Shown here in pieces: positions 1 to 35,746 of a stretch of DNA of 35,746 bases. Position numbers and translations under genes: made by a program. The notes beneath the pieces were generated by a model. The model was not told the DNA's origin. It searched no databases and was given only the letters and a program-made list of their open reading frames with translations. The stretch lies in the NCBI GenBank assembly GCA_005883355.1, contig VAXG01000105.1, positions 1-35,746 of the forward strand, in the 5' to 3' direction. How positions within the stretch are numbered: position 1 is the first letter of the stretch; the number at the start of each line of letters is the position of its first letter. The stretch is from Actinomycetota bacterium. Its GTDB lineage: Bacteria > Actinomycetota > Thermoleophilia > Gaiellales > Gaiellaceae.

Positions 1-385
1 GCAGCACCGCGTAGTAGGAGAAGCCGTCGCGCGACGACGCGATCTCGCTTGGCAGGCCGACGAAGTAGCGGCCCTTGCTGGAGTCTTCGCCGCGGGTCAG
101 CTCCAGCCGGCGGAACTGGCCGCTCTGCCCCGGGCGCACGTAGATCGACCCGGAGCCGTCACAAGGCTCACCGTCGTCTCTCGGAGCGCAAACGATCGCA
201 TAGCGCAAGGTGACCGGCTCGCCCGGCCTGGTGAGGACGGGCGGAACGTGGGCGACGTCGATGGCCGGCACCGCAGGCGTGGGCCCGCTCGCAGCCGAGA
301 CCGAGGTCAGGGCGATTCCCCCGATGATTCCTGCGACGATCCCGGCCGCTCCCCCCGCGAGCGACCGGATGCCTGGTCGGCGCAT
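1..385 (-). CDS. Exported or membrane-anchored protein, N-terminal part only
   Basis: An open frame starts at ATG 385 and runs off the left edge, giving 128 complete codons. An AGGAGGA ribosome site lies 5 nt upstream. The first ~33 residues look like a signal peptide or anchor: MRRPG, then a Gly/Ala/Ile-rich hydrophobic stretch ending near SVSAASG. After it come segments such as VLTRPGEPVTLRYAIVC, GSIYVRPGQSG and SRDGFSYYAVL, which look like a beta-rich extracellular module; two Cys are present in the first module. I do not recognise the family and the main domain is probably outside the window. It is transcribed away from the sigma-factor gene, with 126 bp between the two starts. Confidence 0.75.
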   Translation of the reverse strand, partial: MRRPGIRSLAGGAAGIVAGIIGGIALTSVSAASGPTPAVPAIDVAHVPPVLTRPGEPVTLRYAIVCAPRDDGEPCDGSGSIYVRPGQSGQFRRLELTRGEDSSKGRYFVGLPSEIASSRDGFSYYAVL

Positions 386-449
386 GGGATTCCTCCTGGT
401 CGGGATCGCCCCGACGGTACGCGGCCAACTACGACGGCTGGGTGACGTC

Positions 450-468
450 TTTGCAACAGAAGTGCAAA
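450..468. promoter_or_regulatory. Palindrome TTTGCA-N7-TGCAAA between divergent genes
   Basis: A perfect 6-bp inverted repeat with a 7-bp spacer lies in the 126-bp region between the exported-protein gene and the sigma-factor gene, 43 bp before the sigma start. It is AT-richer than its surroundings. The geometry fits an operator for a dimeric regulator, but no regulator is identified. Confidence 0.35.
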
Positions 469-511
469 ATTCGCGTTAGCCCAGGCTCCCAAAGGGGGAA
501 TACGCCGCGAA

Positions 512-1558
512 ATGGCTGTCGACGAACGCCTACAAGCTCTACTGGAGCAGGGAGAGGAGCTCGGGTGCCTCAACCTCTCCGCGGTCAGCGAGTTCCTCCA
601 GGAGGCAGACCTCGACGACGACCAGACGACCGGCTTCTTCGAGCAGCTCGAGGAAAAGGGGATCGCGCTCACCGACGACTGCGCCCGGCCGGACGCGGTC
701 GGCAGCACATACGTGAACGGCGACCTCGCCGTCGCCACCACCGATGCACTTCAGCTCTTCCTCAACGAGGCCGGTCGCTACAAGCTCCTGACCGCGGCCG
801 AGGAAGTTGAGCTGGCGAAGCGCATCGAGGCCGGTGACAAAGAGGCGAAGGACCTCATGATCAACTCGAACCTCCGCCTCGTCGTCTCGATCGCGAAGAA
901 GTACCAGGGCCACGGGATCTCGCTGCTCGACCTGATCCAGGAGGGGATCATCGGGCTCATCCGCGCGGTCGAGAAGTTCGAGTGGCGGCGCGGCTACAAG
1001 TTCTCGACGTACGCAACGTGGTGGATTCGGCAGGCCGTGCAGCGCGGCGTCGCGAACAAGTCAAGGACGATTCGCATTCCCGTTCACATCGTCGAGCGCG
1101 AGCAGAAGATCTCCCGTGCGGAGCGCGCGCTGATGACCACGCTCGGGCGCGACCCGACCGACGAGGAGATCGCGGAGAAGTCGAAGCTCTCGCTCAAGCA
1201 CGTCAAGGAGGTGCGCGCGGCCGCTCGCGCGGTGACGAGCCTCGATAGGCCGGTTGGAGCCGAGGGGGACACCAACTTCGGCGACCTGATCGCCGGCGAG
1301 AGCGCCGAACCTTCCGAAGAGGTGCACGTGAGCCTCGCAGAAGACACGGTACGCAGCGCGGTCGAGACGCTGCCGGAACGCGAGCGCGACGTCGTCAAGC
1401 TCCGCTATGGGATGGACGGCGACCCCGATCCGAAGTCGCTCGAGGAAATCGGGCGACAACTGGGCCTGACCCGCGAGCGCGTGAGGCAGATCGAGGCGCG
1501 CGCCCTGCAGCGGCTGGCGGAGCGGCGCGAGGTCGCGGCGCTGGGCGGGACGGCCTAG
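512..1558 (+). CDS. Sigma-70 family RNA polymerase sigma factor, RpoD/SigA type
   Basis: This 348-aa protein directs RNA polymerase to promoters. Residues 1-56 resemble region 1.1 (an LLEQGEELG-type helical acidic segment). Region 1.2 begins near residue 78, region 2 covers about 112-185 with the [19 protein letters not shown] core-binding and [14 protein letters not shown] -10/melting motifs, region 3 covers about 190-265 and region 4 about 280-340 with the helix-turn-helix [19 protein letters not shown]. All regions of a group 1/2 sigma factor are present, but the protein is shorter than many RpoD proteins. The ATG at 512 follows an AAGGGGGA ribosome site. Whether it is the sole primary sigma factor or a group 2 paralogue cannot be told from one window, so no symbol is given. 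Confidence 0.95.
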
Positions 1559-1634
1559 TCCGGCAAACACCGCGGCAACAGTCACCCGAGCGGGCCTTGC
1601 AAAAGCGCGCGCTCTGGGTCTAACTGAGTCCGAG

Positions 1635-2678
1635 ATGGCCCAGGCACCGCCGCCCACGGGGTCGCGGATTCAGCAGCTCGGCGATCGTCTGATCGTCCAC
1701 TTCCGTCCACGGCGGTCGTGGGGAGCACTCACGTTCCTCGCCTTCTGGCTGACGTTCTGGACTGCCGGCGGGATCGCCGCATTCACACGGTTGCTGAATG
1801 CCGACTGGAACGAGCGCGTGTTCCTCATCGTGTGGCTCTGCTTCTGGGCGTTCGGCGAGTCCGCCGCGGCGGGAGTCATCGCGTGGCAGCTCTTCGGTGG
1901 CGAGTTGCTGCTGGTGACTCCGCAACAGATCGAGGTGCGCAAGCAGATCGGACGATTCGCGAAGACGAAGCTGTACGAAGTCCCGCTCGTGCGCGATCTC
2001 ACGGCCGCACGCGCCCCGAGTGACGAAGACGAACGGCCACGCAAGGACTTTTGCATCCAGTTCGCGTACGACGGCGGGACAGTGCGTGTCGGGGAGGGGA
2101 TGAGCGAACGGGAAGCCGAGCACATCGCGGCGACCCTGTCAGCGCGGATCCGTCCGCGCACCTGGTGGGGAGAAGAGAGCCAGGCCGAGCCCTACGACGA
2201 TCCCTTCGAGGCGGCCGCTCCTGCAGCGCCACGACGATCACGGCGGCTCGGCATCCTGATGCAGATCGTGTTTCCGCTCATCGTGCTGGCGGCAATCGCA
2301 ACCCTTCTCGTGGCGGGCCGTCGCGACTCCCATCAGAGGCCGGCCGCGCAACCACCGCCAGCCGACGCGTCCCCGCGCGGGCCGGTCTGGCCCCCGACGG
2401 AAGATCAATTCGCCAGCATGAGGGTTTTGGCATCGGCGACGACGTTCTCCTCGCTCATGTCTGCCAAGACCACGGTCTTGAGCCCGCCCGTCTGTAGGCC
2501 GCACCCGACCTGGTCTGAGTGGACCTGTACCGTCACCGCGCGGCCCACACTGCCTCCGTTTGCGGGGCGGACGCTGCGCTACAGGTGCTCGGCTGTCACC
2601 ACGCCTCAGCCCGGCGGCGGGCCGGTCGGCCGGGGCGTTCTCTGCGGGCCGGACCCACCTCCGTCGCTCGGAGGCTGA
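1635..2678 (+). CDS. Membrane protein of unknown function
   Basis: This 347-aa protein has hydrophobic segments at about 31-51 and 62-84, then a soluble stretch (about 90-200, beginning ELLLVTPQQIEVRKQIG) that resembles a bacterial PH-like fold following two membrane helices, as in YdbT/YdbS-type proteins; that similarity is inference. A third hydrophobic segment at 206-227 leads into a Pro-rich linker and a C-terminal part with four Cys. It lies 76 bp after the sigma gene on the same strand. Its stop is 4 bp from the 3' end of tRNA-Ala, which faces it. Function unknown. Confidence 0.75.
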   Translation: MAQAPPPTGSRIQQLGDRLIVHFRPRRSWGALTFLAFWLTFWTAGGIAAFTRLLNADWNERVFLIVWLCFWAFGESAAAGVIAWQLFGGELLLVTPQQIEVRKQIGRFAKTKLYEVPLVRDLTAARAPSDEDERPRKDFCIQFAYDGGTVRVGEGMSEREAEHIAATLSARIRPRTWWGEESQAEPYDDPFEAAAPAAPRRSRRLGILMQIVFPLIVLAAIATLLVAGRRDSHQRPAAQPPPADASPRGPVWPPTEDQFASMRVLASATTFSSLMSAKTTVLSPPVCRPHPTWSEWTCTVTARPTLPPFAGRTLRYRCSAVTTPQPGGGPVGRGVLCGPDPPPSLGG

Positions 2679-3181
2679 AGAGTGGAGCCAGCCGGGATCG
2701 AACCGGCGACCTTCCGGATGCCATCCGGACGCTCTCCCAGCTGAGCTATGGCCCCGCGACGGCCAAGTGTAGCGGCGAATTCGAAGTCTTTCGCCCAGTT
2801 GAGGCCAGCCTTCTGATTGTTCCGCGCCGGAGCAAGACGAAGCTGGATTGCGCTCCGCTTGCCGAACGTTTCGAGCGGTAGGAAATAGCAGCGATCCAAG
2901 TCGGAGCAGTAGGCGGCGAACGCGTCGATCTCATCAGCTGAATAGAGCCTCCGCAGAAGGCCATCGCAGCTTCTTCGAGTGGAATAACACCGCACGACGA
3001 TGACATCGCCATGTCGTGGGGCCCACTTGCATTGCACGCGCACGAGGCGCGAGCCGACCTCGAAGATCATGTCATAGCGACCTCCTTCCGCTACCGGCGT
3101 GTAAACGCTTATGCCGAGCTTGATCGCGGCATGAACAATCGCTGTCTCCGCCACCGCTCCCTTCTGATCACTAGTGAGCAT
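2606..3181 (-). CDS. PD-(D/E)XK homing-endonuclease-like protein (I-Ssp6803I type) running through tRNA-Ala
   Basis: The frame from ATG 3181 gives 191 aa. Residues 1-142 form a compact nuclease-like domain: GAVAETAI (Glu12), GGRYDMIF (Asp37) and VQCKW (Gln50, Lys52). From memory, the homing endonuclease I-Ssp6803I uses E11, D36, Q49 and K51, so the spacing matches exactly, including the unusual Gln. I-Ssp6803I has about 150 aa, close to the 142 found here. There is no stop codon at the end of the domain. From Gly143 the frame reads the complete tRNA-Ala (GAIAQLGER...VAGSIPAGST) and ends at 2606 after a low-complexity tail inside the convergent membrane gene. The true product may be about 142 aa plus a tRNA-derived tail, or truncated by tRNA processing. 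An upstream in-frame extension exists, but the conserved part starts at MLTSDQKG. Confidence 0.75.
   Translation of the reverse strand: MLTSDQKGAVAETAIVHAAIKLGISVYTPVAEGGRYDMIFEVGSRLVRVQCKWAPRHGDVIVVRCYSTRRSCDGLLRRLYSADEIDAFAAYCSDLDRCYFLPLETFGKRSAIQLRLAPARNNQKAGLNWAKDFEFAATLGRRGAIAQLGERPDGIRKVAGSIPAGSTLQPPSDGGGSGPQRTPRPTGPPPG
2658..2674. terminator. Possible bidirectional terminator hairpin
   Basis: CCTCCG-TCGCT-CGGAGG forms a 6-bp stem with a 5-nt loop. It lies within the last codons of the membrane-protein gene and 9 nt beyond the 3' end of tRNA-Ala on the other strand. There is no clear T-tract, so this is only a candidate. Confidence 0.35.
2683..2755 (-). tRNA. tRNA-Ala (anticodon GGC)
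   Basis: A complete 73-nt cloverleaf is seen. The acceptor strands are GGGGCCA and TGGCTCC with the G3-U70 wobble pair that identifies alanine tRNAs, and the discriminator is A. The D arm is GCTCAGCTGGGAGAGC, the anticodon stem TCCGG/CCGGA with loop ATGGCAT (anticodon GGC, reads GCC), and the T loop TTCGATC. CCA is not encoded. The preceding nuclease ORF is on the same strand and in frame with it. Confidence 0.97.
2766..2771 (-). promoter_or_regulatory. Putative -10 element of tRNA-Ala
   Basis: TACACT on the minus strand lies 10 nt before the first base of mature tRNA-Ala. No convincing -35 hexamer is visible at 16-18 bp. If real, this promoter is embedded in the last codons (AATLGRR) of the nuclease gene, and transcription would start only a few bases before the tRNA. 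A TAnnnT motif stands at nearly the same distance (9 nt) before tRNA-Leu. Confidence 0.45.
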
Positions 3182-3214
3182 GTTGTCGAAGCTAGCAACG
3201 ACATCGGCTGGGCC

Positions 3215-3231
3215 GTGTCCTGTTTGGACAC
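3215..3231. promoter_or_regulatory. Inverted repeat GTGTCC-N5-GGACAC between divergent nuclease-like genes
   Basis: A perfect 6-bp inverted repeat lies in the 86-bp region between the starts of the homing-endonuclease-like gene (minus) and the HNH-like gene (plus). It could be an operator or a hairpin; nothing in the window tells which. Confidence 0.3.
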
Positions 3232-3267
3232 TTGCGGTGCGCGAACTTCGTACGCACGCTCGAACGC

Positions 3268-3735
3268 ATGTCGATGCGTCCCGCACTCGTCGCGATTGCG
3301 TTGCTGCTGCTCGCGATCGCGATCGTCTCGCCGCACGGCTCCTCGTCGAAAAGCCCGTACCATGCCGACATCGCACGCACGCCCGGCGTGCTCAATCCCG
3401 ATGTCACGCAGGCGAACATCGACTCCACCATCTGCGTGACCGGCTGGACCAAGACGATCCGTCCGCCGACCTCGTACACGAACGCGTTGAAACAGAAACA
3501 GATGCGTGAATACGGCGTCGGCGGCTTGGCCTCCGACTACCAGGAGGACCACCTGATCAGCCTCGAGCTCGGCGGGCATCCCACCGATCCGCGGAATCTC
3601 TGGCCCGAGCCCTACCCACGCGCGTCCGAGGTCGACTCGATCGAGAACGAGCTCAACGCCAAGGTCTGCGCGAAGGACCTCTCGCTGGACGGCGCACAGA
3701 GGAAGGAGTCCGAACTCAAACACACCGACGGGTAG
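3268..3735 (+). CDS. Secreted HNH-like protein
   Basis: The 155-aa product from ATG 3268 starts with a signal peptide or anchor (MRPALVAIALLLLAIAIV). The mature part contains YQEDHLISLELGG...DPRNLWPEP (about 91-115), which has the layout of an HNH/beta-beta-alpha-metal core: Asp94-His95, a GG turn, then Asn110 before LWPEP. The usual last metal-binding His is not obvious, so nuclease activity is uncertain. Two Cys (56 and 134) may form a disulfide outside the cell. Starts at 3232 or 3274 are alternatives; no strong ribosome site separates them. It diverges from the homing-endonuclease-like gene and is followed 22 bp later by the glycosyltransferase. Confidence 0.7.
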   Translation: MSMRPALVAIALLLLAIAIVSPHGSSSKSPYHADIARTPGVLNPDVTQANIDSTICVTGWTKTIRPPTSYTNALKQKQMREYGVGGLASDYQEDHLISLELGGHPTDPRNLWPEPYPRASEVDSIENELNAKVCAKDLSLDGAQRKESELKHTDG

Positions 3736-3757
3736 GCGCCGCTAGGGTTCGGCCGCC

Positions 3758-5320
3758 TTGGGCCCATCCGCGAGCGGAGACGATCAGATCCACGCACGGA
3801 GCGTTCTCGTCCCCGGGCCTGCGCTCCCGCTCATCGGGCTCACCGCGCTGCTCGGCGCACGCCTCGTGCCCGACGTTGCCGGGAAGCCGCTGCACGAAGA
3901 CGAGGCCGTCGCCGGGTTGATCTCGGTCCGACCGCTGGGGGACCTGTTGCACACCGTCGTCCTCGATCGCGGCGGAGCGCCGCTGCACTTCGTCCTCGCC
4001 CACTTTGCACTGGCGATCGACACAACTCCCGCAACGCTGCGCTGGGTCTCGGTCGTGTTTGCCCTCGCTACGGTTCCGCTCTGCTACGACCTGGCGCGAC
4101 GCATCGCGGGACGACCTGCAGGGCTGACCGCGGCTGCGCTCGCAGCGATGTCGCAGCTCCTGCTGATCTACGGGACGTTCGGGCGGATGTACTCGCTCTT
4201 TGCGTTCGCGAGTGCCCTTGCGGCCGATCTGTTCATGCGCGCACTCGAACGGCCCCAGCGACGTCCGGCGCTCGCCGCCGCAGTAGCGGCACTGCTCCCG
4301 CTCACCGTGCATCCATTCGGCGCATTCGTGTTCGCCGCCGAGGCAGCCGTCGCGCTCTTTCTGTGGCGCGGCCGCGCGCTCCGCGCGGCGCTACCCGTGC
4401 TCGCGGTGGCGCTCCTCTCCGTACCACTCCTCCTCGCCGACCTCCGCCTCTCCGAGAGGTACGGCCCAACGGTGGCCCACAAGCTCGACAGCGGTACTTC
4501 GTCCGGGCCCGCCACTCTGCAGGCGCTCGGCGGTGCGGCCGGGGGGCGCGGCGCCACGCTGGCGCTCTTCATCGCGCTCGCAGCAGTTGGGATGCTCACG
4601 CTCGCGCGCCGGCGGCCGGTGGTCGCGGCGTTTGCATTCTTGGCACTCGCGGTCCCCCCGCCTGCCCTGGCAATCGCGAGCGCGGCAGGTCTCTTCAGCG
4701 ACCGACTCGGCCCCCGTCACCTCATCTTCATGCTGCCGCTCTGGATCGCACTCGTCGCGACCGGCGCGACCCGCCTCCTGGTGTTGCTGCCCTCGAGACC
4801 GCGGACCGCTGCGTTCGCCGCGATCGTCGTCGCCGCAGCACTCGCTCCGAGCGCCGTCTCCGAGCCGCGAACGATGCCGACAGGGGCGGAGAGAGCCGTC
4901 GCCGCACCTGCAGCGTGGCTGACGAAGGAGCTCGCGCCCCACGACGTGCTGTATCCGTACTCGCCCGTCTTTTTCGCCGCACTCCCTGCCGCGAAGGAAG
5001 CGCGCGCATACTCACGCGAACCGGTTGCGCTTTCCCGCGCCGCGAAACGCACCAGGGCAACGCACGCGGTCTTCATCTCGGTCCCGCTGCGCGCTCCGAT
5101 CAACCGGGAAGCGTTGCGGCAAGCGGGCGTCCGGTTCCGGGCGTTTCCCTCGTGGCTCATCCTCGAGTCACGAGGCCCGTTCGCGAATGGAATTGCCGCG
5201 CTCGAATCGGCTGTCGCGCTCCTCCGGACCGTCATCCCGCTCGTCAACGAGACGGGCGCGCGCGCCTACCTCGAACAGATCCGCCACACAGCGTGTCTCG
5301 CGCTGCGGAGGCCGTGCTAG
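3758..5320 (+). CDS. GT-C-type membrane glycosyltransferase
   Basis: A long polytopic protein (about 520 aa from TTG 3758) with roughly ten hydrophobic helices in its first 370 residues and a soluble C-terminal third. Near the N terminus, KPLHEDEAVAGL carries the Asp-Glu pair (about 48-49) in the first extracytoplasmic loop that is typical of GT-C enzymes (dolichyl-phosphate-mannose mannosyltransferase/ArnT-like, PMT_2 group). DRGGAPLHFVLAHF shortly after it fits the same family. Such enzymes move a sugar from a lipid-phosphate carrier onto a protein or lipid outside the membrane; the substrate here is unknown. The TTG start is uncertain. Its stop overlaps the stop of rsfS on the other strand by 3 bp. 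Confidence 0.75.
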   Translation: MGPSASGDDQIHARSVLVPGPALPLIGLTALLGARLVPDVAGKPLHEDEAVAGLISVRPLGDLLHTVVLDRGGAPLHFVLAHFALAIDTTPATLRWVSVVFALATVPLCYDLARRIAGRPAGLTAAALAAMSQLLLIYGTFGRMYSLFAFASALAADLFMRALERPQRRPALAAAVAALLPLTVHPFGAFVFAAEAAVALFLWRGRALRAALPVLAVALLSVPLLLADLRLSERYGPTVAHKLDSGTSSGPATLQALGGAAGGRGATLALFIALAAVGMLTLARRRPVVAAFAFLALAVPPPALAIASAAGLFSDRLGPRHLIFMLPLWIALVATGATRLLVLLPSRPRTAAFAAIVVAAALAPSAVSEPRTMPTGAERAVAAPAAWLTKELAPHDVLYPYSPVFFAALPAAKEARAYSREPVALSRAAKRTRATHAVFISVPLRAPINREALRQAGVRFRAFPSWLILESRGPFANGIAALESAVALLRTVIPLVNETGARAYLEQIRHTACLALRRPC

Positions 5321-5667
5321 CCGGCTGCGACCTCGACGGGCGGCGCATCGCCCCAGAGGTCTTCGAGCCGGTAATACGCACGTGCGTCGGGCGTGAAGAT
5401 GTGAAGCACGACGTCCAGATAGTCGGCGACGATCCAGGAGGCCTCGCGCTGGCCGTCGACCGAGCTCGGCAGGATTCGCACGTCGTGCTTCATCCCGCTG
5501 TGCACCTCGTCGTAGATGGCGGCAGTCTGACGGGGGTTCTGTCCCGTGCAGACGACGAAATAGTCCGTGTAAGAGCAGGCTGGCCGCATGTCGAGGATGA
5601 CCACGTCCTGGGCCAGCTTGTCCTGGGCCAGGCTGGCGATGCGGCGGGCTTGTTCGAGAGACGTCAG
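5317..5667 (-). CDS. rsfS: Ribosome silencing factor RsfS
   Basis: RsfS binds ribosomal protein L14 and blocks subunit joining when translation must slow down. The family core is clear: DVVILDMRPACSYTDYFVVCTG, the QTAAIYDEV helix, then EASWIVADYLDVVLHIFTPDARAYYRLEDLWGDAP. The core needs about 21 residues before the first GTG (5604). In the same frame these read TSLEQARRIASLAQDKLAQD, the usual RsfS N terminus, and an in-frame TAG lies further upstream. No ATG or GTG exists between that stop and the core, so the likely start is CTG at 5667, with GGAG about 11 nt before it. This gives 116 aa, normal for the family. It follows nadD, as in many bacteria. Confidence 0.9.
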   Translation of the reverse strand: MTSLEQARRIASLAQDKLAQDVVILDMRPACSYTDYFVVCTGQNPRQTAAIYDEVHSGMKHDVRILPSSVDGQREASWIVADYLDVVLHIFTPDARAYYRLEDLWGDAPPVEVAAG

Positions 5668-5715
5668 TGTGGCTTCAGCTCCGGTTACGACGACACGCGA
5701 AGTCTAGCTCCCGTC

Positions 5716-6270
5716 CTAGCCGTCTTGGTAGAGCCCGAGCGACTCGATCAAGTCGGCGACCACCGGGGGCACGAGCCCGTCGATCGACTCGCCGCGGCCA
5801 ACACGGTTCCGGATCTCTCGCGAGGAGATCGAAACGGGCTCGATCTCGAAGAGCTCGACTCGGTCCGGCCGGGACAGTTGTTGCAAGACGGGATCCAGGC
5901 GCTCGAGCGGAAATCCGGGTCGGGTCGCCACGGCGATTCGCGCGAGGGCAAGCACGGCTTCCGGATCCTTCCACGTAAGGAAGTCCGCGAACTGATCCGC
6001 GCCGAGCAGAAACAACGGTTCGCGCCAGTGCCGCGCGCGGAGCATGTCCACGGTCCGCTCGTACGGATCGGGCTCGACCCGATAGTCGGGAAAGGCGGCC
6101 CGCGCGAGCTTCAGCCGCGTGTCGGCGTCGAGGCCCGCCCGCTTGTGTCCCGGACGCTCGGCCACGAGCACGACTAGGTCGTCGAGGTAGAAGTGGTCCC
6201 GGGCGCCGCGCGCGAGCGCCAGGTGTCCGTTGTGCGGCGGGTTGAACGTGCCGCCGAGCAGACCCGTCAC
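5716..6270 (-). CDS. nadD: Nicotinate-nucleotide adenylyltransferase
   Basis: NadD joins nicotinate mononucleotide and ATP to make deamido-NAD in NAD synthesis. The 184-aa protein opens with GLLGGTFNPPHNGHL, the nucleotidyltransferase (T/H)xGH motif, has FLLGADQFADFLTWKDPE in the middle and ends with the second signature SISSREIRNRV. The length is typical. The GTG start (6270) overlaps the obg stop as GTGA, so translation is probably coupled to obg; rsfS follows after 48 bp. Confidence 0.96.
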   Translation of the reverse strand: MTGLLGGTFNPPHNGHLALARGARDHFYLDDLVVLVAERPGHKRAGLDADTRLKLARAAFPDYRVEPDPYERTVDMLRARHWREPLFLLGADQFADFLTWKDPEAVLALARIAVATRPGFPLERLDPVLQQLSRPDRVELFEIEPVSISSREIRNRVGRGESIDGLVPPVVADLIESLGLYQDG

Positions 6271-7460
6271 TGAACTTCCAGGAACTCGCCGTCGACCTCG
6301 ATCTCGTCGCCCTTCCGCGCGCCGGCGGCCTCGAGCGCGGCCGCCAGCTCCTCCTCGTCTGCCGGCACCTCGCCGGAGATCCGGAAGCCGCGATCCGTAC
6401 GCAGGACCCTGAAGCGGCGGCCGCCCGGCCGGGGCCGGTAGACGAGGAAGTCGACGAGGCCGTCGTCGGCCTGGGCAGCAGGAGCCTGCGACGGGCAGAG
6501 CTCGAACAACGCACGACGCAGTTCCTCGATACCCGCGCCGGTGGCGCAGGAGACGTGGAAGACCCGCACGATGCGCTCGTCTTCCACGTCGAAAGCGGGC
6601 GTGTCCGAACGGAGGTCGATCTTGTTCAGGACGATCGCCTGCGGGCGAGTCTCGAGCCCTGCCCCGTACGCCGCCAGCTCGCGATCGATGATCGCGAAAC
6701 GCTCGTCGGCGTCGTCTTCGGACGAATCGATCACGTGCAACAGCAAATTTGCACGCTCCAGATGAGCGAGGAACTCGTGTCCGAGGCCGACGCCCTCGCT
6801 CGCGCCCTCGATCAGCCCGGGCACGTCGGCCACCGTTAGTTGCCGGGACGCATCCGGCGCGTCCACCGTGCCGAGGACGGGTGCGAGCGTCGTGAAGGGA
6901 TACTCCGCGACCTTCGGCTTCGCGTTCGAGACCCTCGTGAGCAGCGAGGACTTGCCGGCATTGGGAAGCCCGACGAGCGCCGCGTCGGCGAGCAGCTTCA
7001 GCCGAAGATCGAGCGTCGCTTCCTCACCGGGAAGACCGGTCTCCGCAAAGCGTGGCGTGCGCCGCGTCGGCGTGGCGAAGCGTTTGTTGCCGCGACCCGC
7101 GATCCCACCGCGTGCCGCGACCATCCGCGCTCCCGGCGCTGCGAGGTCGGCGATGACCTGCTCCTGCCCGTCGAGCACCTGGGTCCCGACGGGGACGCGA
7201 AGCTCGAGCGACTCGCCGGTCGCCCCGTGCTTTAGCGCGCCGCGGCCCGGCTCGCCGCGGCCCGCTTTGTAACGCCGCTTCACGCGGAACGCGGACAGAT
7301 CGCGCAGGTCCGGATCGGCGACTAACACAACGTCTCCGCCGGGCCCGCCGTCGCCGCCGTCAGGACCGCCCTTGGGGACGTGCTTCTCACGCCGGAAGTG
7401 CAGGCTTCCGTCGCCGCCGCGCCCGGCCTGGACGTCGATTCGAGCTCGATCGTGGAACAC
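6267..7460 (-). CDS. obg: Obg-family GTPase
   Basis: Obg is a GTPase that acts in late 50S ribosome assembly and stress control. The 397-aa protein has the glycine-rich OBG fold at 1-158 (GRGGDGSLHFRREK, PKGGPDGGDGGPGGDV), the GTPase domain with Walker A GLPNAGKSS at 164-172, DVPG at 212-215 and NKID at 279-282, and a C-terminal OCT domain (about 335-397, ending EVDGEFLEVQ). The start is GTG 7460 (reads MFHDRARI, a normal Obg beginning), but no strong ribosome site is seen. It follows rpmA by 54 bp and overlaps nadD. Confidence 0.97.
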   Translation of the reverse strand: MFHDRARIDVQAGRGGDGSLHFRREKHVPKGGPDGGDGGPGGDVVLVADPDLRDLSAFRVKRRYKAGRGEPGRGALKHGATGESLELRVPVGTQVLDGQEQVIADLAAPGARMVAARGGIAGRGNKRFATPTRRTPRFAETGLPGEEATLDLRLKLLADAALVGLPNAGKSSLLTRVSNAKPKVAEYPFTTLAPVLGTVDAPDASRQLTVADVPGLIEGASEGVGLGHEFLAHLERANLLLHVIDSSEDDADERFAIIDRELAAYGAGLETRPQAIVLNKIDLRSDTPAFDVEDERIVRVFHVSCATGAGIEELRRALFELCPSQAPAAQADDGLVDFLVYRPRPGGRRFRVLRTDRGFRISGEVPADEEELAAALEAAGARKGDEIEVDGEFLEVQ

Positions 7461-7514
7461 GCACCAACGCTAGCGGCCCGCGACGCGGCTCACGAGCCAC
7501 GTGACCGCCGAGCG

Positions 7515-7763
7515 CTACTCGCTCACTTCGATGAAGCGGCGCTCGCCGCTCTGGCGAAACGCGACCGTGCCCGGTCGAGTTGCGAAGATCGTGTCGTCGC
7601 GCCCGATGCCCGTACCTGCACCGGGGCGGAACTTCGTCCCGCGCTGACGTACAAGGATCATCCCGGCCTTGACCTCCTGGCCGGAGAAGATCTTCACGCC
7701 GAGCATCTTCGGGTTCGAGTCGCGCCCGTTTCGTGACGAGCCGAGTCCCTTCTTGTGAGCCAT
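7515..7763 (-). CDS. rpmA: 50S ribosomal protein L27
   Basis: This 82-aa protein begins [22 protein letters not shown], the conserved L27 N terminus that reaches the peptidyl-transferase centre, and continues with the [20 protein letters not shown] core. It has no N-terminal extension of the kind removed by a protease in Firmicutes. The ATG overlaps the last base of the rplU stop (TAATG), so the two are probably translated together. Confidence 0.98.
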
Positions 7764-8371
7764 TAGTTCTTCTCCTGCTTCGCTGCGAGCGCGGACTCGA
7801 GTGCTGCGAGCGCGCCCTTTCGATTGGCGTTCTTCTTCTCGAATTTCAAGGCGGCTTCGAGCTGCTCGACCTTCCACCGCTTGGACTTCTCCGCGATGTC
7901 CGCCACGGTCAAGTCCTCGTAGCCGCGCGGCGGCTGGGCCGGGACCGGTGCCGGTTCAGCAGTCGTCTCGACAGGCGCTTTCGACTCTGCCTTCGGCTTT
8001 GCCGCCGGTCGTTCCTTCTCGGCGGCCGGAGCGGCGGCCGTCTCACGCTTGGCCGCTGCGCCGCCGATCGACTGGATCTCGATCTGCGACAGGTGCGCGC
8101 GGAAGCCGGTCTGCTTCCTGTAACCGGTCTTCGCGCGGCGCTTGCCGATCCGGATCTTGTCGCCGAGGACGTGGCCGACCACCTTCGCCGTCACCTGCGT
8201 TCGGGGCGACAGCGTCCCGTCGCCGTCCCCGCCGAGGAAGAGGACGTCGGGGTTGAACGTCTTCCCCTCGTCGGTCTTCAGCCGGTCGACGAGCAGCTTC
8301 TCGCCTTCGCGGACGCGGTACTGCTTCCCGCCGACCGAGATGATCGCGTATGAGCTCTTGGTGGCAGCCAT
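7763..8371 (-). CDS. rplU: 50S ribosomal protein L21 with a long C-terminal extension
   Basis: Residues 1-103 are a normal L21: [19 protein letters not shown] at the start and [20 protein letters not shown] at the end of the domain, which contacts 23S rRNA. The protein then continues for about 100 residues: an Ala/Lys/Pro/Glu-rich linker (104-148) and a helical segment from 149 ([26 protein letters not shown]...) to the end. Ordinary L21 has about 100 aa. The tail resembles small helix-extended-loop-helix RNA/DNA-binding modules (SAP or Rho-N type), but that is inference. The ATG at 8371 has no obvious Shine-Dalgarno; a hairpin lies 12 nt upstream. Confidence 0.96.
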
Positions 8372-8383
8372 GGGCGTGAAAAT

Positions 8384-8400
8384 GCGGGCTTTCAGCCCGC
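8384..8400 (-). promoter_or_regulatory. Hairpin in the rplU leader
   Basis: GCGGGCT-GAA-AGCCCGC on the minus strand forms a 7-bp stem with a 3-nt loop, followed by ATTTTC and then the rplU start 12 nt later. It lies in the 63-bp gap after the RNase E/G gene. It could be a weak terminator of that gene, an L21-type ribosomal-protein leader, or a repeat related to the AATGCCGGC hairpins near tRNA-Leu. Confidence 0.45.
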
Positions 8401-8434
8401 CGAGCGCGAAAGTGTAGCGAAGGCTAGCTGGCGG

Positions 8435-11131
8435 CTAGCTGCCGGGAAGATCGTCGTCCCACTTGGACATGGGCACGTACTCCCAGTCCGAGGGCTTCCC
8501 GTCTCCGGAGTCAGAAGGCTTGTCGGCCTCGGGCTCCGCGGGCGTCTCGGCCTGCGGAGCAGCAGCCTCCCGGGCGCGGTCGATCCCGGTGCCGACGGCG
8601 GCCGCGGTCTTCTTCTTCCGTCCACGCCCGCCCCTCGTTCCCCTGCGCGTCTTCTTCTTGGGCTTGGGCGCCTCCGCCCCGTCCCCGGCAGGTTGCTCTG
8701 GGGATTCGTCGTGCTCGCCCAGGTCTGGATCCGGAACGTGGATCCTGGCGCCGGCGGGCGCGCCGCCGCCGGACGGCTCTCCGATGCCGTTCCCTGCCGC
8801 GGGGGCAGCGGCGGCAGTTTTCTTCTTTCGACCCCGCCCGCCGCGTGAGCCGCGTCGTGTCTTCTTCCTCGGAGCCGCCGCCTCCGCTCCGTTGACGGCG
8901 GTCAGGATCTCGTCGTCAGGCTCGTCCGCTTCACGGGTGTCGGCGTCGGTCTGATCATCGGCTTCGGCCTCGTCTTCCTCTTCTTCGGCCTCTTCCGCCT
9001 CCGGGTCGTCGAGCTCAGCCGTTTTGACAGTGGCCGCCGTGCCCGAGGTTCGCCGCGTCGGCTTCTCCGCCTCGCTCTCGGCGGTGATCGGCGCATCGAC
9101 CGGCGCCGCTCCGCTGACCAGCGTTGCGTAGGCAGCGTCGTCGAGCACGCGCTCGACCTCTACGTCGACCTTCTTGCCGACCTGCTTCGCTGCATTGGCG
9201 ACGCAGACATCAAGCCCGTCGAGCTTTCCGACACCGGCCTCGGCGTCGTGCAGCCCGACCTCGACGAGCTTCACTTCGATCTTGGCGCCTTCGGCGACCG
9301 GCGCAGCCGGCGCAAGCTCCTCTCGCTTCCCCTCCGCAAGGACGAGGAAGTGATCGAGATGCGTGTCAGCTTTCCCCTGGAGGTAGAACCGGCGCCGCGT
9401 CTGCTTCTCCAGCTCCTGCAGTCGGGAGGCGCCCGGCCCGATCAGACTGGACGCGACCTTCGCCGCGAGCTCGACACGGTAGGCCTGGCTGCGCGACCCC
9501 GCGGCGAGCGCGCGCAGGCGCCGCTCGATCTCGACCGCGGCTGAGGTTTCCGACAGGACGATGCCGTCGCCGCCGCAGGTCGGGCATTTCTTGGTCATGA
9601 TCTCGCGTGGACCGTCGGTGACGTTCTGGCGCGTCATCTCGACGAGGCCGAGCGGCGAGATCTCCACCACGTAGGTCTTCGTCCGGTCGCGCTCGAGCTC
9701 CGTGCGCAGCGCGCCTTCGACGGTGGCGCGGTTCTTTGGATTCGCCATGTCGATGAAGTCGATGACGATGATGCCGCCGATGTCGCGCAGCCTCAGCTGC
9801 CGGACGACCTCCTTCACCGCCTCGAGGTTGTTCTTGGTGATGGTGTCCTCGAGCCGGGCGCCCGACGACTTCGAGCGGGAGCCGACGAAACGGCCCGTGT
9901 TGACGTCGATGACGGTGAACGCCTCGGCATAGTCGAAGATGAGGTAGCCGCCCGAAGGCAGATCCACTCTGCGGCTGAGCGTCGACTTGATCTCCGCGTC
10001 GACTCCGTAGGCCTCCATCAGCGGCGGCTTGTCCTTGTAGCGGACGACGCGCTCGACCATGTGCGGCGATGTCTTCTTCAGATAGCCGACGATCCGCTTG
10101 TACGCGCGATCCTCGTCGACGAGCGCGCGTTCGAAGTTCTCGGTGAAGAGGTCGCGAGTGACGCGAAGCGGCAGCTCGGCCTCCTGGTAGAGCAGGGTCG
10201 GCGGCGTCGATTTCTTCGCTCGGGCGTCGATCGACTTCCACAGCTTCTGCAAGAAGACGAGGTCGCGCTCGATGTCGTCGGCTGAAGCACCCTCCGCAGC
10301 GGTGCGCACGATCACGCCCCCGCCTTTGAGGTCGAGGGCCTTGAGCACGTCCTTGAGGCGGGCGCGTTCCTCGTCGTCGAGTCGCCGTGAGACGCCGAAG
10401 CCGTCGCCGTTCGGCTGGTAGACGACGAACCGGCCCGGGAGCGAGATCTCGGTCGTGAGCCGGGCGCCCTTCGTCTTCATCGGGTCCTTGACGGCCTGCA
10501 CCATGATCGTCTGACCGCGGCTGATCAGGTCCTGGATCTTCTTGCCGTGCCGCGCCTTGCCCTCGAGCTCGGGGGTGACGATCTCGTCGACGTACAGGAA
10601 GCCGTTCTTCTCGAGACCGATCTCGATGAACGCGGCCTCCATTCCGGGTAGGACGTTGTCCACGGTCCCGAGGTAGATGTCGCCGGCGATCGAGCGGCGT
10701 TCGGGGCGCTCGAGGTAGACCTCCGCGACCCGATCGTCTTCGAGAACGGCAACTCGTTGCTCGCCGACGTCGACGGACACGAGCAGCTCGCGCTTCGCCT
10801 GCGGTAGCGGCGCACGGCGCGGAGGCTCGCGGCGGCGGCGCTGTTGCGGGCGCTCGCGCTCACGCCTTTGTCCGGCGTGCTTCCGGTCGGTCTTCGGCGC
10901 CGTTGTCGCCGTCTTGGCCTTCTGCTGAGGGGCTTCGGGCTTGGCTGCGGACGTCGCGGTCTTCTTCGAACGGCCGCGCCCGCCGCGGCTACCGCGACGA
11001 CGTCTCGGCCTGGTGCTGCTCGATTGTCCCGCCTCTTCGGCGGGCTCGGTGCTTAGAGGTTCAGGTGCTTCTGGAGCGGCAGCCTCGCTGGGCGCCTTCT
11101 CCTCGGACTTTCTGGATCGAAACCAGCGCAA
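8435..11131 (-). CDS. rne: Ribonuclease E/G family endoribonuclease
   Basis: This endonuclease processes rRNA/tRNA precursors and starts mRNA decay. The 898-aa protein has a basic disordered N-terminal arm (1-110), an S1 RNA-binding domain inserted near 150-225, and the catalytic region with IDVNTGRFVG (Asp409) and IIVIDFIDM (Asp458). The Zn-link CPTCGGDG (Cys516, Cys519) joins protomers. A beta-rich segment at about 613-680 looks TRAM-like, and the tail is acidic then basic (680-898). The box RRGSRGGRGR(K/S)KK occurs three times, near 45, 759 and 829. The start is TTG 11131, supported by AAGGAG 7 nt upstream. It precedes rplU, the order I recall from Streptomyces. Confidence 0.95.
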   Translation of the reverse strand: MRWFRSRKSEEKAPSEAAAPEAPEPLSTEPAEEAGQSSSTRPRRRRGSRGGRGRSKKTATSAAKPEAPQQKAKTATTAPKTDRKHAGQRRERERPQQRRRREPPRRAPLPQAKRELLVSVDVGEQRVAVLEDDRVAEVYLERPERRSIAGDIYLGTVDNVLPGMEAAFIEIGLEKNGFLYVDEIVTPELEGKARHGKKIQDLISRGQTIMVQAVKDPMKTKGARLTTEISLPGRFVVYQPNGDGFGVSRRLDDEERARLKDVLKALDLKGGGVIVRTAAEGASADDIERDLVFLQKLWKSIDARAKKSTPPTLLYQEAELPLRVTRDLFTENFERALVDEDRAYKRIVGYLKKTSPHMVERVVRYKDKPPLMEAYGVDAEIKSTLSRRVDLPSGGYLIFDYAEAFTVIDVNTGRFVGSRSKSSGARLEDTITKNNLEAVKEVVRQLRLRDIGGIIVIDFIDMANPKNRATVEGALRTELERDRTKTYVVEISPLGLVEMTRQNVTDGPREIMTKKCPTCGGDGIVLSETSAAVEIERRLRALAAGSRSQAYRVELAAKVASSLIGPGASRLQELEKQTRRRFYLQGKADTHLDHFLVLAEGKREELAPAAPVAEGAKIEVKLVEVGLHDAEAGVGKLDGLDVCVANAAKQVGKKVDVEVERVLDDAAYATLVSGAAPVDAPITAESEAEKPTRRTSGTAATVKTAELDDPEAEEAEEEEDEAEADDQTDADTREADEPDDEILTAVNGAEAAAPRKKTRRGSRGGRGRKKKTAAAAPAAGNGIGEPSGGGAPAGARIHVPDPDLGEHDESPEQPAGDGAEAPKPKKKTRRGTRGGRGRKKKTAAAVGTGIDRAREAAAPQAETPAEPEADKPSDSGDGKPSDWEYVPMSKWDDDLPGS

Positions 11132-11297
11132 GAAAAATCTCCTTCGTGCGCGCGCGCTGCAGCAACGCCGCCTAGAACGGCGGCGCGGAGCGTGCGCGGC
11201 AGGTTGTGGGCGATGGAAAACATCTGCTCAAAGGGTACCAACCGGTCTCCCCGGAGCCGCGGAGCCTTTTCTCCCTTGAAAACAAAGTGACTGCGCC

Positions 11298-11323
11298 GCC
11301 GCTGCGGACTCGCCCGCAGCGGC
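11298..11323 (-). terminator. Strong hairpin in the rne leader, terminator or attenuator
   Basis: GCCGCTGCGG and CCGCAGCGGC form a perfect 10-bp stem around a 6-nt loop. On the minus strand it is followed by an AGTCACTTTGTTTTC stretch. It stands after rodA and about 165 nt before the rne start, so it could end the cell-shape operon or act in an rne leader. Confidence 0.5.
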
Positions 11324-11385
11324 TACCTCGGTCCGGCTCGAGACGCCGTCCGGCCTGGGACCTAGGGTTTCGCGAAATGGGCGCG

Positions 11386-11436
11386 CGCCGAGAAATCATC
11401 ATGGCTCGCGCGAAGCGCGAGGCGGATTTCTCGGCG
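11386..11436 (+). repeat. Cruciform repeat with ATCATGG bulge, copy 1
   Basis: The outer stem CGCCGAGAAATC / GATTTCTCGGCG (12 bp, perfect) encloses an ATCATGG bulge, an inner hairpin CTCGCGC-GAA-GCGCGAG and a short GCG segment. The same plan occurs twice near tRNA-Leu (32471 and 32575), always with ATCATGG on the plus strand. Here it ends 18 nt before the GTG of the 66-aa gene. Confidence 0.7.
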
Positions 11437-11454
11437 TAGAGGGGTGGACTTCGA

Positions 11455-11655
11455 GTGACCGGACAACGCGAAGCGCACGAGCTGCTGTTGATCGAAGAAG
11501 CGGACGCCTGGTTCGAGTATCTGGAGGCGACTCGAGGCCAGACCGTCCTGCGCTACAAGGAAGTCGAGCCGTGGGCGTGGGCGCGCCTCTCTCAGCGGCT
11601 GCGCGCCATCAGGACGCGCCGCGCGAAGCTGAAGCCCGCCGCCGAAGCCGCCTGA
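11455..11655 (+). CDS. Small conserved-looking protein, unknown function
   Basis: The frame from GTG 11455 encodes 66 aa with a GGGGTGG ribosome site about 9 nt upstream. The sequence is helical and charged: EAHELLLIEEADAWFEYLEATRGQ, then EVEPWAWARLSQRLRAIRTRRAKL. The aromatic WFEYL and WAWARL patches and the well-formed composition argue for a real gene. No motif points to a function. It is the only plus-strand gene inside the large minus-strand block, between rodA and rne, and its stop is 10 bp from the rodA stop. Confidence 0.65.
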   Translation: MTGQREAHELLLIEEADAWFEYLEATRGQTVLRYKEVEPWAWARLSQRLRAIRTRRAKLKPAAEAA

Positions 11656-11665
11656 CCTTCGACCG

Positions 11666-12844
11666 CTAACGGCGCGCCCGGGCGCGCACGTGGATCGATA
11701 GCAGGATTCCGATCGCGATCAGGTTCGCGATCATCGAGGAGCCGCCGACGCTCACGAACGGGAGCGGGATGCCCGTGATCGGGGCGATGCCCATCGTCAT
11801 GCCGACGTTCACGAAGATCTGGAAGAGCAAGGCGAAGACGAGCCCGCCCGCGACGATCGCCGAGAAGGGGTCTCGTGCAAGCGTCACGATGCGTAAGCCG
11901 CGCCAGACGACGAGCAGGTAGAGCATCAGGAGCAGCGAAGCGCCGACGAATCCCCGCTCCTCCGCGAGCGAGGCGAAGACGAAGTCGGTGTGGTGCTCGG
12001 GCAGGAAGTTCAGCGTTGTCTGCGTCGCGTTGTCGACGCCTCGGCCGCGCAACTGCCCGGCACCGATGGCGTTCTTGGACTGGGTGATGTTGTACGTCGT
12101 CCCGCCCGGGTCCTGGTCGGGATTGAGGAAGCTCGTAAGGCGCTTCTGCTGGTAGTCCTTGAGGATCGGGACGCCGGCCGCCGGGAGCGCACCGAGCACG
12201 AGGACCGTAAGCGCCACCGCGCCGGCTGCCAGTGCCGCGATGTGCGTCCACGGCGTCCCGGCGACGAAGAGCACGGCTCCGACCGCCGCGCAGTACACGA
12301 GGGCCGAGCCGAAGTCGGGCTGGAGGAAAACGAGGAAGATCGGGATCGACGCGAGCCCGATCGCGGTGAGCGTGGTGCGAACCTCGTGCAGCCGCCTCGA
12401 GCGCTCCGCCAGGAAGCCCGCGAGCGCGAGTACGAACAGGACCTTGCCGAACTCGGAAGGCTGGAAGCGGAAGAAGCCGAGATCGAGCCAACGCTTGGAA
12501 CCGCGAATCGGGCCAGCGAGGAGCACGATTGCGATCAGGAACGAGGTGCCGCCGAAGATCACGCGCCAACGCGTCCGGTAGAGATCCGGATCGATGAGCG
12601 TCGCGATGAGCAGACCAAGCACCCCGATCACGACGTAGACCGACTGGCGCGTGAGGTAGTAGCCCTGGTTGCCCGGAACGTCATGGTGCGTGATGCCTGC
12701 GATCGCCCAGAGCCCGTAGCCGACGAGGGCCGCGACGCTACCGAGCAGGATCCAGTCGAGGCGCCGGACGAAGGACGCGACCTCGGCCGCCTCGCGCCGG
12801 CGGGCGCGGGCTGCTGCACGGGAGTTGGAGACGTAGTCGACCAC
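11666..12844 (-). CDS. rodA: Peptidoglycan glycosyltransferase RodA (SEDS family)
   Basis: RodA polymerises lipid II glycan strands during elongation, together with a class B PBP. The 392-aa protein has about ten membrane helices and the SEDS signatures GSKRWLDLGFFRFQPSEFGKV, FLQPDFGSALV, NFLPEHHTDFVFASLAEERG and PITGIPLPFVSVGGSSM. The start is GTG 12844, sharing one base with the TAG of the preceding PBP gene; a longer upstream frame is only the other-frame reading of that gene. The N-terminal ~25 residues are basic and cytoplasmic. Confidence 0.96.
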   Translation of the reverse strand: MVDYVSNSRAAARARRREAAEVASFVRRLDWILLGSVAALVGYGLWAIAGITHHDVPGNQGYYLTRQSVYVVIGVLGLLIATLIDPDLYRTRWRVIFGGTSFLIAIVLLAGPIRGSKRWLDLGFFRFQPSEFGKVLFVLALAGFLAERSRRLHEVRTTLTAIGLASIPIFLVFLQPDFGSALVYCAAVGAVLFVAGTPWTHIAALAAGAVALTVLVLGALPAAGVPILKDYQQKRLTSFLNPDQDPGGTTYNITQSKNAIGAGQLRGRGVDNATQTTLNFLPEHHTDFVFASLAEERGFVGASLLLMLYLLVVWRGLRIVTLARDPFSAIVAGGLVFALLFQIFVNVGMTMGIAPITGIPLPFVSVGGSSMIANLIAIGILLSIHVRARARR

Positions 12845-14862
12845 TAATCGCTGTGGATCGGGCCGGTTTGGGTCGCCTGCTTGCGGAAGAACGCCTCGAA
12901 GACCTTGAGCGCGGCCGGCGCTGCTGCGTCGCCGCCGTGGCCGCCGTTCTCGATCAGAGCGCAGACGACGAGGTCGGGCGAGTCCGAGGGCCCGTAGCCG
13001 CACCACCAGGACTGGTTGAACGTTCGAAAGATGCCGTCGCCCGGATCGATCTTCTTCTCCGCGGTGCCGGTCTTGCCGGAGATCGAGACCGGAAAGCTGC
13101 CGAAGATCGAAGTAGACGTGCCAAGGGTGGCGTGCGTGGCCTGGAACAACCCCTCACGAACGACCGCGAGCGCCTGTGCGTCGACGTTGGTGGGCTCGGG
13201 CGCCGGGGGTGGCGAAGTGGGCACGGCCCGGCCGGGGCTGTGCTTCGAGGAGGGCTGCTCGACGTCGAGCAGGATGTGCGGCGTGACGAGCTTGCCGCCG
13301 TTCGCGACCACTGCATAGAACCGCGCCATCTGCATCGGCGTCACGAGCAGGTCCTTCTGCCCGATCGCGAGCTGGATCGAGTCGCCCGGCTTCCAGAGGC
13401 TGTCGATCCGCCACTGCGTGGGGTCGGTCTTCTTCGTGTACGTCTTCTTGCGCCAGTCGGGCGTAGGCAGCAAGCCACTGCGCTCGGAGCCCAGATCGAT
13501 TCCGGTTTTCTGGCCGAAACCGAATCGGCTCGCCCAAGCCTGGAGTCGCGGTCCGCGGTTGGACGGCATCCCGTAGAAGCGATAACCGACCTGGTAGAAG
13601 TAGGTGTCGCACGATCTCGCGAGCGCCGTCGTCAGGGTCATCTGCTCGTTCACGTTCGGATCCCAGTTCTTGAAGGTCGTGCCGTTCTTTTCGTAGGACC
13701 CGGTGCAGGCGAGGGGCTCGAAGGGCTGCAGGATGTGCTCCTGCATCGCCGCGATCGCCGTGACGGGCTTGAACGTCGAGCCCGGCGGATACGCGGCGTT
13801 GATCCCACGGTCGAGCGCCGGGTAGTTCATCGCCGCCGCCGTGCGCGTCGTCAGACCGGCTGCGTCGAGCGCGCGCTGCCGCACGCGACCGACGTAGAGC
13901 GAGGGCGGATACGTCGGGTACGACGCGAGTGCGCGAATCGCGCCGTCGTGAGGGTCGAGTGCGACGATCGCGCCGCCGTTCGAGTTCCAGCAGCCGTAGC
14001 ACCCCGAGTTACGGGCCCGGTCGATGCCGTAGCGCAAGGCGTCCTCGGCTGCCTTCTGCAACTTGATGTCGATGGTGAGGCGCACCGCGTTGCCGGGATG
14101 CGCCGGAACCCTCGGCACGACCAGGCTGATCGGCCTGCCGAGCGAGTCCACGCGCAACTGCGAGAGCCCGGCGGTTCCACGCAGGTACCGGTCGTACTGC
14201 GATTCGACCCCGGTCTGTCCGATGGTGTCGCCGCCCCTGTATCCCTGCCCGCTGAGGGCTGCGACCTGCTCCTTCGAGATCTCGCTGACATAGCCGAGCA
14301 CGTGGGCCGCAAGCTCCCGATGCGGGTAGTAGCGCAGGTACGCGGGCACGATCTGGACGCCGTGGAAGTCCTCGGCCCTCTCCTCCAGATAGAAGACCTG
14401 CGCCCGGGTCGCGCTGTCCTTGATCCGGATCGGCGTCAGCGGATCGTGGCGATGTCGCCTGATCGCTGCGCCGATCTGGTTCGCCGAGAGCCCGAGGACT
14501 CGCGCAAGTGCACGGATCTCCCGCAGACGCACGCCGCGCCGCTTCGGAAGATCGGAAGACCAGATCTGAACGGCGCGACCCGGCACGTTGGTGACGAGCA
14601 CGTCCCCGTTGCGGTCCAGGATCGGCCCGCGCGGAGCCTGCACCCTGATGTCCCGGCGCTGATTGTTCTGCGCCGCGCGCAAGAGCTGCGCACCGTTCAG
14701 CACCTGGAGGGACCAGAGACGCAGGAAGAGCGTCGCGAAGATCGCGAGTGCCAGCATCCCGAGGATGCCGACGCGCAGCGCGAGCTGCGGCGTGAGCCGG
14801 TACGGCTCCGCGACCCGCGGGTCAGGCGGCAGGAAGCGGCGGGAGAGGTTGCGCTTAGCCAA
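12844..14862 (-). CDS. mrdA: Penicillin-binding protein 2 (class B transpeptidase)
   Basis: This enzyme cross-links peptidoglycan in the elongation complex with RodA and MreBCD. The 672-aa protein has a short cytoplasmic N terminus, one membrane helix (about 28-50), a PBP dimerisation domain (RGPILDRNGDVLVTN onward) and a transpeptidase domain with STFK (Ser362, Lys365), SCD (417-419) in place of SxN, and KTGTAE (597-602). A Cys-rich insertion CYGC (288-291) sits just before the transpeptidase domain. The start is TTG 14862 with GAGAGG about 8 nt upstream; it overlaps the mreD stop by 8 nt. Confidence 0.96.
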   Translation of the reverse strand: MAKRNLSRRFLPPDPRVAEPYRLTPQLALRVGILGMLALAIFATLFLRLWSLQVLNGAQLLRAAQNNQRRDIRVQAPRGPILDRNGDVLVTNVPGRAVQIWSSDLPKRRGVRLREIRALARVLGLSANQIGAAIRRHRHDPLTPIRIKDSATRAQVFYLEERAEDFHGVQIVPAYLRYYPHRELAAHVLGYVSEISKEQVAALSGQGYRGGDTIGQTGVESQYDRYLRGTAGLSQLRVDSLGRPISLVVPRVPAHPGNAVRLTIDIKLQKAAEDALRYGIDRARNSGCYGCWNSNGGAIVALDPHDGAIRALASYPTYPPSLYVGRVRQRALDAAGLTTRTAAAMNYPALDRGINAAYPPGSTFKPVTAIAAMQEHILQPFEPLACTGSYEKNGTTFKNWDPNVNEQMTLTTALARSCDTYFYQVGYRFYGMPSNRGPRLQAWASRFGFGQKTGIDLGSERSGLLPTPDWRKKTYTKKTDPTQWRIDSLWKPGDSIQLAIGQKDLLVTPMQMARFYAVVANGGKLVTPHILLDVEQPSSKHSPGRAVPTSPPPAPEPTNVDAQALAVVREGLFQATHATLGTSTSIFGSFPVSISGKTGTAEKKIDPGDGIFRTFNQSWWCGYGPSDSPDLVVCALIENGGHGGDAAAPAALKVFEAFFRKQATQTGPIHSD

Positions 14863-15370
14863 GGAGGCGTACCTCTCGTGTTACCCATTCACGGGGCCGC
14901 AACAGCCGGCGCGTGAGCGCGTAGATCGGAACCGTCAGGATCAGATTGAGCAAAACCGTCGGGGCGAGCGCGGCGAAGATGTGCCGGGCAGGCGCCGGCT
15001 CGCCGAGCATGTAACGCAGCACGAGCGCGGAGATCTGGTAGAGGACGGTGATGACTGCGATCGAGAGCAGCGGTGCGTGCGCACGGTCGCGTCCCGTCGT
15101 CTCGCCGTAACGGCCTGTCCAGTAGCCCGCGAGCGTCAGCAGCAGCGCAGTGAATCCGAGCGTGCCGAAGACACCGGTGTCGGCAAGGAGGCCGACGCAG
15201 AATCCGGCCACGGCGCCGAAGACGGCGCCGCGGAGGAGCGAGACGGAGACGAGCGTGACGAGCACGAGGTTCGGATGACCGCCGAGGATGTCGACGTTCG
15301 CCATCACCGACAGCTGAACGACCACGACGAAGAAGAGGAGACCCGCGGCTTTCGCAATGTCGGCAGGCAT
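14855..15370 (-). CDS. mreD: Rod shape-determining protein MreD
   Basis: A 171-aa, strongly hydrophobic protein with five or six membrane helices, of normal MreD size. The HPNLVLVTLVSVSLLRGAVFGAVAGFCVGLLAD stretch is typical of MreD: a short loop after helix 1 and a Gly-rich helix ending in an LxAD-type turn. It is a membrane part of the elongasome and probably contacts MreC. Its ATG overlaps the mreC stop by one base (TGATG). Confidence 0.92.
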   Translation of the reverse strand: MPADIAKAAGLLFFVVVVQLSVMANVDILGGHPNLVLVTLVSVSLLRGAVFGAVAGFCVGLLADTGVFGTLGFTALLLTLAGYWTGRYGETTGRDRAHAPLLSIAVITVLYQISALVLRYMLGEPAPARHIFAALAPTVLLNLILTVPIYALTRRLLRPREWVTREVRLLG

Positions 15371-16305
15371 CACGGCCCCTTCGGAGTCCGCTTGTTGGTG
15401 ATCAACGCCGTCACCGCATCGAGCGCCGAGAAGTCGACGTAGGGGTCGATCTGGATCTGCTTGTAGAGCGCGGTGTCGCTCTGGCCGACGTGCGTGACGA
15501 CGCCGATCGGAATGCCTCCCGGGAAGAGGGACGGGTATTGCTTCGACTGTGTGCCGGCGGTGACGATGACGTCGCCTTCCTTCACGTTCGCCTCCTTGCG
15601 CACGAAATCGAGCACGAGGGAGCCCTGGCCCTGACCGTGGCGGACGAGTCCATTGGCGCTGGTCGTCTGGTCGAGTGCCGGAACGGCGCTGTTCTCGTCG
15701 GTCAGCAGCGTCACCTGTGCCGCGCTTCCGGTGACGTCCGTCACGCGACCCACCAAGCCGTAGTTCGTGACGATCGGCGTGTCCTGCTTGATGCCGGAAT
15801 CGGAGCCTGCCGCGATCACGACCTGCTGTACGAACTCGCTTGCCCACGAGATGATCCGCGTGTTCACCGGCGTGTAGTCGACCGGGAAGCGCGGGCTGTC
15901 GATGAACTTGAGCTGGCTGCGCAGAACGCGGTTCTGCTCGAGTGCGGACTGGCCGAGCAGCTCCTTCTGGCGCAAATCGTTCACCTGTTGCTTCAGGCGC
16001 GAGTTCTCGCGCTTCACGTGCACGAGGCTCGCGAAGTAGCCGTAGCCGTCCCTGAACGGGCGGGCGACCCGCTCGGCGGCCACCTCGAATGGGCGGAGCA
16101 CGGTCGCCCCGGCGCCCTCCACGCGGTGGACGGCGCCTCCCGATCCCGCGCGGAAGGAGATCGTGATCAGCACGAGCGAGAGCAGGACGAGGACGCCGAC
16201 AACGGCTCGGCGCCTGAGCGTCGAGCGGCTGCGGGAGGGAAACGGCTGGGGTCTCGGTCTCGGTACGGACGAGCCCAGGACCGCGCTGACGCGGTTGCGA
16301 GGCAC
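15370..16305 (-). CDS. mreC: Rod shape-determining protein MreC
   Basis: The 311-aa protein has a basic cytoplasmic start, one membrane helix (about 33-50), a coiled coil (about 95-128, VKRENSRLKQQVNDLRQKELL) and two beta-barrel domains with the MreC signatures DSGIKQDTPIVTNYGLVGRVTDV and SLFPGGIPIGVVTHV. It links MreB inside the cell to PBP2 outside. The start is GTG 16305. The 135-bp gap to mreB holds a double-hairpin repeat. Confidence 0.95.
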   Translation of the reverse strand: MPRNRVSAVLGSSVPRPRPQPFPSRSRSTLRRRAVVGVLVLLSLVLITISFRAGSGGAVHRVEGAGATVLRPFEVAAERVARPFRDGYGYFASLVHVKRENSRLKQQVNDLRQKELLGQSALEQNRVLRSQLKFIDSPRFPVDYTPVNTRIISWASEFVQQVVIAAGSDSGIKQDTPIVTNYGLVGRVTDVTGSAAQVTLLTDENSAVPALDQTTSANGLVRHGQGQGSLVLDFVRKEANVKEGDVIVTAGTQSKQYPSLFPGGIPIGVVTHVGQSDTALYKQIQIDPYVDFSALDAVTALITNKRTPKGP

Positions 16306-16315
16306 GAGAGCGACC

Positions 16316-16436
16316 TAGGTTAGCTGGGAATGCGGCGAGGGTCCTCGGACTTGCGGATGTGTGCCGGACGGACGGCCGGGCGAAGCCCGTCCGTCCTCTA
16401 ACGGCGCCGCCAAGTCGGCACCTTCGTAGGTTAGCT
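16316..16436. repeat. Double-hairpin repeat between 10-bp direct repeats, mreB-mreC gap
   Basis: Perfect direct repeats TAGGTTAGCT stand at 16316-16325 and 16427-16436. Between them lies a 101-bp segment. Hairpin A has stem GGACGGAC (16366-16373) with GTCCGTCC (16389-16396) and inner GGGC-GAA-GCCC. The linker is TCTAAC. Hairpin B is GGCGCCG-CCAAGT-CGGCACC (16403-16422). The left arm CGGACTTGCGG (16346-16356) is an imperfect inverted match of part of B. This looks like a small inserted element with a target duplication. It would also be transcribed as an RNA structure between mreB and mreC. Confidence 0.65.
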
Positions 16437-16440
16437 CGCT

Positions 16441-17505
<1,065 letters not shown>

Positions 17506-17514
17506 TCAACGGGC

Positions 17515-18111
17515 TCAGCCGAAACCGTAGACCCCGGAAAAGCGCTCGGCGAGCAGTCGGACGAGCAGAGCGGCAGGGAGCCCGACGACGTTCAGATAGT
17601 CGCCCTCGATCGAGTGGACCAAAGCCGCGCCGCGACCCTGGATCGCGTAGCCCCCGGCGCGCCCTTCCCACTCGCCGGTGGCGACGTAGGAGCCGAGCTC
17701 GCGCGGAGCCAGCTCGCGGAACGCCACCCGGGTCGCCTCGTACTCGATGTCTTCCCACCCCGGCGTGAGCAGGCAAAGCCCCGAGACGACGACGTGCGTC
17801 TTACCGCTCAGCTCCTCGAGCATCTCCTCCGCATCCGAGGCGTTCGCCGGCTTGCCGAAGATCCGGCCCTCCAGCACGACGGCGGTGTCGACACCGACGA
17901 CCGGCCGGTCTTCGGCGATGTCGGCAACGGACCGAGCTTTCCCGCGCGCATGCTCGCGCACGATCGACAGCGGATCTGCGCCGGTTGACGTCTCCTCGTC
18001 GTACGTCGGCGCGACGACCTCGAACGGGATGTGCAGCTGCTCGAGGATCACTCTGCGCTGCGGCGACGTCGACGCGAGCAGCAACGGTGGCGACGGCGGT
18101 GCGTCAGCCAC
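17515..18111 (-). CDS. maf: Maf-family nucleotide pyrophosphatase
   Basis: Maf proteins hydrolyse non-canonical or modified nucleoside triphosphates. The 198-aa protein opens with PLLLASTSPQRRVILEQL (Maf signature), has VGVDTAVVLEGRIFGKPANASDAEEML as the second conserved block and ends with GRAGGYAIQGRGAALVHSIEGDYLNVVGLP. The start is GTG 18111. It stands just before mreB, a common place for maf, and overlaps the extended methyltransferase frame by 8 nt. Confidence 0.95.
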   Translation of the reverse strand: MADAPPSPPLLLASTSPQRRVILEQLHIPFEVVAPTYDEETSTGADPLSIVREHARGKARSVADIAEDRPVVGVDTAVVLEGRIFGKPANASDAEEMLEELSGKTHVVVSGLCLLTPGWEDIEYEATRVAFRELAPRELGSYVATGEWEGRAGGYAIQGRGAALVHSIEGDYLNVVGLPAALLVRLLAERFSGVYGFG

Positions 18112-18985
18112 GCTTCGGATTTGCGGGGCCGCGGTTCGGTGTCGAAGCGACGTCAGCCCGTGCGGAGGACGGCCGACCAGGCGAAGCCCGGTCGGCCTCT
18201 AAGCGGCGTCGCCGAGTCGACGCCTTGCGTGCGACCCAGACTTCGTCGGCAGGCCACTTTCGCGCCCAGTCCGGCGTGACGTACTTGTAGTAGCTGTGCG
18301 TCTCGGCATCCGGCCGCGCGAAGAGCTCGACGAGGCGCTCGATTTCGAAGCCGTTCGCGCGCAGGAGATCGATCCAGTCGCCGTGACCAAGCTGGAACTC
18401 GACTTCGCCCGTGTCGGGCCACTCGACCTTGCGCAGCCCGAGTTGAGGTCGGACGAGCTGCTCGCCCACACCGTCCATGGTCATGCAGAGCGCGCAGACG
18501 ATCGAATTGCAGAGGAAGATCAGGCGCCCGCCCGGTCGGAGCAGTCGCGCCGCCTCCGGAATCCAGCGATACGGGTCGGCCCAGAGCGAGGCTCCGTACT
18601 CGGAGTGGACCACGTCGAACGACGAATCCGGGAGCGGCACGTCCTCGCCGATGGCCTCGATCAGCGGAAACTCGATCCCGGTTTCCTCCTGCAGCCGCCG
18701 CGCGGTCGCAAGCTGCGCCGGAGTGGGATCGACGCCGACGACCCGGGCACCGCGGCGCGCCAGCCATGCGGAGAAGTAGGCGGTGCCGCAGCCGAGCTCG
18801 ACGATGTCGAGGCCGCTGACGTCGCCGAGGAGGTTGAGCTCCGATTCGGGCGTCTCGAACACACCCCACGTGATCTCATCCTGCGCCCAGGCGCGGGCCG
18901 CGGAGGCGTCGGTGTATTCGGTGTTCGCGCGAGTCCAGTTCGCGACGTTCTGCTGAACGTACTCGGGCCGGTCAGACGAGCTCAT
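18104..18985 (-). CDS. Class I SAM-dependent methyltransferase with a repeat-derived tail
   Basis: A Rossmann methyltransferase: motif [21 protein letters not shown] (61-80), [11 protein letters not shown] (82-92), then [19 protein letters not shown] and [13 protein letters not shown]. The substrate cannot be inferred. The family-like part ends near DEVWVARKA (residue 255). The last ~38 residues ([22 protein letters not shown]...) are read from a double-hairpin repeat and the region before maf, so the original stop seems to have been lost. The ATG 18985 overlaps the end of ndk by 14 nt, so it belongs to the ndk operon. Confidence 0.88.
18171..18224 (+). repeat. Double-hairpin repeat inside the methyltransferase 3' end
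   Basis: Hairpin A is GGCCGACC (18171-18178) with GGTCGGCC (18190-18197) around a GGCGAAGCC core. The linker is TCTAAGC. Hairpin B is GGCGTCG-CCGAGT-CGACGCC (18205-18224). All stems are perfect. It matches the mreB-mreC copy in layout and in the linker, although the stem bases differ. Confidence 0.7.
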
Positions 18986-19391
18986 CGTCCGAGAACCAGA
19001 GTGCGACCTCGCGCTCGGCGGATTCCGGAGAGTCGGAACCGTGGACGAGGTTGTCCGGCATGGAGCTCGCGAGGTCACCCCGGATCGATCCCGGTTCGGC
19101 ATCGGCTGGGTTCGTTGCGCCGATCGTCTTGCGCAACGTCGCGATAGCGCCCTCCCCCTCGACGACGAGCGCGAGGCTCGGCCCGGAGGTGATGAACTCG
19201 ACGAGCTCGCCGAAGAACCGCTTCTCACGATGCTCGGCATAGTGGGTCTCACCCAGCGTGCGGTCGACGTGGATCAACTTGCCGGCGCGCAGCGTGAGGC
19301 CACGGCGCTCGATGCGCGCAAGGATCTCGCCGGCGAGCTTCCGCTCGACCGCGTCAGGCTTGATCAGGATGAGTGAGCGCTCGACCGCCAT
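18972..19391 (-). CDS. ndk: Nucleoside diphosphate kinase
   Basis: NDK balances nucleoside triphosphate pools by phosphate transfer through a histidine. The 139-aa protein begins [21 protein letters not shown], contains [17 protein letters not shown] and ends with [20 protein letters not shown], where His117 is the phosphorylated residue. Its length is typical. It lies 12 bp after the zinc-ribbon membrane-protein gene and overlaps the methyltransferase start. Confidence 0.97.
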
Positions 19392-19403
19392 GGGCGGACG
19401 AGT

Positions 19404-19925
19404 TTACTCGGCGCGTCGCCTGCGCCTGGGCGGTCTGACTTCGAAGGTCGGGAAGTCGACCGCCGACGGCTCGACCGGTGTCTCGCAGTACGGGCATACC
19501 TGCCAAAGCGCCTCGAGGGGCGCCTTGCAGTTGACGCAGGCCTGCTTCAGCTTCGTCGTGCAAACCGGACACACGAGGAACTCGTTCGAGACCTCGGCTC
19601 GGCACACCGGACAGTAGAGGTCGCGCCTCGAGAGCCGCTCCTCCATCGCCTTGATCTCGAGCTCCCGCTCGCGCACGTCCTCGAGGTACTCGGGCGGACG
19701 GAAGAGCATGTAGACGAGCGCGCCGATGTAGGGAATGACGAGGCCGATCGCGACCGCCGTGGCGATCAGGACCGGGTCCTCGATCCGGCGCTTGGCGTCC
19801 TTGTAGACCCAGTAGCCGACGGCGAGCCAGAACGCGATCAGGAAGAAGAAGAGCAGGTTGCGAATGACCTGCCACGTTCCCGAGTGGATGAAGTCGTGGA
19901 TGCCGCTGAAGGTGCTGGCGATCAC
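19404..19925 (-). CDS. Membrane protein with double zinc ribbon
   Basis: A 173-aa protein from GTG 19925. Two membrane helices (about 21-41 and 52-73) are followed by a charged helix (YLEDVRERELEIKAMEERLSRR) and two zinc ribbons: CPVC...CPVC and CVNC...CPYC (about 104-150). The tail RPPRRRRRAE is basic. It may be a membrane-tethered adaptor; no catalytic motif is seen. In Streptomyces I recall a small DUF4233 membrane protein in this folC-ndk position; this one looks unrelated. The start overlaps the stop of the preceding 37-aa gene (GTGA). Confidence 0.85.
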   Translation of the reverse strand: MIASTFSGIHDFIHSGTWQVIRNLLFFFLIAFWLAVGYWVYKDAKRRIEDPVLIATAVAIGLVIPYIGALVYMLFRPPEYLEDVRERELEIKAMEERLSRRDLYCPVCRAEVSNEFLVCPVCTTKLKQACVNCKAPLEALWQVCPYCETPVEPSAVDFPTFEVRPPRRRRRAE

Positions 19926-20035
19926 AGAAGGATTCTTCCTATTACGTAGCCGGCAAGAAACGCGAGTCCGACGATCGCCGCCAACACGAACGCCGCGAAG
20001 GCGAAGACGATCAGCCTGTCGCCAACGTTCGCCAT
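19922..20035 (-). CDS. 37-aa single-helix membrane protein
   Basis: A short frame from ATG 20035 begins MANVGDRLIVFAFAAFVLAA, crosses the membrane once and ends GYVIGRILL. It starts 25 nt inside the end of folC and stops in a GTGA overlap with the next gene. Tight overlap on both sides, a clear membrane helix and normal codon use support a real gene. No function is known; it may act with the double zinc-ribbon membrane protein. Confidence 0.6.
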   Translation of the reverse strand: MANVGDRLIVFAFAAFVLAAIVGLAFLAGYVIGRILL

Positions 20036-21120
20036 CGTACGCTCTCATCCTTGGCCAGATCGGCCAGGAGGTAAAGGGACCCGGTGACGAGGACCGGCTC
20101 GCCGAGGGCACGGGCATGCCGTAGGGACTCGGCCGGGTCCTCGAGCGTCTCGACCTGAGCGAAGAACGGCGCCGCGCGCTCGGCCAGGTCCGCGGCCGAA
20201 AGGGCGCGCTCATTGCTCGAGGAGGTGGCCACGAGCCGGTCACCGAGAACGGAGAGGGCCGCGAGCATCCCATCGACGTCCTTGTCCGCGAGAATCGAGG
20301 CGACGACGACGTAGCGGGCGGTCGGCAACCGGGGCAGGAGATACCCGAGCCCGGCGAGATTGTGTGCGCCGTCCCAGATCTCGAGCGGGTCCTCGCCGAG
20401 CCGCTCGAGACGGCCCGGCAACTGGACGTCGACGTGCCCGTCGACCGGACGCCCGAGGAAAGCTTCAGCAGCCGCAAGGCCGAGCGCGAGGTTGCTGGGG
20501 CCGGCGATGACGACCTGTGCGGCTCCGTTCTCGCGCGCAAGGGCCTCCCACTCCGGCTCGCCCAGCACAACGGTGGCGCCCGGTTGCACGACCGCGAGCT
20601 TCTCCGCGGCGATCGCCTCACGGTTCGTGCCGAGCACCTCGGTGTGCTCCAGCGCGACGTTCGTCACCACCTGCACCGGCGAACGGAGGACGTTGGTCGC
20701 ATCGTGGCGCCCGCCGAGCCCGGCCTCCACGGCCGCGACGTCGACGCCGGCGTCTGCGAACTCCGCAAGTGCGGCAGCTGTCAGCACCTCGAACTGCGTC
20801 GCGTTTAGACGCTCCGCGTCGGCGCGCACGCGCTCGATCGCCGCTTCGAAATCAGCCTCTTCGCCGCGCACGCGGATTCGCTCGCTCCAGCCGCGGACGT
20901 GGGGCGAGAGGTACGACCCGACAGACACCCCGGCCCCTGCGAGCAGCGCTTCGATCGTGCGAGTCACCGTCGACTTGCCGTTCGTCCCGACGACGTGAAT
21001 CGATGGATACCGAAGCTGCGGATCGCCGAGATTTGCGAGGAGCGCCTTGATCCGCTCGAGCCCGAAGCCGTCCTTGGGCCACGGGCTCAGAGACTCGACA
21101 TAGTCAACGGCTGATGGCAT
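20011..21120 (-). CDS. folC: Folylpolyglutamate synthase / dihydrofolate synthase
   Basis: FolC adds glutamate to dihydropteroate and folates with ATP. The 369-aa protein has the P-loop IHVVGTNGKSTVTRTIEALL (41-60; most family members have GTNGKGS, here a Thr replaces the second Gly region as GKST), SYLSPHVRGWSERIRV, VEAGLGGRHDATNVL, and IWDGAHNLAGLGYL in the C-terminal Mur-ligase domain. It is slightly short for the family. The ATG 21120 has GGGAG 4 nt upstream and overlaps the valS end by 17 nt. Confidence 0.94.
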   Translation of the reverse strand: MPSAVDYVESLSPWPKDGFGLERIKALLANLGDPQLRYPSIHVVGTNGKSTVTRTIEALLAGAGVSVGSYLSPHVRGWSERIRVRGEEADFEAAIERVRADAERLNATQFEVLTAAALAEFADAGVDVAAVEAGLGGRHDATNVLRSPVQVVTNVALEHTEVLGTNREAIAAEKLAVVQPGATVVLGEPEWEALARENGAAQVVIAGPSNLALGLAAAEAFLGRPVDGHVDVQLPGRLERLGEDPLEIWDGAHNLAGLGYLLPRLPTARYVVVASILADKDVDGMLAALSVLGDRLVATSSSNERALSAADLAERAAPFFAQVETLEDPAESLRHARALGEPVLVTGSLYLLADLAKDESVRWRTLATG

Positions 21121-23512
21121 CGAGCTCCCGCCTATAGCGCGCGAGCTTCTCGCGCTCTGCCTCGACAACCTCGGCGGGGGCGTTCTGCGTGAAGCGATCG
21201 TTCGCGAGCATTCCCTCTGCGCGTGAGATCTCTTTCTGCAACCGCTCGATCTCTGCGGCTGCGTTGCCATCGCCCGAGCCCTCCGCGGGCTTCACGACGG
21301 CGTCGAAGATCCGCCGCTCCTCGCCTTCGAGCTTCGGCAACACACCGCTGCGCCGAAACATGACCGCCGCTTCCTGCACCTCGGTGAGTGCACCTGCCTC
21401 CGCCTCGTCGCCGGCCACGGGCCAGGGGGCCACGATCAAACGCGTCTGTCGCGCGGGAAGACTCGACCAGATCTCTTCGGTGACGTGAGGCAGCGCAGGG
21501 TGCAGGAGCTCGAGCAGCCGCTCCAGCGCCGCGACCGCGGTGGCGCGCGCATCCTCGTCTCCTTCGTAGAGGCGCCCCTTCACTGCCTCGGCGTACCAGT
21601 CGCAGAAGTCGTCGAACGTGACGTGATAAAGCTCGTCGACCACGTGAGAGAAGTCGAACTCGCCGAGCAGTCGCTCGACTTCGCGTTGCGTCTGCGCGAG
21701 CCGGGCGAGGATCCAGCGCTCCTCGACGGTGCGCGGACGTTCTTCAGGCGCAGCGCCCTCCGAAGCCTGGAGAATCAGGCGAGCCACGTTCCACAGCTTG
21801 TTCGCGAGCTTTCGTCCCTCCTCGATCGCGCCTTCCGAGAAGCGGACGTCTTGCGAGGATGCCATCTTCATCAGCCCATAGCGCGTGGCGTCCGCGCCGT
21901 AGGTCTCGATGGCCGCGAGCGGATTCATGCCCGTCCCGAGGCTCTTCGACATCCGCCCGCCGGTCGACGCATGCACGGTCGAATGGATGACGACGTCATG
22001 AAACGGAACGTCGCCCATCATCTCGAGCCCGCTGAAGATCATCCGGTTCTCCCAGAGTCGGATGATGTCCCGCGCAGTGGTGTTCAGATCGCCCGGGTAG
22101 AAGGTCCGCAGGTCCTCCGTGTCCTCCGGCCAGCCGAGCGTCGCAAAAGGCCAGAGCGCCGACGAGAACCACGTGTCGAGGACATCGGTCGACCGCGTTA
22201 GCTCGTGCGACCCGCACTCGACGCAGGCTTCGGGCTCTGTCTCTGCGACGGTGATGTGCCCGTCCGGGCACTCCCACACGGGCAGCTGATGACCCCACCA
22301 GATCTGGCGGGAGATGTTCCAGTCCGGCGCTTCCTCGAGGGACTGAATCGCGAAACGGTGCTGAGATTCCGGGTGATAACGGACGCGGCCGGAACGGAGC
22401 GCCTCGAGTGCCGGCTTTCGCAGCTCGTCCATCGAACACCACCACTGCAGAGAGATGCGTGGCTCGATGCGAGTCTTGCAGCGATCGCAGACCGCCACGG
22501 TGTGACGGAACGACTCGCGCTTCTCCAGTTGGCCGTGCTCCTTCAGCCACTCGAGGACGCGCGCGTCGGCATCGTCCTGTATCAAACCCGCCAGTTCGCC
22601 GGCTTCCTCGTTCATCCGTCCGTCCGGTCCGATCACCGTGATCTCGGGCAGACCGTGGTCGCGACCGATCTCGTAGTCGAGCGGGTCGTGGCCCGGCGTG
22701 ACCTTGAGTGCGCCCGTGCCGAACTCACGCTCGACGCGTTCGTCGGCGATCACGGGCACCCGGCGGCCGACTACCGGAACGATCACCTCGCGGCCAACGA
22801 GGTGCCGATACCGCTCGTCCTCTGGGTGCACGGCCACTGCCACGTCGGCCAGGATCGTCGCCGGTCGCACCGTTGCGATCGTGATGTGACCGTCGCCGTC
22901 GGCGAGCTGGTAGCGCACGTAGGTCAGGGCATCGTCGACCTCCACGTGAGCGACCTCGAGGTCGGAGAGCGCGGTCTGGTGAAACGGGCACCAGTTGATG
23001 ATCCGGTTCGCGCGGTAGATCCACCCCTTTCCATAGAGGTGGACGAAGAAGCGCATCACGGCACGGACGTACGCGTCGTCCATCGTGAACCGCTCGCGCC
23101 GGTAGTCCATCGACGCGCCGATGCGCCGGAACTGGAGCATGATCTTGCCGCCGTATTCGCGCAGCCACTCCCAGACACGCGCTTCGAAGGCCTCGCGGCC
23201 GAGATCCTGCCGGGTCTTCCCTTCCTCGGCGAGATGCTTCTCGACTGCATTCTGCGTCGAGATGCCGGCATGGTCGAAGCCGGGCTGGAAGAGGGTGTTG
23301 TACCCCTGCATGCGACGCATGCGGACGATCGTGTCGGCGAGGGACAGCTGCAGCGCGTGGCCCATGTGTAAGTCGCCCGTCACGTTTGGCGGGGGATGTG
23401 CGATCACGAAGCTCTCGCGCGACGGATCCGGGTCGGCGTTGTAGTGGCCCTCGATCTCCCAGGTGCGCTGCCAGCGCTCCTCGACGCCTTCGGGCTTGTA
23501 GAGAGATTCCAT
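21104..23512 (-). CDS. valS: Valyl-tRNA synthetase
   Basis: ValRS charges tRNA-Val and edits mischarged threonine. The 802-aa class I enzyme has PPPNVTGDLHMGHAL with HMGH as the HIGH motif (49-52), the CP1 editing domain, and RMSKSLGTG as the KMSKS loop. Cys pairs (CDRCKTR, and CPDGH with CVECGSH) probably bind zinc. DVLDTWFSSALWPFATLGWP is a family signature. It ends in a short coiled coil (AEIERLQKEISRAEGML). At 802 aa it is shorter than E. coli ValRS, mainly in the C-terminal part. It leads the folC-ndk-mre block. Confidence 0.97.
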   Translation of the reverse strand: MESLYKPEGVEERWQRTWEIEGHYNADPDPSRESFVIAHPPPNVTGDLHMGHALQLSLADTIVRMRRMQGYNTLFQPGFDHAGISTQNAVEKHLAEEGKTRQDLGREAFEARVWEWLREYGGKIMLQFRRIGASMDYRRERFTMDDAYVRAVMRFFVHLYGKGWIYRANRIINWCPFHQTALSDLEVAHVEVDDALTYVRYQLADGDGHITIATVRPATILADVAVAVHPEDERYRHLVGREVIVPVVGRRVPVIADERVEREFGTGALKVTPGHDPLDYEIGRDHGLPEITVIGPDGRMNEEAGELAGLIQDDADARVLEWLKEHGQLEKRESFRHTVAVCDRCKTRIEPRISLQWWCSMDELRKPALEALRSGRVRYHPESQHRFAIQSLEEAPDWNISRQIWWGHQLPVWECPDGHITVAETEPEACVECGSHELTRSTDVLDTWFSSALWPFATLGWPEDTEDLRTFYPGDLNTTARDIIRLWENRMIFSGLEMMGDVPFHDVVIHSTVHASTGGRMSKSLGTGMNPLAAIETYGADATRYGLMKMASSQDVRFSEGAIEEGRKLANKLWNVARLILQASEGAAPEERPRTVEERWILARLAQTQREVERLLGEFDFSHVVDELYHVTFDDFCDWYAEAVKGRLYEGDEDARATAVAALERLLELLHPALPHVTEEIWSSLPARQTRLIVAPWPVAGDEAEAGALTEVQEAAVMFRRSGVLPKLEGEERRIFDAVVKPAEGSGDGNAAAEIERLQKEISRAEGMLANDRFTQNAPAEVVEAEREKLARYRRELDAISR

Positions 23513-23588
23513 CTCGCGCGCGATCGTAGCCTCGCTTCCGAAGCGACTCAGGGGGCGGGTGAGGTCACGCTGCGACTATGGAGGGAGT

Positions 23589-25271
23589 CTATCGCCCGGC
23601 CGCGTAGCCCTGCATCCCGCGCGGATTCGCGGCAGCACGGAGTTGGCCGTCCGCTTTCTGGACGGCAGTTACGCGCCCGAGGGACCAGTCCGGCTGAATC
23701 GTGACCTCGTGGCCCCGCGCACGCAGATCGTCGATCACCGACCGAGGGAACCGCGCCTCGAGTTCGAGTGACCGCGGCACGAACGCGCGTGGGTAGAAGG
23801 AAGAGATCAGGTGGTCGGTGTGGAACTCGGGCGCGTCGATCGCCTCCTGCAGGTTCAGCCCGCGATCGACATGGCGCAAGAAGACGTGAAAGCCCCACTG
23901 CTCCTGCTGGTCGCCACCGGGGGTGCCCCAGGCGAGCCAAGGCGTCCCCTCGCGAAGCGCGAGGCCGGGCGACAGCGTCGTACGCGGACGCGCGCCCGGA
24001 CGGAGCGACGACGGCAGACCTTGCTCGAGCCAGAACATCTGGGCCCGCGTTCCGAGCGGCCAGCCGAGGTCCGGGATCACCGGCGAGCCATAGAGCCAGC
24101 CACCGCTCGGGGTGGCGGAGATCATGTTCCCCCACCGGTCGACGACGTCGACATGGACGGTGTCGCCTCGCGCCGGCTCCCCCGCTCCTGCCATCTGCCC
24201 GGCCTCCACGAGAGTCGGGAGACGGCCCATGCCCGGCTCGTACGCGGATGACGCCTCGGCACCGATAAGGGCGCGCCGTTTGTCGTTGTATTCGCGAGAC
24301 AGCAGCGTCTCGAGCGGAACGTCCACGTCACCGTAGAGCGCATCGCGGTCGGCAAACGCGAGCTTGGCGCACTCGATGACGACATGGACGAACTCGGCTT
24401 CGGAAAGCCCGCCGACGTCGAAGCCCTCGAGCAGCGCGAGCTGTTGCAGCGCAACCGGCCCGGAGCCCCATGGGCCCGTTTTGCAGATCGTCGTCTCGCC
24501 GTACTCGTACGAGGCAACCGGTTCGAACGTCGCGCGCCAGGCGGACAGATCGCCACGCGTGAGCAGACCTCCTTCCGCCTCGCAGAAACGATGAATCTCC
24601 TTGGCGACGAAGCCTTCGTAGAAGAGCTCCCGCGCGCGCTCGATCTCCCGATCGCGAGAGCCGCCGGCGGACTCCTCGACGATCCGCCTGTAGGTCGCCG
24701 CCAGGCCTGGATTCCGGAATTGCGTTCCGAGCTCGGGTACCGGCAGGTAGAGGCCGGCCGACGCAGGCCAACCCGCGATCAGCTCGGCTTGGCGCGCGAT
24801 CGCAATGCGCATGCCTTCGACGACCGGGAAGCCGTGATCCGCGTAGTCGATCGCGAACGCGAGGACATCGGCGAGCGACCACGTACCGAATTCCTGCAGC
24901 AACAGGAGCCAGCCGCCGAAAGCACCGGGAACGCAGGCGGCAAGCACACCGGTGCCCGGAACCAGGTCGTAGCCCAGGTCGCGGAAGCGCTCGATCGTCG
25001 CCGCAGCGGGAGCGACTCCCTGGCCGCAGAGCGTCAGTGGCTCGCCTCGCTCGACCGCGTAGAAGAGCGCAGGGACTTCTCCACCCGGCCCGTTCAGGTG
25101 CGGCTCGACGACCTGCAGCGTGAAGCCGGCCGCAACGACCGCGTCGAACGCATTTCCGCCGCGCTCCAGAACCGACATGCCGGCAGCCGAAGCGAGCCAG
25201 TGCGTCGACGCGACCATGCCGAACGTTCCGCGTAGCTCCGGTCGCGTCGTGAACCCGCCCACGCGCGACAT
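23589..25271 (-). CDS. Gamma-glutamyltransferase family protein
   Basis: An Ntn-hydrolase that is made as one chain and cuts itself before a catalytic Thr; it cleaves gamma-glutamyl bonds such as those in glutathione. The 560-aa protein has MVASTHWLASAAGMSVLERGGNAFDAVVAAGF near the N terminus, GPGGEVPAL, and GDTVHVDVVDRWGNMISATPSGG, where Thr371 is the likely nucleophile at the start of the small subunit. No signal peptide is seen, so it may be cytoplasmic, like the YwrD-type enzymes. ATG 25271 lies 4 nt after a strong hairpin. Confidence 0.9.
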   Translation of the reverse strand: MSRVGGFTTRPELRGTFGMVASTHWLASAAGMSVLERGGNAFDAVVAAGFTLQVVEPHLNGPGGEVPALFYAVERGEPLTLCGQGVAPAAATIERFRDLGYDLVPGTGVLAACVPGAFGGWLLLLQEFGTWSLADVLAFAIDYADHGFPVVEGMRIAIARQAELIAGWPASAGLYLPVPELGTQFRNPGLAATYRRIVEESAGGSRDREIERARELFYEGFVAKEIHRFCEAEGGLLTRGDLSAWRATFEPVASYEYGETTICKTGPWGSGPVALQQLALLEGFDVGGLSEAEFVHVVIECAKLAFADRDALYGDVDVPLETLLSREYNDKRRALIGAEASSAYEPGMGRLPTLVEAGQMAGAGEPARGDTVHVDVVDRWGNMISATPSGGWLYGSPVIPDLGWPLGTRAQMFWLEQGLPSSLRPGARPRTTLSPGLALREGTPWLAWGTPGGDQQEQWGFHVFLRHVDRGLNLQEAIDAPEFHTDHLISSFYPRAFVPRSLELEARFPRSVIDDLRARGHEVTIQPDWSLGRVTAVQKADGQLRAAANPRGMQGYAAGR

Positions 25272-25275
25272 CCTA

Positions 25276-25297
25276 GGGGCGCCGCGCACGGCGCCCC
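25276..25297 (-). terminator. Strong GC hairpin between FAD-oxidase and gamma-glutamyltransferase genes
   Basis: GGGGCGCCG and CGGCGCCCC form a perfect 9-bp stem with a 4-nt loop, 10 nt after the FAD-oxidase stop and 4 nt before the gamma-glutamyltransferase start. There is no T-tract. It could be a terminator or could hide the start codon region in RNA. Confidence 0.45.
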
Positions 25298-25306
25298 ACG
25301 GATGAT

Positions 25307-26694
25307 CTAAGCCGACTTGATGTTCTGGTTCACGTGGAAGAAGTTGCCGGGGTCGTATTCGCCTTTGATCTGCGCGAGCCGGTCGTAGTTCGCGCCGTAC
25401 GTCGTGCGGACCCGATCGTCGCCCTCCTCCATCATCATGTTCACGTAGCTGCCTCCCGCCGAATACGGATGGAGCGTCTCCCAGTACGACACGCACCAGC
25501 CCCTGAGGAGGTCGCGATTCGCGGGCTCCGGGTCGACGCCGACCATCACCTGTACCCAGCCGCCGTCCCGCTCCGTCCAGGCAGTCTCATCGCTCCCGAC
25601 ACGCGCGGCGGCGCCGTCGATCGGACACAGGTGCATCGTCGACTTCCAGGTCGGCAATGTCTCACCGAACTGCACGTGCGCCGCCACAGCCTCGTCCGGA
25701 ATCTCAGTCACGACGTCCGCACGCCAGTACCACTGGTCACCGTGCGAATAGAGCTCGTCGAAGGCCGAGTTGAGGACTGACAGCGGCATCGGCTGGATCC
25801 CGTCGAGCACCGGCTGCAGCGCGCGGACCTCTGCCGAGGCGCGGTCTGCCTCCTCCGGCGCGCCGGCCCAGCACCACACGACGCCGCACATCTTCTGCAG
25901 GTGGAGCTCTTCGGGAAACGGCGGCCCGGGCGGCACGGTGAGAAACGCGAAGAAGCCGTTGAGCTCCTCGAGCGCGTTCGGAATGAAGTCCCGGTACCAC
26001 GAGAGGATCTCCGCAGAACGCTCGATCGGAAATAGCGTCGGCCCCGCGATGACGGTCGAGAGGGGACTGAGTTTGAACGCGAAGCGCGTGACGACACCGA
26101 AGTTGCCGCCACCGCCACGCAGCGCCCAGAAGAGGTCCGGATGCTGCTTGTCACTCGCGGTGACGAAGCTGCCGTCCGCAAGGACGACGTCCGCCTCGAC
26201 GAGGTTGTCGATCGACAGCCCGAGCTTGCGCGTCATGTGGCCCACGCCTCCGCCGAGCGTTAGCCCGCCGACGCCGGTTGTCGAAATGATCCCGAAAGGC
26301 GCGGCGAGCCCGAATGCCTGAGCCGCGTGGTCGACCTCTCCGAGCAGCGTTCCTCCGAGCACGTGCGCGATGCGGGCATTCGGATCGACGATGACGCCGC
26401 GCAGGGCGGAGAGGTCGATCACGAGCCCGTCGTCGACACTGCCGAGCCCGGGGCCGTTGTGCGCGCCACAGCGCACGCCACGTCGAGCCCGGCCTCGCGG
26501 GCGACATTGACTGCAGCGATCACATCCGCTGCGTCGACGCATTGGGCGATCAGACGCGGTCTCTCGTCGATCATCGCGTTGAAGAGCTTCCGGGCGCTGT
26601 CGTAATCGGGATCGAGCGACGCGATCATCCGGCCGCGGAAGGCTGCGCCGAGCGTCTCGGCGAGCTCGATGTCAACGGCAACAACTCCAGCCAT
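25307..26694 (-). pseudogene. FAD-linked oxidase (berberine-bridge-enzyme-like), frameshifted
   Basis: Two overlapping frames together make one BBE-like flavoprotein. The first (ATG 26694) reads the N terminus, DPDYDSARKLFNAMIDERP...VIAAVNVAREAGLDVA. The second continues with VRCGAHNGPGLGSVDDGLVIDLSALRGV, GGVGHMTRKLGLSIDNL, DLFWALRGGGGNFGVVT and the C-terminal YDRLAQIKGEYDPGNFFHVNQNI. The switch is at about 26477: one base is missing between GACGTGGC and GTGCGC. The His in RCGAHNG is the likely FAD-attachment residue, and the rest looks intact. It is either a recent pseudogene or a sequencing error. Confidence 0.85.
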
Positions 26695-26806
26695 GGCTAC
26701 CTAGTTCTGTCCCGCCGCGACACTACTCCACTACTCCGGTTGCGGCTTCCTTTTTGGACGCCGAGACCCGGCCCGGTCTTTCATCCGGAGGCTCTAGTGT
26801 CACGCC

Positions 26807-27601
26807 GTGCGTTTCGGAATCTGCCTGGCGAACTTCGGCACCTACTCGGACCCGAAGGTCCCGGTGCAGCTCGCCCACGCCGCCGAAGCGAGCGCCTGGG
26901 ATGGAGTCTTCATCTGGGACCACCTCGCGTTCGCCTGGGGGCCGCCGACGGCAGATCCCTGGACGGTGTTGGCGGCAATCGCCACGTCCACTAACCGCCT
27001 CCGGCTGGGCACCGCTGTGACGCCGGTCGCGCGGCGGCGCCCGCACGTATTGGCACATCAGGTTGCGACGCTGGACAATTTGAGCGGCGGCCGCGTCACG
27101 TTCGGCGCGGGCCTCGGCGGCGTGACGTCGGAGTTCGGCAAGTTCGGGGAGCCGACCGACGCGAAGGTGCGTGCAGCCATGCTCGACGAAGGACTCGAGC
27201 TGCTACGACGGTTCTGGTCCGGGGAAGAGGTCACGCATCACGGCGAGCACTACACCGTCGACGGCGTGACCCTCGCGCCGGCACCCGTCCAGGAGCGGCT
27301 GCCGATCTGGATCGGCGGCAACCGGCCTCCGTCGCTGCGACGTGCTGCGCGCTGGGACGGGTGGCTCGCGGACGGCGCCGACCCAACCGGAGTGACGCTG
27401 TCTCCCGACGACATTACGCGCAGCATCGCGACCATCGGCCGGTCGGATGAGTACGACGTCGCGGTCCTGGGCGAGAGCGACCGCATGGATTCCGGCGCGT
27501 ACGCCCAGGCCGGTGCGACGTGGTGGCTCGAGAACCTGCACGACAAGCGCGGCGGGGTCGACGAGATGCTGGCCCTCGTGCATCAGGGCCCGCCGCGCTA
27601 G
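26807..27601 (+). CDS. LLM-class oxidoreductase, probably F420-dependent
   Basis: A luciferase-like TIM-barrel flavin or F420 oxidoreductase, 264 aa from GTG 26807. Family features are FGICLANFGTY at the start, WDGVFIWDHLAFAW, LRLGTAVTPVARRRPHVLAHQVATLDNLSGGRVTFGAGLGG, and LPIWIGGNRPPSLRRAARWDGW. The cofactor choice of F420 is inferred from the actinobacterial context. The substrate is unknown. It faces clpX, with only 16 bp between the two stops. Confidence 0.9.
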   Translation: MRFGICLANFGTYSDPKVPVQLAHAAEASAWDGVFIWDHLAFAWGPPTADPWTVLAAIATSTNRLRLGTAVTPVARRRPHVLAHQVATLDNLSGGRVTFGAGLGGVTSEFGKFGEPTDAKVRAAMLDEGLELLRRFWSGEEVTHHGEHYTVDGVTLAPAPVQERLPIWIGGNRPPSLRRAARWDGWLADGADPTGVTLSPDDITRSIATIGRSDEYDVAVLGESDRMDSGAYAQAGATWWLENLHDKRGGVDEMLALVHQGPPR

Positions 27602-27617
27602 CGGGCGAGTTGAAGGA

Positions 27618-28895
27618 CTACGCGGACTCTTCGATCGGATCGGCATCGTCGTCGACGACGCCTTCCGCGCTCGTGACGAGCGTCGGCTTCAGGTGCTTCT
27701 CGATCGTCTCCTTCGTGATCACACATTTGGAGACGTCGCGGCGCGACGGCAGCTCGAACATCACGTCGAGCAGCGCGGTCTCGATGATCGAGCGGAGGCC
27801 GCGCGCGCCGGTTTCCCGCTCGAGTGCCTTGTCGGCGATCTCCCACAGCGCGTCGTCGGTGAAGACGAGCTCGATGCTGTCGTAACCGAAGAAACGCTGG
27901 TACTGCTTCACGAGCGCGTTCTTCGGCTCCATCAGGATCTGCACGAGGTCCTCTCGCTTCAACTGATGCACCGCCGAGATGACCGGCAGTCGCCCGATGA
28001 ACTCCGGGATCAGTCCGAAGTTGAGGAGATCTTCCGGCATCACCTTCGCGAGCAGCTCCGATGACTCGATCGAGCTCTTGGACCGCACCTGCGCGCCGAA
28101 CCCGACAGCGCTCTTGCCGATGCGCTTCCCGATGATCTTGTCCAGCCCTGCGAACGCCCCGCCGCAGATGAAGAGGACGTTGGTCGTGTCGATCGAGAGG
28201 AACTCCTGGTGGGGGTGCTTCCGCCCACCCTGGGGCGGCACCGACGCGACCGTTCCCTCGAGAATCTTCAGGAGCGCCTGCTGCACGCCCTCGCCCGAGA
28301 CGTCACGCGTGATCGACGGGTTGTCCGCCTTGCGCGCGATCTTGTCGACCTCGTCGATGTAGATGATCCCGGTCTCCGCCTTCTTGATGTCGAAGTCGGC
28401 GGCCTGGATCAGCTTGAGGAGGATGTTCTCGACGTCTTCGCCGACGTAGCCCGCCTCGGTGAGCGCGGTCGCGTCCGCGATCGCGAACGGAACGTTGAGG
28501 ATGCGTGCGAGCGTCTGTGCGAGCAGCGTCTTCCCGCAGCCGGTCGGGCCGAGCAGGAGGATGTTCGACTTCTGCAGCTCGACGTCGCCTTCCTCGGTCC
28601 CCATCTGAACGCGCTTGTAGTGGTTGTAGACGGCCACCGCGAGCGTGCGCTTGGCCTCTTCCTGGGAGACGACGTAATCGTTCAGGACCGAGTAGATGTC
28701 CTTCGGCCGGGGGAGATTGTCGAGATCGAGCTGGGCCGGAGCGGTCAGCTCCTCATCGATGATCTCGTTGCAGAGATCGATGCACTCGTCGCAGATGTAG
28801 ACGCCGGGCCCGGCGATCAGCTTTTTGACCTGACGCTGGCTCTTCCCGCAGAAGCTGCAGAGGAGCTGCTCGTTTCCGTCTGATGCTCGGGCCAC
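27618..28895 (-). CDS. clpX: ATP-dependent Clp protease ATP-binding subunit ClpX
   Basis: ClpX unfolds tagged proteins and feeds them to ClpP. The 425-aa protein has the N-terminal zinc domain (Cys13, 16, 35, 38; CSFCGKSQ and ICDECIDLC), Walker A GPTGCGKT (116-123), pore loop GYVGEDVE (149-156), Walker [10 protein letters not shown], the RKHPHQEF loop and the C-terminal ATPase part [14 protein letters not shown]. Its GTG start has AAGGAGAG a few bases upstream. It lies 33 bp after clpP. Confidence 0.97.
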
Positions 28896-28928
28896 GTCTC
28901 TCCTTTTAGACGGTCAGCGCCCCGCCGT

Positions 28929-29513
28929 CTAGCGATGGGCGATGACGTTATCGATGATGCCGTAGTCCTGGGCTTCTTGCGAAGTCAGGAAATAGTCCCT
29001 TTCCATGTCCTTAGCCACCTGCTCGGTTGGTTTCCCGGTGTGCTCGGCCAAAATCTCCTCCAGGCGCCGCTTGAGATTGATCGTTTCACGGGCCTGGATC
29101 TCGATATCGGTCGCCTGCCCTTGGAAGCCGCCCGAGACCTGGTGGATCAGGATCTTGGCGTTCGGCAGGGCCACGCGCTTTCCTTTCGCCCCACCCGCCA
29201 GGATGACCGCGCCCATCGACATCGCGATCCCGATGCAGGTCGTCTGGATATCCGGCTTGACGTACTGCATCGTGTCGTAGATGGCGAGGCCGGAGTACAC
29301 CTGGCCGCCCGGAGAGTTGATGTAGATCTGGATGTCCTTCTCGGGGTCCTCGGACTCGAGATGGATCAGCTGGGCGATGATGAGATTCGCGATCTGGTCG
29401 TCGATCGGAGTGCCGAGGAAGATGATCCGCTCGTTGAGCAGACGCGAGTAGATGTCGAACGAGCGCTCGCCACGCGAGGTCTGCTCGATCACCATGGGAA
29501 TCAACGGGCTCAT
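28929..29513 (-). CDS. clpP: ATP-dependent Clp protease proteolytic subunit ClpP
   Basis: ClpP forms the double-ring proteolytic chamber. The 194-aa protein carries the catalytic triad Ser99 (GIAMSMGA), His124 (ILIHQVSGG) and Asp173 (DMERDYFLT), and the [19 protein letters not shown] signature. The conserved part begins at [26 protein letters not shown], so ATG 29513 is chosen over a longer frame. It starts one base after the tig stop (TGACATG). Confidence 0.97.
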
Positions 29514-29514
29514 G

Positions 29515-30855
29515 TCAGGCTGGCTCCTTGCTACCGGGGGTCCACAGTTTCGTCTCGGTTGCTGGCTTTTCCTTGTCCGGGGTCCAGATGGCTTCACGGG
29601 CCGCGGCCTGCTCGGGCGCGATGCGGTCGACCTCGTCGACGATACGGTCGAGGGCGCGCGAGAGCCGCATGCTCTCCCGCTCCGTGTCGTAGGCACCCGC
29701 GCCGCGCGCCTGCTCGATGATCTTGTCAGGCTCCTCGAAGCGATCGCGGAAGGCCTGGTCGACCTCCTCGTCCGAGACCTGGATGCCGAGCTGGTCGGCG
29801 GCGGCCTCGAGGACGAGTTCGCCGGCCACCGAAGCGGCCGCCTGGTCGCGCAGACGCTTGATCAGATCCTCGGGCGAATCGCCGGACATCTGGATGTAGG
29901 TCTCGAGCGACCCGCCGCTGCGCTGGAGCACGGCATCCAGCTCGCGCAGCAGCGTTCTCGTGCGCGCGTCGACGAGCGGCCCAGACACCTGGACCTTCGA
30001 CGCTTCTACGAGCCGGTCGAGCGCAGCGCGTCTGAAGACCTCGTTCACCTCGGCTTCGATCTGTTCGCGGATGCGCTGCTCGATGTCGGCTCGGAGCTCG
30101 TCGAGCGTGTCGAACTCGGAGGCGGAGCGCGCGAGCTCGTCGTCGAGCTCGGGCAGCACCTTCTCCTTGATCTCCTTGACGACGGCCTGGACCTTGATCG
30201 GCTCGGCCTCGCCGGCTGGCTCCAGCTCGATCTCCTTCGTCTCGCCGGCGCTCATGCCGACGAGCTGTTCCTCGAGCTCCGGGATCAGCCGGCCTGAGCC
30301 GAGCTCGACGACGTAGTCGCGCTCGCCACTGTCGTCGGTGATGAGATCGACGACGACGGTGTCGCCGAGCGCGGCGGGGCGACCCTCAGCGGGGGTCAGC
30401 TCGGCCACCGTCGAGCGGAGGACGTTGAGCTCGTGGTCGACGAGGTCTACGGGGAGCTCGGGCTCGGCGTAGGGCACCTGCAGCTTCGTCCAGTCGGCGA
30501 CCTCCGGCTTGGGGAGCACCGAGACGGTCGCCGTGAAGTGCCAGTCGTTGTCTTCCGAATCGGGCAGCTCGTAGTCGAGCTCGGGCTGCTCGACCGGACG
30601 GATCCGCTCGCGCGCGGCGGCGTTCCAGAACCAACCCGAGATGTGGCTCTCGATCGCTTCGCTCAGGAGGCGTTCTTTCCCGATGTGCGACCGGAGCACA
30701 GGCATCGGAACCTTCCCTTTGCGGAACCCGGGAATCTTGACGCTGGAAGCGAGATCGGAGGCGGCGTGCTCGACCGCGTGATGGACGTCCGCACTCGGGA
30801 CATCCACCGTGAGCCGGACTTTGTCGTCCGGCAGCTCTTCAACCCGCGTCGCCAT
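29515..30855 (-). CDS. tig: Trigger factor
   Basis: Trigger factor binds at the ribosome exit tunnel and helps nascent chains fold. The 446-aa protein has the ribosome-binding domain with [15 protein letters not shown] near residue 40, the FKBP-type prolyl isomerase domain (about 155-240, [40 protein letters not shown]) and a long helical C-terminal domain. The tail after about 425 is short and charged. It leads the tig-clpP-clpX operon. Confidence 0.96.
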
Positions 30856-30940
30856 CGAGCCATTAGACCAAACGGTTCCAGGCCTGCGACTGAGGGCTCA
30901 TCGGTGGGGTTGCCCTAGCTGGTTCGTCATGCCGGAGTTC

Positions 30941-31076
30941 CGGCATCTCCAACCGGAGTCAAGCCGGAGCCGCGGCCAAGCCGCGTCTCCTCTACTGCGG
31001 CATCCGCAAGCGGAAGTCAAGCCGGAGCCGCGGCCAAGCCGCGTCTCCTCTACTGCGGCATCCGCAAGCGGATGCC
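30941..31076 (+). repeat. Tandem array of the double-hairpin repeat (57/58-bp period)
   Basis: The segment beginning CGGCATC starts at 30941, 30998 and 31056, so the periods are 57 and 58 bp. Each full unit holds hairpin A (GGAGCCGCGGCCAAGCC...), a CTCCTCTACTG linker and hairpin B. The last B is a perfect GGCATCCGC-AA-GCGGATGCC. Copies two and three agree almost completely. It fills the region between tig (minus) and the histidine phosphatase (plus). Confidence 0.85.
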
Positions 31077-31096
31077 TCGGCGATAGCCTGCGGCCA

Positions 31097-31675
31097 GTGG
31101 AGCTCTACATCCTCGCTCGCCACGGCGAATCGACCCTGAATTTCGAGAACAGGATCAACGGGGACCCGGCCGTGGCCGTCGCCCTGACGGAGAAGGGCCG
31201 GGAGGAGGCCCGCCTGCTGGGCAAGGAGCTCGCCCACATTCGCCTCGACCTGTGCCTCTGCACTCGGTTCTCACGCACGCGGGAAACCGCGGAGATCGCG
31301 CTCGAGGGTCGCCACGTACCGATCGAAGTGGAGCCGCTCCTCGACGACATCGACGTCGGCGACCTCGAGGGAATGAGGCTCGAGGACTACCGGGCGTGGA
31401 AGCGTGAGCACACGCGGAAGGATCCGTTTCCGGGGGGCGAGTCACTCGATGCGGCGGCGCTCCGCTACGCGCAGGCCTTCCGTAAGCTGCTCGATCGGCC
31501 GGAGATCTCGGCGCTCGTGGTCTCGCACGAGATCCCGCTGCGGTATGCGATCAACGCGGCGGACGGCTCGGACGATCTCGACGGGCCCGCCCACCAACTG
31601 GCGAACGCGACGCCCTACCTCTTCGACGAAGACGCCCTGGGCCAGGCCGTGGCTGGTATCGAGCGTCTGACCTGA
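31097..31675 (+). CDS. Histidine phosphatase family protein (phosphoglycerate-mutase-like)
   Basis: The 192-aa protein from GTG 31097 starts ELYILARHGESTLNFENRI, the RHG motif whose His9 is phosphorylated. VCHEI-type sequence VVSHEIPLRYAI provides the second catalytic His. EVEPLLDDIDVGDLEGM is the usual middle motif. The substrate is uncertain; many such proteins are not glycolytic mutases. A longer upstream frame reads only the tandem repeat and is not the start. The ribosome site is weak. Confidence 0.88.
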   Translation: MELYILARHGESTLNFENRINGDPAVAVALTEKGREEARLLGKELAHIRLDLCLCTRFSRTRETAEIALEGRHVPIEVEPLLDDIDVGDLEGMRLEDYRAWKREHTRKDPFPGGESLDAAALRYAQAFRKLLDRPEISALVVSHEIPLRYAINAADGSDDLDGPAHQLANATPYLFDEDALGQAVAGIERLT

Positions 31676-31725
31676 GGCGTCGCTTGCGATGCCTCTTCAG
31701 AGCCGGCGCGGCTTCGCCGTGTCGG
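31674..31725 (-). repeat. Double-hairpin repeat, minus orientation
   Basis: On the minus strand hairpin A CCGACACGGC-GAA-GCCGCGCCGG (31725-31703) is followed by a CTCTGAA linker and hairpin B GAGGCATCGC-AA-GCGACGCCTC (31695-31674). The stems include a few G-T pairs. It begins within the stop codon of the phosphatase gene, so it may also act as its terminator. Confidence 0.65.
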
Positions 31726-31821
31726 CGGCTTCACCCGCAAGCTCGGAACCAGGGCCTTGCGAGCCGCGTCGCGCGTCTCGCGTAGGATCACTTTTTCAGG
31801 CCCGACGGCGAAGGGAGCGAG

Positions 31822-32412
31822 ATGAATCTGATCCAGAGAATCGACGAAGCCCGGACACGCTGGAACGTCCTCGACCACCCGTTCTATGTCCGCTGGGAGC
31901 GCGGCGAACTGACACGCGACGACCTCGCGTACTACGCGGGTGAGTACCGGCATGCAGTCGTGGCACTCGCGGCGGCGGCGGCGGTCGGCGGCGACGCCGA
32001 GCACGCGGCCGAAGAAGCGGCGCACGTCGATCTCTGGGACGACTTCGCTGCCGCGCTGGACGCGCCGCTCGATCGCGAGCCGAGCATCGAGACCCGGGAG
32101 TGCACGACCGCCTGGCGACCTGAGGATTCCCTGGAAGCGCGAGCCGTGCTCTACGCAGTCGAATCCGGCCAACCGGCCGTCTCGCGGACGAAGCTCACCG
32201 GCCTCGTCGAGCATTACGGATTCACCGCAGGATCGAAAACCACCGAATACTTCGAACTGCACGCAGACCGAGACCACGAGCACGCCGCAGCGTCAGCCGA
32301 AGTGCTGCGAGCGGCAGCACCGGACGACGCAGACCGCCTAGTGGCCGCCGCGGAAGCAGCCCTCGAGGGCAATTGGCGCCTTCTAGACGGCGTTCAATCC
32401 CAGACGGCCTGA
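31822..32412 (+). CDS. TenA/PqqC/CADD-like helical (heme-oxygenase-fold) protein
   Basis: A 196-aa all-helical protein from ATG 31822 with GGGAG upstream. It begins IDEARTRWNVLDHPFYVRWERGELTRDDLAYYAGEYRHAV, typical of TenA/PqqC-like proteins. The later part has VLYAVESGQPAVSRTKLTGL (Glu114, Lys124) and YFELHADRDHEHA (His147, Asp151, His154). From memory, CADD, a diiron oxygenase that makes p-aminobenzoate from its own Tyr and Lys, uses E142, K152, H174, D178 and H181. The E-to-K spacing (10) and H-x3-D-x2-H match here. An Arg/Tyr-rich N-terminal helix and His68 may give other ligands, but an exact partner of CADD Glu81 is not clear. A PQQ or thiamine role is less supported, since no such genes lie nearby. 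Confidence 0.75.
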   Translation: MNLIQRIDEARTRWNVLDHPFYVRWERGELTRDDLAYYAGEYRHAVVALAAAAAVGGDAEHAAEEAAHVDLWDDFAAALDAPLDREPSIETRECTTAWRPEDSLEARAVLYAVESGQPAVSRTKLTGLVEHYGFTAGSKTTEYFELHADRDHEHAAASAEVLRAAAPDDADRLVAAAEAALEGNWRLLDGVQSQTA

Positions 32413-32418
32413 ACGCGC

Positions 32419-32447
32419 GAATGCCGGCTTTGCCGGCGTTCGCTGAT
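32419..32447 (+). repeat. GAATGCCGGC hairpin, copy a
   Basis: GCGAATGCCGGC-TTT-GCCGGCGTTCGC forms a 12-bp stem (one G-T pair). The same 29 bp recur exactly at 32522-32550, 103 bp further on. It lies just after the stop of the TenA/CADD-like gene and could also act as its terminator. Confidence 0.7.
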
Positions 32448-32470
32448 GCTGCTCCTCGGATGTGGTCGAG

Positions 32471-32517
32471 CCGACCGAAGTCATCATGGCCCGCGAAGCG
32501 GACCGGACTTCGGTCGG
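32471..32517 (+). repeat. Cruciform repeat with ATCATGG bulge, copy 2
   Basis: The outer stem CCGACCGAAGTC / GACTTCGGTCGG (12 bp, perfect) encloses ATCATGGC, an inner hairpin CCGC-GAA-GCGG and a short ACCG segment. The plan is the same as at 11386-11436. Confidence 0.75.
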
Positions 32518-32521
32518 GAGG

Positions 32522-32550
32522 GAATGCCGGCTTTGCCGGCGTTCGCTGAT
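32522..32550 (+). repeat. GAATGCCGGC hairpin, copy b
   Basis: An exact 29-bp copy of 32419-32447. It is followed by a 24-bp spacer and the third cruciform repeat, so hairpin plus cruciform form a composite unit of about 103 bp present twice. Confidence 0.7.
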
Positions 32551-32574
32551 ACCGCTGGTCTGATGGGACGTGAA

Positions 32575-32621
32575 CCGACCGAAGTCATCATGGTCGGCGC
32601 AGCCGACCGGACTTCGGCCGG
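32575..32621 (+). repeat. Cruciform repeat with ATCATGG bulge, copy 3
   Basis: The outer stem CCGACCGAAGTC / GACTTCGGCCGG (11 of 12 pairs) encloses ATCATGG, an inner hairpin TCGGC-GCA-GCCGA and CCG. The inner stem differs from copy 2 but stays paired, which suggests the structure is kept. It ends 3 nt from the 3' end of tRNA-Leu and might serve as that gene's terminator on the minus strand. Confidence 0.75.
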
Positions 32622-32624
32622 GAA

Positions 32625-32710
32625 TGCGGGCGAGAGGACTCGAACCTCTAAGGAGCGTCAGCCCCACCGGGACCTAAACCCGGCGCGTCTACCAATTCCG
32701 CCACGCCCGC
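32625..32710 (-). tRNA. tRNA-Leu (anticodon TAG)
   Basis: A complete 86-nt class II tRNA. The acceptor is GCGGGCG / CGCCCGC with discriminator A. The D arm contains GGCGGAATTGGTAGACGC, the anticodon stem CCGGG/CCCGG holds loop TTTAGGT (anticodon TAG, reads CUA and likely other CUN codons), a long variable arm follows, and the T arm is AGAGG-TTCGAGT-CCTCT. CCA is not encoded. Confidence 0.97.
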
Positions 32711-32719
32711 GGCGAGTCC

Positions 32720-32725
32720 AGGGTA
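32720..32725 (-). promoter_or_regulatory. Putative -10 element of tRNA-Leu
   Basis: TACCCT on the minus strand lies 9 nt before the first tRNA base, nearly the same place as TACACT before tRNA-Ala. A good -35 box is not visible. Confidence 0.4.
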
Positions 32726-32774
32726 GACCTTTCCTCTTCAGGAGGCATACGATCCAAGGCGGCCGGAACGTGAA

Positions 32775-33365
32775 ATGAAGCGCGCAGGACCCATAGTGCT
32801 GGTCCTCCTCGCCGCCACGGCATTCACGGCCGCTGCGGCAGGGCGAGGTTCGTCTGGTCCGACGGCGGACCGGTGCGGTGGGCAACTCTGGCGATTGAAG
32901 ACGCTGAGCGATCCCGGGCGCAACACGGTCGAGCTCGAGCCGACTGTGACGACGATCGCTGCGATCGGCGAGCTTCCGTACCCGCGGCCGTTGCCGACGT
33001 CTCGGCGGACGGCCTTCCAGCGCCATGTCTGGCAAGTCGTGGCCCAGATCACGAAGTACCGCGTCGAGACCGGCGGGATCAGGCTCGAGCTCTACGACCA
33101 TGAGTCATACCTCCATGCCGTCATTCCCACGCCCGACTGTCTCTCGAGCAGCACGCGTGCGCGCAACGACATCGCGTCCGCCTTCAAGCTTTTCAGCGGC
33201 GACTGTGGTCACCCGACGACAAGGGACTGGCAGTCGCTCGGGGCGATCGTCTACGTACGCGGCGTCGGTTTCTGGAGCCAGCGTCGGTCGCTGCGAGGCG
33301 CCGCACGGAACGGCGCCGAGCTACATCCCGTGACCGGGCTCCGCATCGTCGCGGGCTGCGGTTAG
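32775..33365 (+). CDS. Secreted four-cysteine protein, unknown function
   Basis: A 196-aa protein from ATG 32775 with a clear signal peptide (MKRAGPIVLVLLAATAFTAAAAG). The mature part has four Cys (34, 122, 144, 195), enough for two disulfides, and the segments CGGQLWRLKTLSDPGR, FQRHVWQVVAQITKYRVE, IRLELYDHESYLHAVIP, LGAIVYVRGVGFW and GAELHPVTGLR. I think I have seen such proteins in related actinobacteria but know no function. It converges with the histidine-kinase gene and the two overlap by 45 bp at their 3' ends. Confidence 0.75.
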   Translation: MKRAGPIVLVLLAATAFTAAAAGRGSSGPTADRCGGQLWRLKTLSDPGRNTVELEPTVTTIAAIGELPYPRPLPTSRRTAFQRHVWQVVAQITKYRVETGGIRLELYDHESYLHAVIPTPDCLSSSTRARNDIASAFKLFSGDCGHPTTRDWQSLGAIVYVRGVGFWSQRRSLRGAARNGAELHPVTGLRIVAGCG

Positions 33366-34952
33366 AGAAGGCTCCTGGGGGCCGTCAGTGGAGTGCGACA
33401 CCGGCAGTTGAAGCCAGAAGGTCGAGCCTCGGCCCGACTCGCTGTCGAAGCCGATCTGTCCCCCATGCGCTTCGACGATCTGACGTGCGAGGACGAGGCC
33501 CAATCCGGTGCCCGCGATCCCCCGCTCCCGGCCGACGTCGCCCCGAAAGAACTTCGTGAAGATCTGCTCCTGGTGTCCTCCGGGAATCCCGAGCCCTTCG
33601 TCCCGCACCCAGATCCACGCCTCGTCCCCGATCAGGGTGGCGGTCACCTCGACGACTCCCCCGTCGGGCGAGTACTTGATCGCATTCGAAAGGAGGTTCC
33701 CAACCACCTGGGCAAGGCGGTCGCGATCGCCGCGGACTGAGAGCGCCTCGTCGGCCGGCTGAAACTTCAGCTCGTGCTCGTCGCTCTGCGCCGAATAGAG
33801 CGTGACCTGCGTGGCAAGCAACTCGTTGAGATCGACCTCCTCATTGCGCAAGTCGAGCGCTTCCTGCTCGACGCGCTGGAGGTCGAGGAGGTCGTTCAGG
33901 AGCGCCGCCAGACGGCGTGCCTCCGAGCGGATCACCTCCAGGTAGCGCTTCGTCTCCTCTGGCGGCAGATCTCGGTCGAGCATGAGAGACGAAAACCCGA
34001 GCACGCTGGCGAGCGGAGTGCGCAGCTCGTGCGAAACGTTGCTCACCAGCTCGCTCTTGACCTGCTCGCTTTCGAACAGCGTCTGGTTTCGCTCCTCGAG
34101 GTCTGCGACGGTTCGCTCGAGGTACGCCGCCATCGTGTTGAACGTTCGCTCCAGCTGTCCCACTTCACCGGGCCCATCTGTGTCAAGGCGCTCGGACAGG
34201 TCACCACCAGCAATTCGCGCCGCGGCCGCCGCGGTGAGGCGGACAGGCCTTGCGACCGCGCGGTTGACATAGATCGCTCCGATCAGGATCAAGAACAGCG
34301 CCGCGCCGAGCCCGATGCCGCCGACCACCAGCGAGTTGCGCGTCGTCGCGCGGGCCGCCCCGTTGCGTGCCGCGCTCAACGCCTTTTCGGTCGCGATGAA
34401 GCGTTCGAATTGTTGGCGAATCGCCTCGACCTGGTTTCGTCCGCGTGCGTCCGTGGCGACGCTCGGCGCTTCGGCCGGGTTCCGCCGCAAGAAGTCCACG
34501 AGCGGAACGGAGTAGTCGCTGAAATACACCTGAATCTCGTTCTTGATGGCGAGTGCACGACGGTGCTGCAAGCCGTTGTCCCTGGTCAGCTGCACGAGCG
34601 TCGCGATCGCGCCCGGATACAGCGCCTGGGCCCTCCGCCAGGGATCGAGGTAGCGTTCGTTCCGCGTGAGCGCGAACCCGCGCGCGCCCGTCTCGAGATC
34701 GATCACGAACGTCTGGAGCTGGTTCGCGGTCGCGATCACCTGCTGCGAGCGCCGCGCGTCCAGCGAGCGCTGGTGGAGACTGACGATCGCAAGAAAGAGA
34801 ACGGCGAACACGATCGCCAGACCGATCGCAACAGCGATCGCGGAGAAGGCGATTCGTGCGACGAGCCCAGACCCCGTCCACGATCTTCTCGACTCACCGT
34901 TCGATTCACCCGAGCCTGCAAAAGCTTCTGCGTCGGGGCCGGCCTGGCTCAT
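33321..34952 (-). CDS. Sensor histidine kinase with CHASE3-like sensor and HAMP
   Basis: A 543-aa two-component sensor. It has a membrane helix (about 35-58), an extracytoplasmic helical domain (about 65-200) with FVIDLETGARGFALTRNERYLDPW, typical of CHASE3, a second helix (208-230), and HAMP (about 230-283). HisKA includes VSNVSHELRTPLASVLGF (His308). The ATPase domain has the N box VVGNLLSNAIKYSP, DEGLGIP (G1) and GTGLGLVLARQIVEAHGG (G2). The signal is unknown. Its ATG overlaps the response-regulator stop (ATGA), so the two are co-translated. Confidence 0.95.
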   Translation of the reverse strand: MSQAGPDAEAFAGSGESNGESRRSWTGSGLVARIAFSAIAVAIGLAIVFAVLFLAIVSLHQRSLDARRSQQVIATANQLQTFVIDLETGARGFALTRNERYLDPWRRAQALYPGAIATLVQLTRDNGLQHRRALAIKNEIQVYFSDYSVPLVDFLRRNPAEAPSVATDARGRNQVEAIRQQFERFIATEKALSAARNGAARATTRNSLVVGGIGLGAALFLILIGAIYVNRAVARPVRLTAAAAARIAGGDLSERLDTDGPGEVGQLERTFNTMAAYLERTVADLEERNQTLFESEQVKSELVSNVSHELRTPLASVLGFSSLMLDRDLPPEETKRYLEVIRSEARRLAALLNDLLDLQRVEQEALDLRNEEVDLNELLATQVTLYSAQSDEHELKFQPADEALSVRGDRDRLAQVVGNLLSNAIKYSPDGGVVEVTATLIGDEAWIWVRDEGLGIPGGHQEQIFTKFFRGDVGRERGIAGTGLGLVLARQIVEAHGGQIGFDSESGRGSTFWLQLPVSHSTDGPQEPSLTAARDDAEPGHGM

Positions 34953-35332
34953 CGTCTTTCGGTGAGAACCTCCTCCACCGCAGCGGTGATTTGCTCGGGC
35001 TCGAAGGGTTTTACCATGACGCGGTCTGCGCCCTGCCGCAACGCCTCGTCGCGTGTCGCCGGCTGAGCCGTCAGGACGATGACGGCTGTACCCGAAAGCG
35101 TCTCGTCGCGCCGCAGCTCTGCGAGCACCTCGAGCCCGTTCCGGCGCGGCATCATCATGTCGAGAATTACGACATCGGGACGGAGGCGCCGTGCGATCAC
35201 GAGCGACTCCTCGCCGTCGTCGGCCTCTGCGAATCGGTACGGCCCGACCAGGCTGACCCGGATCAGCTCGCGAAGTGACGGCTCGTCATCGCAGATGAGC
35301 ACGGTTGCTAGGGAACCGGCCATCACTCGCAT
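34949..35332 (-). CDS. Single-domain response regulator
   Basis: A 127-aa CheY-like receiver and nothing more: acidic pair Asp15-Asp16 (ICDDEPS), phosphorylated Asp58 (VVILDMMMPRRNG), Thr88 and Lys108 (VMVKPFEPEQ). Having no output domain, it must act by binding a partner. It comes before its likely kinase. Start at 35332 or at the internal ATG 35323; the receiver core is the same in both. Confidence 0.93.
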   Translation of the reverse strand: MRVMAGSLATVLICDDEPSLRELIRVSLVGPYRFAEADDGEESLVIARRLRPDVVILDMMMPRRNGLEVLAELRRDETLSGTAVIVLTAQPATRDEALRQGADRVMVKPFEPEQITAAVEEVLTERR

Positions 35333-35400
35333 GCAAGCAGATCCCGACTGAAACTCCTAGCGATATGTGCCCACTGCGGCTTGCCTAGGATGTTCCGGAC

Positions 35401-35580
35401 GTGGCGGACGCGCAGCAGGAGACACTCGAGCCTAAGGAGTGCCCAAGCGGACATGGGCCGATGCGTCTGCGTACCCGCTGGGCAGGCCAGCAGGCACACC
35501 CGGGCCGAAAGGGCTCGCACGCGGAGCCGATCACCGAGTGGGTCTGTCCTCGGTGCGGACGAACCGCCCCCTTGGATTGA
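35401..35580 (+). CDS. 59-aa zinc-ribbon protein
   Basis: The frame from GTG 35401 begins VADAQQETLEPKECPSGHGPM, and its later part has WVCPRCGRTAPLD. The CPSGH and CPRC pairs make a plausible zinc knuckle. A TAGGA ribosome site stands about 11 nt upstream. It diverges from the response-regulator gene. Function unknown; it may be a small nucleic-acid or ribosome-binding protein. Confidence 0.6.
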   Translation: MADAQQETLEPKECPSGHGPMRLRTRWAGQQAHPGRKGSHAEPITEWVCPRCGRTAPLD

Positions 35581-35606
35581 TCCGGATTGCCTAGTTGGTG
35601 CAGGCC

Positions 35607-35639
35607 GGCCTCCCGGCACTCGGCGTGACGCGGGAGGCC
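35607..35639. terminator. Bidirectional terminator hairpin
   Basis: GGCCTCCCG and CGGGAGGCC form a perfect 9-bp stem around a 15-nt loop. It lies between the stops of the 59-aa gene (35580) and the small membrane-protein gene (35648), which face each other. No T-tract is seen. Confidence 0.5.
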
Positions 35640-35647
35640 CAGCCTGG

Positions 35648-35746
35648 CTAATGGATGTGCAGGTTCACGCCCAGCAGGACAAGCGGCCACAGAACCGTTG
35701 CGAGCAGGGCGGAGATGATCTGCTTGATGGTGTGCAGATTCGACCA
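35648..35746 (-). CDS. Small membrane protein, C-terminal part only
   Basis: A frame open at the right edge encodes 32 residues before TAG: WSNLHTIKQIISALLATVLW, then PLVLLGVNLHIH. One membrane helix near the C terminus is evident. I do not recognise the family. Confidence 0.6.
   Translation of the reverse strand, partial: WSNLHTIKQIISALLATVLWPLVLLGVNLHIH

Follow-up and report, generated by a model that had tools for sequence, protein, structure and literature searches.

A nuclease gene that runs without a stop codon into an intact tRNA-Ala(GGC) gene is best explained as encoding a free-standing (intronless) homing endonuclease that targets the anticodon arm of tRNA genes. We give this reading a probability of about two in three; cleavage, homing, resistance and RNase P processing are the steps that we infer. 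A nuclease of a homing family was found outside any intron or intein, beside its presumed target and at a site with clean empty counterparts. The gene and its surroundings in the window, i.e., the whole stretch of 35,746 nucleotides that was analyzed, are as follows.

2756..3181, minus strand: intact PD-(D/E)XK nuclease gene with 142 codons ahead of the tRNA; conserved domain at about residues 5-135; active site E12, D37, Q50, K52
2606..2755, minus strand: in-frame continuation of the reading frame across the tRNA (by translation), with a GAIAQLGER... tail and a TGA stop at 2608..2606
2683..2755, minus strand: tRNA-Ala(GGC), intact (ARAGORN; Rfam 62.6 bits)
2713..2729, minus strand: anticodon stem-loop TCCGGA-TGGCA-TCCGGA, non-canonical and fully paired; putative recognition region
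2766..2771, minus strand: predicted tRNA promoter -10 element TACACT (consensus match), within the last nuclease codons (A-T-L), 10 nt before the tRNA
5317..5604, minus strand: rsfS homologue, named by resemblance (tblastn synteny)

Protein family and active site

A first-pass annotation had described the gene product as a PD-(D/E)XK protein with the active-site spacing of I-Ssp6803I, and the family, structure and alignment searches agree with this description. Residues 5-135 of the window protein matched the Pfam family PDDEXK_5 (PF11645; E=1.5e-30; 106.4 bits vs. a curated cut-off of 26.1) and the sole credible sequence match in the PDB was I-Ssp6803I (2OST; E=3e-10). The AlphaFold2 model of the protein (pLDDT 92.9) also had 2OST as its best Foldseek match (TM 0.75, E=6e-11). 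The active-site residues proved to be conserved when tested across an alignment of 85 relatives: Glu12 was kept in 77, Asp37 in 84, Gln50 in 85 and Lys52 in 84. The nuclease proteins are under purifying selection, since pairwise dN/dS values of close pairs were 0.09-0.28.

No group I intron was found in the window (Rfam library search) or at 12 searched loci of relatives elsewhere in the phylum. As a positive control, the same Rfam library detected the group I intron beside the Synechocystis orthologue of I-Ssp6803I (L199). A contig scan with I-Ssp6803I as query yielded one cyanobacterium. Residence in an intron is a feature of I-Ssp6803I itself and not of the Pfam family PDDEXK_5. A search for plasmid carriage of the window nuclease gave no match, and no close viral relatives of the window protein were found in IMG/VR with the protein as query; distant phage relatives were detected by tblastn.

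Recurrence beside tRNA genes

The first-pass annotation had also suggested that the arrangement is recurrent, which was borne out. PF11645 proteins are present in 106 of the 399 genomes of the class (about a quarter), and 81 of the 85 full-length copies analyzed are located no more than 100 nt from a tRNA gene, compared to a chance expectation of approximately 1% (a rough estimate from about 50 tRNA genes per 3 Mb genome). Homologues situated mostly away from tRNA genes, an outcome that the annotation had allowed for, were thus not what was observed. One of the four exceptions is at a contig end and another at 146 nt; in the other two, a second copy separates the nuclease gene from the tRNA gene. 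The six partial copies are all 182 nt or less from a tRNA gene. Most commonly the nuclease gene is directly 5' of tRNA-Ala(GGC) on the same strand. Copies linked to tRNA-Ala(TGC) lie either 5' of it or tail-to-tail with it, those linked to tRNA-Thr(TGT) are head-to-head with it, and some copies are beside tRNA-Arg(CCG) or tRNA-Tyr(GTA). Elsewhere in the phylum, all 18 checked loci that passed the family cut-off are beside or near a tRNA gene, two of them at about 460-500 nt; the adjoining genes were Arg(TCT), Ala(GGC), Thr(CGT), Thr(TGT) and Tyr(GTA), with Pro(GGG) at some distance. tRNA genes also neighbor the distant relatives in five phages, which is weaker evidence because phages have tRNA clusters.

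Each nuclease clade is tied to a single tRNA (Ala-GGC, Ala-TGC, Thr-TGT or Arg-CCG), because in a tree of 86 proteins 5 changes of tRNA label are required vs. 25 for shuffled labels and the Ala(TGC), Thr and Arg groups each form one side of a branch. The same tree follows host families rather loosely.

Several loci had unusual arrangements. A tandem pair of nuclease copies precedes a single tRNA-Ala(TGC) at L076 and L078. Nuclease matches lie 107-183 nt 5' of an atypical tRNA-Tyr(GTA) at L088, L089 and L090, and similar loci in other classes (L180, L182, L183 and L185) are located before a Tyr-Thr-Met tRNA group. The ORFs of the phage relatives in L201 (phage My1) and L204 (phage Sf-FR1) end within the following tRNA (Ile and Val, respectively), like those of the bacterial loci.

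Empty sites and the junction with the tRNA

An rsfS homologue is the usual upstream neighbor of tRNA-Ala(GGC) in the class (tblastn synteny); in the window, two extra genes on the opposite strand (3232-3735 and 3758-5320) separate it from the nuclease. The product of the first of these (plus strand) is a secreted-looking protein with sub-threshold resemblance to Endonuclea_NS_2, and the gene is kept beside tRNA-Ala in the genus. The comparison with relatives that lack the nuclease, which the first-pass annotation had proposed, revealed clean empty sites. The distance from the end of rsfS to tRNA-Ala(GGC) was 25-78 nt without the nuclease (9 loci) vs. 447-563 nt with it (22 loci), so the insert is roughly the ORF alone. 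In eroded copies (L161 and, from the same genus as the window, L153), all that is left beside the tRNA is the final 26-29 residues. High-GC DNA contains many long spurious frames, and a random open frame running into a tRNA could be annotated as a gene by artefact, but the Pfam match, the conserved catalytic residues, the empty sites and the recurrence refute this explanation, to which we assign almost no weight.

Codon 143 (GGG) of the window ORF falls on the first base of tRNA-Ala(GGC) at 2755..2683 (translation and ARAGORN), and the claim that a stopless nuclease ORF reads in frame through the tRNA was confirmed, the frame ending at 2608..2606. The exactness of the junction, which had seemed hard to explain by chance, is real in the window but is partly a coincidence: 21 nt separate the end of the conserved domain from the tRNA, this interval contains a tRNA-type promoter (-10 TACACT) and leader, and the spacing between nuclease and tRNA varies among loci, falling into classes of 0-15, 20-32 or 80-92 nt. 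A fixed insertion at the first base of the tRNA is ruled out by this variable spacing, and other clades are head-to-head or tail-to-tail with their tRNA. The suggestion that the element rebuilds its target at its own 3' end was not supported. The related suggestion that the element targets tRNA genes survives in modified form; the association with tRNA genes holds, and the probable target is the intact neighboring tRNA gene with its altered anticodon stem.

Among the 60 full-length genes located 5' of tRNA-Ala(GGC), 39 read in frame through the entire tRNA, 11 stop at U8-A9-G10 of the tRNA, 4 stop later within it and 1 runs off its contig. A stop before the tRNA was found in only five genes, four with an 80-92 nt spacer and one broken. 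The remaining 55 have none, and the ordinary stop codons that the first-pass annotation had thought might be found in homologues are not the rule. With the stop codon placed within the tRNA or past it, RNase P processing, if it acts on the transcript, would remove this codon, and the tRNA-like end of the protein follows from the absence of an earlier stop. A role for the tRNA-encoded tail as a functional part of the protein is unsupported, given the genes that end at U8-A9-G10 (11/60) or have their own stop (5/60). Two of the three reading frames enter the tRNA (46 and 14 of the 60 loci); the third is absent though also open.

The tRNA promoter and the 3' end of the nuclease gene

The tRNA promoter is predicted from its consensus to overlap, or lie inside, the 3' codons of the nuclease gene. 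In genomes without the nuclease, GCTA(C/G)ACT is located about 10-16 nt before tRNA-Ala(GGC), and its equivalent in the window is at 2771..2766 (codons A-T-L). When the nuclease abuts the tRNA (0-15 nt), this native promoter stretch is gone and a TANNNT is present instead within codons 126-131 (the V-N-W-A motif), built from A/T-ending codons such as GTA, CTA and GTT. The embedded -10 in the conserved C-terminal motif was detected in 27 of 28 abutting genes vs. 1 of 55 others (p=1.5e-19). These others comprise genes with a native leader (0/28), with a spacer (0/4) or located elsewhere (1/23), and the single non-abutting case is a contig-end member of the abutting type. Homing endonucleases of phage T4 also carry embedded promoters of downstream genes, which are thought to favor their retention (PMC2988022).

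Anticodon stems of the linked tRNAs

The anticodon stems of the linked tRNAs are altered yet remain paired. In the window's family, the 37 linked tRNA-Ala(GGC) genes have between them 26 different anticodon stems of 6 bp, all but one of them fully paired, compared to 16 stems among 53 unlinked genes, 30 of which have TCTGGC/GCCAGA in common. The Simpson diversity of these GGC stems was 0.977 in linked vs. 0.671 in unlinked genes (permutation p=5e-5), and three bases of the T-stem did not differ between linked and unlinked genes (p=0.30). The usual GGC stem was depleted in linked genes (4/37 vs. 30/53; p=8e-6) and the usual CCTGCT stem of tRNA-Ala(TGC) was absent from linked genes of two other families (0/12 vs. 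37/52; p=5e-6), both values being from Fisher tests that ignore shared ancestry. Within genera, pairs had the same anticodon stem in 3.7% of cases when both members had the nuclease vs. 41% when neither had it; the corresponding values for the T-stem were 45% and 50%. Permutation of labels within genera gave p=0.013 for the anticodon stem and p=0.20 for the T-stem, and permutations within the genera of single families gave p=0.06-0.08. The overall diversity of GGC stems was not raised with the nuclease in families f8, f10 and f11 (0.935 vs. 0.904), four linked GGC tRNAs in f1 retain the usual stem, and the test of Thr(TGT) stems showed a weak trend at most (12 distinct stems among 13 linked genes vs. 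29 among 67).

All 63 linked Ala(GGC) tRNAs keep G3-U70. Because this pair is the established identity element of tRNA-Ala, changes in the anticodon stem need not cost the tRNA its identity. In the window's genome and in nearly all of the others, whole-genome searches found no GGC copy besides the linked gene. In two linked tRNA-Ala(GGC) genes (L020 and L083, from G220 and G238), C replaces the universal U at position 33 (CCTGACCGGCAGTCAGG).

The stem differences could also have arisen by drift or mutagenic break repair, without conferring resistance, if the genes are former homing endonucleases that were kept for some other reason or by chance. The eroded copies at L153 and L161 and the several families in which overall stem diversity is equal whether or not the gene is present fit such a history, but the low dN/dS, the conserved active site, the restored pairing of the stems in every case and an effect seen in two isoacceptors and only in the anticodon stem argue against it, and we consider it unlikely. 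A homing endonuclease that still acts on the anticodon arm remains the preferred reading.

Damage-type sequences upstream of the nuclease genes

Two types of sequence were enriched upstream of the 60 Ala(GGC) nucleases. CGAAC-N4-GTTCG (with at most one mismatch) precedes 27 of them, compared to a background of 1.9%, and [CT]GTC-N12-TAnnnT precedes 26, compared to a background of 0.6%. The latter resembles the actinobacterial RecA-independent damage promoter. The former is very probably the LexA box in these genomes because, in G260, it is found ahead of lexA, dinB and dnaE2 as well and, in G017, ahead of lexA, a Y-family polymerase homologue and dnaE2, all of these genes being recognized by sequence. 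The region upstream of the window's own nuclease gene contains no exact copy of CGAAC-N4-GTTCG.

At L005, L010, L012, L019, L040 and other loci, the LexA (SOS) box overlaps the -10 of the nuclease gene. A near-identical 19-nt stretch (GGACACGGCCCAGCCGATG) was present at 3195-3245 of the window (minus strand) and upstream of L045, L054, L064, L073, L007 and L018; it precedes Ala-type and Thr-type nucleases of the window's family alike.

Toxins that are SOS-controlled and cleave tRNAs are known among the bacteriocins. The damage-responsive promoters, like the anticodon-arm change in the linked tRNA, would therefore also fit a tRNA nuclease (a toxin or defense effector) that acts on tRNA molecules rather than on genes, with the altered-stem tRNA as its immunity partner. 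Such an enzyme would find no sensitive target in its host, however, as the linked tRNA is nearly always the sole isoacceptor copy. Both sequence and fold place the nuclease closest to a DNA homing endonuclease, it is accompanied by neither a secretion gene nor a partner gene, and clades tied to several tRNA genes and insertions of the ORF only suit homing better. We regard a tRNA nuclease as quite improbable and favor a homing endonuclease that acts on tRNA genes.

A model for homing at tRNA genes

In the proposed mechanism, cells without the nuclease would have their tRNA gene cut by the enzyme in its anticodon arm. The cut site would be near-palindromic because the anticodon arm is an inverted repeat, as with I-Ssp6803I in tRNA-fMet. 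Repair from incoming donor DNA would then copy the nuclease together with the donor's altered, linked tRNA, whose changed stem would shield the resident gene from cutting and would be tolerated by AlaRS, alanine identity resting on G3-U70. No intron would be needed because RNase P, in place of splicing, would sever the nuclease message from the tRNA 5' end; the same cut would remove the stop codon and limit expression. The host would tolerate the nuclease because RNase P trims it and the linked tRNA resists it, and the nuclease gene would be hard to lose because the tRNA promoter lies in or next to its 3' end.

These steps can be combined into a more specific proposal, which we hold tentatively and at somewhat less than even odds. 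The nucleases may be natural cleave-and-rescue elements of bacterial chromosomes, in which a damage-induced endonuclease cuts the anticodon arm of the only tRNA-Ala(GGC) gene (or the Ala-TGC, Thr, Arg or Tyr gene) and spreads with a linked tRNA whose stem is recoded by compensatory changes, with RNase P replacing splicing.

Comparison with known systems

The nucleases share their Pfam family, fold (TM 0.75), active-site residues and tie to a tRNA gene with I-Ssp6803I (PDB 2OST), which is encoded by a group I intron in a cyanobacterial tRNA-fMet gene. The target of I-Ssp6803I reportedly lies in the anticodon region, as Bonocora and Shub are said to have found in 2001. In contrast to I-Ssp6803I, there is no intron here and the gene lies outside the tRNA gene, upstream, with the tRNA promoter and stop codon common to both; the tRNAs also differ (Ala, Thr, Arg and Tyr), and the anticodon stem of the linked tRNA is altered. 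Free-standing homing enzymes usually cut hundreds of bases away, whereas I-Ssp6803I cuts at its own insertion site. The cutting distance proposed here would be intermediate between the two.

SegB of phage T4 is intronless, has its gene among those for the phage tRNAs and cleaves inside tRNA genes, and the coding regions of segG, segA, segE, mobB and mobC embed promoters of downstream genes, with transcript processing suggested to limit expression (PMC2988022, PMC13096335). SegB and other free-standing enzymes thus resemble the nucleases described here in being intronless and embedding promoters. Unlike these GIY-YIG or HNH enzymes of phages, the nucleases here are PD-(D/E)XK proteins of bacterial chromosomes; each clade has its own tRNA, the neighbor is a single essential-type tRNA gene and the promoters are of the damage type. 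HNH homing endonucleases within mycobacterial and phage tRNA arrays have been proposed to move those tRNA genes (PMC5966550, PMC6582537); they too are encoded among tRNA genes, but they belong to a different nuclease family and to horizontally acquired arrays rather than to the host's own single tRNA gene. A further precedent is available (PMC3984707). In the open-access literature, the scope of our search, no published description of the PF11645-tRNA linkage was found.

Homing endonucleases were previously known in tRNA genes with introns, and intronless ones mainly from phages. The arrangement described here would represent a third lifestyle in an essential RNA gene, in which the nuclease is at the boundary, RNase P separates the two products and the tRNA promoter is encoded or overlapped by the nuclease, making removal costly. 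The target stem would be free to change, alanine identity lying elsewhere. If correct, this would account for the unusual turnover of anticodon stems in some bacterial tRNAs and for many database proteins with tRNA-encoded tails, and would provide a natural counterpart of recoded-rescue gene drives. In engineered cleave-and-rescue drives, a nuclease attacks an essential gene and is linked to a recoded, resistant copy of it. The element proposed here would, by analogy, have the same outline, but it would be natural and bacterial, and its rescue would be the resident tRNA gene itself.

Follow-up and report, generated by a model that had tools for sequence, protein, structure and literature searches.

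A probable mobile double-hairpin element with a duplicated promoter-like box in the mreB-mreC gap of a member of the Gaiellaceae

The gap between mreB and mreC in the DNA analyzed here appears to be occupied by a mobile, non-autonomous double-hairpin element, whose insertion at a promoter-like box of mreC would have duplicated that box and which would move as DNA. We assign this reading a probability of about 0.68. The window, as we call the whole stretch of 35,746 nucleotides, is contig 12 of its source genome (G000; 3.19 Mb in 166 contigs, 95% complete). In it mreB and mreC lie on the minus strand, followed by mreD and then by genes for a penicillin-binding protein of class B, a protein of the RodA type, and an RNase E/G protein. 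The mreB-mreC gap is 135 bp long and contains TAGGTTAGCT twice, with a 101-bp insert in between. An earlier note on this DNA had reported these direct repeats and a double hairpin in the segment between them, and both can be read directly at the positions listed below. Its further proposal, that a small non-autonomous repeat had inserted there with a target-site duplication, is borne out by empty sites in congeners, by a dispersed family of copies, and by similar duplications elsewhere.

15370..16305, minus strand: mreC, by domain match (PF04085)
16316..16325, no strand assigned: left copy of the target-site duplication, TAGGTTAGCT; on the minus strand it reads AGCTAACCTA, a promoter-like box directly upstream of the mreC GTG
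16326..16426, plus strand: inserted element, 101 bp, drawn with hairpin 1 first; recognized from element-free orthologous gaps and a family match
16346..16356, plus strand: imperfect arm CGGACTTGCGG, complementary to hairpin 2; peculiar to this copy and not shared by the family
16370..16396, plus strand: hairpin 1 (H1), 11 pairs, GAA loop, one mismatched position per side; supported by family covariation
16403..16422, plus strand: hairpin 2 (H2), GGCGCCG-CCAAGT-CGGCACC, 6/7 pairs; the family's precise right end coincides with the end of this hairpin
16427..16436, no strand assigned: right copy of the target-site duplication, TAGGTTAGCT, on the mreB side
16441..17487, minus strand: mreB, by domain match (PF06723)
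18159..18226, plus strand: second family copy in the window, scored at 76.7 bits; no repeat was found at its flanks
31674..31738, minus strand: third, weaker family copy in the window, 32.7 bits, E 1.2e-5

If two mismatches are allowed, the TAGGTTAGCT repeat is readable as 14 bp. The inserted element is matched at window positions 16358-16424 (72.3 bits) by R1, a covariance model built from 23 cores, each a double hairpin of ~60 bp. The earlier note had also described an imperfect inverted arm; the arm exists in the window copy, and its pairing with H2 is also predicted for the window strand folded as single-stranded DNA (z -1.87), but as a structure of the element it did not hold up, there being no family-wide excess over control DNA.

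Other repeats in the window were seen in passing. A methyltransferase open reading frame (18104-19252, minus strand) contains the second copy in its 3' part, reads through it, and so gains a C-terminal tail. At 30957-31072 there is a perfect tandem pair of a 58-bp unit, likewise laid out as hairpin, TCTA, hairpin, which scores 18.2 bits with R1 (30954-31020) and may belong to a related family. Two 52-bp copies of another hairpin repeat (32468-32519 and 32572-32623, 88% identical) adjoin a tRNA gene (32625-32710).

The mreB-mreC gap in relatives

A match to mreC was found in 8/9 congeners, and five of these have a short gap of 24 to 42 bp in which the mreC start is preceded, at a distance of a few bases, by one GCTAACCTAG-like motif: G003 (MreC 89% identical, gap 24 bp), G008 (83%, 36 bp), G005 (72%, 26 bp), G004 (41 bp), and G007 (42 bp). 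All five gaps are element-free, and R1 scans of the short-gap loci (L055, L056, L059, L061, and L065) found no element. The empty site with a single motif that the earlier note had foreseen thus exists in five congeners, and relatives without the paired repeats are not lacking. In G009 (MreC 80% identical, gap 136 bp) an insert lies at the equivalent motif between 14-bp repeats that differ at one position, and is matched by R1 at 44.4 bits. The longer mreB-mreC gaps of G001 and G006 are unrelated: that of G006 (L060) has an 860-bp insert with an apparent small ArsR-type regulator and a second open reading frame, and that of G001 (L058) has a GGGTCTGACC-type palindromic repeat. This gap has the look of a hot spot for insertion. 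As a separate observation, six relatives (G007:C160, G011:C50, G012:C244, G021:C54, G022:C10, and G023:C354) have a Y1 (RAYT-like) transposase gene that adjoins the mreB-mreC cluster and points away from it; there is none at this place in the window.

A combined mreB and mreC tree joins G000 to element-free G003 (support 100), with element-free G008 near and G009 weakly placed (support 72). The gap copies of G000 and G009 are not mutual nearest relatives (rank 110/178 and 38/178). Given this placement and the distance between the two copies, two separate insertions at the site are more likely than one old insertion followed by two losses.

Five intergenic sites, mreB-mreC included, carry inserts in two or more species; gene names at these sites were read by eye from translations. 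The accB-accC gap is occupied in G008, G001, and G002, with a weak match in G005, and the gap before dnaJ in G000 and G006, with a weak match in G009. Copies in G000 and G006 also occupy the L005 gap, where G009 has an 80-bp insert that R1 does not recognize. At the start of a DUF1385 gene there is a copy in G009 and a truncated copy with a 27-bp duplication in G001. Such recurrence could be explained by tolerance of insertion in short gaps, and it could equally reflect target preference.

The mreC promoter region

The motif recurs upstream of mreC throughout the family, and its position and conservation make it look like the -10-like box of a near-leaderless mreC start. After insertion the mreC-proximal copy of the box is intact, its spacing to the mreC start is the usual one, and the DNA upstream of the box is now element sequence. 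With an intact box at the usual distance, an unchanged mreC promoter and an altered one are both possible. Because the box adjoining mreC was retained, the insertion was probably tolerated. The earlier note suggested that the inserted structure could lower mreCD expression; such an effect, like one on read-through from mreB, would be hypothetical. The inserted hairpins lack a T-run, and an ordinary intrinsic terminator is therefore not evident from sequence.

A dispersed family of double hairpins

R1 has 46 matches in G000 and matches in 20/41 genomes, comprising 9/10 of the genus and others in the family; outside the family there was one borderline match (G052, E 0.005). In the element family, H1 opens with GACG and has 10 to 12 pairs and a 3-base loop, followed by the second hairpin. 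Two types of copy can be told apart: in A-type copies (n=118) only AGACGG to GCCT is conserved, and in B-type copies (n=39) conservation reaches further, from about TCGACCGGTCATTTCAGACGG; the consensus gives AGACGG for A-type and TCATTTCAGACGG for B-type, and the right end is TYRG. Tandem arrays occur at L084, L158, L172, and other loci, with units of about 100-140 bp in the same orientation. A search of the window and seven copy-bearing loci against Rfam at the gathering score gave chance-level matches only, and viral contigs and plasmids had no match to the family.

Covariation supports the fold. Across 110 copies 96.6% of cells are paired, and there are 194 double-sided changes against a shuffle mean of 48.2; the alignment, having been fitted to the model, leans towards it, and controls in which it was slid pair at most 49%. 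One-sided changes of the G-T type number only 10 in the same 110 copies. So few G-T intermediates suggest that the hairpin may be maintained as DNA rather than as RNA, or that its arms may be corrected against each other.

For flank comparisons, 180 copies were reduced to 157 by dropping those with short flanks, those with N, and those whose upstream 60 nt was >55% identical to that of a kept copy. An 84-copy set was narrowed further by excluding copies with core-like upstream sequence.

Target duplications and element-free sites

Left and right flanks align locally with a score of >=10 in 28/157 copies, against 16/2984 mismatched pairs, and when comparable geometry is required the counts are 17/157 and 5/2984; both sets of real copies include some that adjoin a second copy. 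The remaining 129/157 copies have no detectable duplication at score >=10. The earlier note had held that copies lacking a flanking duplication would speak against insertion, and such copies are indeed the majority; because the detectable duplications are long and have element-free orthologues, we read the missing ones as decay.

From 30 rows, 13 tandem or array-end copies were dropped, as were L098, L216, and L225, whose repeats lie off the junctions, and L173 and L228, where a second or partial copy follows. This left, besides the window's copy, 12 single copies with duplications of 14, 14, 14, 18, 20, 20, 26, 34, 34, 45, 49, and 73 bp around inserts of 80-125 bp. Identity just outside the repeats is 0.21-0.35, compared with 0.24-0.28 in controls, so that most duplication edges are abrupt. 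At L205 the duplication is 73 bp of a gene's 3' end at 100% identity. At L149 and L253 the duplications, read as protein, appear to continue as far as the stop codon of the gene, and their lengths of 45 and 34 bp are therefore minimum values.

Element-free, single-repeat orthologous sites align uninterrupted for seven of the 12 single copies:

L205: 73-bp duplication, three genomes with an element-free site
L242: 49-bp duplication, six genomes with an element-free site
L149: 45-bp duplication, two genomes with an element-free site
L253: 34-bp duplication, two genomes with an element-free site
L005: 34-bp duplication, two genomes with an element-free site
L013: 26-bp duplication, two genomes with an element-free site
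L153: 18-bp duplication, four genomes with an element-free site

R1 gave no match on 19 orthologous loci from these site alignments (all but those of L005). For L088 the sole relative aligned (L268) is without the repeat region.

The period, that is, repeat plus insert, clusters near 110 bp in many A-type and at 100-104 bp in many B-type copies despite the varying repeat length. One candidate explanation, a duplication that extends as far as the core and so fixes the period, is ruled out for most copies by the abrupt edges.

Ends of the element

Comparison of non-orthologous copies, in 275 pairs, shows that the two ends differ in sharpness. A sharp right end lies just after H2 (GGCGCC-TYRG), where identity falls from 0.95 to background within four bases; the left end is blurred. 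Terminal inverted repeats were not found: comparison of the left segment with the reverse complement of the right end gave a mean of 6.77 over 157 copies, against 6.99 for the upstream control. YTAG stands 30-52 bp before the core in 31/157 copies, compared with 2/157 upstream control windows, and may either mark the target or belong to the element itself.

Two apparent regularities were discarded. An orientation bias of 17 versus 4 co-directional pairs among 28 copies disappeared at 38 versus 40 of 151. Insertion exactly at stop codons was suggested by 39/151 copies that appeared to abut one; the T-Y-A belongs to the element end, and it occurs irrespective of the direction of the right-hand gene (34/67 versus 43/70, p 0.23).

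How the element may move

We propose that the element would move as DNA, probably as a single strand, its hairpins being recognized by a putative trans-acting protein. Cutting and joining would be precise at the H2 end, and at the other end the host would repair a staggered break, with the length of the overhang becoming that of the duplication. The left junction would keep a few tens of unrelated bases after repair, and direct-repeat recombination could then grow tandem arrays of about 100-140 bp units. More tentatively, and at somewhat less than even odds, this may amount to an undescribed integration chemistry in which a precise H2 end and an opposite end repaired from a wide stagger yield duplications of 10 to >70 bp plus filler, with different species hit repeatedly at shared intergenic sites. 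On this reading the element would do without a reverse transcriptase, without terminal inverted repeats, and without a linked transposase.

The end-joining protein Ku is present in 10/10 genomes of the genus, which permits the end-repair step and does not prove it. Two genomes stand against the proposed mechanism: G007 has both Ku and a Y1 transposase, yet no R1 match, and G017 has 59 R1 matches with no Ku found in an assembly that is 67% complete. Nor does the mechanism account for the period near 110 bp. The youngest-looking copy, at L205, has no near-identical parent in its genome (best 88% over the core), and simple copying from a resident element is therefore at most conjectural here.

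An alternative that we consider possible, if on the whole unlikely, is that the element is of the REP type and is moved on single-stranded DNA by a RAYT/TnpA-REP tyrosine transposase that cleaves at the CT ending H2. Like REPs and REPINs, the family consists of short, dispersed, mainly intergenic hairpin DNA that is non-autonomous, occurs in grouped copies, and has a stem mismatch. The Y1 transposase domain (PF01797) is common in relatives (41/61) and has six matches in G000. H2 ends in CCT, and according to parts of PMC8266576, TnpA-REP cleaves at CT 5' or 3' of the REP, and E. coli REPs have an internal mismatch as H1 does. On the other hand, the element is made of two dissimilar hairpins in a fixed order and has no GTAG foot in the A or B consensus, and its tandem copies share orientation, unlike the inverted pairs of REPINs. 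Moreover, among 28 Y1 transposase loci, a subset of all such loci, there was no R1 match better than E 0.12 (15.3 bits), and no relation between copy number and Y1 presence was detected (13/14 versus 7/11 genomes, p 0.13). Over six loci, the palindromes that do adjoin Y1 genes differ from the element, and those at two Y1 genes of G000 (G000:C157, L037, and G000:C50, L038), GTGCCTGGCACCGG and CCAGGTGTCGGACACCTGG, are probably REPs of their own. Finally, single-strand insertion of the IS200/IS605 kind is not known to make a target duplication. Duplications as long and variable as those described here are unlike such insertion and unlike that of a DDE transposon, and in the open-access literature we found nothing on bacterial repeats with duplications of this sort.

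Slippage or template switching at a stable hairpin, giving tandem 110-bp duplications that later decay, would dispense with transposition altogether. Palindromes stall replication, and the tandem arrays with their period of 100-140 bp and the near-constant period of many single copies fit this idea; the element-free orthologous sites, however, have one repeat and no core, so that the core came from elsewhere, and one site can be occupied by different copies in different species, which makes slippage improbable. SINE-like retrotransposition, in which RNA is copied back at a nick, would yield a fixed 3' end, a ragged 5' end, and variable duplications, much as seen in the fixed right end, the variable left end, and repeats of 10-73 bp. 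It is nevertheless close to refuted and very improbable, since reverse transcriptase (PF00078) had no match in any of the 25 family genomes (0/25, all many-copy ones included), while the same search was positive in 3/16 order-level genomes and 3/14 controls, and since G-T pairs are nearly absent. A DDE-type MITE with an ordinary fixed-length duplication, the reading implied by the earlier note, would suit a dispersed element of about 100 bp with duplications and element-free sites, but without terminal inverted repeats and with duplications of 10-73 bp it is refuted as far as tested and scarcely credible.

Comparison with known repeats

Bacterial MITEs resemble the element in their length of about 100 bp, their non-autonomy, and their target duplication, and differ from it in having terminal inverted repeats and no variation in duplication length. 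The CGTC-tagged REPs share with it the want of any known dedicated transposase, which PMC3733652 (Di Nocera 2013) states for a whole super-family, and the GACG of H1 is the complement of CGTC. Their structure as given there, with 8-9 bp stems, 4-5 base loops, CCA tails, and mostly head-to-head dimers, is different, and the terms "target site" and "duplicat" are absent from its main text. Mitochondrial double-hairpin elements and GC clusters are likewise mobile GC-rich double hairpins whose enzyme is not known and whose arms change rapidly. Against the 10-73 bp of the element, however, passages of PMC4478555 give 2-3 base repeats, AG or ACT, for yeast GC clusters, and passages of PMC2800124 report the Allomyces double-hairpin elements without duplications. 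In its long, variable target duplications the element departs from the classes of small bacterial repeats known so far.

Conclusions

Small palindromic repeats occur in many bacteria, and the spread of most of them is not understood. With its dated insertions, its measurable junctions, and orthologous sites free of the element, the present family offers a direct entry to how such repeats spread. Its insertions remodel the gaps of essential gene clusters such as mreB-mreC, duplicating promoter-like boxes and gene ends.
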